DNA of 64,000 nt from Lycium barbarum (Eukaryota > Streptophyta > Magnoliopsida > Solanales > Solanaceae), in the NCBI RefSeq assembly GCF_019175385.1, contig NC_083344.1:8185725-8249724 (forward strand), read 5' to 3'. The position numbers and the translations under genes were made by a program. Below, in pieces: positions 1 to 64,000 of the stretch; within the stretch, counting starts at the first letter, position 1; every line of letters begins with the position of its first letter. Below the pieces are notes generated by a model. It was not told the DNA's origin and ran no database searches. It saw only the letters and a list, made by a program, of their open reading frames with translations.

Positions 1-1369
1 TATCCTTCAAAGCATAAAGTCCTTCTTTTGTAGATCCCTTTGCCAGTAGTGTCTTTGTCTTCTTGTCCTTAACAACAAAATGAGATTCGTCAAATTCAAG
101 AGTGCATGAGTTATCTTTTGCAATCTTACTAACTGAAAGCAGGTTCTTAATGATCTTAGGTACCACAAGAACTTCCTTTAACTTCAATCCTGATCTAGTT
201 GTGTTGCAAACATGAGTAATGTCTAACTAAGAGTCATTTCCAATGACACTTTTATCAGCTCCATTGTAATCTTTAAGTTCAGATAGATTAGCTGAGTTAT
301 TTGTCATATGACTGGTTGCTCCTGAGTCCACATACATAGCATCATTTGCATCTGATGTGTTCTGCAGATTTACAGTAACCAGTGCTTGTGGTAGTTCATC
401 TGTATCCTGGTATGAATAATCCCACCTATAGAAACACTTTAGAGCATTGTGATTATACCTACCACAAATCTGACATGCCTTAGGTACATCATTTCCCTTA
501 TTTTGACTTCCACCTTGAGAACTTTGATTATTCTGATTATTGTTTCCTTGGCCAGCAGGCCTGGAACCTCTTCCCCTTGAGTTAAAATTGTTGTTACCTC
601 TAGCTGTTTGGGAATAGTTTCATCTTTCTCTTTTTCTTTGAGCAGAGAAAGCCATATTGAAGTTCTGTTGAGGAGCTTCATCTTCATCCTCTCTCATGTC
701 AAAAACCGTGAATGCATTGTCAAATTGGTTTAGAGTATGATAAGGTGCCTTACCTAACATGACGATTCTGAATGTTTATTATTTGAGACCTAAGCCCCTT
801 GAAAAGTTGATCACTTTGTTGTTTTCATCAACAAGCTTGTGTATGGTTGCAAGTCCATCACAGATGCCTTTGAATTCCTTGATGTATTCATCAATCTTCT
901 TGCTTCCCAACTTAACATTCTGCAGTTACTGCTTTAGTTGGAATTCTCTGTCCTTTGTTGCCTGAAGGTAAACTTCCTCCAAACACTCCCACATCTCTTT
1001 TTCAGTAGAACAACCTACTATGAGATACATACTTTCTTCTATCAAAGTGCATGAAATCCAACTCCTAAGCAAAACAACCTTGTCTTCCCAATCATCTTCA
1101 CTACTACTATCTCCAACAGCCTCCCCATAATTTGTTTCACTAGCCTTTTCAGAACTAGTTTCAGCAGCTTCCTCAAATGATTTCACATATGATGATTCAG
1201 GTGTAGCTTCTTTGATGGGATAAGTTAATCTGACCACCTGAATCAATTGCAGCATCTGTGTCCTCCAAATTAGGTAGTTTGTTGGCTTAAGTTTGATAGA
1301 ACATGAGGTAATGGGATGATGTAACGATGAGGTTGAGAGAGTATTGGTAGCAGATGTTGTAGGGGCCAC
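1..1369 (-). pseudogene. Ty1/copia gag-protease, decayed, truncated by window edge
   Basis: Gag and the start of pol of a copia LTR retrotransposon, read right to left. The N-terminus (926-1369) starts with MAPTTSATNTLSTSS and has the copia Gag layout (YLIWRTQMLQ, then RSWISCTLIEES and MWECLEEVY). The same frame continues past a TAA at about 926 into a Gag core (IDEYIKEFKGICDGLATIH). Around 430-480 is a perfect CCHC zinc knuckle, CQICGRYNHNALKC (CX2CX4HX4C). Around 310-340 is the aspartic protease active-site motif YVDSGATSHMT, followed toward position 1 by a GAG-pre-integrase-like stretch. In-frame stops sit after LKQ (926), as a TAA pair after GLGLK (about 765), before the knuckle, and near 230 (DS*LDITHV), so it is non-autonomous. 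A Tork-like lineage is likely from Gag style. Integrase and RT lie beyond the left edge. Confidence 0.88.
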
Positions 1370-1433
1370 TTTTGGATGAACAGAAAAACAGTTTTTAAGG
1401 TTTCAAAACTTAAGCAACGAGAAGAGTTCTAAT

Positions 1434-1445
1434 GCTCTGATACCA
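1434..1445 (-). other. Primer binding site of the copia element
   Basis: The minus strand reads TGGTATCAGAGC, complementary to the 3' end of plant initiator tRNA-Met, the usual primer for copia elements. It directly adjoins the LTR end and lies 65 bp upstream of the gag ATG, which fixes element orientation. Confidence 0.9.
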
Positions 1446-1733
1446 TGTAGAATTCTCAAGCTATTTAGGAGAAAACTAAAGTGTATTTATGATACATTAA
1501 GCAAGTACAGAAGGCTCCATTTAAAGGAGCAATACAGAAGAATACTTAGCCTACTACAAGTGTAATACACAAGTTCTTATTCTAGTTAAACACTACTAGA
1601 GTTGGACTTATCCTTTAGCTATACATTACAAGAGTTTGATCCCTACTATAACTATACTCAAGTAACCGACTCCAGGATAAGTCCCTTATCCAGAGATGGA
1701 TTCTGCAAGTTGTCTTGATCTCTATCTTCAACA
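1446..1733 (-). repeat. 5' LTR of the copia element
   Basis: The LTR abuts the primer binding site and ends ...TTCTACA on the minus strand. Its other end is most likely at 1733, where the minus strand begins TGTTGAAGATAGAG. An alternative TGTTGTTAGG start gives 1446-1790. The sister LTR is outside the window, so the outer boundary cannot be confirmed. Confidence 0.7.
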
Positions 1734-1921
1734 TTGCTATGTACACTAAAAAGGATTCTTGATATATTTGTGCAAGTTAGCCTAACAACAACTTTAAAGA
1801 CAAACTTAGCTTCTTCCAACTGACCTCGTAGCTAACGGAGATAGTGGGCGTTACAGTACTTATAGGATGACGAAGAGGAGGATCTTATGGATTATACTTT
1901 GTAAACTATAATGGAGTTCTG

Positions 1922-1922
<1 letters not shown>

Positions 1923-1969
<47 letters not shown>
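1923..1969. repeat. (CT)n microsatellite
   Basis: About 45 bp of uninterrupted CT dinucleotides. The surrounding 1791-2154 holds no recognisable gene. Confidence 0.95.
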
Positions 1970-1971
<2 letters not shown>

Positions 1972-2154
1972 TTATTATTTCTGGGTTTTAAATCTGTATC
2001 CATTTAAGTTTTCCGTTTTATTTTGTCTGTTAATTTGATTAGCTTAGGGACCAAACATGAATACATAGTATAATTGAAGATTTATGAGATAAGTCGAATA
2101 ATACAAGGCTAAAAAATAGAATTAAGCAATAACACAAGGACCAAAATTCGGTAA

Positions 2155-2287
2155 GGATCTAGTAGCTTAGTTGGTTGGCTACTTGAACTCTCACCTTGTT
2201 GGTGAGGGTTCGAATCCCCCCATTGTAATCCCCTTCCCCATTTCCCCTTCCCCTACCCCCTATGTAATAAAACAATTTAAAAAAAAA
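2155..2287 (+). mobile_element. tRNA-derived SINE (SolS-type)
   Basis: A pol III box A (TAGCTTAGTTGG, 2163-2174) and box B (GGTTCGAATCC, 2207-2217) sit 32 bp apart, as in a tRNA gene. A tRNA-unrelated C/T-rich body and an A-rich tail (about 2278-2287) follow. Solanaceae SINEs have this plan. No clear target duplication was seen, so the 5' limit is approximate. Between this element and 2456 nothing else is recognised. Confidence 0.82.
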
Positions 2288-2456
2288 TCACTATTTTCCC
2301 TAAGTACTTTATTATCTCTAGCTACTAGAAAAATTACTAAGTATTGACAATAATATTCCACACTTTTATTGCATCTTATTCTTTAACACACAGTTTATAT
2401 CTAAAACATTAATTAATAGAAAAAATGTTGTGGCTAAATCATATCGAAATTTCATA

Positions 2457-4337
2457 TTAAATAAGGTCGTCATCATCCTGGAGCATATTAACCCATGCTT
2501 CTATTCCTTCTCCACATTTTGTACTCACAAATATGACCATATTCTCATATGGAAAAGTGGTAGTGCATACCCATAGTGGCTTTCCCCGTCCAAAATCCAC
2601 TTCATACACAGGAAACCTACCCCAACTTGTAAAATTACAAAACTCAACTTCCCCCTTTGAAAACATCTCCACTAATTTCCCCATATGTTTCAGAAAATCT
2701 TGTCCATTTTGTAATATCTTAATATAATCACTATTAATATTCCTTATTGCATTTCTCAACTGGTACACCAAATCATCATCATTAGTACTGGCCATCATTT
2801 CTGAAAATGCTAGCGCAGCTGTCCATAAGTTCCCAAAGGAGTTGTCCGGTATGGTTGGATTCATTCTTGACCTTATATTCACCGCATGAACTGCAGCAAA
2901 CATCTTTTTAGAATCTTTTTTCATGAAGTGCTTCCATACAAAGGCTGAGAGAGCTTCCACACGAGTGGGATCCTTCACTTGTGATCTTGAAGAAGCTGAT
3001 TTCCTGAGGGCACGGTTAGTAAAATTAGCTCATGAAAACATGATCCGTCTAATTTGTCTAAGTGTGAGTTGGTCATTGACCCATCAATTTATTAGCTTAG
3101 TCCATTTTACCCCATTACAAAATGGAAAAATCACGTTTGTATTTATGAGCGTAGCTATAGTTTCAAAAAACTACGAGATGTAGCTATCAGCGCTTATACG
3201 GTATGTGCAGATACAACTCTTTAATGCGATATCAGCTGATAGAGCATACGCTGATACAATTATACCCACCTAATACCCGCCTGATACTGCTCGTTCGCTG
3301 ATACAACTGATATCTACCTGATACAACAATTGTAGCTACGTTTCATAAATACGCAAATCGTAGCTACATTTTGTTATTACACTCTAACCTGTAGCTATTT
3401 ATCAAATTTTCTCTTAAAAACTTGGGTTGATGTGATTTGGACCCATGAGAGATCTTATCAATATATTTTAGAAAATACATTTTTTTCATTTGATATCTTA
3501 TATATAGCCATAATAAAGAAAAAAAAATAGTTTTACTAGATATTAAGAAATTACTATAAAAGAACAAGCAAGGAAATTAAAACATAGAAGAATTGAACGA
3601 GTTGGGTTATGAGCCGCTTTTTAGCTCAGCTCGCCAATTTGACGCCCCTACCTGAGGGCATCAAGCTTTTCCTTGTCGAAAACAAATCTCCTCGTCGTCA
3701 TCAGCTTTTCCTTCTTCATCCCTATGGATGGTTTGAAATTCGAATTAGACAAGTCTATCGACGGGAAAAGAGTACTTGCTAGGTTAAAATTAGGTTTCAC
3801 AATTTCGATGTCCCCTCGGGTAATGGCTGCCCATGCATTGATGAATGTCACTATGGACGAGCCATCACCAACTTTGTGTGACATGCACACACCTATTGCA
3901 ATCCCTTGATCGCAATCAAATAAATTAACTTGGACTGCTAGAAGGACATCATCGTCATTTCCTAGTACACGCGGGAGGAATTCTCTTAAGTCCTCCATCT
4001 TTGGAGTTTGTATAACATGTGAGAGGTTATAACCATGAACTTGAGCTTCAATAAACTCGGCTCCAGCATCGTTACAATCAATGGAATATTTGTTATCATT
4101 ATTGAGCCTTCCAGCCAATGGGTAGAATTGTGTTAAAGCATCGGATAGAGATTGCTTTAATAAATTTGTGGCACGATTGATATTGTTGTGATGTTGGTAG
4201 AAGAAAATTAGAGGGATGAAAACTGGAGGTGAGATTTGATCAAGAAGTGATAGTTTGTGGATTCTAAGAGGTGAAGGAGTTGGGGATGATGGTTTGATCA
4301 TTTCTTTCGATATGATCTCCACCTTATTGGCTTCCAT
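2457..4337 (-). CDS. BAHD-family acyltransferase (vinorine-synthase-like), two exons
   Basis: Predicted soluble cytosolic enzyme transferring an acyl group from acyl-CoA to a hydroxyl or amine of a specialised metabolite; substrate unknown. Exon 1 is 3652-4337 (ATG at 4335-4337) and exon 2 is 2457-3003. Joined, they give an uninterrupted 410-residue protein, near but slightly below the usual BAHD length (about 430-450). The catalytic HxxxD motif is HKVGD at residues 154-158. The structural DFGWG motif is DFGRG at 365-369, with Trp replaced by Arg. Other family marks are FYPLAGRL (about 71-78), KDPTRVEALSAFVWK and SFGNLW. The N-terminus and motif spacing fit the clade containing vinorine synthase and Solanaceae acylsugar acyltransferases. 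The 648 bp intron is almost exactly a MITE insertion. Upstream lies a duplicated TATA segment. Family call is firm; whether the gene is expressed and active is not shown. Confidence 0.85.
3011..3650. mobile_element. hAT-like MITE inserted in the BAHD gene
   Basis: Flanked by a perfect 8 bp target duplication CCTGAGGG (3003-3010 and 3651-3658), the length hAT elements make. The termini are imperfect inverted repeats: CACGGTTAGTAAAATTAGC at the left, and at the right, read inward, TAGGGGCGTCAAATTGGCG. It encodes nothing recognisable and holds a second nested inverted-repeat element. Confidence 0.82.
3114..3380. mobile_element. Nested inverted-repeat MITE within the hAT-like MITE
   Basis: The two ends are similar inverted repeats: ACAAAATGG then GTATTTATGAGCGTAGCTA on the left, with the inverse of CGTTTCATAAATACGCAAAT and CATTTTGT on the right. 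ATTAC occurs at both edges (3114-3118, 3376-3380) and may be its target duplication. Family uncertain. Confidence 0.6.
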
Positions 4338-4414
4338 GCCTTTATGATCCTCTCAAAATTAAACAACTTGTTATTTTAACTAGTTGTACTTTTAAATGGC
4401 TTGTACCAAAAAAT

Positions 4415-4518
4415 GAAGAGTGTTTTCACAATGCTCTATATAGAGGATGATATTATGGGTAGTATAGTTCAGAAGAGTGCTTTCACAATGCTCTATATAT
4501 AGGATGATATTATGGGTG
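4415..4518 (-). promoter_or_regulatory. Duplicated core-promoter segment of the BAHD gene
   Basis: Two ~47 bp copies, offset by 57 bp (4415-4461 and 4472-4518), differ at only a few bases. Each contains a TATA-like CTCTATATAG (minus strand), near 4435-4445 and 4491-4502. These lie roughly 100 and 155 bp upstream of the ATG, a normal distance for a TATA box plus short 5' UTR. A transcription start has not been shown. Confidence 0.6.
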
Positions 4519-4639
4519 CACGGTAGGTTGACATCAACGGATCCCAAACATATTTGACTTTTGAGTACTAGAATGTGGAAGAATAGAGACGATGAGGTCC
4601 GGTTGGTTTAGGTCCGGAAAAATCAAATTAAATAATATA

Positions 4640-4855
4640 CTCTATCTGTCCCAAAAAGATTGTCCTCATTTCCTTTTTAGTTTGTCTCAAAAAAATTATC
4701 TCTTTTTTATATTTAGAAACAATTTAACTTTATGAAATGATTTACAGCTACACAAATATCTAAGACCTGTTTTGAACCACATTTCAAAAGTCTTTCTTTA
4801 TTTCTTAAACTTTGTCTCAAGTCAAAAGAGATCAATCTTTTTGGAATGGAGAGAG
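4640..4855. mobile_element. Stowaway-like MITE
   Basis: A 216 bp element flanked by TA (4638-4639, 4856-4857). Its termini are matching inverted repeats: CTCTATCTGTCCCAAAAAG on the left and, read inward from the right, CTCTCTCCATTCCAAAAAG. Size, TA duplication and the CCCAAAAAG-type end fit Stowaway (Tc1/mariner) MITEs. Confidence 0.8.
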
Positions 4856-4860
4856 TATTA

Positions 4861-6498
4861 AAATCTCTTTTTTTTTTTTTGTTAGTATAAGCTGTGTATG
4901 CACATGATATGTCTTAACTTATTTTCTTTATCAGGTAATTAGGTAATTAGTGAATGAAGTAAATAATATGAAAAAAAAAAAAAAAAGTTCAAGGGTGATA
5001 GAACACCTGGATAATTTAAGTGTGAATTTGGTAATTTTACCTCCCATGTCTTGATGCCTCATCCCCAGAGGAAAAAAAGGGCATATCAGCTTTTCTTTGA
5101 ATTTCTAGCTTTATTGATAAGGGCAAACAAAAAGAATAGCCATTGCTTGAGACGCAATTATTGAATTAATTTTTAATGGACACGTGGAAACATGACTCGC
5201 CGCATTTACAACAGTGTTGATTTGATAATGACGTGATATAAGCTCCATTGTCTTGCTCCCAAAAGAATTTAATAATTAAAGAAAAAAAAATAGAGCCACG
5301 GTGGTCGATTTCATCCCGAATACAATGTATTTAGAAACTCCTTACCTCTAAACTTCTTTTCTATCCTTAATAAATAATATGTTATTATAACAGTTGAAAT
5401 GCCAAATATTTAATAACCCAACCAGGCAGGCAGCCGCATTAAAGGAATAAAGGGTTTATCTGAAGACGTGTCATGACAAAGGATGACAGCCACATTGCTA
5501 AGCTCTCTAGGTAAGTTTCAATTTGTGTGACGCATTTTTTGTTTTTGTTAGAACGAGATAATCTCATTTTATTTTTAATGAGAAATTTTATAACAATAAA
5601 AATATTATGATACGATTAAGATCATAATTTTTAAAAATTATAGTCAAACAAATAATATGAAACATTTTGAATCAATTTTTTTGATGTTGCATCAATTTAA
5701 ATATATCACATAAATTAAAACAAATAGAATATTTACAGTTGATTTGAGCATATTCAAATTTACCAAACATATTTGACTTTTCTGAGCACTAACTGGAGGA
5801 AATAAAGCACTGGTCTTTTTTTTTATTTTTTTATATCTAGCTTAGATATAACATTAACATCAGATAAAACTAAGCAAGCGCCTGGACATAAATTTAGTGA
5901 AATTTGAAAATGTAATAGCAATTAAAGTTAAGTTTAAGAAGTGTATTTTGGAAATTAAAGTTAAGTTTGGAAATGCATTTCACTTGAAAAAACATTAAAG
6001 TTATTGCGAATGAAAAAAAAATTACTTGAAAAAGTTTAGAACTAGTTATTCAAATTGAGAAATTCAACTTCAAGCTGAAATGAAAAATTGACTTCAATGT
6101 CCAACCAAATAATTTTTAAATTTTTTTTTAAAAGGCAAAAAAATTGCATATCCATGTTTTTCAGCCCCGGTTATTAAATTCATTTTAATGGAATGTGGAA
6201 GAAATCAAAATCATTTCATAATATGTCCATGACTTATAGATTAGGCCCTTTATCACTAGCTAGCTGCATTGACAACTGTTGATTCGATATATAATGATGA
6301 CATGATATAAGCTGCACTCGTTTTGTTTCAGAAGATCTTAATAAAGCAAACACAAACGAATTTTAAATGAATATTTATGCGGATTATAAACATTGTTTGT
6401 TTATATTTATTTATGAAATTTGCCTCTTAAGAAATTACACAGCATCATTTAGGATGTTGTATACCTTTAAAACTGTTGAATCACGTTATTATATACGA
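4861..6498. other. AT-rich intergenic DNA with diverged duplicated blocks
   Basis: No gene is supported. Blocks resembling the BAHD upstream region recur: AACATATTTGACTTTT at 4550 and 5765, and the phrase TGACGTGATATAAGCT near 5229 with a variant near 6299. This suggests an old segmental duplication of upstream DNA, now heavily diverged. Confidence 0.45.
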
Positions 6499-6699
6499 AA
6501 AAGGGTAAAATATACCTCTCTACTTTAATTTATTGGTTAATTTTGCTCACCATTAGTCAAAGTAGTCAAATACACTTCTCTCGTTACAAGTTGGGGCCAA
6601 ATATACCTAAACTTGAATAATTTCCGGAAATAGGTAAAAATAAAATGTCCTTAAACTATGTGTAATCGAACACAAATGCCTCTGTTAATAGTTTGGTCT
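6499..6699. repeat. Partial extra arm of a foldback-type repeat
   Basis: Repeats the beginning of the adjacent foldback element (GAAAAAGGGTAAAATATACC, then TAGTCAAAGTAGTCAAATA and CTCGTTACAAGTTGGGG) before diverging. It is either a second truncated copy or a duplicated arm. Confidence 0.5.
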
Positions 6700-7553
6700 G
6701 AAAAAGGGTCAAATATACCACTCTTCTTTAATTTATTGGCTAACTTTATCTTTCGTTAGTCAAAGTAGTCAAATATACCCCTACAGTTAGCAAATTTTCA
6801 AAAATATCCCTCATTTCTAACATATTCCCAAATAAGCAAGTCTAGTCATGAAATTGGGTGACATGGATGCCACATGGCATTTAACTTATTATATGTGCCT
6901 ACGTGACAATTTTAAAAAAACAATCTAGAAAATTGATTTTTTTTAAACAAATCTGAAAAAAATGGTTTTTATTAAAAATCTGTAACTTTTTTGTTCTAAT
7001 AAAACCCGTTTTTCTAAAATATATTCTCGAAAATTGGATATTTTAGTTAAAAAATCTGTTTTTTTTTTTTTAAATCAGTTTTCCAGATTTTTTAAAATTA
7101 GGACACTTTTAAAGAAAAAAATACTTTACAGTTTTTCAGATTTAAAAAAATAATTTTCCAGATTTTTTAACTAAAATATCGAATTTTCAAGAATATATTT
7201 TTGAAAAATTGATTTTATTAAAACAAAAAAAAAATCATATTTTTAAGAAAAGCCATTTTGTTTCTAGATTTGTTTTAAAATCAATTTTCTAGATTATTTT
7301 TTAAAAAATTGTCACGTAGGCACCACATAGAATAAGTTAAATTCCATGCGGCGTCCATATCACCAATTCCAATAATTAGACTTGCTTATGTGGGAATATG
7401 TTAGAAATGAGGGGTATTTTTGAAACTTTGCTAACGGTAGGGGTATATTTAGCCCAACTTGTAACGAGAGGGGTATATTTGACTATTTTGACTAACAGAA
7501 AACAAAGTTAGTCAATAAACTAAAGTAGAGGGGATATATTTGACCCTTTTCCC
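6700..7553. mobile_element. Foldback element with long inverted arms
   Basis: The left arm (about 6700-6950) and right arm (about 7300-7553) are inverse copies. Shared phrases, the right arm read inward, include AGGGTCAAATATA, CATTTCTAACATATTCCCA, AATAAGCAAGTCTA and GCCTACGTGACAATTTT. The loop between is very AT-rich with runs of A and T and smaller internal hairpins. The left arm lacks a ~30 bp block present in the right. No coding capacity; family unassigned. Confidence 0.72.
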
Positions 7554-7605
7554 TTAATAGATTATTAAACTTTGCATAGTTTAAGAGCATTTTGGCCCTT
7601 TTCCG

Positions 7606-8380
7606 TTTTATACTGTAATTATTTTTCCTCAAAGCGGGTATTTTGAATTATTTTTTTTCTTACTGCATATTGCATAAGCATCTGCGTTAATTTCCTGAAA
7701 AAAATGGAGGTACACATTGCAGCCAGCCCAATAAATTAGTCAAATAAGCATAATTAATATTGATGACATTTTCTATTAGCTGTCTATCAAATTAGCAAAA
7801 GATATTATTCAAATTGTTGGCAATGAAAATAACAGGGGTTGTAGTCTAAATATAGTGGTAGTTAATTTAACAAAGAATAAGGAAGATCACCAAACACTAA
7901 CATAGTGCCGTTCTCCTGATGGCTGGATTTCATCAATCCAAACTTTGTTACCATTCCAATATGAATCAGACGTGGTTAGTTGTTCCAATAATCCACGTAA
8001 CATGAGTTTGCACCTTCTTGTGATGAGCTGATTCCGCATACAAACTTATCAGGTGAGGGGATGATTTTTCTTATTTTTCCAGGTAATTAAAGTCAACGAG
8101 AATGAGACTAATGATAATGAGACTAATGACAACGTTCAACCGTTCGTTTAAATAAAATAAAACAATCACCACAATATGTCTTGTCAATTTACTACATGTC
8201 TGTGATCGCGCCAGGTGTGAGCATACTTATAGATAGTTATACTTATTATACTTAAAACTAATAGCGTGAAAATATTTTATACTCTCAATTGATATTTGTT
8301 AAATTATTTCTTATATATGTAAAATTGGTTTTTACATGTAAAAGGATTTTTAACAGAATAAGTATTATTTAAGCTAAATT
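7606..8380. other. Intergenic, nothing recognised
   Basis: AT-rich DNA without a supported gene, terminal repeat or RNA feature. Confidence 0.5.
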
Positions 8381-8950
8381 TAGGGGTGTCAATGGTTTTT
8401 AACCGTATCGTACCGAACAGATTTATAGGTTCATTTTAATAAAATTGATGGTTTTTATATAAATCTATAACCGTACCGAATAATTACGTTGGTGTTTAAT
8501 TTTATAAAAATAAATTGAAAAAATACCGAACAGTACCGAATAAGTTTATATGTGTAAAATATATTCGATATATTAAATTTAAATATAAATTTCTGCTTTA
8601 GGTTCGGATTCCAACGATTGTGGATAGAAAGCTGCAAATTGTTAGATATCTTTCCTCTCGTATGATTTTCAATTTCTCTTATTTTGGTTACTTAATTAAG
8701 GTGGACTCAGTTCTTGAGTCTCATCTTGATTGATTTTTTTCCTCTCGTGCGATCTAAATTATACTTTTTGTCTTTGCTTAACATCGTTTTACACTACCAT
8801 AAAATAGTGGGATCAAGCTTTGTTTTTGTCGTCTTTCATATTTTCTTGATTCATCACCTTTTAAACAGTAAAAATGTCTTGAGAGTTTTTTCTAAGTCCT
8901 ATAGAAATATGCATGATATCATGTCTACAACTTTTACTAGTGAATATAAC

Positions 8951-10311
8951 GAGTTCTTGACAATTTGCACCCCTAATGTATATACTTTTTTTGATTTACA
9001 CCCTATCCTTTTATTTTTTACAATTTGTTCCCTAATGTATTCATCCGCAAAATCGTAAAACAACTCATTACTAAAGGGCTAAAACAGGAATAATATATTT
9101 TTAATGACATCAATGTGATAAGCTTGATTCCAAAGCTTCTATGGATAGATTGAGATGGTATTTTCAGTAAACTAAATGAATCAGAAATTCAGCTTGGAAT
9201 GTGCAACCAGAACAACTATAATAAGAACTTTGATTCTGTAGTTTAACACCATAAGCTTCAGGAAGAGCTATCCTCTGAAACAACAAACTCGAAGTCTTGA
9301 AATATAAAAGGAAAAATTTATGTCTGGAAGGCCGATTACACTAAGCTGCCCTTATTGTTGACGACATCAACTTAATTTTTTGTTATATTCCTAAATAGTA
9401 TCAACAACACGTATACTCAAAGTTTGAACTCAGATCTTGGAAATAGAATTGCAAGACAAAATGATTTGCATATGTACAGGAAGATTAGTCACACTATTCA
9501 GATTTTCTAGACAAAACATGTTGCTGCCTTCTAAAGCACTGTTAGTTCACTGTTTTTAAAGGAAAACGAGATCAAAACAGAAAAACAAGAATAGAAAAGT
9601 AGTTGATGTGAAATTTATTTTGATTAGGAAAAAAGATATATAGTGCTCAACACTATAACTACAGTGATCATAATCTACAGTATTATTTACCATTGCAAAT
9701 TACACCGTCTGTCCTAATTTATGTGACACCATTTCCTTTTTGGTCTGTCCCAAAAAGAATGTCACTTTTTTCTTTATTTAGAAACAATTTAACTTTATAA
9801 GACGATTTACTGCCATAAATTTATATAAGATTTATTTTGAACCACACATTTCAAAAATCTTTCTTTCTTTCTTAAACTCTGTGCCAAATCAAATGATGTC
9901 CATGTAACTCTACTTTTCACAAGAAGGTATATGAAAACTCACTAGATGCCAAGAATAGAAATGCATGGATGAGTAGATTACTCTATCTGAACAAGATTAA
10001 ACCATAGAATCATTCAAGAATATATCAAATTTATAATAAGACACCTACATCTACGCTGCTGAGGAAAAGTGTACCGATATTAAAAACACTCATAACTACT
10101 GAATAATTTCGGAAAAGATAAATTGATATAAGTAAAAATATACTATTCCTGTTTTACCCCTTTAAGATTGAGTTTTACCCCTTTAAGATTGAGTTGTTTT
10201 ATGATTTTGCAGAAGGATGAATACATTAGGGAGAAAATTCTAAAGAATAAGAGGACAGGGTGCAAATCAAAAAAGGATGTATACATTAGGGGTGCAAAGT
10301 GCCAAGTACTC
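8951..10311. mobile_element. MULE-like TIR element, non-coding
   Basis: A 1,361 bp element with long inverted repeats of about 110-170 bp. The ends are GAGTTCTTGACAATTTGCAC and, inverted at the right, GAGTACTTGGCACTTTGCAC, followed by the shared CCCTAATGTATA. A perfect 10 bp duplication TGAATATAAC lies at 8941-8950 and 10312-10321. TSD of 9-10 bp and long TIRs indicate a Mutator-like non-autonomous element. No transposase frame inside. Confidence 0.82.
9706..9905. mobile_element. Stowaway-like MITE, diverged, inside the MULE-like element
   Basis: Carries the same internal phrases as the element at 4640 (CCCAAAAAGAATGTCA, ATTTAGAAACAATTTAACTT, TTTGAACCACA, TTTCTTAAACT) and starts with a Stowaway-type CCGTCTGTCCTAATTTATG. 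Its right end has diverged, so limits are approximate. Confidence 0.55.
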
Positions 10312-10668
10312 TGAATATAACATGATGTTCTTTTAAAAAAAAAACGAAGAATAACCGAACCGTACTGATACCGAAAAAAAATTAAGATGATGGGACTGTT
10401 TTGAAACGTCTAATTTTGATGGGACGGTTTTGAAAAGTCTAATTTTTATTTTACAAAATGAAATAACTGAAAAAGTATGATATAAATTTTATAAAATAAC
10501 CGTCCGAACCGTACCATAAACATCATAGCTATAATTACTTGTATATTAAACTTGATTTGTGATAACATAATTATGGACGGTTCTTTTCAGGTAACCAATG
10601 ACAGGAACAGAAATGCTTTTCCAGAGATAAGATGAAAGTCACTTCGAATATGGTAGGATTCCAAAAAA

Positions 10669-10795
10669 GCAGCTTTGCTCCTGAAAATGTTGCTCCATTA
10701 GATATCAATACTAACTAAAAATAGATTACACATGTCATCAATTTTAAGTTAGTATTGATATCTAACGGAGTAATATTTACTGGAGCAAAGCTGCT
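10669..10795. mobile_element. Small hairpin MITE
   Basis: A ~127 bp near-palindrome. The left arm GCAGCTTTGCTCC then TTAGATATCAATACTAACT is matched in reverse by AGTTAGTATTGATATCTAA then GGAGCAAAGCTGC. The loop is about 28 bp. Target duplication not clear. Confidence 0.7.
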
Positions 10796-10796
10796 C

Positions 10797-10965
10797 CCAA
10801 ATTCCTCCGCCCTTAGTCGAAGGTTTTGGACTCGAGCATTGCGTATGAGAAAAATTTGTTAAAGAGTGTTTTCTCCTTTGATGGGCCTTACACGGCAACG
10901 AATCCGAATTAGTCGGGGCCCAAACGGGGCTATGCCAAACACCAACCAAAAAGAAAATACTAATA
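10797..10965 (+). mobile_element. SINE-like remnant
   Basis: Contains the phrase order seen in a common Solanaceae SINE body: a CGAG-rich 5' part, TTTCTCCTTTGATGGGCC, AATCCGAATTAGTCGGGGC, then an A-rich end near 10950. Recognition from memory of the repeat type; boundaries approximate. Confidence 0.45.
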
Positions 10966-10996
10966 ATTACATTCTTTTGAAAGTTGAAAAAGGATA

Positions 10997-11225
10997 ATTC
11001 TCTCTCCTCCTAATTTATATGACATCCATCGAATTTAAATAACAGGAAAATATTTTTGAAATATCTGGTCTGAAATAAATCATAAATATTTATGTGACTA
11101 TAAATAATGTCATCAATGATAAAATAAGAATTATGAAGTTAATTTGGTTACGATAGTGAAATGTCTCATTCTTTAATTTTTTAGATAGACCGAAAAAAAA
11201 AAAAGCATATGGCATAAAATAAAAT
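10997..11225. mobile_element. Possible degraded Stowaway-like MITE
   Basis: Starts CTCTCCTCCTAATTTATATG, similar to Stowaway ends, and finishes with a rough inverse (CATATGGCATAAA). Evidence is weak. Confidence 0.3.
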
Positions 11226-11259
11226 AGAAAATATACTTTTTAAGGAGATAAAGAAGCTA

Positions 11260-11295
11260 TCCGACCTGCTGGATTCGAACCAGCGGCCTAAGGAT
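11260..11295 (-). pseudogene. tRNA-Tyr 3' fragment
   Basis: The minus strand carries the last ~36 nt of a plant tRNA-Tyr: ATCCTTAGG (variable-loop side), the T arm GCTGGTTCGAATCCAGC, and the acceptor stem AGGTCGG plus discriminator A. The D arm, anticodon arm and 5' acceptor strand are absent (sequence diverges after 11295), so it cannot make a tRNA. The rest of 11296-12344 holds no recognisable gene. Confidence 0.75.
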
Positions 11296-12344
11296 AAAGA
11301 AGACCTAATCATTTTCTTTGTTGAATTTCCTAATTATTTTCTTTGTTGAATTTTACTTTAATATGGACAAAGCAACTTTAGCCACAAAAGTACTCCTAAG
11401 CAAATAAGGTCTTTCTTATTTGAACGTCATAGTAAGGAGTCTTTAGTTAATTAGATTCGAAATCAAAACTCAGTAGTAGTATTGGTTCTGAATTTCAATT
11501 TTAACTATGATACATTTTTTTATTTATTAAAATAGTCAACAGAATATGATAGAATTAGATAACAAGGAAAAAAAACTCGCTCAATAATGGAATGATATTA
11601 GTGATTCGCTAGCCGAACATTTTTTTTTTTTTGGTTTAATTATCTTAACAAAAAAAAAAATCCAGCTTTCTAGTATGATACTACCCTTTTCATAAATCAG
11701 TAACAAAAAAATGTCTAGCTACTTAGTCCTATTAATTCATAATTTGCTATTTTGGTCCACTTTAGGATGTAGTGAATTTGAGTTCTTCTGGATTTGTATG
11801 TTTTTTAAACACGTTAGAAATTGCTAGAGAAAATTATGTTTCTTTCATTGCCTTCTTTTAATCTTGATATAAATAAAATAATCATTCTCGATCGACTCAT
11901 ATTTAAATACACTATGTCCAAATCAAAATAGCCACCAAGTTGGTAAGGAGCGGGGCAATTAACATATTCTACATATCCAGTCCTAAATTCTTGCTATTAG
12001 ATCTATTAATTTTCGTTAGTATTCTAAGATGCTTGAAATTTTGAATTAGACTTTGTATTACGTTAATATTTGTTTGTATGGCTTCCTTTTCCACGTCAGC
12101 CTTGTTATTCTCTTTTAACTCTAACGTTCTATTCACTATTTTTATTTTTATTTCTCCGGTAACTCCTTATTATAATAGAACTCTTGTTCGTAATGACAAT
12201 TGTATCCATTCCTAGTAGAAGTTAACTTTAACGAGTCAAGGGTATAAAAATTATTCAATATCTGAAGAATATTTTGATCAATCAACATTCATATTCATGC
12301 TTTTAAAATAATATAGATTACTGAATTTTCCTATTAGGCTATGC
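11296..12344. other. Intergenic, nothing recognised
   Basis: AT-rich DNA with A and T runs near 11620-11660. No coding frame of note, no terminal repeats and no RNA gene was found. Confidence 0.5.
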
Positions 12345-12349
12345 ATAAG

Positions 12350-14997
12350 TGTCACGCCCCAAAACCCACCCTAGACGTGACCGGCATCCGACGTCATGAA
12401 CAACATCGGAAGAACCTAAACAACACAATAATAATACTTGAACCTGCCAGGTTCAACCTTCGCCTCCAACAATTTATAAATTAAATGTAACACATCGTGA
12501 ACACATGATTTAAATCAGCGGAAGTCTTTATAAGTAATAGTCATAAACGTGGCAACCACCCAGTAAGTCGTACGAGACTTTGAAAATCTACCCACAATTC
12601 TGACCACTATCTATGGAGCTTCTAAGAGACATAGCAATCATCTAACTTCGGGACGCAGCCCGAAAATCTAGAATAATAAATGAAACAGGAAGTGTCCCAC
12701 GAACAATGATGTGGACTCACCAAATCAACAGCAGCAGCAAGTTCTCCTAAGTGTCGAGAGTATCACGAACCTACTCTTCTCCGTTACTTAACATACCATC
12801 AAAAACAACAATGGTATACCTGAGTACTTTCGTACTCAGTGAGTGCCTCAGGGACAACAAGTATTATAAAAATAAAATATAACAATACATAAAGAAATCA
12901 GTTCTGAAAGGATAGTATAAAAAAGAACAGTCATTCCACTTTGTGATTCTTAATATCATTTGTCAAACAGTTTACAAAGCCATTAATCGATATAAAAAAA
13001 CAGGTATTCAATATATGTATCTCAATAAGAATTATCAAAACCGATTACAAAGCCTTTTGTCAATTTATAACCTTCAATTATGCCTTTCAAATTGATCATG
13101 ATTGTCAACAACAGTTCCATGAGAGAATAAGAATATCACACATGCCAATACAGGCCCAAGAATCAATCATATCGCGCATAGCGCACCACACCGGAACATA
13201 TAATTCTCGGTGGCTATCCTTCCTCCCGAATAGCTAGGCATAAATCACACCGGACTATGTAGTACGCGGTGTCTATCCTTCCTCCCGAATAGCTAGGCAT
13301 ACATCACACCCCGGGTAGCGAACCCAGCGGTGGCTATCCTTCCCCCCAAATAGCTAGGCTTGAATCATACCCCAGGTAGCGAACCCAGTAGTGGCCACTC
13401 CTCCTCCTGAATGGCTAGGCAATTACCACACTAAGATCCATAGTGACTACCCTTCCTCCCGAGTAGCTAGGCATATATACACTGGAATATGAAAACCTCG
13501 GTGACCACTCATCCTCCCGAATGGCTAGGCATAAGCACACAGGAATATGAAAACCTCGGTGACCACTCATCCTCCCTAATGGCTAGGCAAAATCACATCA
13601 ACAGAGTTCATAGCATAAAAAAATCGAATTACAATTCATCTCAAGGTAGTCACATCACCATTTACCATTAAGGTTCATTATTCCATATCATAAAGATAAA
13701 TCATTTCAAAGAATGTTTTGAAAACGTATAACTTCTTTACAAAAGATTCCATGTCTTAATTCATCAATGAGAATATCATTACCAACCCTTAACCATCATT
13801 ATTAAGCATCTCCTATAGAGGAAAATATTCATAGTATCACATACATATATAGGGTTTGTTACAATCTAGGTTTAATGTGGGTTTGTCCCCTCACACACAT
13901 TAACCATTAATCAAAACATGCAATAGATTTCCAGAGTGTAAAGCCAATTTATCATATCATTCAAAACATGCTTTTATAAAGAATCAATCTTTCAAGAGAG
14001 TTTGCAAAAGAGGCATACATTAGGGTTTTGTATGAGAAGTTCACCCTTTTTATCCAATAAAGAACTTTCAAGAAAAGAAGTCATGCATTCCAAAATAAGA
14101 TTTTCAAAAGAGACATACAAATCACAACCAAAGAGTTCGTAAAAACCGATAGAAAGAGTATGTTCAAAAGAGACATACAAATCAAAATAATGTTTTTAAA
14201 AGGGAGACATACCTTAATTTGTTAAACAAGGTTTAAAAATTCACTTTTCTAATGAATAACACCCAAACCCTAGCTTGAATCCCTTTGGAAAGAATTATGT
14301 TGCAACCCTAGATTTTGGTCACAAGAATCATGTTAAGAATCATGAGTTTATTGTTACGATTGATAATCAATGATTAAGATGTTCTTACCTTAGTGTTGGA
14401 GACTTGGGGGAATGATTTTCGTCCTTAGGGTTTTTGAGAGTGAAAAGAATGGAAGAAAAACTAAAATTTTGCAACTTCTATAATTTCGGCCCGGCAGGCA
14501 CAAACGACGGTTCAAAGGACGAAGCGTCGATCAGAACGACGGAGCGTCGATCTGCTCCGTCGAATTGATAAAATTTCCAGTGAGCAATCTTTCTTATCCT
14601 CACAATCGACGGTGCAAAGGACGGAGCGTCGATCTGCTTGGTCGAATTCATCAAATTTCCAGTGAAGACATGCTTTAGTAAAACGGGTATAACTCTTTAT
14701 ACACAACTTTTCTTGGGCTGGGCGACCTACCGTTGGAAAGATATTTGAAAGATATACAACTTTCATCAAGGAAGTTTTTCCAAATTCTCAACACAGTTTC
14801 ATGAAAATCGCTCAGAAGACAGACCTACCAAAACTTAGGCGAATTTAAGAGCCCTTAAGAACTTCACTAGTTGGTTTGACTTCAAAACGACCATCTTCCA
14901 CCCGAATCCATCAAGAATGGATTCATATAGATAAAATATCATCTTAACACTAGATTTTTATAAATTCACACCTAGTTCAAGTTTACGGGGTGTTACA
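12350..14997 (-). mobile_element. Solo LTR, Ty3/gypsy chromovirus type
   Basis: Begins TGTCACGCCCC and ends GGGGTGTTACA, i.e. TGTAACACCCC...GGGGCGTGACA on the minus strand. The 5 bp flanks are ATAAG (12345-12349) and GTAAG (14998-15002), four of five identical. No primer site, polypurine tract or pol sequence adjoins, so it is a solo LTR. It resembles the solo LTR at 38325 (plus strand, TGTTACACCCC start). It carries a minisatellite and a GACGGAGCGTCGAT repeat near 14510-14640. Confidence 0.8.
13185..13590. repeat. ~60 bp minisatellite inside the solo LTR
   Basis: About seven tandem units, each with CGGTGGCTATCC-type text, CTTCCTCCCGAATAGC, then TAGGCATA. Units differ by small substitutions. 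Confidence 0.85.
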
Positions 14998-15002
14998 GTA
15001 AG

Positions 15003-16024
15003 TCATCCCAACAAAATAAATATTTAGATGAAAATTAATGTTGATAGTTAAAAATTTATTTTACATAAAATTGAAATTGTATAAAATTATCATTTACAAT
15101 TGTTTACCCCTTTAAAAAGGTAACAATTAAATTTGTATGTGGTTTAAAGGATATGCGACTTAATTTGTTTATAGAGCGAAAGAATAACAATAACGAAATA
15201 TAGATCGAGAATAAGAAGGTAAGAGATAGCCTCAGTGAAGATCGTTCGGATGGCATGGACTGAGGCTCAAACACTAAGAAACAATTTGTGAGAATTCTAT
15301 TAACTTTGATGTTTACAGAACTTTTAAGAATTAGGGTTCAGTGTATTTGTGTAGAAGACGGTAAAAAATGAGATGCCGTCCTATGAGGATTCACCCTCCT
15401 ATTTATAATACAAGTATTCGTATTTGACATGGTAACTACATCTATTATGGATAGTGATCACCTAAATCTCGAGCTTTATAGCTGCATGACGCATCGTGCA
15501 GAGTGAAACTCGCAATGGGCCGGATTTCTCGGACTCTTCTCAATTATGAAAGGTAACTCTTCAAAAACTGCTGGGTCCGAGCGACAGAGTTAGAAACGTT
15601 TCTATCCGGTTAGACGAGCTCAACTGATCTATTGCCCCTCATTCTAAGTCCTAACCGTCGGTCATTGGGTCGGGATTTTAGACCCCGATTTTTACCGTAT
15701 ACAGATAGTCCCTCCATTTTCTGGAAGAAAGTATTAACTCCTAGAAATGGACCCGAACGAGTCTGAGCAGTTCGTACTCACCGCCTTTGAAAAGACATTC
15801 CATCAATCCTGCACTCGGCCCAATACTGATACTTCATTATTATCACTGCCTAATCAGTCTCGAAAATCTGCCCTTTGTCAGAACTCAAAACTTTCCAACT
15901 CCCCACCTTTTACTATACAAGGCCCATACTTCATACTTTGCCATGCATCTAAAAAAGAACCCTAAGTTCTAAACTCCAAAAACCCTTATTTGCAACTGCT
16001 TGCTTCTAAAGATGCTTTTCAACA
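15003..16024. other. Unclassified, retrotransposon-like intergenic DNA
   Basis: 15,160-15,740 looks like repeat-derived untranslated sequence, ending with the phrase ACCGTATACAGATAGTCCCT. An ORF follows at 15747-15965 (MDPNESEQFVLTAFEKTF...). It matches no family I can name, and its reading is not supported by neighbours. Likely an LTR element remnant. Confidence 0.35.
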
Positions 16025-16076
16025 ATGACTTTCATACTATTGCTAACGCAAAGTGCAGATCATCCCTTATCGCCGG

Positions 16077-18532
16077 TGTTGACACCTAATTTTGGCTCGG
16101 CATGCTTAAAATTAACGTTTTGGGGGGCCCTGATTTGTTAAAGAACGCGAAATACATTTTTACACATTCTTATATTTTTCGACAATTTATTGATGATTAT
16201 CCTTATTTTAGGAATTTTATCAATTTATTGTCATTTTCCAAGAATCATTATTTTCCACATGTACAACTTAATACTACCATTTTTGTACAATTAATAATTG
16301 TTTCTTAATTTTATAGCAATACATTTTCATATCTTATACATTAATATTTAAATTTTATATTTTACATTATTATTTATACCTGTATTAGTTAACTATATTT
16401 TAGTACAGTCCATTAGTGTATAGAAAATCGGAGCAATTAAGTCTTAAATGCCGAGAAAGAATTCGGTCAAGTCAAAGTCTCGTCACCTTTTAAAAAGTTG
16501 ACATCTAAAGTGATGGGTCGGGTTCTTAATCCATTGATTAATACATTTTTACACATGGGTTAAAAGAGGTAAAGGGGACAAGAGGTGATATTCTTTTATT
16601 TTTTGGACAAAAGAGGGTGTTTATTTACATTATAAGAAGTTGAAGGGTTCACTTTTATTTTTCACAATCTTCTACACATTTCTACACACACTACACACTT
16701 AATTTTCAGATTGTTTACTCCTTCTTCCTTAAAAAAAAAAAAAAAAAACCTAAACATTTTCTTTCTCCCCTCACTCTTCTCTTTCCAGCCGCCATCCCAG
16801 ACGACCCATCACCACGCCGGAGCTCCGAGCTCCGGTGAACCCCAACTGTACAGCCCACGCACTACCATTCACACCCTTTTGCTCCCTCCGTTCTCACCTC
16901 CTTCACGCCGCTGCTCCGACCAGATCTAGTCTTGGTTCAATTTTTAGAGGTTTTGGTCGAGTTATGCTCCGATTTTGCTCCGACGACGAGCCACGGAGGC
17001 GATGTTGCTGACCACTTTCTCCTCCCTCTGTTTTATGTTTGTTGTTGGTTATGATTATATGATGGATGAACTGACTTGGTCCCATTTTTTTTAGTTTTCT
17101 AACGTTTTTGTTAATTTCCGATGGGCTGTTACAATTTCTGTTAATCTCTTTGAGTTTTCCAACGTTTTGCTGCATTCTTAAGGACTGTGGGTTTGATACT
17201 TTCTTGTGTTTAACCATTCCATTTATTTATGAACTGATTAACGTTGTTTTGAACGTTTTCCGGCTACTGTTACATTTTCCAAGAGCGAAATATGTTTGTT
17301 TTGTTTACCACTGCCACCACCATTATTATTTCTCCTTTTTAATTGGTTTTAAATAATGTTGGTTTTGTGCCCGGAAAATACTCCCGGCGGCCAATGACAC
17401 TTTTACCCTTTTTACCATTTATTTAAACTCATTTGGACGAATACTAATCCCAATTGGCCGATGAAGAAATTTCCGTTGATTTTCAAGGCCTCGCATGTAC
17501 AAAAGACGGGTTTTTTTTTTCTATTTTAAGTTTATTCATTATTTTTTAATCCATTCCATAGTTATTTATTCTCTTACTAACACTTTTACTAAGTGTTTAT
17601 ACAGGTACCCGGAGATACATCCCGAAGACGACACTCGGAAGAAACCCGGAGACTTCATCGAATAACTGTTTGTATTTACTTTCCGCATTTTTTTTATATA
17701 ACCGTACAAAACATAAACTCATAGTATAGTGAAAACTTTATTTTTGGAATGACGGGTTGATATATTTATTTACTTGTCGCCTTGTTTGTTAAACTTAAAA
17801 TTGTCATTCGCTTTAGGCAAGACTTAGACAGTCAATACTTTCATAACTAGATTAAATTGACTTGGTATAAATACTTTGTTAAATAAATTCACACTTTTGA
17901 CGATTAGGCAAAAATACTAGTTCATCCTTTAATTTAGATTCTTTATACACTCTTAATACAATTTACATTTTATATTGTTTCGTGTACACTAATACATTTT
18001 TTAATTAAGTTAAATTCACATTTTGACGCTAGGCAAATATTAAGTCGTCCATTTACAAATCTTTTATTATTTAGAGGCATTACACATTTTCACTCATTTT
18101 TTATCCACAATTCCTTATGCTTATTTTTTACCAATACTTTTTACAATTATTTCGTTCCTTATTCTTTTAATAGGATATTCATTAAACAAACACTCTTTTT
18201 AACTAAACGGTAGAAACAAGTCAAATAAACTTCACTTTTCTGAATAATTTCGTTATATAAAATCTTTATACCAATGAATATTCGTAAATTATTTTTTACA
18301 TTCTTTATGCACTAATATACCTAGTTATACATTTCTTTATACATTTTAGATTTGACGTACACTTTTTTACACTTGAAATATGTTCTTTATATGTTTAATA
18401 TACATACATTCTTTTAATATACATAGACGCACATTACATAGACGCACATTCTTTATATCCTTGATATATTTATTTTTTACATAGTCTTACATTTTTTTTA
18501 TATTCTTAATATAGTTACACATTCTTTACATT

Positions 18533-18619
<87 letters not shown>

Positions 18620-19107
18620 TCTTTGTACTAACAAATATACTTTTATACTTACGAGGTACATTCTCTTTATACTCTTTTATATATTCTTTTTTACTATACA
18701 TTTTTTATGAATACTTGATACTTAATATAAATACATTTTTATACACTGTATATACTTAGTATATTATCACCTAGTGTAGCTTTTCATGAGGTCATAATAT
18801 TTTGAAAACAGGTAATAATAATGATAAACAGATAGATAATCCCCCTCTAGTGTTCAGTTAAACTAAGTTTAAGGACTGTCTTTGGGCAGACTCTGAGGGA
18901 TGCTTAATACCTTCCCCTCGGGGTAAATAAAACCCTTATCTAGAATTTCATAGGTTTCGTGGACTAAAATGGAATAGACACACAAATACATATAGGTTTC
19001 CTGTTTTTCCTTTAAAATTAGGTGGCGACTCTAACTCTTTTGTAAACTAGTTAGAATAACCGGGAAGTTGCAAACTATCTTGGACCCGTTCAAAATAGGG
19101 CGTAATA
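16077..19107 (+). mobile_element. Solo LTR, Ty3/gypsy TAT-like
   Basis: Starts TGTTGACACCTAATTTTGG and ends ...GGGCGTAATA (the usual terminal CA appears mutated to TA). A perfect 5 bp duplication GCCGG lies at 16072-16076 and 19108-19112. The 3' part has the recurrent Solanaceae phrases CTTTGGGCAGACTCTGAGGG, CCTTCCCCTCGGGG and GGTGGCGACTCTAACTC. No internal coding region adjoins. TAT affiliation is from LTR style only. Confidence 0.75.
18534..18616. repeat. (TA)n microsatellite
   Basis: About 80 bp of uninterrupted TA inside the TAT-like solo LTR. Confidence 0.95.
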
Positions 19108-19299
19108 GCCGGCACGTTCTCCGCCATTGTCTGCGACGGGAGCTTCCAGGCCCGAGGAGGAACTAGAGTTCCTTGCTGCTGACATTCTCCCTGCTGGTTT
19201 CAAATATGCGAATGACTGCAAAGCTTCTCACTACCTCGAATCTGTGGAGAAATTCGAATCATGCCGCCACCGTTCCCTCAGTTTGGAATGATTGTAATT

Positions 19300-21572
19300 T
19301 GATATGCATTAAAGAACCAATGTTATGTCCGCGATTAAATTGTGAATTCACCTAAATTGGGAATTAGGGTTATCAATTAAAGAGACACGTGTAGGCTTGA
19401 GAGGAGGATAGTTGTTAAATGAGAAGCTAATCAAACGGTGGAGATTATGTCGTGATGGACGGAGGAGATTCAATTCAGCTTTACCGACTTTCAGCTCAAT
19501 AAATATCCTAATTGATTAGGAGAGGGGCATTTATTACATATATCGGGATTCTTCTCCCCCAAATTTCTCTCTCTCTCTCTTCTTCCTTCCAAAATTCTCT
19601 CCTAATTTCTCCATCTCTTGTTTAACAGGAACTCCATTGATCCAGTCAAGCAAGTTAAGGATATGTTAGTTAGTTTCTACAGTTCTATTACAATAATCCT
19701 TGTAATTGATCAGATCAATTAAGAAATGAAACTTCTATTTCTTCCCTAATTTCATTCTCAATTCTTTTGCACATTACAACCTGTTAGTTGAAATATGATA
19801 TTCATCAATTTCTATTAATTAGTAGCGTAATTAAAAAAAAAAAGTAAGAGGAGGTGACTGCTATCGTGGGCCTTCACGTCAAAGAGGTTGAGTGGCCGGT
19901 AGAGAATGAGCATCATACAACTTAGAAGTGACAACATATTATAATTAATTAACTTTAAACTGGGTTAAACTTTCGTCGAAGTCAATAACGATATTAGAAT
20001 CGCATTGACCAAACAAAGACAAGCCCGACTTTTTTTCATTGGTATCCGATTGTTCTCTATCTTCTCAAATTGAAAAAACAAAGACTAGCCTGACTTTTTC
20101 TTCATTGGTACCTAATTGTTCTCAAGATTAATATTGTCCGAGTGTTAATTAAAAATAAGTAGTTCATATAAAATTAAAAGTTAAGATAACCGCAATGTAA
20201 ATGACTTTCACTCATAAATAAGAAGAATAATTTTCTTTTTTGATAATTTTTTTTAAATTATTATTTTTAAAATCAAATATTAAGAAATGACTTTATTATG
20301 AAATTGGACATGACCTATCGCTGCTCGAAGATATAGGAAAATACACATTACTTATACCTATTTAACAAGGGGAAATAATTCATATATACAACTGACAGAT
20401 CTAGTTTGCAGCCGATGTAGCCCACTATATCATCAGTGTATAGATAATATATTTGTTCTGTATAGCTATATATAAACATTGCATATATTATGTATATATA
20501 ATGTATGTGTTTTGTGTAATCATGTATAAACACACGAAATCAACTCAAATTGTAGTGTATAGATAATGCATCTATTCTGTATAGCTTATATAAGTTTTTC
20601 AACTTAACATTTCTAAATCTCGAAGGTTTATTTTTTATTTTTTAATGCCAATTCCAATTCAAAATCAAGAATCTGGCCTCACTGGCGACCACCATAACTT
20701 CCCCAAAACAAGTCATCAAAATCCGGTTTAGATCATCAGTTTGTTAAGAGGTTTTCAACCCTACCATTAATTTATAAAAAACAAAACCTACACCAATAAG
20801 CACTTAATCTTTATTACGACCAAAAATCCCATGGATCGCTAATTGGCACCAAATAATCATTTGCCGAACGAACCAACCTTAGCATAACCCAACCATGCCA
20901 ATTCATAGGTCACAGTAATATAAATGGAGACGGAGATTATCCATATCCAAGCTAAACATAATAATACTAACTTAAAAATTGAGAAAATTAGTTTCCCTTT
21001 TCCTTAAATGCATAGTTATGGCTATTTTCCTTTCATTTTCCTTCTTTTTCTTGATTCGTCAACTCTCATTCTTCTCCGCTTCCTAATCACCTTCACCGCC
21101 TTCCCCAGTCGCCACCGCCGTTCGGTGAGAACCCAGTTGTCGGAGCTTCCTTATTGTGGATTCGAACAATGTTTCTGTCAACATTACTAGCGACCACGAC
21201 CTCATCAGTGACCGAAAGAGGCGAATTCAGCTAAAATTGGTAAGAATGAGGAAGTTGGGCCAAATCTCGTAGACTAGATGCCCGATCGGTATTGGGTCGT
21301 AATTATCCTATATAACAACGCTTTTCGATGGAGATAAATACACATGACTTAACGGTGATTTTAGACAGAGATAAGTGCACATAACTTGCATGTGATTTAA
21401 TGGTAGTTTTAAATGTAGAAAATTAACATGACTTGCACACAGATTAATAATGCATTTAGATGGAAAAAAATGCACACGACTTAACAATGGTTTTAAATGG
21501 AGAAAAAGGCACATGACGTGGTGCTTATTTAATGTTACTGCACTATGTTGACTAGGATTCGTTTTTTATTTT
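19300..21572 (+). repeat. Large tandem repeat, copy 1
   Basis: First unit of a ~2.28 kb repeat. Landmarks in order: AATTGTGAATTCACCTAAAT (19338), a CT-rich leader near 19570, CAGGAACTCCATTGATCCAG, GTGACTGCTATCGTGG, a TGTATAGATAATATAT block, and degenerate ~43 bp repeats of ACATGACTTAACGGTGATTT type near the end (21320-21520). No coding region recognised. It lacks the LINE found in copies 2 and 4. Confidence 0.85.
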
Positions 21573-22436
21573 TGACATGCATTAAAGAAACCATGTTATG
21601 TCGGCGATTGAATTGTGAATTCACCTAAATTGGGAATTAGGGTTATCAATTAAAGGGACACGTGTATGCTTGAGAGGAGGACGGGTGTTAAATGAGAAGC
21701 TTATCAAACGGTGGAGATTAAGTCCCGATGGATGGAGGGTATTCCATTCATCTTAACCGACTTTCAGCTCAATAAATATCCTAACTGATTAGGATACGGG
21801 TATTTATGAAATAGACCGGTATTCTTCTTCCCCAAATTTCTCTCTCGATCTCTTTCTCTCTTCTTCCTTCCTAAATTATCTCCTAATTTTTTCCATCTCT
21901 TGTTTGACAGGAACTCCATTGATCCAGTCAAGCTAGCTAATGAGATATCAGTTAGTTACTACAGTTCTATTACAATTATCCTTATAATTGATCAGATCAA
22001 CTGAGCAATAAAACTTCTACTTCTGACCTAATTTCATTCTCAATTCTTAAGCACATTACAACCTGTTAGTTGAAATATGATATTAATCAATTTATATTAA
22101 TTAGTAGTTTAATTTAAAAAAAAAAAGAGCAAAAAGAGGTGACTGCTATCGTGGACCTTCACGTCAAAGAAGTTGAGTGGTCGGTAGAGAATGAGCATCA
22201 TACAACTTAGAAGTGTAAATATATTATAATTAATTACCTTTTAACTAGATTAAACTTCCGTCGAAGTCAATAACGATATTAGAATCACATTGACTAAACA
22301 AAGACCAGCCCAACTTTTTTCCATGGGTATCCGATTATTCTCTATGTTCTCAAATTGAACAAAGAAAGACCAGCCTGACTTTTTTCTCATTGGTACCTAA
22401 TTGTTCTCAAGATTAATAATATTGTTCGAGCGTTAA

Positions 22437-23191
22437 TGTATAATGGATACAACAACAAGAAGATCAAGAACTATGTGCTCGGGAAGATTCCACACAAACT
22501 AGCCATTCAAGCAACACAATGTCAAGTCTCAGAACATTTACTTGCAATAATGTACAAGTTTGAGGGAGAGATTTCATGGTGTAATAAGCAGATATCACAG
22601 AGATAGAACAAAAGGGATATCTTACCTTGAAGATATGCTTTCCTTTTCTTTGAGCTTTGCAGATATACAACATGATACATCCAACTGGAGGACCAGACGA
22701 ACTAAATACGACATCAACAGATCTCAAGGGTTAAGGTGGGAGTTTTACAAGATCAACAAGGGTCGTTTCCATACATGCAGGTCAAAGAAACAACAAATAT
22801 CAGTTATTTCAGTAAGAAATTGGGAGAAAAAGGAAAGGGATACACCATTGAAGCATTACCTGGAGTTGTTGATACCTGAAAATGATGAAAAAGGCAAATT
22901 CTTGTGGTGCGAATCAGAAATCAACCATCAAGACAATGATTTTGGCATTGAAATCCGGTCTATTCATCATTTTAACACCATTAGCGGCGAGAATCTACAA
23001 CGAGAAGCGAACATGAACTTAGAGAAGCAAAGTCGACATTTTAGGGTTACAATTAGGAAAGTAGAAGAAATGATATATTTGTTTATTTCTTTTCCCTTTT
23101 TTTTGCACTTTATTTATTTTGGAAATACTTGAATTTTGTGGCTTTTTTGAATTAATAAAATGCCCATGATGGGCTAAATTAAATTAAAAAA
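22437..23191 (+). mobile_element. 5'-truncated LINE in repeat copy 2
   Basis: Flanked by a 16 bp target duplication ATTGTTCGAG(C/T)GTTAA (22421-22436 and 23192-23207) and ending in an A-rich AAATTAAATTAAAAAA tail, both typical of LINE insertion. Its 5' part matches the LINE in copy 4 (TACAACAACA, GATCAAGAACTATGT, CAGAACATTTAC). Here the RNase H region is missing, apparently by internal deletion. A 190-codon open frame inside (22560-23132) has no recognised domain and is probably 3' UTR. Confidence 0.82.
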
Positions 23192-23990
23192 ATTGTTCGA
23201 GTGTTAATTAAAAATAAGTAGTTTATATAAAATTAGAAGTTATAATAACAACAATGTAAATGGCCTTCACTCATAAATATGAAAAATCATTTTTTTTTTT
23301 TTTTTTTAAAACCAAATATTAAAAAATGACTTTATTATGAAATTGGACCTGACCTAATGATGCTTGAAGATGTAGGAAAACACACATGACTTATACCTAT
23401 TTAACAAGGGGAAATAACCCATATATACAACCCACACATTAATTTTGCAGTCGATGTAGCCCACTGTATCATCAGTGTATAGATCATATATTTGTTATGT
23501 ATCGCTATATATAAACATTACATATAATATGTATATATAATGTATATGTTTTGTGTAAACATGTATAAACTCACGAAATCAATTCAAATTGTAGTGTATA
23601 GATAATGTATCTATTCTGTTTAGCATATATAAATTTCTCAACTTATCATTTCTAAATTTCGAAGAAAAAAAAAATTCTATGCCAATTCTAATTCAAAATC
23701 AAGAATCTCGCCTCTCCGGCGACCACCATAACTTCCCCAAAACAAATTATCAAGATCCAATTTAGATCGTCACTTTGTCCAGAGGTCTTCAACCCTGCCA
23801 TTAATTTTTGAAAAAAAAAACATTAACCAATAAAAACCTAATCTTTATGACGACAAAAAATTCCATGGATCACTAATAGGCACATGATAACCTCTTGCCG
23901 AGTGAACCAACCTTAGTATAACCCACCATGCATATTCATAGGCCAACGTAATATAAATGAAGACGGAGATTATCCATATCCAAGCTAAAC

Positions 23991-26900
23991 TGTCACGACC
24001 CAATTTAGGGTCGCGCGGGCACCTACCGTTTCCTCCTCGGTAGGCGAACCCTCAATCAATGACACATTAATCAAGTAAGGACAATTTGAATATTCCAATA
24101 ACTAAGTACAATTAACAGCGGAGATCAATTCCCTAAATAAGTCTAATATTGAATATATTTACAATCGTTAAGTAAATAAAGACTCTTTTCAAGTCCCCAC
24201 GACCTGGTCTAGACTAGTACAAGAGCGACTAAATAATACGGATTACAACAACACTATAAGACCCAACCTCCATCTCGAAATGAAGTGGGAGGAGGCCTTT
24301 AAATTAGGTACCGCGCATCTCCAAACAGGTTGCAATCAATCACATGAAACACTCTACAGCCGAAAAGGGTGTAGCAAGAGCAGTATCAGTATAATTAACG
24401 AGTGTTGAGTAAGTATCATAGGACGACAATGGTTAGAATCACATATCAATAAAAGAAGTCACAAATAAACATGATCAACAACTAAATCAAGTCCTACGTC
24501 TATTTACCGCACAATATGACACCAAGACCCTTAACTCATTCACCTTCCGTTAATAACCACAAGCTAGATCCACAACAATATCACGACAATCATATATCAT
24601 TAATACTATTCGGCTTTAGTCTACATCCTTTAGAGGCCAAACATACAACTGATCCTACAAGCGATCCACAAGACAACCAACTAGTAAAGGTTACAGATAA
24701 TCAAAGACAAGTATACATCATCGCCTAAGTAACATCTAATCCCAATTGTGCCAAGTCTCAATATATCAATCCGAATCCAACACCACAAATAAACACCAAA
24801 ATCATCTCAAACAAGCCATAATGCAATGCGATGCAATGATGTATGAATGCAATGTAATGTCATGCCAATGCTGTGTACACATGTACTCCGAACGGAAATA
24901 TCAACATCTTGATAGCACAACCCGGTGTGACTGGCGAAGTCTAAGTGCCACCCGTCTCGGATATTTTCCCAACAGACAGATGGGACCCCAGATCTTTTCC
25001 CACGGGGGGTTCTCACCAGCGCCACTCTGGGGGATCCGCGGAGTCCATGCACTCACTCAATCAACGATTCCGGAACTAACATTAGATATCAACCACCTCA
25101 CGTCACTCAAGAAAAAACCGAGCCCAACTCATCATACTGTTTCATCAAGTATCATCATTATCTCAACAGTGTATCATGAAGAATGAGAGTGCGTACAATG
25201 TATGTATCATCATCAATAATCATGCTCAATATCACAAACACCAACAATGGGTGCGCCAACAATATCTTCGAAACACAGACACCAACAATGAGTGCGCCAA
25301 CACTATATCCTAATCACAAACACTAGCAATGGGTGCGCCAACAATATATCAGAGTCACAAGTACCAACATGGGTACGCCAACTAAATATCAAAGTAACCA
25401 ATGCCAACACGGGCATGTCAACACTATCATCAATATCTACACAAGTCATACGGAATTCTATCCACGCATCAACATCAAATTAAGGTACCACCATAACACA
25501 AACAAGTTTTAACAACAATTCTCAATACCAATTACTCACTCGTAGCATCAAGCCAACACAATAGATCAAATCAGTCGCAATACAATATTACCACTATTTC
25601 CTTATTAGCCTATCAGCTTAGTACAAGAAAATTCACCTCCTATTCAAAGGCATTCATTTCTACTCAGTCTAGAACTCAATCGTAACCGTTGGTATATTTT
25701 ATCCTTCCATTTATCAACTAGATTCACTATTAATAGCATAACAAAATTAATGACATATTACCGAAATTCTCATCGTGAGACACAGAAAATAGGTATCACC
25801 CACCACTCCCAAGTCACATAAAATCCACCGATACTCACGAAAACTAAATCAAGCATCCTAAAGAATCTACAAGCCACAAGCTCGAACATACAAATCACAC
25901 AACAATACCATCCTAGGATTCCATCCCAAATCTCCAATTCCTACACATGCATTCTTCGTTCCTTCTAATACATGAATATGGGAAACTAACCGAAGTCTAC
26001 CGAAAGGGAAGCTGTAACCTACCTGGTAGCCGAACAGGTGCCACGAACCCACACATTTGCCTTGTCTTTCGAAGTGTCTCCAAATAATCAAACTCTATTC
26101 ACATGTAAATTCTATGTAAGAAACCACGAAGATTGATATCCATATTAACTACTTTCTATTCGGGTTAAATTCCACCCTTTAATTTAGGAAAAACGGGTCT
26201 CAAGGCCAAAACGGGAATTTTATGGTCAAAATACCAAATTTGATACCAAAAGGTCAAAACCCACTACTATAATCATAGGAATACTTAATTAGTTCTCAAA
26301 ATCATCATTAAGGTGAAAACCCCCAAATTTGAGTCTTGGAACCCTAACTTTAATCCCACAATTTTATCACTAAAATGGAAGAAACATGTTTACATAGTTT
26401 ATAATCATCAATCCATGCTTAATGAAGCTAACCCAGCCAATAATACAAGATTCTAAAGCCAAGAACTTATTAGGGAGAAAACCCATAAGAACCGTTCTTT
26501 TAATCTTAAGCTTTTTATGGAAAATATAAATCTAGCTAGTTTGTTCTCAACATACTCAAACATATTCAACATTAATCTTGCTATTGAGGAAAATTCTAGG
26601 AACCAAAAATGATTTAGAACTTAACTCAAGAACCCATTTGAAGACCCATTAGATTCTATGGATTTTAGATTATGCTAGATGATTAAGAGAGGTTAATGAA
26701 ACCATGATAAGGTAGGAATGTTACCTTAGGGAAGAAATCACTTGAAAATCGCCTCCACAAAGCTCACAAGTCGGAATAGAAATAATGACTAGGCTTTTGG
26801 GGAGTTTTAAACTTATAAAAACTGCTCGTCGACCACTTTGGTGGTTGCCCTTACCGCTCTAGCGGTACCGCCCCAGCAGCTGAGCAGACTGCTACAGCGG

Positions 26901-27296
26901 TCAAGGCCAGGAACTCGACTTATGATGCAGCGGTGCCGCTACAGCGGACACCAGACACCAGAAACTTTTCCCAAGTTTCACAATTTCATCTCGAAATCTG
27001 ACAATCACCCGAGGCCCAAAACACACAAACCAGATATGCAGACATACATAAAAATGAGCTACGAACTCACCCGTGGCCTCGAATTTCCTAACGGAGGTTT
27101 CGTCAACCAAATCAACTCTAGGTCAAACGGTTTCCGATTAAATTCACATTTCTAAAGGGTGTTCCAACACTCAAAACGACGCCTAGGAAGCCATGGCATT
27201 ATCTTCTCGGGTCCAAATAGTTCTAATAAGACTCAGGAATGGGTCAACGAGGGCAAAAACAAAATAATCACGGTAACGACAAAACGGGTCGTTACA
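23991..27296 (-). mobile_element. Solo LTR, Tekay/Del-type chromovirus
   Basis: Begins TGTCACGACCC and ends GGGTCGTTACA (TGTAACGACCC...GGGTCGTGACA on the minus strand). A perfect TAAAC duplication lies at 23986-23990 and 27297-27301. 3,306 bp with no coding sequence. It interrupts repeat copy 2, whose sequence resumes directly (CATAATAATACTTAC). It includes a minisatellite (25225-25430) and a cluster of GC-rich palindromes near 26840-26945. Confidence 0.9.
25225..25430. repeat. ~45 bp minisatellite in the solo LTR
   Basis: Five or so units built on AACACCAACAATGGGTGCGC and CAACAATAT with substitutions. Confidence 0.8.
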
Positions 27297-27906
27297 TAAA
27301 CATAATAATACTTACTTAAAAATTGAGAAAATTAATTACCCTTTTCCTTAAATTCATAGTTTTGGCTATTTTCCTTTCCTTTTCCTTCTTTTCTCCTTTT
27401 ACTTGGTTTCACAACTCTAGTTCTTCTACGCTTCCTAATCACCTCCACTGCCTTCCCCCGTTGCCACCGCCTTCCAGTAAGAACCCACTTGTTGGAGCTT
27501 CCTTATTGTGGATTCCAAAAATCTTTCGGTCAACTTTGCTGGCTATCACAGCCTCATCAGGGACCGAAAGAGGCGAATTCGGCAAATATTGGTAGGAATA
27601 AGGAAGTTGGGAAAAATCTCATAGATTCGCCGTAATTATCCCATTTAGAAACTCATTTCGATGGATAAAAATATACATTACTTAACGGTGATTTTATACT
27701 GAGAAAGGTGCACATGACTTGCACGTGATTTAATGACAATTTTAGATGTCAAAAAATGCACATGACTTGTACACAATTTAATAATGCTGTTACATGAAGA
27801 AAAATGCACACGACTTAATAATGATTTTAAACGGAGAAAAAGGTACATGATGTGGTGGTTATATAATGTTACAGCACTATGCTGACTAGGATTCGTTTTC
27901 TATTTT

Positions 27907-30192
27907 TGATATCCATTAAAGAACCCGTATTATGTTCGCGATTGAATTGTGAATTCACCTAAATTGGGAATTAGGGTTATTAATTAAAGAGACACGTGTA
28001 CCCTTGAGAGGAGGATTGGTGTTAAATGAGAAGCTAATCAAACATTGGAGTTTAAGTCGCGATGGACAGAGGAGATTCAATTCAGCTTAACTGACTTTCA
28101 GCTCAATAAATATCCTAACTGATTAAGAGAGGGGTATTTATGACATATACCGGTATTCTTCTTCCCTAAATTTCTCTCTTGATCTCTTTCGCTCGTCTTC
28201 CATCCTAAATTCTCTCCTAATTTCTCCATCTCTTGTTTACCAGGAACTCCATTGATCCAGTCAAGCAAGTTATGGATATTTTAGTTATTTACTGCAATTC
28301 TATCACTATAATCCTTGTAATTGATCGGATCAATTGAGAAATAAAACTTCTATTTCTGCCCTAATTTCATTCTCAATTCTTTTGCACATTACAACCTTTT
28401 AGTTGAAATATGATATTCATGAATTTCTATTAATAAGTAGTGTAATAAAAAATAAAAATAAAAATAAAAAGAGTAAGAGGAGGTGACTGCCATCGTGGAC
28501 CTTCACGTCAAAGAGGTTGAGTGGCTGGTAGAGAATGAGCATCATACAACTTCGAAGTGTCAACATATTAAAATTAATTAACTTTTAACTAGTTTAAACT
28601 TCCGTCAAAGTCAATAACGATATTAGAATCACATTGACCAAACAAAGGCCAACCCAACTTTTTTTCATCGGTATCCGATTGTTCTCTATGTTCTCAAATT
28701 GAACAAACAAAGACCAGCCTAACATTTTCTTCATTAGTATCTAATTGTTCTCAAGATTAATAATATTGTTCGAGTGTTAATTAAAAAAATTAGTTTGTAT
28801 AAAACTAAGAATTAAAACAACCGCAATGTAAATGACTTTCACTCATAAATAAGAAGAATACTTTTCTTTTTTGATATTTTTTTTAAATTATTATTTTTAA
28901 AATCAAACATTAAGAAATGACTTTATTATGAAATTGGACATGACCTATCGCTGCTTGAAGATATAGGAAAATACACATTACTTATACCTATTTAACAAGG
29001 GGATATCACTCATATATACAACCGACACATCTAGTTTGCAGCCGATGTATCCCATTATATCATCAGTGTATAGATAATATATTCGTTCTGTATAGCTATT
29101 TATAAACATTACATATATTATGTATATTTAATGTATCTATTTTGTGTAATCATGTATAAACACACGAAATCAACTCAAATTTTAGTGTATAGATAATGCA
29201 TCTATTCTGTATAGCTTATATAAGTTTCTCAACTTATTATTTCTATATCTCGAAGAATATTTTTATGCCGATTCCAATACAAAATCAGGAATCTCGCCTC
29301 ATCGACGACCACCATAACTTCCCCAAAACAAATCGTCTAAATCCGATTTAGATCGTCAGTTTGTCCAGAGGTCTTGAACCTTACCATTAATATATGAAAG
29401 AAACCTACACCAATAAACACCTAATCTTTATTACCACCAAAAATCGAATGGGTTGCTAATTGGCACCTGATAATCTTTTGCCGAACGAACCAACCTTAGC
29501 ATAACCCAAGCATGCAAATTCACAGGCCACATTAATACAAATGGAGACAGAGATTATCCATGTCCAAGATAAACATAATAATACTTACATAAAAATCAAG
29601 AAAATTAGTTTCCCTTTTCCTTAAATGCATAGTTATGGCTATTTTCCTTTCCGTTTCCTTCTTTTTCTCATTTTTCTTGATTTCGCAACTCTTGTTCTTC
29701 TCCGCTTCCTAATCCCTCGACCGCCTTCCCCAGTCGCCATTTTCTTCCGATGAGAAACCAGTTGTCGGAGATTCCTTATTGTGGGTTCCAACAATCTTTC
29801 TGTCAACTTCACTGGCGACCACGGCCTCATCGGTGACCGTAAGGGGCGAATTCGGCAAAAATTGGTGAGAATGAGGAAGTTGGGCCAAATCTCGTAGGCT
29901 AGATGCTCGATCGGTATTGAGCCGTAATTATCCCTTTTAACAATGCTTTTCGATGGAGAAAAATGCACATGACTTAACGGTGGTTTTAGAAAAGTGCACA
30001 TGACTTGCACGTGATTTAATGATACTTTTAGGTGTCAAAAAATTCACATGACTTGCACACAGTTTGATAACGCTTTTAGATGGAGAAAAATGCACATGAC
30101 TTAACAGTGATTTTAAACGGAGAAAAAGACACATGATGTGGTGCTTATTTAATCTTATTACACTATGCTGACTATGATTCATTTTTTGTTTT
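27907..30192 (+). repeat. Large tandem repeat, copy 3
   Basis: 2,286 bp; a full unit without the LINE. Shares copy-1 variants (GTCAAGCAAGTTA, CTTTTGCACATTACAACC). Confidence 0.85.
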
Positions 30193-31697
30193 TGATATGC
30201 TTTATAGAACATGTGTTATGTCCGTGATTGAATTGTGAATTCACCTAAATTGTGAATTAGGGTTATCAATTAAAGAGACTCTTGTACGCTTGAGAGGAGG
30301 ACGAGTGTTTAGCGAGAAACTAATGAAACGGTGGAGATTAAGTCGTGATGGCTGGAGGAGATTTAATTCAGCTTAACCGACCTTCAACTCAATAAATATG
30401 CTAATTCATTAGGAGAAGGTATTTATGACATATACCGGTATTCTTCTTCCCCAAATTTCTCTCTTGATCTCTTTGTCTCTTCTTCCTTTTCCTTCCTAAA
30501 TTCTCTCCTAATTTCTCCATCTCTTGTTTAACAAGAACTCCATTGATCTAGTCAAGCTAGCTAATGAGATATTAGTTAGTTACTACAGTTCTATTACAAT
30601 TATCCTTGTAATTGATCGGATCAATTGAGCAATAAAATTTCTATTTCTGCCCTAATTTCATTCTCAATTCTTAAGCACATTACAACCTGTTAGTTGAAAT
30701 ATGATATTCATCAATTCATATTATTTAGTAGTTTGATAAAAAAAAAAAGAGTAAAAGGATGCGACTGCTATCATGGACCTTCACGTCAAAGAGGTTGAGT
30801 GGCCGGTAGAGAATGAGCATCATACAACTTAGAAGTGTAGATATATTATAATTAATTACATTTTAACAAGATTAAACTTTTGTTGAAGTCAATACCTATA
30901 TTAGAATCACATTGACCAAACAAAGACCAGCCTGACTTTTTTTTTTCCGCTGATACCCAATTGTTCTCAAGATTAATAATATTGTTCGAGTGTTAGTGTA
31001 TAAGAGATGAGGTAGGATATTGGTGTATGCACAAGCAGAGGAGATTAGACATGTGACAAACAATGAAAGTGAGATTTGTGCAATAGGTCCAGCTATGAGT
31101 TACTGCAAGAGTAAACATCTTGATAAGATTATTAATCAAACAGACTCACAACTTATAGACAAGATATTGGAAGAAGGTTGGAAACCTCCATGGAATATAG
31201 CAGTGTGGGTGGACGAAATCAAGGAATTAGCTGAGCACAAGAGATATTATATACTCATATTCTCAGAGAGGGTAATAAATTGGCAGATGCATTAGCCAAT
31301 CAAGCAATTGATAGTGGTAGTGTATTTGGTCAAGATTTTAGGGATTTGGGGAGTGATTGTAGAAGGATACTTGACAGTGACAAATCCCAATTACCTTATT
31401 TGAGAATCAGGGTATAGAAATGATAACGCAGATAGATACAACAACACGAAGATCAAGAACTATGTACTTGGGAAGATTATACATGAACCAGCCATTTAAG
31501 CAACACAGTGTCAAGTCTCAGAACATTTACATGCAACAATGTACAAGTTTGAGGAAGAGCGTTCATGGTGTAACAAACAAATATCACGGAGATCGAATGA
31601 AAGGGATATCTTACCTTGAAGATATGATTTCCTTTTCTTTGAGTTTTACAAGTATACAATATGATACATCTAACTAGAGGACCCGATGAACTAAATA
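30193..31697 (+). repeat. Large tandem repeat, copy 4, truncated
   Basis: The first ~800 bp of the unit, then the LINE at the same target site as in copy 2, then cut at 31697 by a chromovirus LTR. Shares copy-2 variants. Confidence 0.8.
30996..31697 (+). pseudogene. LINE ORF2 C-terminus (RNase H) in repeat copy 4
   Basis: The same LINE as in copy 2, in a longer version. From about 31020 the frame reads AEEIRHVTNNESEICAIGPA, then LDKIINQTDSQLIDKILEEG and WKPPWNIAVWVDEIKELAEH. It then shifts at ~31245 into HILREGNKLADALANQAID and ends LPYLRIRV*. The TDSQ and GNKLADALA motifs are those of the RVT_3-type RNase H domain at the end of plant L1-like LINEs. The frameshift marks it as dead. The 3' end is removed by the LTR starting at 31698. 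The 5' junction follows ATTGTTCGAGTGTTA, the same target as in copy 2. Confidence 0.8.
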
Positions 31698-32284
31698 TGT
31701 CACGACCCAACCCGTCGTGATGGCTCCCACACTAACCCCCCCGTGGGTGAACTATCTCCTTCACCAATTTCTCATTCATTAAATCAATTATAAACCATCA
31801 ACAATGAAAATAAAAATAAACTTTCTAGTCATGCCATAATAAGATAAAAGTGCGGGAAATGCCCTCAGGCTAAATGTGAGGTCTGGAAGAAGTCTCCGGC
31901 ACACAATCTGCACTAAAAAAAGGTGCAACAAGGTAGTATCAGTACAAAAATTATGTACATATAGATATTATAGGCTGACTAAGATTATTATCATGCATAT
32001 ATTTGTAAAGCCAACAAAATAGGCAGATAGACACAACAACACAACAACAAAACAATATCAAGAGTCAATCATCAACCAGTCCACAATGCACCACAAGAAT
32101 GAGTTAAGTCCAATGCAATGCAATCAATGATACTATCTCAACCGTACATGCATGCTAAGGGAATTGTTCGCACAATAGGCATGACCTGCAGGGGACCAAT
32201 GGTGTCCATGTACCACTCACTCCGGAACTGACCTCAGATCACGAGCCCATAACTAGGCCACATCCTTACCCCCTGTCAAATGTG

Positions 32285-32355
<71 letters not shown>

Positions 32356-32783
32356 TTTGTATCCGATCACGAGATGAATCTCAATATGGTTCAAGTCCAG
32401 AACTCAATATGAAGCATGATCAATAAATAATATCAGTGTTAATGAACACAAGTCTCATGCCACAAGTCATATCAAGATCAGATAAATCAAATCAACCATA
32501 GCATGAACATACAAGCTATCTCAAATATCAAGAAGAGTGTATATTAGCCCTTCCATCCAATTCACAACAAATACACCTCATGTTCAATACATAAAGTAAT
32601 GGCGACAAGACCACATAATATAGTTCATACCAACCTAAGGAGTATCCAACCAGAATTAATTCCAGAAAACCTAATCATGCTTTCACCCATCAATTCTACT
32701 ACATATACAAGCTACTAATCAAAGTCTAACTCAAGTAAACCATAACCTACCTCAATGTAGAACTGGGGAAGTACTATTCATAT
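31698..32783 (-). mobile_element. Chromovirus LTR fragment, minus orientation
   Basis: Begins TGTCACGACCCAACCCGTCG (LTR 3' end on the minus strand) and runs into the middle of the LTR, matching the inverse of 43730-44574. It contains an (AT)n(TTTA)n microsatellite at 32287-32358. It interrupts the LINE of repeat copy 4. Confidence 0.8.
32287..32358. repeat. (AT)n/(TTTA)n microsatellite
   Basis: About 38 bp of AT followed by about nine TTTA units. Confidence 0.95.
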
Positions 32784-33798
32784 AATCAGTAAACCCGTGC
32801 TTACATTGTGGATTATTGATTATATTACTGTTCATATTATCTACAAGTGTAGGTTGTCACCTTTTAGGATGGAATTTCTTAAGTACTTGGGATTATATGT
32901 TGAGACTTAGGGTTTGACCCAAATTGGGGGTTTTTGCTTACATTTTGATTTGAAGAGTTTAAAATAATTAGAAACCTATAAATTGTTTGGACTGAGGGTA
33001 GGATAAATTCACCCTTAAATTCTAGTTTCGCCCTTTTGGATAGTTAGGGGCATTTTGGGTATTATTTTCCAGATGTTGTTTCTTATTTGATTAGATGGTC
33101 TATTGTTTACTTAACATTATATTGCTAGACTTTGACAGTTCCGAGGCGTTACACAAGGGGAAAGATCACGAAGAGTAGCTTGCACTCGTTCTAGTTCTGT
33201 ATTGAGGTAGGTTATGGTTTATTTGAGTTAGACATTGATTAGTAACTTGTTTATGTAGTAGAATTGATGGGAGAAAGCATGATTAGGCTTTCGAGCATTA
33301 AGTCTGGTTGGATACTACTTAGGTTGGTATGAACTATGATTATGTGGGCTTGTCGCCATTACTTTATGTGTTGAACATGAGGTGTATTTGTTGTGAATTG
33401 GAAGGAAGGGGTTAATAAATACTCTTCTTGATATTTGAGATAGCTTGTATGTTCATGCTATGGTTGAGTTGATTTATCTGATCTTGATATGTCTTGTAGC
33501 ATGAGGACTTGTATTCATTGACACTAATATTATTGATTGATCATGCTTCGTATTGAGTTCTGGACTTGAACCATATTTGAGATTCATATTGTGATCGGAT
33601 ACAGATGTGTATATGAGGTACATTTGACAGAGGGTGAGGATGTCGCCTAGTTATGGGCTCGTGATCCGAGGTCAGTTCCGGAGTGAGTGGTACATGGACA
33701 CCATAGGTCCCCTGCAGGTCATGACTATTGTGAGAACAATGCCCTTAGCATGTGTGTACGGTTGAGATACTATCATTGATTGCATTGGATTTGACTTA
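32784..33798 (+). mobile_element. Chromovirus LTR fragment, plus orientation
   Basis: Begins mid-LTR (AAACCCGTGCTTACATTGTG, equivalent to 43320) and runs to GCATTGGATTTGACTTA, where the next LTR starts. 33200-33790 is the inverse of 32125-32763, giving a large inverted structure with ~600 bp arms. Confidence 0.75.
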
Positions 33799-36392
33799 TG
33801 TAATGACCCGTTTGGCCGTTATAGTCTTTCCAGCACTTTTTCCCCTTTCCGAGCTTGGTTAGCTCACTTTTGATCCGAGGGGACCGTTGACACACTTCCT
33901 GAGGTGTTTAGATTTTATTCAGGCGACTTTTTGTGAAATTTGGGCTTAAAGCGAAAACAAGTTGACACAAAGTTGTCTTTTGGGTAAACAGACCTTTTTC
34001 AGAAATACATCGATTCCGAGAGGTCCGGATGGTCTTTTAGAACTTGTATGTATATCTGGTTCAGTTCCCAATGCACTCAGATGCATTTTGAGACTTGGGT
34101 TGGGAAGTTGGAATTATGGTATCGAGGGTTGACTCGGTCAACGAGACCTCCGTTGAGAATTTCGAGGCCACGAGTGCGTTCGTAGCGTGTTTTTACGTGT
34201 GTCTGTGTATGTGCTTCGTGAGAAGATGGCCTCTGGTATTAGTCGGGATTTCGATTGAGATTTAGATAATTTTTGGGGATTTTTGGTATTGGTGTCCGCC
34301 AGGGCGATGCCAGTATCGTCCCAGCGGCACCGCCATGGCGGTGGGATTGCCGTTGGGGCAGACAAGTTCTATTGTGGCCTAACCGTCCCGACGGTCTATG
34401 TGGACGTCAGGGCGGTGCTGTCGTGGTGTTCCCAATGCCGCTGTATCGGTATCGGGCCTGTTATATTCTTTAAGTGTGTATTAAAAGGCCTTAGTCTATC
34501 ATTTATTACTACTCCAAAAATTGAGCTCTTGGGAACCATTCTAGTGGATTATTGGAGAAGATTTTTGGTGGTAAGTCCTTTTAATCTCTTTTCTATTCCA
34601 TTGTTCTTAATCATCTTAAATCCCTTTTCCTTATTAGTTCATTAGTAATGGGAGACTAAAGTTGGTTTAATGGATATTTTATCTAGGCTTCTAAATCAAG
34701 GTTTGTTGGTTAGGTTTATGTTAGATTATGTTGTATCTAAGGTTGTTAATTAAATAACTTCTATTATTAGTGTTGAGTTCTTGAATTTAACAGTTAGGGC
34801 TTATACCCAAAATTGAGGGTTTTGCTTGGATTTCTAAATTGGATGAATCCTTGAGTTAATTTAGCAATTAGTTGATGAGTTTTGATCACCTAGTGCTTAA
34901 TTGGATAATTTACCCCCGAATTTCCCATTTTGCCCTTGTGGGCCCCGTTTTCCTAAATTCTAGGGTTGATTTTGACCCAATTTGAATGATGGAAATACAG
35001 GTATCGATCTTCATGATTTCTAATCTAGATTTTGAATATGCTTAGACTTTCTTGATTTTGAGGCTTAGCGGAAAGGAAAGGCTAAGGAGTGATTGTTGGT
35101 GTTATTGTTGTTCGGCCATCCAGGTAGGTTATGGCTTACCTAATGGTGCGACTTCATTTCAGTGAAGGATATAGTAAGATGATATTGTCTGAGAAAGCAT
35201 GTAAACCTTCGGTATGAAGTTGGGTTGGATATTGTCTTAGGTTGGGCCCTGTTGTGTGATTGGGGCTAGCCACCTTGTTATGTTATGACTTGATTATTCT
35301 ATTGTTATTGGCCTGATGCCACCTGGTGATTGTAGATAGTGGAGACTATTGTTATATCTTGATCATGATATTGTAGTATCATGCTTGTTGACATTTGATA
35401 CGAGGATAGTGTTCTATATGACTTGTGTAGTCTTTCATGATATTGTTGGCGTACCCATGCTTGGTACTTGTGATATTTATCTGATTATTGATGTTGACTC
35501 ATACATTGCACACATTTTCATTTTTCATGATATACTGATACATTGATGATACTTGAGGAAACGCTGTGATGAGCTGGGCTCAATTTGGATGAGAGTGACG
35601 TGAGAATCCGATATCCGATGGTTGTCCCGGAATTGTGGATTAAGTGGTAGCAGTTACCGAGGTTTGTGCTGAAACCGTGAGGTATATGGACTTCGTCGGT
35701 CCCCCCTGGGTTGTGCTACCGAGACGTCGATGTTTCCGTTTGGAATATCTATGTACGCAACATTACATTGCATTTGCATTCATACATTTTTGCATTGCAT
35801 TGCATTATGGCTTATATTGTGATGATCTGGTGATTTAATTGTGTTGTTTGATTTCGGATTGGATATATAGTGAGACTTTTCACACTTGGATTTAGATGCT
35901 TAAACCTAGGTGATGACGTGTACTTGGTTCTGACTTGTGCTTGACTTGTACTTGTTGGTTTATCTGCTTATCTTTCTTTATTGTCCGAATTATGTTACCC
36001 AGGTTGGATCTGCTTCCATCTCCCGTGGCTGATAGTCGCCATCAGTACAGCTTAGAGTTTACAGGGTGTGGATGAGACGTTCGCTGCCTTGAAGGCTCCT
36101 CTTATCTATGTCTTACTTTCCATTCTGAGAGATATTCAGACTTGATATATTATTATATTTTCAGACTTGTATATTTCTAGCTAGAGGCTCTTGTATGGAT
36201 TAGGCCAGATTCTAGGTTGTATTTTCTTATTTCCGCACTTGTTCTATATTATTATCCCCAGACTTACGGAATTTATTCTCTTCCGCATATTTAGTTGTTT
36301 ACTTACGTTTTTACTATCGTTGGGTTGAGGGTTCGCTTATCGAGATGAAAAAGGTATGTGTCTTCACGACTTAGCTAAATTGGGTCATAATA
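33799..36392 (+). mobile_element. 5' LTR of a Tekay/Del-type chromovirus
   Basis: Starts TGTAATGACCCGTTTGGCC and ends TTGGGTCATAATA (canonical GGGTCGTGACA, mutated), immediately followed by a primer binding site and gag. 2,594 bp. A GC-rich palindrome cluster lies near 34290-34430. Confidence 0.82.
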
Positions 36393-36395
36393 AGT

Positions 36396-36407
36396 TGGTA
36401 TCAGAGC
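36396..36407 (+). other. Primer binding site of the chromovirus
   Basis: TGGTATCAGAGC, complementary to initiator tRNA-Met, 3 bp after the LTR end and about 200 bp before the gag ATG. Confidence 0.9.
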
Positions 36408-36605
36408 CCTAGGTTACCCGATCTATAATACAAGAGCGTGTCTAGTAGAGTCTCGTGGATCGGTACGATGGGCTCAGTATTTATCTGCGAGAGGTTATAG
36501 GACATTTAGAAAATATCACTTTCTTTTATTCTTTCGTGCTACTTTATTCTAATTGGTATCTGGAACAATCAAATTGGTATCTGACTCTTATCTCTTCTCT
36601 CACAG

Positions 36606-38100
36606 ATGGTGAAGACTCGAGCTAGAGCCTGTTTGGATGGGCTTATTTTAAGCAGCTTATAAGCTAAAAAAAAAATAAGTTGGGGTAGTCCAACTTATTC
36701 TTTTTGGCTTATAGCTGTTTTCAGCTTATAAGCTGCTTTAGATAAGCTAAGTCAAATGGACCCAATTATTTTTTTTGAGCTTATTTTAAGCACAAAATAA
36801 CTTTAAGCTGGCCAGCCAAACACTCAAAAAAGCTGAAAACAGCTTATAAGCAGCTTATAAGCCAATCCAAACGGGCTCCTACTATAGCCAAAGGTCAGGT
36901 GCTAGAACCCGCAGCTACGGCTGGCACCAGAGGGCGAGCGACGGCCAAAAGGAGCGGTATAGCTAGAGGCCGCGAGGTTTCCCCAGCCAGGGGTAGGGCT
37001 CATCCAGTAGGACAGTGGCGTGAGAGATCTCCATTTCTAGAGCCTGAAGATTATTAGATTCGAGACCAGGCCGCCGAGGATGATGTGGCCTTAGCACAGA
37101 CACAGCTCGAGATTACTTTTGATCAAACTATGCATGATATTATGGCACGGGTTTTACTCCATCTAGAAGCCTAATAGGCTGCCACTGGTGTTACTACTCT
37201 TAGCGGTTCACAGACCAGAGTTGGGGCGCAGACCCCCTGAGCAGAGACCTACTCTGGTAGCACACCCCGCTGCAGCTATGGCTCCCTGTATTGATGCAAT
37301 GCCAGCCCCAGGTGATGATCTTAGGCCCGTGCAGGGCGCTGTTATAATCGTGACTGATCAGGATTTTGTTGGGAGGTTTAGGACAACAAACAGGTTCGTC
37401 TATAGAGGCCTATGTGATTCGTTATCTGTATCTGTCCCATTATTCTACTCCCTTGATCCCTACTGATCCTGACATGATTAGGCGTTTTGTTAGTGGGTTA
37501 GTCGGTACTCTTCAGATTCCTTGCCTTCAGATGGAGGCTATGGGGGCTTCCTTCTAGTCGATCGTCGAGTATGCTTCTTTGGTTGAGGCAGCTAAGGCCC
37601 ATGCATTTGGAGGTAGTGGTGAGAAGAGGCAGCGTCAGATTGAAAGTTATGGTGGTTCTAGTTCGAGGGGCGCCGGTCAGTCTTCTAGGCCGTATCAGCC
37701 ATATTCAGGCTACCCTTTGCATTCAGCTTTGCAGGCTTCCTCCAGTGAGCCACCCAGGCAGAGAGCTCCTGAGAGTTCATTTTCTTGACCGGTAGACAGG
37801 GTTGTTTCATCCGGGTCCTCAGCTTCAGTTTATCAGCCTCCGACCTCTCTGACCTATTTTTCATGTGGAGAGATTGGGCATGTTTCTAGGAGATGTTCCC
37901 AACCCAGGTGGTATTATCAGCCACTGAGGACTCTGACATCATCTGGTGGTCATGGTAGTGCTTTTCAGAGGGGCGGTGCTCAGTCAGGCCGCGCATTTTC
38001 TCAAGGTTTAAGAGATAGATCCGAGGCAGTTAGAGGTGGGTCCCAGAGTACGAAGAGGGTCTCAGACTAGATGTGAGGGGCCCATTGTTACTCTTTTTCG
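36606..38100 (+). pseudogene. Chromovirus gag, MITE-interrupted and decayed
   Basis: Starts MVKTRA at 36606, the usual Tekay/Del Gag start. A MITE (36625-36878) interrupts codon 6-7; without it and one CTA copy the frame reads on (MVKTRATIAKGQ, then GRATAKRSGIARGRG). In-frame stops appear near 37055 (EPEDY*) and 37170. Most of the Gag core is missing between about 37170 and 37490. The C-terminal part resumes (AHAFGGSGEKRQRQIES). Its zinc knuckle near 37860 reads YFSCGEIGHVSRRC; the first Cys of CX2CX4HX4C is replaced by Tyr. Several independent lesions make it non-functional. Confidence 0.82.
36625..36878. mobile_element. Tourist/PIF-like MITE in gag
   Basis: 254 bp with inverted ends GAGCCTGTTTGGATGGGCTT and, read inward from the right, GAGCCCGTTTGGATTGGCTT. 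It is flanked by CTA (36622-36624, 36879-36881), a 3 bp duplication. Internal TTATAAGC repeats are typical of this common Solanaceae MITE. Confidence 0.8.
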
Positions 38101-40634
38101 GGTAGGCTCGAAGCAGAAGCCTTAGATGTTGTTATTTCAGGTACCATTTCTGTCCGTCATAGAGCAGCATCTGTGTTATTTAATCATGGATCCACTTATT
38201 CGTATGTATCTGCATATCATGCTGTTGATTGGGATTTGCCTTGTGATAGCATAGATATACTTGTTTATATGTCTACTCTAGTTGGAGATTCTGTTGTCGT
38301 GGATCGAGTTTATCAGTCATGTTTTGTTACACCCCGTAATTTCAGAGAAACACTTATTAAATTTGAACGTAAGTATGTCGAGCTATGGCAAATTAAAACA
38401 ACTTTGGATTATGAGGAATGAAGCATTATTAAATATATTATATGAGTAAAGGATGAATTATGATCTCGTAAGTCATAACCGGAAAGGACAACCATGGAAC
38501 TAAAGGACATTACTATTATCAAGCATGATTAATTATAAATATCATGTATGGAGAGCTTCGGAAGGTTCCAGGACCAAGCAAATAGAAGAAAATAAGTTTG
38601 TCAAAAATTTGAAAATTGGTAGAATTTTGGACAGAATTTTGGGTCACCTTTGGAGGGGTATATCTTCTAGTATATTAGGAGTTTTAAGGTGTTTCAAAAG
38701 CCTAAATGAAGTTCGTCAAGTCTAGTTTCCAAAGCAATAAACCGCTCGTCGATACGTCATCGGAGAAGAGAATTATGGACGTTACAAGTTAGGATGACAG
38801 AGCAAAAATGCGTGCTACAGTAACAGAGTTGCTACAATAGCCGCGCTGCTACAGTACTACTGCAGTACCCGAATTGACTTTGGAACCTTATAAAAGGGGT
38901 TTTACTTCTCATTTTTCATCCAAACACCTCTCAAAATATCCCAAACTTTCTAGAACAATCCCTCAACTTCCGTCCATAGAATTTTAGTGAAATTAAGTGA
39001 AATCTCCGAATATAGGTCTGAACAGCGTATAGTTGTGATTATAAAATCATATAGCGATGGGTTTTGGCTCAAGTTCAAGGTGGAAAATGAAGATATTGCA
39101 ATATTAATGGGAGTAAGGTATGAGTCTCTTCTTATTGATGTTAGTTTCGGTGTATTTACGAATATAAAGTTGTTAAATAGTTGTATAACGAGTTGGTTAG
39201 TTATGGAACATGATGGTGTTGGAAATGATGTTGTTGTTGTTGTTGGTTGATGGATTGTGATTTCGGGCTAGGCATATAAACAGAGGAGATGCTGCCCGAC
39301 TTTTGACAAATTTTAAAAGGATTTTAATTAAAGGCTTGAGATAAGTGTATGATGGTGCGCCTAACAATAGTATGAATGGTCTTATATGTCGATTAAGAGA
39401 CTACGAACGATCATAACTAGATTGCAAGATAGGAGGTAGGTTGGAAAGTCAAAATGTAAGCTTCCAGGTATGTTAAGGCTAAACCTTTCTTTCTTAAGGC
39501 GGGATTCCTTTGTTGTAGACCTATATATGACATCTACAATAAACTTGTTTCTAAAAGTACCAAAGCTTACAGTTCCCGTTGTTCTTGTGATATCCTTGAG
39601 CTTGTTTCATGGCTATTGATGTTATTCATTAATGTTGATCTCATCTTATGACTTTGTTCCTTCAAGGTGAGACGTGTTCATGATGACGGTTCCATAATAA
39701 TAATCCAATGAGTTTAGGAACAGGTTCTTAAGAAATGTTTTATATGACATGAATAGAATGCTAGCAGATGACCTCTAATGAGGTACTTAATATTCGAAGA
39801 GAGGTTCATGTTGTATCTTAGGATTTGGTTATAGTCTAGTCAAGTGGGAAGAAGTACTAATGGCCTGAGGTGTGCTTATAAGTCTTATATGATTATGTAG
39901 ACCCTACGGGCTAAGTGATGACCACGGAAAGTGTATAGAGATTACTTGTAGAAGTTTAGTTATGATGTTGATTATAATTACCACTGGTCTACGACTAGTT
40001 GGGCAGATGTTACCACCGTGCTACAGCCGGTTGGGCAGTTACCACTGATCAATAGGGCAGATACGCTCTACCGTCGGGCGATAGTCAGACAGGCAATTAT
40101 TACCACCAAGCTACGGCCGGTCGGGCAGTTACCACTCTTCAGTTGGGCAGTTAGCACTAGTACAGTAAGTATGTTAGAGATACAGTATTGTCCATAGACG
40201 CAGTTAAAGTTATGAGAGTATTAAGAGACATGCGTACTAGATTCTCATCGGTAAGTCAGAAGTGCCAGGTTGATTCTTATCCTCTTTCTTTGCAGCATAT
40301 GTTGATTATATTACATTTTCACCTTACATACTCGGTACATTATTCGTACTGACGTCTTTTCTTATGGATGTTGCGTTCATGCCCACAGATGTAGATAGAC
40401 GGGACGAGGATCATCCGCAGTATGTTGCCTCTAGGTACCAGTCTTGATTGGTGGGCTCCATTCCTGGAGCATTGCTGAGTCTGGGTTCGTATATGTATTT
40501 TTATGTGTTACGGGTATGTCGGGGGCCCTTTCCCGATTTGTATACTTCAGTCAGGTTCCTAGAGGCTTTGCAGACAGTGTCTTGTATACCGCTTAGTTAT
40601 GTCTTGCCAGTCGTTATATCGGATTCGTGGGCCC

Positions 40635-40668
<34 letters not shown>

Positions 40669-41533
40669 ATTATGTTTGTATTTAGCCCCTTGATCTTATT
40701 TTGCCGTTTGAGACATAGAGAATGCGAGTTATAAGTTGGTTCGCTCGATTTCTGTAAGATGCCGGGTGCCAGTCACGCCTTACCAAGGGTGGGCTGTGAC
40801 ATGTTTGGTTACTTTTATGGGGTATGATACTTGGGTAGATTTGATGATCCTTGGTATGGTGGACTTTGATATTATCTTTGGTATGACCTCGCTTTCTTCT
40901 TACTATGCGATCTTAGACTGTCATGCCAAGATAGTCACCTTAGCCATGCCGGGCATCCCTAAACTTGAGTGGAAGGTTACTCCTGGCCCCGCTCCGAAAA
41001 AGATCATTTCCTTTCTTCAGGTGAAGAAGTTAGTCAACAAGGGGTGTTTAGCTTATCTAACTCATGTGCGTGACACGATGGTTGCATCTCCACCCCTTGA
41101 GTCCATTCCTATTGTGAGCGAGTTCGCGGAGGTATTCCCATTTGATCTGCTGGATATTCCCCCTGATCGCGACATTGACTTCTGTATTGATTTGGATTCG
41201 GGTACTCGCCCTATTTCTATTCTGCTATATCAGATGGTACCTGCCGAGTTAAGAGAGCTCAAGGAGCAGTTACAGGATTTATTGAGCAAGGGGTTCATTA
41301 GACCGAGTGTCTCCCTTTAGGGTGCTCCTGTGTTATTTGTGAAGAAGAAAAATAGAACCATGAGGATGTACATTAACTATTGCCAGCTGAACAAGGTTAC
41401 TATGAAGAAAAAGCTCAAGCTTCTTTTGACTTCAGCCCCGATCTTAGCCTTACCTGTGGAGGGTAAGGATTTCGCGATTTATTGTAATGCATCCCGTATG
41501 GGTTTGGGTGCTGTGTTGGTGCAAGAGGCTGAG
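38101..41533 (+). pseudogene. Chromovirus pol remnant (protease, RT start, RNase H)
   Basis: Protease begins SVRHRAASVLFNHGSTYSYV. The catalytic Asp of the family's D-x-GSTYSYV motif is Asn here (38182-38184), so it is catalytically dead. The protease is split by a solo LTR (38325-40801), resuming as LVTFMGYDTWVDLMILGMVD and DFDIIFGMTSL. It then passes through the linker (ILDCHAKIVTLAMPG) into the RT N-terminus (ELKEQLQDLLSKGFIRPSVS). A TAG at 41318 follows. After [18 protein letters not shown] and QLNKVT, the sequence jumps to the RNase H-like region ([20 protein letters not shown]) at about 41430. The RT catalytic core is therefore deleted. It ends at VLVQEAE*. Confidence 0.85.
38325..40801 (+). 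mobile_element. Solo LTR inserted in chromovirus protease
   Basis: Begins TGTTACACCCCGTAATTTC and ends GGGTGGGCTGTGACA, with a perfect TGTTT duplication (38320-38324, 40802-40806). Removing 2,477 bp plus one TGTTT restores the protease frame YQSCLVTFMGYD. It contains a degenerate repeat with GGTTGGGCAGTTACCAC units (about 39975-40160) and (TA)n at 40638-40664. Same family as the solo LTR at 12350. Confidence 0.92.
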
Positions 41534-41788
41534 TGATTGTTGTAAATTATTTTTCTCTTGGTTAATTTAGCAAATGTGTCATGATTGTTGCAATAATATG
41601 TAAATTAATTCCTAAATGATTTATAATATTACAGAAATTATTTTACCAAATAAAAATGGTAAAATCTTATCTAAACAATTTTATAAAAATCATTTTGACT
41701 TCTAAAAAATACATATTTCACTATGTTTGATATCCAAGGACTCTGGGTAATTAAAATAAATTACGAGAGGTTAAAAATTAGGTGTCAA
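41534..41788 (-). mobile_element. TAT-like LTR fragment
   Basis: The inverse of 41777-41788 is TGTTGACACCTA..., the start of the LTR family seen at 16077. The fragment extends AT-rich toward 41534 and is truncated at that end. Confidence 0.5.
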
Positions 41789-42175
41789 CATATCCCACTT
41801 GAGGTGTAGAGTCTTACAGGTTGATAGCTTGATTCGAGAGTTTTCGGAAGATGCACAGTTCTTATCTTGAAGACCCCCATTATCTTCATCACTAGATGGA
41901 AATTGAGTTTTATTTATCTACTTTGAATATTGTACCTTTGAATCTTATTCGCTCTTGTACTAGTCTAGACAAGGTTTTGGGAAGGTTGTCATGTATAAGC
42001 TACTTTTGTAATTTTTCCTCACATTTATAAAAAGAATTAATTTCACTTTTGGTTATGTTATGACTTAATATTGAATGAATCTTGTTTTATTATTGGAAAT
42101 GAGTTATTATTTGAGGGTTTGCCTACTGAGGTGGGAGTCGTAGGTGCCCGCATGATCCTAAAATGGGTCGTGACA
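41789..42175 (+). mobile_element. 3' end fragment of a chromovirus LTR
   Basis: Ends AAAATGGGTCGTGACA at 42175 and contains CTTGTACTAGTCTAGAC and GGTGCCCGC, matching the inverse of the start of the solo LTR at 23991. Its 5' part is missing. Confidence 0.6.
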
Positions 42176-42415
42176 AACTTATCTTATGAGGAGGAGACTA
42201 TGGCCATTTTAGATAAAAATGGTTCGTAAGTTGAGGTCTAAAGAGATTGCGTCAGTGAAGGTTCAGTGGAAGAATCGTCTAGTTAAGGAGGCTACTTGGG
42301 AGACCAAGTCCGATATGCATAATAAGTATCCCCAGCTTTTCACCAGTCAGGTACCTTTCCTCTTGTTTCTTTCCTTGTCCGTTCGAGGACGAACGGTTGT
42401 TTAATTGGTATCTGA
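42176..42415 (+). pseudogene. Chromovirus integrase C-terminus with chromodomain
   Basis: Reads NLSYEEETMAILDK, then, after a frame change near 42217, VRKLRSKEIASVKVQWKNRL and VKEATWETKSDM. This is the end of a Tekay/Del integrase with its chromodomain-like tail (the VQWKN...EATWE core). A purine-rich stretch and CGTTCGAGGACGAACGG follow before the LTR. The rest of integrase is absent, replaced by the LTR fragments to the left. Confidence 0.8.
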
Positions 42416-44574
42416 AGTAACAACCCGTTAGGGCGTTATATACGTTTTGACCATTTTACCCCTGATGATCCGTTTCCGAGACTAGGAGCGAGTCTAGTGA
42501 AAACTTAAGGAGTTAGAATCTTTAAGTGAAGGAATTTGACCAATAGTTGACTTTTGGGTAAATGGATAATTTTTTGATTTTCGTCAATTTCGTGGGGTCC
42601 GGAGGGTCGATTATTACTTGGCAGGGTGGATGGTTCAGTTTCTGAGATGCTTGATTATATTTTGGGCACTTGTTTGAAAACTTGTTTTATTCCATTTGGC
42701 GGTTGACTTAATAAATTAGACCTCCATTGGGAATTTCGAGGCCATGGGTGAGTTCGTAGCGCATTTTTACCTATGTGTACATATCTGGTTTGTGTATGTG
42801 GGGCATTGGATTGATGTCGGGGTTTTGGGAAAACTTGGTGAAAAACAAGAAGTTTCTGGTTTTGGTGTGACCGCCGAAGCGGGCGTGGTGCCGCTACAGC
42901 GGGACCGCCACCGCGGTAAGTTGGTCTTGGGAAGTTTGCCATAACGAGTAGTGGGTCGTCATAGCGGGACCGCTATGGAGAGGTCTAGGCCGCTATGGTA
43001 AGTTGTGACTTTTGATGAGCTCCACCACAGCAGGGTGTCTGACCGCTGTAGCTGGACCACTGGAGCGGAAACACCGACCGCTGCAGCGATCGTCGGGAAA
43101 CAGTAACACATTTTTATATTGCTAAGTATGAGTCATTAGCCATAAACTCCCCTAAACAGTTCCTAGAGCAATAGAGGCGATTTATTTCATTACTTTGGTG
43201 GAAGCATACTTGAGGGTAAATCTTAACCATTACTTTGTTCACTTTCATTCCTTCATTAAGTTCTTATGCCAGTTCTACGTTCTCTAATGGTGTAAGAAAA
43301 TCCTAGAACCCTAGAACCAGTAAACCCTTGTTTAAATTGTGGATTATTGATTATATTACTGTTCATATTATCTACAAGTGTAGGTTGTCACCTTTTAGGA
43401 TGGAATTGCTTAAGTATTTGGGATTATATGTTGAGACTTAGGGTTTCACCCGAATTGGGGGTTTTGCCTAAATTCTGATTTGAAGAGTTTAAAATAATTA
43501 GAAACCTATAAATTGTTTGGACTGAGGGTAGGATAAATTCACCCTTAGATTCTGATTTCGCCCTTTTGGATGGTTAGGGGCATTTTGGGTGTTATTTCTC
43601 AAATGTTGTTTCTTATTTGATTAGATGGTCTGTTGCTTACTTAGCATTATATTACTAGACTTTGAACATTCCAAGGCGTTACGCAAGGGGAAAGCTCACG
43701 AGAAGTAGCTTGCGTTCGTTCCAGTTCTGTATTGAGGTAGGTTATTATTTGCTTGAGTTAGACTTTGATTAGTAACTTGTATATGTAGTAGAATTGACGG
43801 GAGCAAGCATGATTAGGATTTCGGGCATGAAGTCTGGTTGGATACTACTTAGGTTGGTATGACTTCTGATTATGTGGGCTTGTCGCCGTTGCTTTATGTA
43901 TTGAACATGAGGTGTATTTGTTGTGAATTGTAAGGAAGGGTTAATATATAGTCTTCTTGATATTTGAGATAGCTTGTATGTTCATGCTATGGTTGATTGC
44001 ATTGCATTGGACTTAACTCATTCTTGTGGTGCATTATGGACTGGTTGATGATTGACTCTTGATATTGTTGTATTGTTGTGTTGTTGTGCCTATCTGCCGA
44101 TTTTGTTGGTTTTACAAATGTATGCATGATACTAATCTTAGTCGGCCTATGATATCTACTGATACATAGTGTTTGTACTGATACTACCTTGCTGCACCCT
44201 TTTTGAGTGCAGATTGCGTGCTAGAGACTTCTTCTAGACCTCACATTTAGCCTGAGGCCATTTCCCGTTCAGATCAGAGGGTGAGCTCCTATCCAAGCTA
44301 TGCCGCCTGAAGATCTTTCCTTATTGATGTCTATTTCATTTCTAGACACTTATGCTATTTCAGACAGTTTTTTATTCTTAGATACGGATCTTTAGGGTTG
44401 TAATAGCTTAGATTTTCGCACTTTTATCTTATTATGGCATGTATAGACAGTTTATGGTTATTTTCATTGTTGATGGTTTATAATTGATTTAATGAATGAG
44501 AAATTGGTTAAGGCGATGGTTCACCCAGCAGGGGCGTTAGTGTGGGTGCCATCATGACGGGTTGGGTCGTGACA
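42416..44574 (+). mobile_element. 3' LTR of a Tekay/Del-type chromovirus
   Basis: Starts AGTAACAACCCGTTAGGGCG (canonical TGTAACGACCCG, mutated), just after the integrase tail, and ends GGGTTGGGTCGTGACA. It appears to lack ~330 bp present in its relatives, joining GCTATGGTTGA to TTGCATTGCATTGG near 43995. A GC-rich palindrome cluster lies at 42870-43095. Confidence 0.78.
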
Positions 44575-44691
44575 GAAGGAGTCACAAATGAGACTATCTA
44601 TCTTCATACCTTGTTAGGGACTGCAACTACTAATACTATCAAGCTTAAGGGGTTTTATGGTAGGCAGGACTTGACAATATTACTTTCATCA
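44575..44691 (+). pseudogene. Small Ty3/gypsy protease fragment
   Basis: Reads GVTNETIYLHTLLGTATTNT then IKLKGFYGRQDLTILL, resembling the start of the retropepsin domain (HAL-G...TI-L-G.....L-ILID) and stopping just where the catalytic D-S-G would be. It is pinned between two LTRs. Confidence 0.45.
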
Positions 44692-46255
44692 TTTCACGAC
44701 CCAACCCGCCATGACTGGCACCCATCTAAATCCTAGTGGGTGAACCAACACACGAGACACCTGTCCATTCTATCAGGTTTTATATTAACCAAGCTAAACA
44801 ATTATTACTCATTTAACAAACAAAGAACAAGGTAAATCGTGCCATACATGCTGAAATAAGTGCGGAAGTTCTAACTATTACAATCCCCAAAATTTGAAAG
44901 TCATCGTACAGGACTCTAAGCTGAAAACATGTCTAAGAATCTGAAGTCTAACAATTTAGTAATCCATAATGTCCAGAGTACGAAAAGACGTCATAGCAAG
45001 AAGATCTTCGGGCAGCCTGGCATGGGAAGAAGCTCACCCTAAAATCTGTCAATGATTATCCTCCACGCTAAATGTCAGGAAGATCAACGGTCTCCGTATA
45101 AAAATCTGCACTCAAAGAATGCAGCAAGGTAGTATCAGTACAAACACTATGTACCGGTAGATATCATAGTCCGACTATGATTAGTATCAGGCATATTTCG
45201 TAAAATCAATAGAATAAAATAAGCCAGTCAATTTTCATGAATATCAATAAATCATAGCAAGTCAGCCAAGAACAATCACAATCAAATCACCAAGATGTCA
45301 AGCATCACAATCACATAAGTCACAACGGAAATAAGTTTACCACAATAACCACACTCACTGTATATACATGTTGGCTGATATCTTAGCTCAATATTCATGA
45401 CCTGCAGGGGACCCATGGGGTTCATGTACCACTCGTTCTAGAATACCCCTCGGACCTGAACACAAACCTCTGCCCCGGAACGAACCTCGGTCACGAGACA
45501 TATCAAAGTACCTCTCATTTTCGGAACGATCCTTGGACTGCGAGCCTAGAATCTAGGTCATATGAGTCCCTTTTCATACCTCTTGCAGAACAGTGTTTCT
45601 TACCTTTCCAATACTAAGAATCAACCCATCATTTCATGTCACAATATCCTTGAGAAGATTATATTAGCTTCTCATCACAACACATCCACTGTAGATTTAA
45701 TCGCACAGGAATAATGGCACGAAGCCTACACAATCAATCAATCACATTCACATAGGAATTAAACCACACAATACAATGCATGAAAACTAGACATGCTTCC
45801 TCCTAACGAGATTACCAAATATACAATCAACTAACCAAAGTCTAATTTAATTAAACCGTAACCTACCTCAAAGTAGAGATGGAACACGCAGGTTACTCTG
45901 CTACAACCTTTCCTTTTTTCAAGGCCTCAATACGTTCACGGTCTAAAAATAGAAGGCTCAATGAGTCACATTGCTCAATTTACAAACACTAAAGCAAGAA
46001 TACCCTTCCTTTCCCCATTCTAAGGGTGGATGATTTTTTAAGTGATAAACAACCTATCAAGGCCCCTAGTATTCATTTACAATCAAATTATACAACATTT
46101 TATCAAACATTCCCATTACAAACAGTTTTCTATGGCAAAGACACCATTTTTATAGAACCCTAGGTCTCAAATCACTTAGTTTGCTATTCTAAATGTTCAA
46201 TTTATGACAAATAGCAACTAATCAATCCATTTACATGATAAATAAGCAATAATAA

Positions 46256-46790
46256 CACTACTAGAAATTTGGTCTATGGTAACGGTTCTGTTACCGTTGC
46301 AGTAGGTTGTTTTTCCGTTGCTATAGTGCTACTGCAACGGTTTTGGTGACTGTTACAACAGCTTGCGTTACAATAGGTCTATTGTGACGGTTCGTAAAAC
46401 CGTTGCAATAGATTATCCTATCGCAACGGTTTGCTCTTCAAGATCATTGCAACAGTTATGTGTCTACGGGAACAGATATGAGTTGCAATATAGATTTTTG
46501 CATCGGTTATTCAACGCTATTGCAACGCTTATTTCTGACTATTCAACTACTGCTTCTTCCTATTGCAACGGCTGTTATAGAGCTAATGCAACGGTTATTT
46601 AATATTGCAACGATTATTTTTAGGACTATTGCAACAATTATTATAATTCTACTGCAACGGGTATTGTAGGTCTACCGCAACATATATTATGGGGCTACCG
46701 TGATAGTTATTGCGGTGCTACTGCAATGAGTATTATGGTGCTACTGCAACAGATATTATGGTGCTACTGCAACAGATATTATTAGACCAC
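46256..46790. repeat. CACTA left terminal and subterminal repeat region
   Basis: About 15-20 direct and inverted variants of CTATTGCAACGGTT/ACCGTTGCAATAG packed in 500 bp. Such subterminal motifs are the binding sites for the element's second protein in En/Spm. Confidence 0.85.
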
Positions 46791-46821
46791 ACATATATCA
46801 ATCACAAGAAGAAACTATGCA

Positions 46822-47005
46822 TAACGAAAATAATAATTCAAGATCCGACATCACAACGAAATAATAATTCAAGATCCAACATCATACCAAAATAATAATC
46901 CAAGATCCGACATCATATATACCAAAATAATAATTCAAGATCCGACGTCATACCAAAATAATAATACAAGATCCAACATCGATCATACCAAAATAATAAT
47001 CCAAG
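46822..47005. repeat. ~33 bp tandem repeat inside CACTA
   Basis: Six or so units of ACCAAAATAATAATTCAAGA plus TCCGACATCAT, with small indels. Confidence 0.85.
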
Positions 47006-47279
47006 AGGTTAAGTAATATACATAAAAGCAAAATATCAAGATAATGTTTGACCATTCAAGAGGTGGAACACATAAGTTTTCAATTTTCCAAAAAATTAAC
47101 CCAATCCTCCTTGGTCGATCATGTATCGATCTTCACTTCTTTCATCCCCTTGTTCAATTTCACCACCTACAAAAAAATGATAAGGAAAAATGATTTAGAA
47201 AAGCTTTCATAAAAGAATTTAATCTCTACAATGCATACATACTAATGATGACAAGACTAGAAATAAGGAAACGACTAAA

Positions 47280-49080
47280 TCCTAAAAACTCTCTTCTCCC
47301 TCTTCTCTTTGGAGAAACATGGCGACTTGAGTTTCATGGAAAACTTGGCCTCTCCACAACCTCTCATGGTTGTGGGAGAAACAATTCGTAACAATAATCG
47401 TCAAGCATCATATGCTGCAAGCCTAAAACCCAAACGAAACTTGCAATCTTTACCAAAAACCAAGCTGAAACCTATCAAATATATTCATGGACAGCCTACT
47501 GTTCAATTAACTTTGAAGGAGGTAGAACAGTTCACGATTAAGGAAGGCTTACATCAAGCTATCATCCTAAAATTCTCATATGGTCATCCCGATATGCCTG
47601 AACTTCGCAACATTATTCCTAAGAAACTAGGCGCGCATGGAAACTGTATTATAGGTTGGCTTGCTTATAGGCATATCCTGGTAAGGTTCACTTTATATTT
47701 AGATTACTTTATGGCTGTTTTGGTTGATTAGCTCCATACATAGTAATGGAGAGGATTATATGTATCGAGTTTTCCCTTAGACTCTAGGATTTAAGCCTAA
47801 TGAGGACTCCTCTAGGAATTTCATATGGATCTCATTGCCTAATGAGGAATCCTCTAGGACTTTGACAAATGCTAAGGATGATGCAAAGAAAGGTACAGGA
47901 AAGCAGTGTCCTACAGATCTAGAAGCCTAGTGCTATGCAAACCGATAATAAGTTTTGCAGCACTAGAAGAGAGGGAAGTTCATCCTGAAGCTGTTGTGGA
48001 GCTTGTTGATGTTGACAAAGGTGATTTTGGTAAACAATGAGTTACAACTGAAGTTCCAGTTAGGTAGAACAACACTGATGCACCTCAACTATTAGTGGAA
48101 AATCCTGAAGGCCATTGAATATTAATGCTCCTATTTACATTGCTAGTAAGAAGAGGCATTCAACTGGTAATACTAAGCAATGAGTGGCAAATACTTTTTA
48201 TAAACCAGTTGAACAAATGGAAACCATTTCTGAAAATCCAGTTGAATATATGGTAACTACCAACCAATAATGTGAAACAGTCCCTTCAACTACTTATGCT
48301 GCTGATGTTGTCAGTGGTGGGGAGAGGAGATTGTGGAGTGAACAAATGGAAGAGAATGTTGAAGATGGAGAAATTCAAGGCATTAAAGAGGTAGGCCAAC
48401 AGCAGTCTAGTGAGTCAATCATGTCTTCACAACAAGTACACAACATGTTTAAAGTAGTTGATGCAGAGGAGATGAGCAAGGATAATGCAGTGGCTAACAC
48501 TATCCACAATCAAGAGATTCAGCATACTCAAGGTTTGAACAAAGTGTAGAACAATGCAGAGGTATTGGTTCCTGTTGGCAGTGTTAATGCAAACAGTCAA
48601 GAGGTGAATAATTTTCCTGATGCAACACTAGGGAAATCAGTCCACTCACAACAAGAGATTGCACAGATTAAAGAGGAAGGGGATGTTGAACTTGAAGCAA
48701 TAGTTGAGAGGAATTATGCATCTCCAAGTGGTGCAGATATGCAGATCAGGCCACCTGATAATTATCCTGGAAATTTAACCAGCAAAACGAAGCCAGATAG
48801 TGGTTTAAAACAAGCACAATCAAGTGCCAAGATGACTGCACCAGCATAGATTGCACAGCAGTAGGGAAATGGCGGTAGTGCAAGTGTTAAATCTGGTGCT
48901 ACTAAACAGCCTGTGCACCATGAAAATGCTTCTAATAAAAAGAAGCAAAAGCAGGTTGCTAGTTCACATGCAAACATTAGGAAATCGCAAGTAGCGATAT
49001 ATGGGAATAGTAAGAATGACCTGCATGAGGAATCTACACAGTACTCTCAACAACAAAAATCAGGAACACATCAACATTAA
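47280..49080 (+). pseudogene. LINE ORF1-like region (DUF4283), decayed
   Basis: A pyrimidine-rich leader (CTCTCTTCTCCCTCTTCTC) precedes an open frame at 47309-47731. Its second half reads FTIKEGLHQAIILKFSYGHP, then LGAHGNCIIGWLAYRHILVR, matching the DUF4283 domain of plant LINE ORF1 proteins. The rest is frame-shifted. From 48331 to about 49080 one frame with stops at 48547, 48847 and 48862 encodes a Q/S/N/K-rich linker, as in LINE ORF1 tails. The zinc knuckle was not found. A 5' LINE part without its 3' end is unusual and implies later deletion or rearrangement. Confidence 0.6.
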
Positions 49081-50800
49081 ATAGGCAACACAACATCAAG
49101 GAACAATAAGTGCCTAGAACTTGCTATGATTATTTGGTTTACTATCTAAAACTAGTTTATGATTTCCTAGAGAACTACTCTACATGGCATAAGAATCAAG
49201 TAACTAGTGAGAACTTGAGGTACTATAATATGATATTGGCCAAAGGTAACAACAAACATAAGGAAGATAGCCAATCAAGATCATATGACATAGAAGTAGC
49301 TGCTGGAGAATGTTTCATATAGTATCTTAGCATTTTATTTCATGTATTTTATATTCCTGTTTATACAAATTTGTGGATTTATTGATATATAATAAGTACT
49401 TGGGACTGCTACCAGCAAAATGCAGAAATTCAGAATGTTGGCAAGTATTTGTGCCTCAACTGGAAAAGGAAAAAAGGGCAGGAAAGAAACAGTTTTGCAG
49501 CAGTTGCTTTCAGGAGCATAAGAGGTTGTGCAAGCATACAAGTCACAGAAGCTGGTTTTTGGTTATTCTATGATCAAAATCTGGTTAAGTTTTAAAATTT
49601 CCAGAATTCTAATTAGATTTAATAATCCATTAGCAATTTTTAGCACCAATTTAAGTCATCATTTAAGACGTAAGTTGGTCGTTAGTTTAATTCTTTCATT
49701 TTTTATTAACCTTTTTGGCTACATTTGTAAGGACCTTTGAAGTTGTTCTGAGAAAAATTTATACAATTAGCCCTAGGCACCAAAATGCCTATTGGACTTT
49801 TTTTTTTCAGAAAAAAAAGGGAGAGATATTGCTACTATAAATCTTAAATAGGAACACGACAAAGACAACGACGACACGTCAATTTCACATAAGTAGCATA
49901 AATGAATAGAACCAAAGTACCATACCCTATGTTTGTAATGATGGTATGCCCAAGAAATTCCTATTCTTTTTGCATACCTGTTTGACTTTTAAATAAAATT
50001 GTCTATGTTGTGCAAGTCTTTTATGCAAGGAAATTTACACATAGCATAGGTGGTGGAATTCTGAAACTTGCTTGTACCACTGATTCTTCTGGAAATGATG
50101 TGGTCCAAGCTAAAGTTCATTAAAAATCACATATTGCACCTCTTGATCCTGCTTATATAGGAACTGATATGGGACAAGTGAGATTTACATGGAACATGGA
50201 AACACAGCTTACATGGATGTCTACCTGCAGTTGGAGCAGGCCACATAGTTGCAGCTCTATATGAAACTTATCAGAACTGAAAGAGATTATATTGGTGCCA
50301 CTGAATGCAATATGAGTGGTTCAGCTAGTTTTTTAGTTTGCAGGACATATAGGAGAAATGTAAATACTATTTATATGCAGGTTACTCATAAAAATTAGAA
50401 AGCATGCAACTGCAACTATTTTAAAACTGCAGAACTGCAGGTTGCATATATGGATAGGATACAGGCTAATCACTGCCAGTTTTGTCAACTACTTGGTGCA
50501 CTAAGGATGCAGACTTGGCACATTAATTAGCTAACTATTACATAAGGAAAACAGCACAAGCAACAGAGGACATTGCAGAAGAGATGGCTACAGAAAATGC
50601 AACTGAGCTATGCACCAAGGGACCAAACTTCGGACACCACTTAGTTGACAATATATACAGCAACACACAGATGTGCATGCAACTTATCAGCAACTTTTTT
50701 TTTTCAAGTTTTAGTTTAATTTTACCATGTTCATTGTATAGCAATTTGTAGAACCAATATATGTCAGCTATATCGCAACAGAGAAGAAGTGAGACTAACC
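49081..50800. other. CACTA internal, nothing recognised
   Basis: Short open frames only, with no domain, repeat or junction I can name. May be degraded LINE or CACTA spacer. Confidence 0.4.
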
Positions 50801-53436
50801 TTAATTGTTGCTATTTGCTTGTGGTGCAGACGTAGCTTCTCCCGGTGAAGGAGCACACAATGCTACTAGCATGTCTGGACTAATTAATCCTGCACGTTGG
50901 AGTTTTTCAATTACTTTTGCAGTAATGTCTGCAGTAACTTCTGCTCGCATAGTTCTCTTTTGCTCCTCCATTTGTTCCTCCATTTTTTGGATCCTTTCTT
51001 ACATTTCTTGCACTACATCATTTGTGGCATTTGAAGTTGGTTCAAAAGTTCCAGCTTTTCCTTTCAAAGAAGTCTTTGTAACCCCCCGTCCATATAGTCT
51101 TAGATGTCCCGGATGTTCTGGACCCATAACGGCTGAGTATGCATCAACAGGCTGACTACCATCTGCGCTTAGTTGTGTTTTAATTTCCTCCATTTCAGCC
51201 TAACAATGAAAATCCAACAACCGCATTCAAGTAAACAAAAACTAACAATAAATAATTGATTTCAATAAAAACTTGCAATACATAATATACATACAATTTT
51301 ACTAGTTGTGTCTTCATTTGACTCCTTGTACAAGCGCCCGAGTTTCCTTGCTCTTGTTTCCACAAAGATCTCCTTAAGTGATACATTTCCCTTGGTTTTT
51401 TCCTAGTCACATCAAAATGGATATAAAAACTCGCTTAAAATGACAGGTTAAGACTTAATAAAAAAATAAGAGAACACACCAATTTATTGCGGACTAAAGC
51501 GGAACTTTTTTTGCCGACTGTGTGCGAATTCAACAAATTCTTCCGATTCTCAGTATTTGTTTTAGACATTTTCTGAAAATAAATAAATCAATTAAATGTA
51601 TTAACTATAAAAATTACCAGTAAAAACTATTACAGCCACAACCAAGCTCAAAATAGATAGTTATTCGCATACAACATCAGCATAGAAAGCTAGTAAGTCA
51701 ATTTTATGCTAAAACAACTAAACATTAAGAGCAGTTTCCCTTTTTTTTTTCCTCAAAAGGCCACTGGGATGGCTCATTCCAATTTGAATTTTTTTTCAAG
51801 CAATCAAATACTGTGTTGTAATCTGAAAACTGCAGCATCTATATCATGATATGTAGCTTGTTAGGATAAATCCATTCCAGCTGGTTATATAACATTGAAA
51901 TCTTAATACCACTACTAGATCAATCCTACAAATTATCAGATAATCCACTCAAAACCAATGTGTTAGCTAAATGTAAAAACTCAAAAGATCTGTACAAGAT
52001 TGAATTGTTGAAATGCAGTCTCTCAATCAGATGCACCTTTCCTGATGAATGTTCTCCTGATACTTGGAGTATGATGCTTATCCAGATTGAGAAGTCTTTT
52101 TGCAATAGTTTCCTTGATATTTCATACAAATACTATTGCTTTTTCTATACTATTTATATTATCTGGCAGTCCTTTAAAAATCCAAGATTTCTCTCTTTCT
52201 ACATAGACTGTCTTCCTATGTGATTTTTGTTCCATCCTCAAGCAAAAAATACATTCACAGAACAAGTGGTCTCTTGTTTCCACCTACTATATCTATGACA
52301 TATAAAGATTGCAACAGAGACAAGAAGATAAGAAGAGAAATTACAAGAAAAAAGAAAGCAGTAGCAGTAGCGATACTGCAGCAGAGAAGAGAAAGGTAAA
52401 AAAAAACCTACAACGACAGCCATATCGCAGCAAAGAAAGAGAAGACAGAGAGACAGAAGAACACTTGCACCAGAGAAGACAAATGTATTCTGGAAATATA
52501 TTTTACCTGGAATTTCTCAGACTTCCAATATTCGAGGAGCTCTTTAAATTGACATTCCAGAATATGACCTGGCCTTTTTGCCATTATGATTTCATTAGTG
52601 ACTTTTGGTTTGTAACAAAGTTTCTTCAAGTCACTTTTATGCCTTCTCCAAGCAGCATGAATTGCTTTCAAAGTCCACTTTTTGCCAGCTTCAGGAATAT
52701 CATATTTCTCCTACAATTTTGTGTCATTTTGTTAGCAAAAATAATATTTTTAACAGATACTTAACTATTGAAAACTTCAAACCTCGGTATATGTCCATAA
52801 ATCATCTTTTGTGTCCATTTTCCTCCAATCAAGTATATCAAATGGGCAAAGGGTCTCAGTCCTCGCTAATGTACCGAGGAAGCTACCAAACTCTATTACA
52901 ACATCTTCAGTAGGACCAATAGGTTGATTGAGCCTATTCAGTAGGATCAATTTACGCTCATGTCGGTTATGCACACTATGCATTTCCATTCTGCCACTTT
53001 TTCTTTTCTGAGTCGAAAGGCCTAAAGTTAAAAGAAAATACAAGAAATTAGAAGTCATGGATGAATTTAATAAGTTTGTAAGCTATGTGTTACCTTCTTC
53101 AGATTGTTCATTTGTGGGAGGAATTATAGAATCCATTTGCATTTCCTCCTCGACGGGCTGTTGCTCCTCGACCGGTTATTGCTCCTCGACAGGCTGTTGC
53201 TCCTCTACATGTTGCTCTTCTACAAGTTGCTCATTTTGGTTAGATTGTGGTGCTACTGGCTGCTGTTCTCCAATTAATTCTAGCAGATGCTCTCTCTCTG
53301 ACCTTATAGCTTGAACAGTTTCGTTTGTGGTTAATAACTGCCGTTTTTTATTTGCCAAGGATGACAATGAAACAGGTTTAGCATATGTTCTGCTTTGAGA
53401 TCTTTTGTTTCTTTTTGAAGGCCCTTGTTGACTCAT
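50801..53436 (-). pseudogene. CACTA second gene, Transposase_24 (Ptta/En/Spm) family
   Basis: Six exons fit GT-AG junctions: 53094-53436, 52783-53021, 52507-52710, 51480-51572, 51295-51402 and 50801-51199. They total 1,386 bp, an exact multiple of three (461 codons plus stop). The N-terminus starts MSQQGPSKRNKRSQSRTYAK and has EEQQPV repeats. Exons 2-3 hold the family core: IEFGSFLGTLARTETLCPFD, LDWRKMDTKDDLWTYTEKYD, then IPEAGKKWTLKAIHAAWRRH. Later exons give LKEIFVETRARKLG and a C-terminal coiled-coil-like MEEQMEEQKRTM. Two in-frame TAA codons (53176-53178, 50999-51001) break it. In En/Spm-type elements the second protein binds the subterminal repeats; that role is inferred here. The fourth intron-like gap (51573-52506) is long and may hold an insertion. 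Confidence 0.82.
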
Positions 53437-53639
53437 GACTATCCATATCTGTGTAAATATAAGACTGAAAAAGTGAGAAATTCTGGAGGACAAAAATAAT
53501 AAGCATGATACATATTATTAAAAATCTGATGTAATACATGATGAAGATTATGCAGGATATCCTGGTACCAACAAGACAGATATGGTTTAACCTCAAATGG
53601 CAAGTATTCCTTGACTAACAGCTTTCTTGCATTACTAGG

Positions 53640-54256
53640 TGACAGACAAAAAATAGGAGAAACTTAGATGATATGGAGCAAAGTCTTGTTGCCAAAGCAT
53701 AGAATACTAATGTGGCTAGCTATGAAGCAAATACTGCTTACAAGGACCAGACTGATGAAAATGGGGATTGCATGTGAGGATGGTCTATGTGTACTATGTG
53801 GAACATACAAGCTTGAAACAACACACTTGTTTGTGGATTGTGCCTAGGCAATAGAGGTTTGGCAAGCTTTATCCAGACTTGGCTGGGATAACAATGCAAC
53901 CGCAGCAGGTTTACTCAATTCTACAGAAGGTCAACACAAAACACTGGAGCAAGTTTAAAAGAGAAGTACTGGCAGTAAGCCATGGAGTTGTGCTATATCA
54001 CACTTGGCAAGCTAGAAATGCCAAGATATTCAAGGGACAAGATATAAATATAGAGTTATAACAAGAATAAGTAAGTATAGAAGTCAGAAAATAGCAAGGC
54101 AATGTACTGGTTTTGTTGGACAGAACTTGTAACTAGAAATTGAGGCTATGTTCTGCTTAACACCATCTGGGAGTTGAGGGAACTAGTTCTTCTTAGGGGT
54201 AAATATGAAATCTGTTGGTATGATAATATTTACAATGTATTGCCAAAAAAAAAAAA
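53640..54256 (+). pseudogene. 5'-truncated LINE, zf-RVT end and poly-A tail
   Basis: Reads LLPKHRILMWLAMKQILLTR, then LMKMGIACEDGLCVLCG and ETTHLFVDCA*AIEVWQALSR. This is the zf-RVT domain near the end of plant LINE ORF2, with a stop within it. It ends in a 13-base A run (about 54244-54256). Position between the two CACTA genes indicates a separate insertion. Target duplication not identified. Confidence 0.78.
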
Positions 54257-54923
54257 AGTTTATGCAGCAGCAAAAGCTTAATGAGTTTTTTGGATGATTC
54301 AATGAATGAGGAATATGCTCAATACATAAATCGAGAGAAACTTGGCATGAAGTTTGAGTCAACAGAAGATAAAAACATGAAAAAGTTCAAAGGTCAAATT
54401 AAAGATAGACCAAATATTTTGAAGTCCAACATAATTATAACAAAGGAAAAGGAAAAAATCTCTGCGCATCTATTTACGCAGAAGAAAAGAGATATCGTTT
54501 ATCAATAACATGATAACAAAGTTTTGCTTCTTGTTCTTAGTTTTGAAGGAAAATAACTAAGAGATAGAGTGAAAGACTAGAACCTGAATTTTTGTTGGTC
54601 TCCTGTGAAGTTAAAGATTCCTCAGAGATATTGCAGAAATATGGATACTGGATATGAATATAAGAAAAAAAGACTTAATAAGTTTCTCATCAATAAAAAT
54701 AATTTTCTCAAAATGAATATACGAAAGAAAGTTTACATAATGTATCATACAGTTTGTGCACTAATTTAGAGACAAACATGAAGGTAAGCACATTAACAGA
54801 AAGAGAATAAGAGATAGTAAACAGAGTCCAATTTTCAATTCACATCATTATGAAAGGGAATTTATTATTCACTACAAAAATTGATGAAGGGCATATATTT
54901 GTACAAGTTCAAACGATCCTTTG
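54257..54923. other. CACTA spacer between LINE and transposase
   Basis: Contains a short open frame at 54281-54508 (plus strand, lysine-rich) without a recognised domain; otherwise nothing seen. Confidence 0.4.
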
Positions 54924-57900
54924 TCAATCATCAAGCTCCATCCAATCCCAATTGGTATCATCTAAGTCAGACTCCTCTTCCGATGTTTCCATAGATACAT
55001 CTTGTGAATGTTGTGCAAGGAAAGACACATCAATGATATCAACAGGGAGATCTTCTCTCGACCATCTGACATCAACATCGAGTAATCTTTCTGATGAGCC
55101 AATGTCATCATTAGGCTCCCTCCAAAATGTTTCTTCAGTATTAGGACAATTCTCTTCCTCCAATTCATACAAATCAACCGGGACTTTATTTCTTGCATAA
55201 TAAATCCCTTTCTCAATTGGATCCTCCACATAAAAAACTTGATGCACTTGAGATGCTAGTACAAAAGGGTCATCCGTACTGCATTTTTTATTGAAGTATA
55301 CCCGAGTCAACCCATAGACATCGACTTCATTATGAAACCAATCACATATAAATAGTACAACACTAAAACAACCCCAATAATCAATTTCAATGATATCTTG
55401 AATAACTCTATAAGAGGTAACCATTCCATCAACGGGATTTTGGTCTCTGGTACTAGCAAAACTATCAGTTGTTGCTGACAAACGCACTCCACTATTTTGA
55501 GTCTTGCATGAGGCATCCCGTTTCATCGTATGAAATCAGTATCCATTGATGAAATATCCAGTATATATTTTGGCCACTACATTAGGCCCATAAGATAGCC
55601 ATATTATATGATTGGGCACTTTAACTTTTTTAACTTTCTCTTTTAACCAATCACCAAATTCTCGACTATGAATTCGTGCTTTTGCCCATGCATTTCCTCT
55701 ACCACGTTTATCAATTATACTCTTATGTTCCCTGCAAGCATGTATGCTATATTAATCATTAGGTATATAAAAATGAAATTTAAAACACATTATCATAATA
55801 AATAAAGTTCAAAATTCAAATGACTATTTTTTCTTACTTGATAAACGTCTCTACTTGTTCATCTCCAGTATTGAACAAAGCATACCGATGTGCTTCAACC
55901 CACTGATGACTATCCATGTCAAATGTCTTGCCTTTCCTTTTCTTCTTACTTCCAATTAGATGGCCTGTCTTAGGAAATATATGTGAAAAATCATTTCCCT
56001 TTGTTTGAACATCTTCATCCTCGGTCTGATACCTACTAAATCTTGTCTTCACCCCATCATGTAGGTATCTTGAACAAAAAGGTCAAACACTTTTCAGCCA
56101 GAAAACTCTCCGCTATTGATCCTTCTGGATTGGATCGATTCCGAACGAACCCCTTGTACTTACACATGTTTCTCTCATTGGGATACATACATCCAACGCA
56201 AATGAACCGGACCCCCAAGCTTAATTTTATCTACTAAATGGATAGGAAAATGTGTCATTATATCAAAAAAGGTTGGAGGAAAAATCTTTTCAAGGTCACA
56301 TACTATATCTATGATTTCAGCCTTCATTTTATCAAGATCTCTTCTTCTTATAACCTTACTACATATGGTTCTAAAATAATTCCCCAACCTAATCAAGGCC
56401 AAAGACACATGCTTGGGTAACACTTTTCTAACCGCAACCTGAAGCAAGTACTGCATTATGAAATGAGCATCATGGCTCTTATATCCTGATACTTTCATCT
56501 CCTCCATTTGCACACGACGTGATATATTAGAGGCACACCCTTTTGTTAATTTGACATTTTTTAAAACAGTGCAAAACAACCTTTTCTCCTCTGGTTTCAT
56601 AGAGAAACAAGCTTTAGCCAGATGAATTTTACCATTCTTATCATCTTTAAATGGTTGAAGCTCCTTGCGTATCCCTATCTCGTGCAAGTCATAGCGAGAA
56701 TTTACATGATCTTTGGACTTTCTAGGTACATCTAACAACGTCCCAAGCAAACTATCACATATATTCTTCTCTATGTGCATCACGTCAAGATTGTGCCTCA
56801 ATTTGTTATGTGCCCAATATGGCAATTTGAAAAATATGGATCTTTTCTTCCATGGACCATCACTCTTCCGAGCCCTTTTCTTTCGGCCCTTCCCAAAGAC
56901 ATTATTGAATTCACGTAGCTCTTCAAGCACTTCTATGCCTGATAAGGGAGTAGGTGCAGCTTTATGCTCCTCTTTACCATCAAATGATTTCTTATCTCTT
57001 CGAAATGGATGATCAGGAGGTAAAAATGCTCGATGACCCAAGTAACACATCTTACGACTATGTTTGAGATATTGAGAGCAAGTATCGTAATTACAGGTGG
57101 GGCATGCCCATTTCCCCTTGGTGCTCCATCCGGAAAGCATTGCTAGTGCTGGAAAATCACTAACTGTCCACAATAAAGCTGCACGCATTAGAAATGTTTG
57201 GTTAGTTTCAGCATCATATGTTTCCACTCCCATTTCCCATAGTTCCTTCAACTCTACAATTAGTGGTTGTAGGAACACATCTATATCGTTTCCAGGATAC
57301 GATGGACCTGGAATGATCATTGACAACATTATATACTCCGGCTTCATGCAAATCCATGGTGGCAAATTATAGTTCATTAACATAACTGGCCATGTACTAT
57401 GGGAAATGCTCATGGTTCAGAATGGATTGAAACCATCACTTGAAAGACCCAATCGAACATTATGAAGATCTTTAGAGAAATCCGGGTGCAATGAATCAAA
57501 ATCCTTCTAAGCTTCCCCATCAGCAGGATGTCTTAAATTCCCATCTTTGGGTCGTTCAGTAGCATGCCATCTCATGGCTACAGATGTTTCAGAACACATA
57601 AATATCCTCTGAAGCCTAGGCTTTAAAGGGAAGTACCTTAAAACCTTTGCTGGGATTTTAGTGTTCTTATTAGTCAAATCATCACGAACATTCTTCCATC
57701 TAGAAGAACCACACACAGAGCAATTATCTATCTTCGCATTGTCATTCCAAAATAGCATATAGTCGTTAGGGCATGCATGAATTTTCTCATAACCAAGACC
57801 TAAATCTTTTATCACTTTTTTTGCCTTGTTGAAAGACTCGGGTAGCTGAGCAAATGAAAATGCCTCTTTCATCAAGTCTAACAAGTCTGAAAAGGCTACA

Positions 57901-58409
57901 TTACTCAACCCGTGAATGCATTTAAACAAGTACAACCGAATGGTGAAACTCAACTTAGAAACATTCTTACACCCCGGGTACAACTCTTGTTTCCCTTCCT
58001 CAACTAATTTGAAAAATCTCTTTGCATCTTCAGATGGTCCCTCTCTCACTCCTTCATGCAGCAGATCACCTTCTACATTCCTAAAAGTATCATAAAGTAG
58101 TCCATCGATATCGTCATGCATGTCGGAAGTTTCATCATCATTGGTTGGATGCGGCATATCTGTTGAAGAAAACCCTTCTCCATGGAAAACCCATTTGGTG
58201 TATCCATTAACAAATCCATAACCAAACAAGTGATTCTCCACCACCGTTCGAGTATGCCAATACCGATTAAAACACCTTTTACAAGGGCATAGTATTTCAT
58301 TTCCTTGAGAAGCTCGTCCACATGCCTTATCAAGAAAATACTTCACTCCACGATCATACTCATTGGTGGATCTTCAGAGATCCATCCAACTTTTATCTAT
58401 AGTATCCAT
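54924..58409 (-). pseudogene. CACTA transposase (tnp2 / TNPD-like), decayed
   Basis: Allowing for the lesions, the gene spans two exons (58409-55838 and 55731-54924) and about 1,124 codons. In order: a transposase-associated domain (ILCPCKRCFNRYWHTRTVVE, 58100-58300); the tnp2 DDE-type core (CSVCGSSRW, LHNVRLGLSSDGFNPF, YPGNDIDVFLQPLIVELKEL, CPTCNYDTCSQYLKH, HNLDVMHIEKNICDSLLGTL); a DUF4218-like part (RNRSNPEGSIAESFLAEKC); and DUF4216 (VIQDIIEIDYWGCFSVVLFI) ending DWMELDD. The 106 bp intron has GT-AG ends. Lesions: nonsense codons at 58374-58376, 57505-57507, 57414-57416 and 55536-55538; a 4 bp duplication near 56183-56190 after RWMY; one extra base in a 5-base run at 56076-56080. Normal function is DNA cleavage and joining at CACTA ends in the nucleus; this copy cannot do it. 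Confidence 0.9.
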
Positions 58410-58529
58410 TGAATATCCTACGTGACACGAGCATAACATCAAAATCAAAATTCAAAAAGCAAATTTCAGCAGAAATGCATGCAAAAAGAGAAAAGTATCA
58501 CTTTTCCCCACCAACCCAATGTTTTGCTT

Positions 58530-59350
58530 TGAAGAATGATCCAAGAAAAAGAATAATTCCATGGTTAGACTACATAGAGATCACATTTTTATCAAATCCA
58601 CAAACAAATGCAAATTATTATTTTTCCCACAAAGATTTAGTTCTCTGGTTTGAAGAATGATCCAAGAAAACCGGAAAAAAAAAACAATTCCACAGCTAGA
58701 CTACATAAAGATCACATATTTATCATATCCAGAAACTAAAATCCACAAACAAATGCTGAAGATATTTTCTTTCTACAAAAACCCAGACTTTCAAGAATGA
58801 TTCAACAAAATGGAAGAAAAACAACAATTCCATGGTTAGACTACATAAAGTTCCCATTTTTATCAAACCCACAAACAAAAACATGCAAATGCAGAAGAAC
58901 ATTTCTTTCCTTAAAAATCTAGTTCTCAACTTTGAAGGATGATCCCAAGAAAATGGAAGTAAAAACAACTCCACAACTAGACTACATAAAGATCACATTT
59001 TATCACACCCATAAACTAAAATCCACAAACAAATGCAGAAGACTTTTTGTTTCCACAAAAACCCAGTTCACAAAATTCAACAATGATCCAACAAAATGAA
59101 AGAAAAAGGTAAATTCTACAGCTACACTACTTAGATATCCCATTTTTTTTCACACCCAGAAATTAAAATTCACAAACAAATGCAGTAGATATTTTGTTTC
59201 CACAAAAAAAAAAAAAAACGCACAGTTCACATATTCAAGATACAGTACGAAAATCAACAATTCCATAGCTAGACTACGTAAAGTTAACATTCTTATCACA
59301 CCAAGAAACTAAAAATCCACAAACAAACTCATTGAATTTCTGATTTTTAA
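58530..59350. repeat. ~140 bp tandem repeat upstream of the CACTA transposase
   Basis: Six diverged units, each with CTAGACTACATAAAGATCAC, then AATCCACAAACAAATGCAGA, then a TTTCTTTCCACAAAAACCCA stretch. Anchors sit near 58567, 58697, 58835, 58978, 59123 and 59272, a period of 130-149 bp that grows along the array. It occupies the presumed promoter/5' leader of the transposase. Confidence 0.82.
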
Positions 59351-59689
59351 AAATACTACAACAATAATACATGTTAAGAGAGAGGGGAAACTTAAATTTC
59401 ATGGAGCAAACCTGTAGATGCAAAAAGCAAGAAGACTAATTAGCTAAAGAAAAAGATGAATTTTGCTAGAGAAACTTCAACTGAGAATAAATTAGTCACA
59501 TTGCTAGAGAAAACCCATATTGTTAAAACCTTCAACTGAGAAGAAATATTTGATGAAATGTTTCCAGTGATATGTTTATTCACATACGGTATATTTTTTT
59601 GTCATTATTTTTTATTAAAAAATGGGGGGTTTTGGCGGGTCCAATAGAATAAGTGGAGGGAAAAATATTGGGGGGAAATATTGGGGGAA

Positions 59690-59947
59690 ACTAAACTGTC
59701 CCAATAGCTAAATTTTCTTATATGACTGTTGCAATAGAATCATCTATTGCAACGGTTCCAGTACCCGTTACTAAATGTACGTCTATAGCATCGGTTATCT
59801 AACTAACGCGACGGTTTAATTTTATAAATGTGTTGTTAGGTCAAAGTGTCTTTGCAACGGTTAAAACCGATGCAACATATACTCTATTGCAACGGTTGGG
59901 TAACTGTTGCTAAAAAACCGTTGCTATAGGCCTATTTTCTAGTAGTG
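59690..59947. repeat. CACTA right subterminal and terminal repeat region
   Basis: Multiple TATTGCAACGGTT variants in both senses, ending at the inverted CACTACTAGAA terminus. Confidence 0.85.
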
Positions 59948-60669
59948 TAACCCCAACCCATCAAGTTTTAAAGGTTTATTGACATTCTAGGGTTTCTACT
60001 TCACTTTCACCATTAGAGACCCATGGAGATGATTACCATAATGAAGGGAGAATGGAATTCAATAAACTTACCTCACAAGGCTATCTTGCCCTGGCTTGAA
60101 AATTCTCTCTAGGTGCCTGTTAGGAAATGTGTTGGTGTTTTGTGAGAAGAGAAAATAAACTGAGTATATTAAATTCGAGTTACTGTTTTACGTCGACCGC
60201 TATGACGGTCGTCACGCCGCTACAGTGGTCCCACTATGGCGGTCAAGTGACCGTTATAGCGGTCCCAATAGAAACCGCCGGTGGTCTTCCCACCGCTATA
60301 GCGGTCTACCGCCAGCCACAGTGGCCTACTGTCAGCCACAACGGCCACAAAGGACATGGATGGCTGCTGGCAGCGGTCTAGCTGCCGCTATAGCGGTATC
60401 GCCGCAGTGGTATACCCACTGCTGCAGAGGTCCATTTTGGGCAGTGAGCTTGACTTTTGACCAGTTTTTCCCCCTATCACCCCACATTTCATCCAAGGCC
60501 TTAAAAACACAACATAAAGCATGCAGACACACAAAAAGACATCTCACAAATCCACCCGCGGACTCGGAATTCCCAACGGATTCCTAATTTTCCCTAACGA
60601 ACGGAAGGGTTATTACACCATATACCAATTAAAACACTGTTCGTCCCTGAATGAACAAGGGTGAGAAAA

Positions 60670-61023
60670 CTAGAGGGAGTTACCTGACTCAGCGAAACGC
60701 TGAGGGTATTTGCTACGCATATCGGACTCTATCTCCCAAGTAGCTTCTTCCACAGGTGGATTTTTCCATTGAACTTTCACAGAGGCTATTTCTTTGGACC
60801 TCAACTTGCAAATATCCCTGTCGAAGATAGCAACGGGCTCTTCCTCATACGATAGATTTTCGGCTAACAAAATCGAATCCCAACGGATGATATAGGAACC
60901 ATCGCCGTGGTACCTCTTTAACATCGACACATGGAACACTGGATGAACGCTTGATAATCCCGGAGGTAAAGCCAACTTGTAAGCCACCTATCCCATACGT
61001 TTGAGAATCTCAAATGGACCACC
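60670..61023 (-). pseudogene. Chromovirus integrase C-terminus with chromodomain
   Basis: Reads GPFEILKRMG*, then VAYKLALPPGLSSVHPVFHV, SMLKRYHGDGSYIIRWDSI and KLRSKEIASVKVQWKNPPVE, EATWEIESDM. This is the Tekay/Del integrase end with its chromodomain-like tail. A TAG replaces a codon just before VAYK. The upstream integrase is cut off at 61023 by an inserted LTR. It belongs with the split LTR ending at 60617. Confidence 0.82.
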
Positions 61024-63660
61024 TGTCACGACCCAGACTCGTGAGCCATGACTAGTGCCCAAGCTGGACACTCGTGTACGTAGCTGTAGATATAGTCAAA
61101 CTGAATCTAAGAAAAATATGGAAACTTGCAAAATAACTCCAAAGGTTCATAACGTCATCATGTATATATATATCCAGATAACCTGTCTCCTGAGGAGTCA
61201 CAACTAAACAAAACATAATATGGTACGCAAGCCGACAAGGCTGCCAGTACAGGTCAATATGATACGCAAGCCGACAAGGCTGCCACTACATATCAATATC
61301 ATACGCAAGCCGACAAGGCTGCCACAACAGACAAACATATCCATAGCATATCGTACAGACACAGCTGAACAAAACTTATACACAACCTACACATATGTCT
61401 ACAGACCTCTAAGAGTATCAACAGTGAAATATGACGGGACAGGGCCCCGCCGTACCCCTGGATAAACATATATATACATCAAAATATCTGTACCAAAAGT
61501 CTAGGCTCCGGAACAATGGAACTCTCCAAGACAGCTGAGTAGTAGTCCTAAGCTGGAGAACCAAATCGAGTATCCGTACCCTCGGGCATGAAACACAGCC
61601 CCCCAAAGAAAGGGGGTCAGTACGAGATACTTACTGAGTATATAAAGCATGAAATACAATAAAGAGGATCATGACTGAGATAGAGATTACAAGAGACAAG
61701 TATGACATTCAAAATACCAATACACTTGCCTTATGAAATGTAAAACGTGCATATCAATATCATATATCATACCCGACCCATTATGGGACTCGGTGAATAA
61801 AGTCATCACATACCATCCTTGGCGCCATAATCACATCATCATATCATCATATCATCATATATATATATATATACCATATCCCGGCCCTCTAGTGATGGAC
61901 TCGGTGAACAATGCAGTGAAACTGTGCACGAAAACGTACCCCGGCCCGGGACTGGTGAAAGATATATTGAGGCATGCACGAGCAGAGTAGTGGGCAACCA
62001 TATGCAAACTAAGTCATATCTGAGACTCAATAGAACAATCAAAATGAACCATCATTTGATAATCAAGACAATAGTCATACCAAGTATCCTTCGAATGTCA
62101 CTATGGATTATATCAAAATAGAACTTCTGGAGTCGTAGACACGTATCAAGACATAATGAAACAGCTTCTGGAAATCAAGAACATTAGCCATCCTAGTTTC
62201 TCTAAGAATAAGAGTTTCTTTGGAGTCGTATACACGCCGTCTGTTTGTTTCATAAAGATCATGCCAAAAAGAAAGGAAGGTTAGCTTTACATACCTTTGG
62301 CGCTTAATCCGTGACTCGATATGTATACGTTGCCCAAAATATCTCTACCTATATTAAGACGTCAAGACTATGGTTAAGCTACGAAAAGGCATAAAACGTA
62401 CTTCAACGTTAGTAGCTTATTTCAAGACAATTAGGCAACACTTCCCCTATATCGCTCAATTTCCTCACATTTATGCCAACTATACAACAACCAACATAGC
62501 AACAACCAAAGCACGTCTAAGTTATCGCATTAAGAACTAGTCGAAACAAGATCCGAGAATACTCCAAAACAGCCCCACATAACATAAGAATGCTCGACAC
62601 ACCTCAAATGTCTAAAATATGCACCCAACAACCACATACGCTTCTCATACGATATTTTATACTTTTCTTTCTTATCAAATTAGTGATTCACATTAGCAAC
62701 AACACAACAACGGCCTCAACTTTCATATGCAAGAAAATTATCTTAACATTAATAAGTCCTAAAGCAGCCCATCAATTATAACAACACAATACGAGCCTTA
62801 ACTACACTTAGTCCTCCAATTTCACAAGAACAACAACACATATACCTACTTATAACTATATTTCCATTCCTTTCCACACGACCAAATCATTCTCGCATAC
62901 AATACAATTATAACCTTAAGCATCAAATTCTTTCACTTTCATCACACGATCAATAACAACCATTACGACAACAACATCAAAATTAATTCACCATTTTAAA
63001 GTTAAAACAGCCCCCCCCCCCCCCCCCCACACGGCCCCAAACAACAACTTAGCATCAACACACACAATTCTTTACATCCACCTCCACATTTACCAAATTA
63101 TAACAAGTCCAAACCACCTCTAAAACATGTTAGAGAGAATTAAATCTTACCTTAACAAGCTTGGATCCTTAACGTTTCTAATCACTTGGATGTTTACAAC
63201 ACCTTAGAAATTAAGTTTTGCTCCCATCAAAACCTTAAGCTCGGCAAAAACAGCCATGGTCGTAGCTCTTCTCTCTCTGTCTAGCTTAGCTTGCTCTCTT
63301 TCTAAGTTAATATTTGTTGAAGAAGAAAACTAAATGACTTATCTTAGTCATTAGTATGCTATTTATGGGCTGCCTATTACTCCTACACGTGTCCACTATG
63401 ATGAATCATCCATTTTATTTCATTTTGTTATATATTTTTTTTTGAAGAATTCGGTGGGGCCCACTTAATTGTCTAATCATGGTTAATTAATCCCTAATAT
63501 CCACTAATATTTCTATACTAATTGGAATTTACAAGCAAGTCGTGCCATATTAAAAATCGGGATTAAAAGTCCTTGTCTCATATCTAAAAAATAATCTCGT
63601 CCTTAAACTTATGTTGATAGCTTACGAATAATCCAACGTACAAAAATACGGGATATAATA
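61024..63660 (-). mobile_element. Chromovirus LTR, minus orientation
   Basis: Begins TGTCACGACCCAGACTCG and ends near TACGGGATATAATA (canonical end ACA, mutated). A C-rich tract CCTTCCCCCCC (inverse of a polypurine tract) and CATTCGTCCTCGAATG adjoin, so this is the 3' LTR of a minus-strand element whose body lies right of the window. It contains three ~39 bp units of TACGCAAGCCGACAAGGCTG (61220-61324), short AT and CATAT repeats near 61830-61872, and an 18-base C run at 63011-63028. Confidence 0.78.
61220..61324. repeat. ~39 bp minisatellite in the LTR
   Basis: Three units with TACGCAAGCCGACAAGGCTG at 61224, 61263 and 61302. Confidence 0.88.
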
Positions 63661-64000
63661 TCCTTCCCCCCCTTTAGAACATTCGTCCTCGAATGTTAAA
63701 CTAATCCTGCACTCCCAATACTTCCTTAAACATTATTTTACTAAATTATGCCCTTTATATGCCTCTTTCATTGGTCGATCCCTTCACTTTATTATAACGC
63801 ATTCCAGCTCTCTTAGTAACCATTTCCATAATATTTGTTCTTGCTCTTGCCTTTCGAGGTGGTAATTCCACGTCGTTGTCTTTACTCTCCTTTTCATTTC
63901 GCAGTTGGTTGACGGTTGTATTGCGAGCTCTTCTGCTGAAATCTTACTCTCTCCCGCGTAGACGTCCCTCGTCGATTTATTAGATTTTACAATCCCTGGA
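63661..64000 (-). mobile_element. 3' internal flank of a minus-strand LTR element
   Basis: Follows the polypurine-tract-like stretch of the LTR ending at 63660. No coding sequence recognised before the window edge. Confidence 0.45.

Follow-up and report, generated by a model that had tools for sequence, protein, structure and literature searches.

A family of hAT-type MITEs in Lycium barbarum very probably forms introns whose splice sites are drawn from the target duplications (TSDs), and an element in a BAHD acyltransferase gene of the window is, as judged from its sequence, one such case. The window is the whole stretch of DNA that was analysed, 64,000 nucleotides in length (C8:8185725-8249724 in a genome of 1.67 Gb), and the positions given for the BAHD gene and its element are counted within it. 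The preliminary description of this DNA had proposed a single MITE acting as its own intron. With the family copies included, the finding appears to be real and larger than was first stated: L. barbarum, a land plant, would have an Introner-like family of hAT MITEs.

The BAHD gene is encoded on the minus strand. Exon 1 (3652..4337) extends from the ATG at 4337 to ...CCCTCAG, and exon 2 (2457..3003) from GAAATCAGC... through the stop codon. The predicted GT-AG intron between them (3004..3651, minus strand) is 648 nt long, which equals the element plus one TSD length. The 8-bp TSD CCTGAGGG is perfect (3003-3010 vs 3651-3658), and the identity extends another 2 bp beyond it (CCTGAGGGCA). The donor-side copy (3651..3658, minus strand) provides its last coding-strand base as the G of the donor GT and the element provides the T, so that the minus-strand donor reads CAG|GTAGGGGCG. 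The acceptor CCCTCAG|G lies entirely within the acceptor-side copy (3003..3010, minus strand), which holds the CAG|G. The preliminary description had placed a 640-bp element with imperfect terminal inverted repeats (TIRs) and a perfect 8-bp TSD between the two BAHD exon halves, with a donor GT made of the last TSD base and the first element base and an acceptor AG in the second TSD copy. The element agrees with this base for base and both junctions are exact. The 410-residue frame claimed for the spliced product was also recovered: removal of the 648 nt yields 410 aa plus a stop codon and one full-length PF02458 match (E 1.7e-82, residues 5-402), with the junction at residue 229, and vinorine synthase (2bgh) is the best relative of the protein with a solved structure. 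If the intron is retained, a stop codon follows immediately. These data support the prediction that the MITE acts as its own intron with TSD-derived splice sites in the window BAHD gene, and the arrangement is more than chance because 10 more independent insertions of the family show the same layout.

The window element is a truncated hAT-type MITE of 640 bp (3011..3650, minus strand) with the ends CACGG... and TAGGG.... It aligns to positions 1-31, 104-319, and 313-415 of the family consensus, with the ends beyond these diverged, and is without roughly consensus 23-103. The 5′ TIR TAGGGGCGTCAAATTGGC is located at 3633..3650 on the minus strand and the other, diverged TIR CACGGTTAGTAAAATTAGC at 3011..3029 on the plus strand. 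A nested insert of 290 bp (3124..3413, minus strand) is flanked by 9-base near repeats with 7/9 bases alike and is possibly a MULE-type MITE, a class inferred from these flanks alone. The same insert exists alone elsewhere in the genome (L047, C11:26411312-26411524), and part of it is taken as an exon in the RefSeq model P0007, which is described below. No second copy of the MITE family was found within the 64-kb window.

The family sample consisted of the best-scoring 40 of 675 first-look candidates and is thus non-random; it comprised the window element, its paralogue, and 38 others. Candidate L047 was dropped as a family copy, matching the nested insert only, which leaves 37 others. A consensus of 425 bp (TAGGGGTGTCAAATGGGCGGG ... 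GGGCTAATTTTGCCACCCCTA) was built from 15 copies with mapped ends. The elements end in TAGGGGTG, with A at position 2 and G at position 5, and are flanked by 8-bp TSDs. These two positions, in short TIRs, follow the end rule of hAT transposons, and together with the TSD length they assign the family to the hAT type. The substitution divergence from the consensus is approximately 9%, with 0.095 for the exonic copies (n = 13, window and paralogue included) and 0.092 for the others (n = 26) among the best 40 of the 675 candidates. Plant sequences change at a rate near 7e-9 substitutions per site and year, and the age of the family would be of the order of ten million years, a figure that is only indicative.

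An empty-site test was applied to each copy, in which the element plus one TSD was removed and the reading frames were read across with the TSD letters ignored. Of the 37 other copies in the sample (best 40 of 675), 11 interrupt long frames that close on removal, and these represent 10 independent insertions. The earlier suggestion that other copies of this MITE could do the same is therefore borne out at the sequence level. Three of the interrupted frames encode PPR proteins (L026, L028, and L051, the last of 768 aa). Others encode a BED/DUF659 protein (L052), a U-box/ARM protein (PUB, L054), a subtilase whose catalytic GTSMA motif contains the element (L056), and PDH E1-beta-like paralogues (L031 and L033, counted as one insertion). 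A 793-aa Sec15 protein (SEC15, L030) has its junction between two Sec15 domains, the frame at L027 has weak TPR matches only, and that at L020 encodes an unassigned protein with no Pfam match; for these three loci, the predicted exonic insertion is argued from the open frame. In L033, L052, L054, and L056, the junction falls inside one Pfam domain. The L056 product aligns without a gap to a tomato-type protease (3i6s) over the catalytic SGTSMA at which the element sits, and the L033 product does the same with PDH E1-beta (6cer) over DIRSLKP. Both PDH E1-beta copies that were met carry the element. Together with the window, the 10 independent insertions affect at least eight unrelated kinds of protein, with PPR counted once.

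Five further copies with frames exceeding 100 aa over the empty site (L017, L025, L029, L032, and L038) were considered as possible exonic copies without AGGT, which would speak against an intron-forming family. L017, L029, and L032 were rejected because they have no Pfam match. L038 was rejected because its domain match begins right after the junction, which places the copy in an intron beside the exon. Near position 1773 of this locus (C10:96.15 Mb), the copy lies upstream of an E1 dehydrogenase exon, one base away from its acceptor AG, and the TSD of the copy renews the acceptor region. In L025 (1380-1810), a copy precedes an OST3/OST6 frame, and its right end, CTTCTA followed by CTTGCAG|G, fits the pattern. 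On the left, the copy is flanked by a poly-C tract with CCAG|GTATAATG; this side is ambiguous, and the copy was left out of the exonic count, although it may be another exonic intron.

The exonic insertions share a common design. The orientation of the element is identical in all 11 independent insertions, the window included (two-sided p 0.001). The preliminary description had proposed examination of the junctions of family copies in coding frames for AG|GT, and the TSD together with the first element base forms AGGT in 11/11 of these insertions compared with 0/14 other copies (Fisher 2e-7). The comparison set derives from the 26 copies outside the exonic count, from which 9 without readable ends were removed to give the 17 of the TSD table; 3 of these fell below a TSD match of 6/8, leaving 14. 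In 10/11 insertions, the element contributes the T of the donor and the final base of the TSD its G; in L027 the AGGT is within the TSD (CAGGTTTG). Predicted introns number 13 when the window, the pseudogene paralogue, and 11 other copies (both PDH copies included) are taken together. In all 13, retention leads to a stop codon, and a CTRAY motif is present whose A lies 17-24 nt from the 3′ splice site (21 nt in nine introns). In the window this motif is CTAAT (3024..3028, minus strand), a likely branch site with its A 21 nt from the 3′ splice site that also occurs in the family consensus. The TACTAAC reported earlier just upstream of the acceptor is indeed present (3015..3021, minus strand), but it was rejected as the family branch signal: its A lies just 12 nt from the 3′ splice site, the consensus has TGCCACC there, and the change is limited to the window copy and its paralogue.

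On the forward strand of the consensus, counted from the end, the last AG starts at 60 nt and CTAAT at 18 nt. The reverse strand has an AG beginning 28 nt before its end, and its nearest CTRAY is at 308 nt. By these sequence features, one orientation alone is built like a plant intron, and only that orientation was found in exons. This bears on a possible, though less likely, explanation, in which the family is an ordinary gene-associated MITE with no aptitude for splicing and no introner property, and only chance arrivals at CAG|G survive. Such passive survival agrees with the 26/37 copies that were not shown as introns (best 40 of 675) and with the divergence of the exonic copies, which equals that of the others (0.095 vs 0.092) and so points to no distinct subfamily. 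The uniform orientation (11/11) argues against it, since a reverse strand with an early AG and without a near branch motif implies that the sequence of the element matters. The share of copies in coding frames (11/37) is also high for passive survival, though the sample is non-random.

The state of the window gene was evaluated through its paralogue and its relatives. A copy of the region is found at C8:18.6 Mb (L039), where window 1-2309 is matched at 96.4% and 2381-6140 at 92.7%. Window 1-6140 and L039 appear as a segmental duplication with a break near window 2309-2381, and one of the two BAHD copies is now a pseudogene. A tRNA-derived SINE look-alike (GTGAGGGTTCGAATCCCCC), recognized by eye at window ∼2158-2230, adjoins the duplication break, and window 1-1440 resembles, also by eye, a degraded copia-type retrotransposon on the minus strand. 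The L039 paralogue carries the same element with the same donor, the acceptor CCCTTAG|G, and a frame with two stops. The RefSeq protein P0007 is a model of this copy from which the damaged parts are omitted. It takes VDISCISERAVSGG from inside the MITE via an internal donor, and its join to exon 2 is made at the acceptor of the TSD. The choice of this acceptor speaks for the mechanism proposed below, and the use of an internal MITE donor rather than the TSD donor, in a damaged paralogue, is counted against it. The exons of the window and L039 differ at 30/1233 sites and the introns at 26/648 (Fisher p 0.06), with a dN of about 0.025 and a dS of about 0.023.

HXXXD and DFGWG are the motifs of BAHD acyltransferases. 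The window protein has kept the first as HKVGD, and the second has become DFGRG, where W is found in all 11 aligned relatives. Residue 357 is G instead of the C present in the same 11 relatives. The dN close to dS, the DFGRG, and G357 therefore indicate that the window gene is under weak constraint at most, so that a need for its product is no argument for its splicing; the gene looks relaxed or decaying. The earlier proposal of a MITE as its own intron in a plant enzyme gene fits everything that was found, but its host is not clearly a working enzyme, given DFGRG and a neutral-like divergence from a pseudogene. The closest protein is P0001 from L. ferocissimum (410 aa, 96%). Among the matches listed, no L. 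barbarum record had the sequence predicted for the window protein, although clustering at 90% could hide one, and the closest protein cluster contained no transcript-type source.

It is conceivable, although improbable, that the window gene is dying and that the element is merely a disruptive, unspliced insertion. The change from DFGWG to DFGRG, the dN near dS relative to a pseudogene, and the lack of a transcript-type record among the matches listed are all compatible with this interpretation. On the other side, the frame is intact apart from the element, though the element predates the gene duplication, and the splice signals match those of the other exonic copies in the family. The splicing of the family in the plant is suggested by a PPR gene at L040. 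The product predicted by removal of the MITE at CAG|G is identical to the RefSeq L. barbarum protein P0238 over 622/622 residues, and P0238, an annotation, can be read letter for letter in the spliced and not in the unspliced L040 DNA. In the PPR model P0244 of Withania somnifera, 11 residues are missing from exactly the MITE junction of the Lycium orthologue (SIS|GLEEG...). The gap looks as if an intron had been annotated there too, and a shared or a parallel insertion is possible.

The sites are predicted to have been free of introns before the MITE arrived. BAHD relatives from Anisodus, Datura, Solanum, and Nicotiana are continuous over residue 229, as proteins, which do not show introns. 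The exon-1 ORF was compared with other species in search of genes interrupted at this point; among the best 120 of its 238 matches, the only Lycium names are P0007 and the distant P0165. Within the same genome, 20 other BAHD loci were hand-picked from 102 PF02458 matches; nearly all are 27-42% identical, and in 20/20 the alignment passes through the junction with no older intron at the position of the predicted one. L064 has an in-frame insertion at the junction position, and L070 and L071 are split further on. An old intron at the BAHD site is therefore unsupported. Entry of the element into older introns, or replacement of them, has some precedent in L038 and probably L032, which lie in introns adjoining exons. 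This origin is nonetheless very improbable for the introns described here, given the 20/20 BAHD loci and an element similarity that reaches both intron borders, with the TSD flush with the splice sites in 13/13 predicted introns. The removal of transposons from animal mRNAs has been reported as SOS splicing, and a similar noncanonical, TIR-dependent excision from RNA, for which the inverted ends are present, is the least probable of all, as TIR pairing needs none of the GT-AG borders and branch motifs (13/13), the single orientation, or the AGGT junctions (11/11).

The mechanism that we favor is intron formation by the MITE with the help of its TSD. In one orientation, the ∼425-bp MITE carries most of a plant intron: the 5′ end TAGGGG, a T-rich body, a CTAAT starting 18 nt from the 3′ end, and a tail in which no AG begins closer to that end than 60 nt. 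Upon landing where the duplicated 8 bp end in AGG or include AGGT, the TSD would give the donor G and the acceptor AG. The spliceosome would then excise the element together with one TSD length, and the reading frame would be exactly as it was before the insertion. Exonic insertions without an AGGT junction would presumably be lost by selection, and those with it would stay as new introns. The BAHD element would be one of the latter. It was later carried, along with its gene, into the duplicate at C8:18.6 Mb, whose BAHD copy has since become a pseudogene.

Intron formation of this kind by mobile DNA has been described chiefly in single-celled organisms of aquatic habitats and in some fungi. 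The introners of the algae Aureococcus and Micromonas, attributed to Huff et al. in 2016, reportedly include an 8-bp TSD in Aureococcus and the use of TSD bases for splicing. The Lycium family is alike in both respects; it differs from these algal introners, which occur in many copies, and no sequence is known to be common to them. In maize, exonic insertions of Ds and dSpm are spliced from the mRNA, as single mutant alleles with imprecise joins. These are also plant transposons that serve as introns within exons, and Ds is likewise a hAT element, whereas the Lycium elements are a family of natural, frame-exact predicted introns in several genes.

A survey of 3,325 genomes found Introners in 175 (5.2%) (Gozashti et al. 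2022, PMC9860276). It reports them from two animal groups but from no other animals and from no land plants, and it ties Introners to aquatic life and horizontal transfer (PMC9860276). The genomes were taken up to April 2020 (PMC9860276), and L. barbarum was perhaps not among them. As with the Introners described there, the Lycium family consists of nonautonomous DNA transposons with TSDs and TIRs, its similar predicted introns lie at unrelated positions, the splice sites would come partly or wholly from the TSD, and the length of the mRNA would as a rule be unchanged (PMC9860276). The survey asks for similar introns at four or more nonhomologous positions in unrelated genes; similar predicted introns at such positions, and the TSD and TIR signature of a transposon, are both found in the Lycium family. 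By comparison with the Introners of that survey, most sampled copies of the family do not form introns, the donor is split between TSD and element, and the acceptor derives from the TSD (PMC9860276). In the potato RdRp gene, an intron was gained through tandem duplication of an AGGT segment (PMC4974935). There, too, a duplicated AGGT can supply both splice sites, whereas the Lycium duplication is a TSD around a mobile element; the same paper counts few proven recent intron gains in plants (PMC4974935). A MITE survey of 207 plant genomes makes no mention of a new intron, intron gain, or Lycium (PMC12550479). No land-plant Introner family was found among the literature matches listed, which is no proof of absence, since most subscription papers lie outside the search.

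How complex eukaryotes gain introns is an old question. The hAT MITE of Lycium is probably the first land-plant Introner family, and it would have given many genes spliceosomal introns that leave the frame exact; some of these genes are probably essential. If true, this would contradict the assumption that intron gain of this type does not occur in land plants, and at least 11 coding-frame insertions of a single MITE family in a terrestrial shrub would be an exception to a rule by which Introners go with aquatic life and are absent from land plants. The Lycium family would also offer a test system for the presence or absence of insertions among species, the splicing efficiency of young introns, and the features with which an insertion survives.
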